From Peptostreptococcaceae bacterium (GTDB lineage Bacteria; Bacillota_A; Clostridia; Peptostreptococcales; Anaerovoracaceae), in the NCBI GenBank assembly GCA_016650135.1, contig JAENWH010000084.1:1-7460 (forward strand): 7,460 nucleotides of DNA, given 5' to 3'. The position numbers and the translations under genes are program-made. Below the pieces are notes generated by a model. That model did not search any database. It was not told the DNA's origin and saw only the letters and a program-made list of their open reading frames with translations. Below are positions 1 through 7,460 of the stretch, piece by piece (position 1 is the stretch's first letter; the number at the start of each line of letters is the position of its first letter).

Positions 1-1479
1 TATCCTGGTGTTCAAGCATTGGATTGTATCGATTTGCAGATAAAGCAAGGGGAAATTCATGCTTTGTTGGGGCAAAATGGAGCTGGAAAATCTACTTTAA
101 TCCGTATGCTTTCTGGGGTAGAACGGCCTGACTCGGGTGCAATCGAGATGCATGGAGCAGCCTTAAATCTGAAAACTCCAATGGATTCCCAAAAAGCAGG
201 AATTTTTACTATTTTTCAAGAACTAAGTTTAGTCACTGAATTATCAGTAGCCGAAAACATTTTTCTCTCTGACCTTCCAACAAATTCTTTGGGTATTGTT
301 GATTGGAATACAGTAAAGGCTCGTGCCTCTGAAATTATGGATTGGATTGGTTTCCCTATCGATGTGGATCAAAGTGTGAAACACCTCAGTGTTGCACAGA
401 AACAAGGGGTAGAGTTAGCAAAAGCATTACATCACAATGCTGAAGTAATATTGCTTGATGAACCATCTGCGGCCCTTCCTCAACCAGATGTGAAACGGTT
501 ATTTGAAATTCTTCAAAATTTAAAAGAAGCTGGATTGGCAATTGTTTACATATCCCATCGTCTTGAAGAGGTTCAAGAACTATGTGATTTTGCTACGGTA
601 CTTAGAGATGGTAAGAAGGTAGAATCATATAATATTTTAGATACCGATACCTCCGAATTGGTTCGGGCTATGGTTGGAAGAAATGTCACATCCTCGTTAC
701 TTGGAGAAGCTTTAGCTGGTGTGGGACGACCTCGTATTGGAAATGGGAATAAAGGAAAAGTTGTAATGTCTGTGGATTGCATTTCTGATGGAACCTTTAT
801 TCATGATGTGAGTTTTGATCTCCACGCAGGAGAAGTTTTGGGTATTACTGGCCTTCTCGGGAATGGGCAGCCAGAGTTAGCTGGGTGTCTTTTCGGAGAT
901 CGACGTCTCTCATCCGGATCAATAATAATTTTAGACAAGAAAATTAAACGAAGTTCCCCAAAAGCTATTATTGACGCAGGTGTTGGATTTCTTCCAGAAG
1001 AAAGAAAAACTCAAGGTCTCATCTTGGGAATGTCTATAGAACATAACATGACTCTGGCTAGTCAACGACAATTCAGCAAAGGCTCAATTATTGATCAAAG
1101 AAAAGAGAAAATTGTTGTTGGTAAGATGATGAAATCTCTAAGAATTAAAGCCACTGGTCCATCCCAAATTGTTGGTACACTTAGTGGAGGTAATCAACAA
1201 AAAGTTGTTCTAGCAAAATGGTTGATTAGTAAAAGTAAAATTTTAGTATTTTCAGAACCTACACGAGGTATTGACGTTGGAACGAAGGAAGAAATATATC
1301 AATTAATAAGAAGCTTTGCCTCTGAGGGTGGGGCAGCTATCGTTATTAGCTCTGAAATACCTGAAGCTATTATGTGTGATAAGGTGTTTGTTATGTCAAA
1401 AGGTACGTTTGTAGGTAATCTAGAATTCCATGAGATAGATGTTCATGGAGACGCGATATTGAAATATTGTTGTAATTGA
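1..1479 (+). CDS. Sugar-type ABC importer ATPase subunit (RbsA/MglA family), 5' end cut by window
   Basis: Cytoplasmic ATP-hydrolysing subunit of a carbohydrate-type ABC importer, with two ATPase domains in one chain as in RbsA/MglA. The frame is open from base 1: the codons before the TTG at 19 read YPGVQA, the usual aromatic A-loop region, so that TTG is internal and the real start lies upstream. Domain 1 has Walker A GQNGAGKST (bases 70-96), a family-type signature LSVAQ, Walker B ILLDEP near 448-465 and the SHR H-loop. Domain 2 has the expected degenerate Walker A (GLLGNGQPE, about 850-876) and signature LSGGNQQ (1180-1200). Its Walker B reads VFSEPTRGID, with Ser (codon 1252-1254) where Asp is normal. 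The permease gene follows after 10 bp, so the two are almost certainly co-transcribed. No substrate-binding protein is visible; it may lie upstream. Substrate cannot be told from sequence. Confidence 0.96.
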   Translation, partial: YPGVQALDCIDLQIKQGEIHALLGQNGAGKSTLIRMLSGVERPDSGAIEMHGAALNLKTPMDSQKAGIFTIFQELSLVTELSVAENIFLSDLPTNSLGIVDWNTVKARASEIMDWIGFPIDVDQSVKHLSVAQKQGVELAKALHHNAEVILLDEPSAALPQPDVKRLFEILQNLKEAGLAIVYISHRLEEVQELCDFATVLRDGKKVESYNILDTDTSELVRAMVGRNVTSSLLGEALAGVGRPRIGNGNKGKVVMSVDCISDGTFIHDVSFDLHAGEVLGITGLLGNGQPELAGCLFGDRRLSSGSIIILDKKIKRSSPKAIIDAGVGFLPEERKTQGLILGMSIEHNMTLASQRQFSKGSIIDQRKEKIVVGKMMKSLRIKATGPSQIVGTLSGGNQQKVVLAKWLISKSKILVFSEPTRGIDVGTKEEIYQLIRSFASEGGAAIVISSEIPEAIMCDKVFVMSKGTFVGNLEFHEIDVHGDAILKYCCN

Positions 1480-1489
1480 GGAGTGATGT

Positions 1490-2518
1490 ATGAATGTTAA
1501 GGTGAGTACAAAAATGGCAGAATCTAAATCTGCGCTTGCAGTAAAACTTTTAAAGAGTTTTCTCTCAAACTATTTATTTATTGTATTGATAGGGATAGTC
1601 GTGCTTGGAAGTATCCTATCACCATATTTCTTGACAAGTAGGAATATTGGGAATGTATTAACATTCGCAGCAGTAGTATCCATAATTGCCGTGGGACAAT
1701 TCTTTGTTATTGTTACCGGAGGGATTGATCTTTCTGTTGGATCAATGGTTGCTCTTTCTACAGTCATTGCTGCGGTTAGTATGAAGAGTGGAGCGTCTCC
1801 TTTCATGTCCTCTATTTTTGCTTTATTAATAACAAGTGGTTTCGGGGGATTATCTGGATTACTTGTTATCAAAGCAAAAATTGCTCCTTTTATTGCCACT
1901 TTAGCTATGATGAGTATTGTTCGCGGAGTTTCTTATCTTGTTCAGATAAGCTCTCTTATTTCTATTAGGAATGAAGGGTTCATATCATTTTTTGCAGGAA
2001 AGACGTTAGGTGTTTCTCATCCGGTTATCATATTTGTATTCTTAATGTTGGTTTCTGCTTTTGTTATGAAGTATACAACTTATGGGAGACGTCTTTATGC
2101 TATTGGAGGCAATGCAGAAGCAGCCCGTCTTTCAGGATTATCGGTTGATAATACGATTTTTTCGGTATATTTGCTCAATGGTTTTTTGGCAGGGTTAGCC
2201 GGTCTAATTCTTGCTGCCCAGCTTACGCAAGGAAGTTCTTTACTTGCAACAGGCTACGAACTGGATGCAATAGCAGCTGTTGTTGTAGGGGGGGCGTCTC
2301 TTTCTGGAGGGTCTGGAAATCCGATTAAAGCTGTAGCAGGAGGTCTCGTCATCGCAATATTAGGTAATATTATGAATCTTATGACTATTCCGTCAGAACC
2401 ACAACAAGTAGTAAAAGGTGGGTTGATTATAATTGCAGTAATATTTATTGGTGGCGAATTTAAGCAAAATGTTCAAAAAAAGCGTAAAATGAAATCTGAC
2501 AATAAATATTCAGCATAA
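1490..2518 (+). CDS. Sugar-type ABC importer permease (RbsC family)
   Basis: Inner-membrane channel subunit that works with the ATPase encoded just upstream. At 342 residues it is a normal length for the RbsC/BPD_transp_2 family. It is very hydrophobic, with many membrane segments. Family landmarks visible: GGIDLSVGSMVAL around residue 77, PFIATLAMMSIVRG in the middle, a cytoplasmic TTYGRRLYAIGGNAEAARLSGL-like loop that normally contacts the ATPase, and GYELDAIAAVVVGGASLSGG late in the chain. It ends in a Lys/Arg-rich cytoplasmic tail. The ATG at 1490 is chosen because GAGGAG (1478-1483) sits 6 bp upstream; the ATG at 1486 is in another frame and stops after four codons. The ribosome binding site overlaps the stop of the ATPase gene, which suggests coupling. 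Ligand unknown: family members carry ribose, galactose, xylose, autoinducer-2 and other small polar compounds. Confidence 0.96.
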   Translation: MNVKVSTKMAESKSALAVKLLKSFLSNYLFIVLIGIVVLGSILSPYFLTSRNIGNVLTFAAVVSIIAVGQFFVIVTGGIDLSVGSMVALSTVIAAVSMKSGASPFMSSIFALLITSGFGGLSGLLVIKAKIAPFIATLAMMSIVRGVSYLVQISSLISIRNEGFISFFAGKTLGVSHPVIIFVFLMLVSAFVMKYTTYGRRLYAIGGNAEAARLSGLSVDNTIFSVYLLNGFLAGLAGLILAAQLTQGSSLLATGYELDAIAAVVVGGASLSGGSGNPIKAVAGGLVIAILGNIMNLMTIPSEPQQVVKGGLIIIAVIFIGGEFKQNVQKKRKMKSDNKYSA

Positions 2519-2598
2519 GTTGAAAAAATAACACCTTTCAGGTGAATATTACTCAATTATATAAAAGGTAAACCGCTGAAGCATTGTTGAAATTGCAT

Positions 2599-2604
2599 TA
2601 TAAT
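2599..2604 (+). promoter_or_regulatory. Probable sigma-70-type -10 box for the two-component operon
   Basis: A perfect TATAAT lies in the 158-bp gap between the permease and the response regulator. A 17-bp spacer leads back to a poor -35 (CTGAAG at 2576-2581, three of six matches to TTGACA). Transcription would start near 2611, giving a leader of about 66 nt. It suggests that regulator and kinase can be made independently of the transporter operon. The rest of the gap shows only weak short inverted repeats, and no strong terminator follows the permease, so read-through is also possible. Confidence 0.45.
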
Positions 2605-2676
2605 GTAGAGAAGTGAATCAAGGTTATAGCGTAAACTATTCCATAATTCGTTACATTATCAAGTATAGGAGACAGC

Positions 2677-4062
2677 ATGATGGGCAGTTTTTCATCACAA
2701 CCGGTCAAAAGAGCACGGATTCTCATTGTTGATGATGAGGAACAGATGTGTATCTCACTTAAAACCTTATTGGAAAACGAAGGTTTTGTTGTAGATATAG
2801 CGTTTAGTGTCCGTCAAGCTTTTTCATTAATTGCAAATCGATCTTATCAGTTGATTATTAGCGACATTCGAATGCCAGAAATGGGAGGGCTCTCATTTCT
2901 GGCTAGAATGGGTAGTAAAATACCCATGATAATGATTACAGCGCATGCTTCATTAATAACAGCCCGTCGTGCTTTTAAACTTGGAGCTTCCGATTATCTG
3001 GCAAAACCATTCAAATTTGATGAATTGCTTGTGGTTGTAAATCAGTTTATTAAGCAAGATCCTGTCAAAAGTGGTAATCCAGAATTTCTCTATTATATTA
3101 ATTCCAAAAATCAAGAATACCTGCGGGTTTTAGAACTTGCACAAAAATTCAGTACTACGGATCTTCCAATTTTAATTACTGGGGAGAGTGGAACTGGAAA
3201 AGAGGTTATTACTGATTATATTTACCAGTTCAATAAGGACGTTGTTAAGCCTGAAGCCTTTGTTAAAATCAATTGTGCAGCCATTCCCATTGATTTATTG
3301 GAGAGTGAATTGTTCGGATACGAAAAGGGTGCATTTTCTGGAGCTACCTCTTCTCGTTCTGGTAAAATAGAGGAAGCTCACAATGGAATTTTATTACTCG
3401 ACGAAATTGGAGACATGCCATTGGTCTTACAAGCTAAAATCCTTAGAGTCGTACAGGATTTGAAAGTATATCATGTTGGGTCGAATAAGGCGATTGCAGT
3501 CAATGCTCGGATAATTGCAGCCAGTAACCAAGATTTGAATGAACTTGTGCAAGAAGGTAAGTTTCGGCTTGATTTATATTATAGATTAAAAGGTGTACAT
3601 CTTCATTTACCGGCCTTGCGTGATCGAAGGGAAGATATCCCCTGTCTAACAAATTATTTTCTTGAGAAATATGCTAAGAAGTATCAAAAGCCAATAATGG
3701 GAGTTTCTCCTGGGGTTGAGAAATTATTTATGTCCTATAATTGGCCTGGAAATATTCGTGAATTGAAGTATTGTATTGAACGGTCAGTGGTCGTATGTGA
3801 CGAGACAAAACTATTGGTATCCGATTTACCTGATAATATTACTATTGATGAGAGTAGGACGAGTTTTGCGAACGAAACTTTTAGCGAATTTCAACCCAAT
3901 GCATTGGATGCGTATCGAAATGAGTACATGAGAAAAATAATATTACAGATGCTTGAAAAGACAAATGGTAATAAACAGGAAGCTGCAAAATTACTAAACA
4001 TCAGTAGGCAGACGTTGTATAATCGTATGAAAGAATTGGATATACAAAATGAATACCGATAA
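2677..4062 (+). CDS. Sigma-54-dependent response regulator (NtrC/AtoC type)
   Basis: Cytoplasmic DNA-binding activator, 461 residues, with the full three-domain plan. Receiver domain (about 13-125): acidic pocket D19/D20, phospho-acceptor D63 in ISDIRMPE, T88 and K110. AAA+ sigma-54 interaction domain (about 140-375): Walker A GESGTGKE 169-176, sigma-54 contact loop GAFSGA 218-223 (a Ser for Thr variant of GAFTGA), Walker B LLLDEIGD 239-246, arginine-finger region FRLDLYYRL 296-304 and sensor II WPGNIREL 356-363. Fis-type helix-turn-helix at about 430-455 (EAAKLLNISRQTLYNRMKEL). The ATG at 2677 has AGGAG (2667-2671) 5 bp upstream; an adjacent ATG at 2680 is a minor alternative. It overlaps the kinase gene by 14 bp, so the kinase is its likely partner. 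The sigma-54 promoter before the glycyl radical enzyme is the obvious target; that link is inferred. Confidence 0.96.
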   Translation: MMGSFSSQPVKRARILIVDDEEQMCISLKTLLENEGFVVDIAFSVRQAFSLIANRSYQLIISDIRMPEMGGLSFLARMGSKIPMIMITAHASLITARRAFKLGASDYLAKPFKFDELLVVVNQFIKQDPVKSGNPEFLYYINSKNQEYLRVLELAQKFSTTDLPILITGESGTGKEVITDYIYQFNKDVVKPEAFVKINCAAIPIDLLESELFGYEKGAFSGATSSRSGKIEEAHNGILLLDEIGDMPLVLQAKILRVVQDLKVYHVGSNKAIAVNARIIAASNQDLNELVQEGKFRLDLYYRLKGVHLHLPALRDRREDIPCLTNYFLEKYAKKYQKPIMGVSPGVEKLFMSYNWPGNIRELKYCIERSVVVCDETKLLVSDLPDNITIDESRTSFANETFSEFQPNALDAYRNEYMRKIILQMLEKTNGNKQEAAKLLNISRQTLYNRMKELDIQNEYR

Positions 4063-5875
4063 TAACCTGTCGGAAGAGATATGTGCGTTTGAATGTGTAG
4101 TTCTGAAGGATATGCCATTTTCATATTCCTTCTCTGTTGACAGTAATTCTATACACTCTTTGTTCTCAGATAATCCCCAGGTTTCCTTAGGACTGCTACG
4201 ATGTCTAGCAGGTTTTGAACATCCAATAGAAGGAAACATCATTCTAGGTGGTCGCAAATATCGAAGGTTAAATTCTAAAAAAGCTGTTCAATTGGGAATC
4301 GAGATTGTTGATACCAGTAATAAAACATTTTCCGATATGTCGGTACTAGAGAATATCTATTGTGAACGTAAGCATTCTGGATTAAGCCATGCACAATCGA
4401 GGGCTTTGGCTAAGCGGCAATTCATGGAATTAATTCACATAGTTGGAGTTAATATTGACCTTAAGCGGCAAATCAAAGAACTTGCGCCTGCAGAACGAAA
4501 ACTAATTGAACTATTTAGGAGTATTATTGCTAATCCCCGATTACTTTGTCTTGAGGAAGGTGTCCTAAGGGATATCGAAGATTATCTGTTTCCTGGAATT
4601 CGCAAACACCTTCGAGCAATATTACTTGATATGGTAAATAATGGTTTAACGTTGTTAATAGCCTCCAATGATATGAATGAAATCTCTACATATTCGAATC
4701 GAGTCAGTATTTTTAAGCAGAATGGGGAGGCTAGAACAATAAATGTTGCACAAGTTGATAAATACTATCTAATGCAAATAGCCTACGGGTTTATAACCAA
4801 TAAAACAGAATTAGCTCAAGATAATTTTGAATTGTTTTATTATCAACAACTTTACCAAGAAATTATTAATAGCTTAATTTTCCCGATAATAGCAACGGAT
4901 ACCCATCACAACATTATCATTCATAATCAGGAGATAAAGAAGGTATATTTTGATAATCAAGAGAATTTGATTGGTAAGAAGATTCAAGAAGTCTTGGGTT
5001 TATCAAAAAAAATCATTAGTGATATTGAAAAAGAATTATTATTTATACCTGAAACTCGTGTATTCAGATTGCCCGATATTTTTGAAAATACTAATATTTT
5101 TGTTTCTCCCATTATGGATAACATGGGGTCTTATATGGGGATGTTGTATGTTTTCAATAAAAACGGGAATAGTGAATCATTGTTCGGTTCATATCTTAAC
5201 AAAGCCAATGATATCAACTATGAGTATAAAATTAGTGAGCTGATACATGAAGTTAAGAATCCTTTGAATATCATGCTTAATTATTTAAGTCTCATTCAAA
5301 AAGAAAGTTCATTGCAAACTATTAAGAAAGAATCGGAATTTATTGCACGGGAAGTTTCCCGGATAAATCGATTATTGGAAAAACTAAATAATAAAAAGAT
5401 AGGTGAGGTATCAATAAAAACTAATAAAATATTCTATCAAGTGCTTATTAAAGATATCTATGAGTTTTTTGGGCCTACTATGAAAGAAAAGCATATTGAA
5501 TTGCATTACGAGTTGGACGGTTTATATTGTATTGGAGTTGATGATGATTCGTTACGACAAGTTTTCATTAATATCATCTTAAACGCGATTGAAGCTATGA
5601 CTTTGGGGGGGATGATAAAAATCACAGGGAAATGTATCAACGATGATGGAATTGATTATGTAGAAATAAAGGTAAATGATAATGCAGGTGGAATACTTCC
5701 AGCATGTCTTCCTTACATTTTCAATCCTTTTTACACCACTAAAATTAATCAAAATTCACATGGAATAGGGCTTTCTGTTACTCGAGAAATTGTTGAACGA
5801 TTAGGTGGAGCGATAGAGGTGGATAGTGAAGTGGGTGTTGGCAGCACGTTTACACTTACGCTCAAGCAGCAATAA
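4049..5875 (+). CDS. Cytoplasmic histidine kinase with an N-terminal degenerate ABC-ATPase-like domain and a PAS domain
   Basis: A 608-residue sensor kinase with no signal peptide or membrane segment. Residues about 30-245 follow one ATPase domain of the RbsA family with few or no gaps: IH 35-36, LAGFEHP..G 53-62, SVLENI 98-103, ELAPAERKLIEL 144-155, LLCLEE 165-170, NGL..LIAS 198-206. The catalytic sites are lost: Walker A is SDNPQVSLG (40-48, no Lys), Q-loop Gln is missing, LSVAQ is LAPAE, the Walker B Asp is Glu169, and the H-loop His is Asn207. A PAS-like domain follows (about 270-370). Then come the kinase H-box HEVKNPLN with His400, N-box around Asn512, G1 DNAGGI 544-549, F-box FNPFYTTK 558-565 and G2 GIGLSVTR 572-579, all intact, so the kinase itself should be active. 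The ATG at 4049 lies inside the regulator gene with only a weak GGA upstream, which suggests translational coupling. The ABC-like domain probably senses rather than hydrolyses ATP (inference). Confidence 0.94.
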   Translation: MNTDNNLSEEICAFECVVLKDMPFSYSFSVDSNSIHSLFSDNPQVSLGLLRCLAGFEHPIEGNIILGGRKYRRLNSKKAVQLGIEIVDTSNKTFSDMSVLENIYCERKHSGLSHAQSRALAKRQFMELIHIVGVNIDLKRQIKELAPAERKLIELFRSIIANPRLLCLEEGVLRDIEDYLFPGIRKHLRAILLDMVNNGLTLLIASNDMNEISTYSNRVSIFKQNGEARTINVAQVDKYYLMQIAYGFITNKTELAQDNFELFYYQQLYQEIINSLIFPIIATDTHHNIIIHNQEIKKVYFDNQENLIGKKIQEVLGLSKKIISDIEKELLFIPETRVFRLPDIFENTNIFVSPIMDNMGSYMGMLYVFNKNGNSESLFGSYLNKANDINYEYKISELIHEVKNPLNIMLNYLSLIQKESSLQTIKKESEFIAREVSRINRLLEKLNNKKIGEVSIKTNKIFYQVLIKDIYEFFGPTMKEKHIELHYELDGLYCIGVDDDSLRQVFINIILNAIEAMTLGGMIKITGKCINDDGIDYVEIKVNDNAGGILPACLPYIFNPFYTTKINQNSHGIGLSVTREIVERLGGAIEVDSEVGVGSTFTLTLKQQ

Positions 5876-5889
5876 TCATTTTTCATTAT

Positions 5890-5911
5890 TATGTAAAAAA
5901 GTTTTTACATA
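5890..5911. repeat. 22-bp A/T-rich inverted repeat, 10-bp arms
   Basis: TATGTAAAAA and TTTTTACATA flank a central AG, giving perfect 10-bp arms 14 bp after the kinase stop codon. It lies about 243-264 bp upstream of the -24 element. It may be a binding site for a dimeric regulator, possibly the Fis-type activator, or part of a weak end-of-operon hairpin. The two-base centre and lack of a U-run directly after make a classic terminator less likely. Confidence 0.5.
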
Positions 5912-5951
5912 TGCCTATCTCTTTGGTTGTTTTAATTAAATGAACGACCCT

Positions 5952-5977
5952 GCCACAAGCAACGGGGTATCAACCCC
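5952..5977. repeat. Diverged direct repeat, copy 1, with GGGG-N6-CCCC core
   Basis: This 26-bp segment matches 6101-6126 at 20 of 26 positions without gaps, 149 bp apart. Shared core: GCC, AAG, ACGGGG, AT, ACCCC. In this copy GGGGT/ACCCC (5964-5968 and 5973-5977) can form a hairpin. The same G run can instead pair with ACCCTG (5947-5952), so two folds compete. It may be a regulator site or a decayed dispersed repeat. Confidence 0.55.
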
Positions 5978-6016
5978 AAACCAAGTAAATACTCTTCGCA
6001 AATATTTTGATGGAAA

Positions 6017-6028
6017 TACCATATGGTA
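6017..6028. repeat. 12-bp perfect palindrome TACCATATGGTA
   Basis: A fully symmetrical 12-mer about 126-137 bp upstream of the -24 box. This is the distance at which NtrC-type activators usually bind. It is a candidate half or whole upstream activator site; no second identical copy is seen nearby, so the assignment is weak. Confidence 0.35.
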
Positions 6029-6100
6029 CAACAGAAGTGTTTTGTAATGGCTTTTGTATATATGCTCGTCCATCTCCCCAGTATCCCACATCATCTTTTC

Positions 6101-6126
6101 GCCCCAAGGGACGGGGAATTTACCCC
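6101..6126. repeat. Diverged direct repeat, copy 2, merging into a C9 run
   Basis: Second copy of the 26-bp repeat (20 of 26 identical to 5952-5977). Its GGGG-N6-CCCC core runs into nine consecutive C residues (6123-6131). It ends about 28 bp before the -24 element, close enough to affect promoter geometry or closed-complex stability. Confidence 0.55.
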
Positions 6127-6151
6127 CCCCCTTAGATTAAAAAAAAATTTC

Positions 6152-6169
6152 TTGGCATGAAAAGTGCAA
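6152..6169 (+). promoter_or_regulatory. Sigma-54 (-24/-12) promoter for the glycyl radical enzyme gene
   Basis: TTGGCATG-AAAA-GTGCA matches the consensus YTGGCACG-N4-TTGCW at all but two positions (T for C in CACG, G for the first T of TTGC). The invariant GG (6154-6155) and GC (6166-6167) are separated by exactly 10 bp, as sigma-54 requires. Transcription should start near 6179, leaving a leader of about 35 nt before the ATG. A nine-A tract (6139-6147) just upstream may give intrinsic bending. The adjacent NtrC-type regulator gene supports the call. Confidence 0.85.
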
Positions 6170-6202
6170 GTGAATATGTAGAGTTTTGATAAAATTATTT
6201 AT

Positions 6203-6208
6203 GGAGGT
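6203..6208 (+). promoter_or_regulatory. Strong ribosome binding site of the glycyl radical enzyme gene
   Basis: GGAGGT, close to a full anti-16S match, 5 bp before the ATG at 6214. It fixes the start of the enzyme gene and suggests high expression once the promoter is on. The ATG at 6201 overlapping it is out of frame with the enzyme. Confidence 0.85.
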
Positions 6209-6213
6209 ACAAC

Positions 6214-7460
6214 ATGGATACAAAGTATAGCGATGAAACTTGTTTTTGCGCTAAAGAGAATCCGGAAACAGCAGAACCATTGCATTTTCAATTTCATATA
6301 ACCCCTAAAAGAACTAAAAGGGTTCAGGATTTATATGATTATGTAACTGGACAGAAGGCTGGGGTGTGTATTGAGAGGGCTCGATACTTTACTGAATCCT
6401 ACAAGCAGACGGAAGCTTTTCCGCACATTATGAGACGAGCTAAGGCGTTTAGTCATGCTTTAGAAAATGTTTCAATCTATGTCTTACCAAACAGTCTGCT
6501 AGTTGGAGGACACGCAAGCAAGCCAAACTATTCTCCACTTGCTCCAGATTTTTCAACATCCTTCATAAAAAAAGAAATCATAGGGGGAGATCCCTACTTT
6601 CTTCCAGACCGACCTTCCGATAAGTTTGAGTTAGATCCTGCAATTATTGAAGAATTGAAGGAAATTGCCGATTACTGGGATGGGAGAAATCATCAGGCCC
6701 ATGTATATGCCTATCTACCTGAAGAAATTCTTATTGCTCAAGATAAGATTGGTGTTATAAATGATTTGAACTATGTCATGGGTGGGGATGGCCATTATGC
6801 TCCTCCATATGATTGGCATATCAAGCATGGACTCCGTCATGTAATCAATGAAGCTAAAGCAGGACTTAAGAGAATTGATATCACATCAACTGAAGGTCTT
6901 GATCAGCAATCTTTCTATAAATCTGTGATTATCTCCAGTGAAGCGATGATAAAATGGGCTAACCGATTTGCTGATTTAGAAGAAAGTATGGCCAAAGAGG
7001 AAAAGGATCCTAAGCGTAGGGCTGAACTACTACAGATGGCTAAGATTGCTCGAAAAGTGCCAGAGTTTCCAGCAGAAACATATTGGGAAGCACTTCAGTC
7101 GATTACTTTCCTACAGCTCGGGGTACAAATTGAAGATAACCATCAGGCCGTGTGTCTTGGCCGTTTTGACCAAGTAATGAATGATGTATACCTAAAGGAT
7201 TTTGAGAGTGGTTTAATCACCCATGATTTTGCCCTAGAACTTCTTGAGAACTTTTTTATTATGCTTTCTCAAGTTGAGCGAATTAGAAGTTGGGAAGATA
7301 CTTCCTTCTTCCGTGGTAAACCTATTTTTCAAAACCTAACAATTGGTGGTATCGACCCGAAAACTGGAGAAGATGCAACTAATGAAATGACCTATCTTGT
7401 TCTTGAGTCAATTCAAAATACTCGGACTGTTCAACCTTCCCATTATGCTCGTTGGCATAA
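6214..7460 (+). CDS. Glycyl radical enzyme (pyruvate formate-lyase-like), N-terminal half; 3' end cut by window
   Basis: The frame is open to the right edge: 415 codons of a protein that in this family is usually around 800 residues. Family landmarks: GVCIERARYFTESY (about 50-63), PHIMRRAKAFSHALENVSIYV (about 70-90), the LVGGHASKPNYSPLAP segment, YWDGRNHQ (154-161), GGDGHYAPPYDWHIKHGL (about 190-207), and SFFRGKPIFQNLTIGGIDPKTGEDATNEMTY-like sequence (about 364-394). The catalytic Cys and the C-terminal glycyl loop lie beyond the window, so activity and subfamily cannot be confirmed. It resembles the dehydratase/C-S/C-N lyase branch (glycerol, propanediol, choline, hydroxyproline or sulfonate enzymes) in general layout; I cannot name the substrate. 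A radical SAM activase gene is expected downstream. It has its own sigma-54 promoter and strong ribosome binding site. Confidence 0.93.
   Translation, partial: MDTKYSDETCFCAKENPETAEPLHFQFHITPKRTKRVQDLYDYVTGQKAGVCIERARYFTESYKQTEAFPHIMRRAKAFSHALENVSIYVLPNSLLVGGHASKPNYSPLAPDFSTSFIKKEIIGGDPYFLPDRPSDKFELDPAIIEELKEIADYWDGRNHQAHVYAYLPEEILIAQDKIGVINDLNYVMGGDGHYAPPYDWHIKHGLRHVINEAKAGLKRIDITSTEGLDQQSFYKSVIISSEAMIKWANRFADLEESMAKEEKDPKRRAELLQMAKIARKVPEFPAETYWEALQSITFLQLGVQIEDNHQAVCLGRFDQVMNDVYLKDFESGLITHDFALELLENFFIMLSQVERIRSWEDTSFFRGKPIFQNLTIGGIDPKTGEDATNEMTYLVLESIQNTRTVQPSHYARWH

Follow-up and report, generated by a model that had tools for sequence, protein, structure and literature searches.

Kinases of the AtoS/ZraS type, which act together with NtrC-family regulators, share a PAS-HisKA-HATPase_c core with the histidine kinase analysed here, which is encoded in a stretch of DNA of 7,460 nucleotides from a Peptostreptococcaceae bacterium (hereafter, this whole stretch is called the window). 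The AtoS/ZraS-type kinases carry membrane-anchored sensors, whereas the kinase of the window has a pseudo-ABC domain and no clear membrane span. Catalytically dead copies of enzymes often turn into regulators. The N-terminal domain of this kinase resembles the first domain of the ATPases of CUT2 importers (RbsA/AraG/LsrA type) in its predicted fold, in the ABC profiles that match it best and in an alignment that runs through to the end of that first domain. However, a CUT2 ATPase has two such domains, whereas the kinase has one, joined to a kinase core, and in this one domain Walker A, the Q-loop and the H-loop are lost and the D-loop is five residues longer. As outlined in passages of one paper (PMC13022988), the CbrA/CbrB system contains a transporter part fused to a PAS kinase (SLC5-STAC-PAS-kinase) that drives a sigma-54 regulator; the idea of CbrA as a transceptor also appears in passages of another (PMC7096432). 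BceS has been proposed, in a passage of PMC10314905, to sense the conformational cycling of the ABC transporter BceAB. According to these passages, CbrA contains a whole membrane carrier, whereas the fused part in the window's kinase is just an ATPase-like ABC-importer subunit, and BceS touches its transporter through membrane helices and lipid, whereas the contact that we propose would be made by a dead ATPase copy; in neither system, as described there, is a dead ATPase used. We counted both precedents in favour of a kinase that reads a transporter. Our literature search of open-licence papers found no two-component kinase whose input domain is a dead ABC ATPase. The relevant passages of two papers naming ABC_tran contain no such fusion, and those of a 2005 signalling census hold nothing on fusions of an ABC ATPase with a kinase.

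The five genes of the window lie on the plus strand, to which all coordinates below refer, in the order importer ATPase, permease, response regulator, histidine kinase and start of a glycyl radical enzyme. The first gene (1-1479), whose 5' end is cut off, encodes a tandem sugar-importer ATPase (best NCBIfam model AraG), and the second (1490-2518) a sugar-importer permease (best model AraH), both scoring below the cut-off of the model concerned; we take this importer to be of the CUT2 class. No solved structure matched the importer ATPase at 1e-30; at 1e-8 there were 470 matches, and those listed (the best 60) were other ABC proteins. The first domain of this ATPase has an intact Walker A (GQNGAGKST). 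By eye, its second domain seems to lack the Walker A lysine and the H-loop histidine as well. A dead second ATPase domain is usual in importers of this class (RbsA type), which means that dead domains may have been tolerated before the fusion to a kinase arose. The third gene (2677-4062) encodes an NtrC-family response regulator with a receiver, a sigma-54 AAA+ domain and a Fis-type HTH (best NCBIfam model AtoC, below cut-off), and it overlaps the kinase gene (4049-5875) by 14 bases. The last gene (6214-7458), cut off at its 3' end by the window, was identified by profile matches as encoding a PFL-like glycyl radical enzyme; NCBIfam ranked PFL2-3 first, followed by sulfopropanediol dehydratase and choline lyase, and with this truncated piece none of these models reached its cut-off. 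About 31 residues precede its PFL-like domain. It should be noted that the gene neighbourhood of the kinase family was read at one locus, that of the present window.

The kinase has 608 residues and consists of a pseudo-ABC-ATPase domain (residues ~10-250; 4076-4798), a PAS-like region (residues ~268-371; 4850-5161), a HisKA domain with His400 (5240-5386) and a HATPase_c domain with N, G1, F and G2 boxes (5540-5869), the latter two placed by Pfam and the family alignment. The Pfam PAS match covers residues 268-315 and lies below cut-off, and the remainder of that region consists of predicted strands. A helix placed by the model and the alignment (residues 238-250; 4760-4798) leads from the pseudo-ABC domain towards the PAS-like region. 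By its HisKA histidine and HATPase_c boxes, as read from the sequence, the protein is a class-I histidine kinase; its best NCBIfam model is AtoS, below cut-off. HisKA and HATPase_c were found in all ten members of the family described below, and all ten keep the phospho-acceptor histidine, the N-box asparagine, the aspartate and last glycine of G1, the F box and the GIGL of G2; the first glycine of G1 is alanine in four of them, the window's kinase included. Averaged over 19 residues, Kyte-Doolittle hydropathy peaks in the kinase at 1.71 (residues 505-523, inside HATPase_c), compared with 2.46 in the permease, and the next separate peak among the five listed reaches 1.29. By this measure, a clear membrane span is lacking in the kinase, and so are a transporter domain of the CbrA type and paired membrane helices of the Bce type.

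A preliminary description of this locus had matched the N-terminal part of the kinase to a sugar-importer ATPase, and this resemblance is real: Pfam ABC_tran scored 36.6 bits (E 8e-9), above its cut-off of 25 bits. When the N-terminal 267 aa were compared with NCBIfam, LsrA came out on top (76 bits, E 1.8e-21); the top seven rows were ATPases of the tandem sugar-importer type (54-76 bits), and PotA (51.5 bits) preceded the xylose model (48 bits), none of the ABC models reaching its own cut-off, which applies to full-length members of the family. BLASTP aligned the kinase with the window's own importer ATPase at 21% over 236 columns (E 3e-12), an alignment that required 16 gap columns. With these gaps and a D-loop insertion of five residues, "few or no gaps", as originally stated, was nearly right. 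Structure prediction of the N-terminal domain, a check that had been set beforehand, returned an ABC ATPase fold, and by this modelled fold the domain is a member of the ABC ATPase superfamily by descent. Chance similarity or a different fold is ruled out by the NCBIfam matches together with the predicted ABC fold. Furthermore, in each of the five importer ATPases compared, a profile of the N-terminal domain scored the first domain higher than the second (62-87 versus 25-55 bits); four of these ATPases had been found by searching with the kinase family itself. The tandem architecture of the CUT2 type is absent, as a single nucleotide-binding domain is followed by the PAS-like region and the kinase. 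These sequence comparisons are best explained if the N-terminal domain descends from an importer ATPase of the RbsA/AraG type (CUT2), namely from its first nucleotide-binding domain.

The nucleotide-handling motifs were read off an alignment with five importer first domains, two of which are closely alike. In the Walker A equivalent (residues 40-48; 4166-4192), GQNGAGKST has become SDNPQVSLG, as had been reported, the lysine being replaced by Ser46. Homologues with an intact Walker A had been named at the outset as what would speak against a conserved pseudo-ATPase; of the nine members found that carry this region, none has one, the lysine being lost in all nine. In the equivalent of the Q-loop and permease-docking groove (residues 83-108; 4295-4372), the Q-loop glutamine is Thr89, and glutamine is lost in 9/9 members with the N-terminus. 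The reported change of the H-loop from SHR to SND also holds, with Asn207 (4667-4669) in place of the histidine and asparagine in all ten members. Two further changes are present in the sequence and had been given too much weight. Firstly, in the Walker B and D-loop equivalent (residues 164-180; 4538-4588), the replacement of LLDEP by CLEEG is mild, since the aspartate has become Glu169 and the acids are largely kept: the Walker B aspartate is glutamate in 10/10 members, and the position of the catalytic glutamate is glutamate in nine and aspartate in P0005. Secondly, the change of the signature from LSVAQ to LAPAE is weak evidence, as the five importer first domains aligned all lack LSGGQ, too. 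The most distant member, P0017 (39%), has the most ATPase-like Walker B (LLLLEEP), and its Walker A is nonetheless absent. The five additional D-loop residues are present in all nine domain-bearing kinases and absent from the five importer ATPases aligned. In the D-loop region (4562-4597), D175 and I176 are invariant in these nine kinases, and residues 172-179 are modelled as a helix.

The kinase family consists of ten proteins, the window's kinase (P0001, counted once) and nine relatives with 39-66% identity to it (P0002-P0007, P0016, P0017 and P0018). They were collected by searches over 5.8 billion proteins that reach relatives sharing exact words, one of which scored the best 7,996 candidates by shared words; the family thus comprises at least ten clusters at 90% identity and may well be larger, and kinases fused to other ABC domains could sit beyond the reach of these searches. 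The pseudo-ATPase is complete in nine of the ten. P0018 (457 aa, on a 254-kb contig) begins at about residue 153 and lacks the first ~150 residues, owing to a wrong start, a frameshift or a true partial loss; it was excluded from the counts of the N-terminal domain and from the 36 pairs compared below. Nine other rows bearing ABC_tran (P0008-P0015 and P0037) have no kinase domain in the precomputed Pfam annotation, and no intact Walker A was found among the ten family members. A scan of genome contigs, which reaches close relatives only, gave one chance match (L001 in G001), to the kinase part (residues 395-598, 24%). In 15 of 297 genomes of the phylum of G001, which has no known tie to the window, the domain was matched at E 1e-12 with at most nine candidates per genome in the rows listed; the best reached 61.5 bits, compared with at least 265 bits for seven kinases of the family. 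Viral contigs gave no match to the kinase, none of the 4,724 plasmid records matching it covers 80% of it, and the whole window as DNA found short matches only, in eight plasmid records. Rfam had no match in the window at gathering scores, and PADLOC returned a single weak match, on the HisKA region.

Mean identity over the 36 pairs was 52.0% for the pseudo-ATPase, 56.4% for the linker and PAS, 61.9% for the DHp and 48.5% for the catalytic domain. One decayed copy is ruled out, as the losses are common to all homologues found that bear the region, and the domain has kept its sequence as well as the catalytic domain has. The claim that the fold is kept while catalysis is lost stands, in that an ABC fold is predicted and the nucleotide motifs are gone across relatives 39-66% identical; sequence and model together support the view that the domain is a conserved pseudo-ATPase. 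Between the five importer first domains and the kinases, mean pair identity falls from 0.91 to 0.45 in the P-loop equivalent and from 0.65 to 0.59 in the H-loop region, and rises from 0.47 to 0.70 in the groove (residues 83-108), from 0.44 to 0.66 in the Walker B/D-loop region, a gain equal to that of the groove, and from 0.32 to 0.76 in the end helix (residues 238-250), against a rise from 0.40 to 0.53 for the whole domain, the kinases being more alike overall. In these alignments, it is clearly the P-loop that loses and the end helix that gains most. Compared with windows of equal length within the domain, the groove is in the top 1% and the end helix is beaten by none. Thirty-eight of the residues 26-250 are invariant in the nine kinases, and 21 of these are absent from all five importer domains; five of the 21 fall in the groove (P 0.077), four in the end helix (P 0.023) and three in the Walker B/D-loop region (P 0.20), all uncorrected. 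This weak enrichment in the groove and end helix is suggestive and is not proof.

The gap between the kinase and the enzyme gene contains candidate regulatory sites. A sigma-54 promoter-like site, TTGGCATGAAAAGTGCAA (6152-6169), has the form GG-N10-GC. Measured from the C of its GC, the site is 47 bases upstream of the start codon of the enzyme gene (ATG at 6214), a position that favours it as a promoter candidate. A scan of the window with the standard sigma-54 consensus gave 31 sites with at most three mismatches, where 25.7 were expected, which is no enrichment; TTGGCATGAAAAGTGCAA has two mismatches. A tighter pattern, composed after the site had been seen, matched the window only at 6152-6169 and at least once in 27 of 200 shuffles. 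Two dyads of the form GGGG-N6-CCCC (5964-5977 and 6113-6126) are candidate sites for the regulator; at least two such dyads occurred in 14 of 20,000 shuffles of the gap, the pattern having been chosen after inspection of the sequence. Read on the minus strand, the first dyad also resembles the stem of a terminator. Directly past the stop codon of the kinase gene lies a perfect inverted repeat, TATGTAAAAA / TTTTTACATA, with a 2-base spacer (5890-5911), which the terminator scan did not call. Scans of the window for sigma-70 promoters and terminators gave no excess over shuffles. The simplest reading of this arrangement is that the regulator, fed by the kinase, drives the glycyl radical enzyme; our literature search found no glycyl radical enzyme under two-component control.

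That the pseudo-ATPase serves as a sensor or docking module, as first suggested, we infer from its place in the protein, its conservation pattern and the gene neighbourhood. As the kinase has no clear membrane span, a signal from outside would have to come to it via a partner. The part of an ABC importer ATPase that follows the Q-loop lines a groove that accepts the coupling helix of the permease, and residues 83-108 are presumably the equivalent of this groove. The conserved groove, the top-conserved exit helix and the importer encoded beside the kinase together point to permease docking. We tentatively propose that the pseudo-ATPase retains the groove as its gripping site and that the kinase thereby docks on the adjoining importer permease. 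Substrate-bound or transport-active states of the permease would move the pseudo-ATPase, and this movement would be passed through helix 238-250 to the PAS-like region and the kinase core. His400 would then be phosphorylated and the phosphoryl group transferred to the NtrC-type regulator encoded upstream, which would bind the GGGG-N6-CCCC dyads so that the sigma-54 promoter of the glycyl radical enzyme fires. As a result, the enzyme would be made when the importer handles its substrate. We give this reading as a whole, from docking to the enzyme, a probability of roughly 0.4. Several points speak against it. Conservation extends beyond the groove, and the gain of the Walker B/D-loop region would suit a re-used cleft equally well. 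The adjoining tandem ATPase would rival the kinase for its site on the permease. The weak enrichment of family-specific invariant residues, the small set of five importer ATPases, the lack of enrichment of the sigma-54 consensus and the choice of promoter and dyad patterns after inspection also count against this reading.

The most probable reading besides docking is that the pseudo-ATPase is the receptor for a soluble metabolite of the pathway, bound in a remodelled cleft with the D-loop insertion, the importer being uninvolved. A kinase lacking a clear membrane span would suit such a receptor, the kept Walker B acids may mean that the cleft has a new use, and conservation is high in the Walker B/D-loop region, insertion included, its 0.66 being in the top 9% of windows. 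However, the P-loop equivalent, which would line the cleft, is merely average (0.45; 65% of windows equal or higher), and the groove and end helix are conserved more highly still. We regard a metabolite receptor as rather unlikely.

The B. subtilis ribose importer is described, in a structure-prediction study (PMC11466899), as RbsAC2B, with one tandem ATPase, two permeases and one degenerate site. The symmetry of a tandem ATPase sitting on two permeases would be matched by a dimer of the kinase, with its two pseudo-domains. The two pseudo-ATPases of the kinase homodimer may thus replace the tandem ATPase on the two-fold permease dimer, in which case binding protein and permease would transport nothing and would act as a transmembrane sensor that switches genes on or off; we hold this to be doubtful.

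Histidine kinases of this class act as dimers, and ABC domains pair naturally. From this, and from the invariance of K151, E154 and R157 of the signature helix in 9/9 kinases, the domain could be a scaffold that dimerises the kinase or pairs head to tail with the ATPase domains of the importer, with no contact to the permease. Yet the nucleotide sandwich that glues ABC pairs together is not expected without Walker A, and scaffolding alone leaves the conserved groove unexplained, which makes a scaffold improbable. Still less probable is that sensing actually falls to the PAS-like region and that the ABC remnant is a neutral relic: Pfam PAS is matched at E 0.1 or better by seven of the ten members, and histidine binding has been suggested, in a passage of PMC13022988, for the PAS domain of CbrA, but a relic should have drifted faster, whereas this domain matches the catalytic domain in conservation across the 36 pairs and is complete in 9/10 members. 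Finally, an unusual mode of nucleotide binding that makes the domain an ATP/ADP gauge, for which the Glu-Glu of the Walker B acids in 9/10 members could be cited, is the least probable of all with the Walker A lysine, the Q-loop glutamine and the H-loop histidine gone.

Returning to permease docking, the replacement of the usual sensor by a broken and well-preserved importer ATPase suggests that the kinase reads the state of the adjoining importer. If the domain docks on the importer, nutrient import and gene expression would be physically wired together, and how a kinase reads a transporter would become testable with one soluble protein in a compact system. If instead the two pseudo-ATPases stand in for the tandem ATPase, one permease would serve by turns as importer and as receptor, and an ABC importer would become a true receptor.
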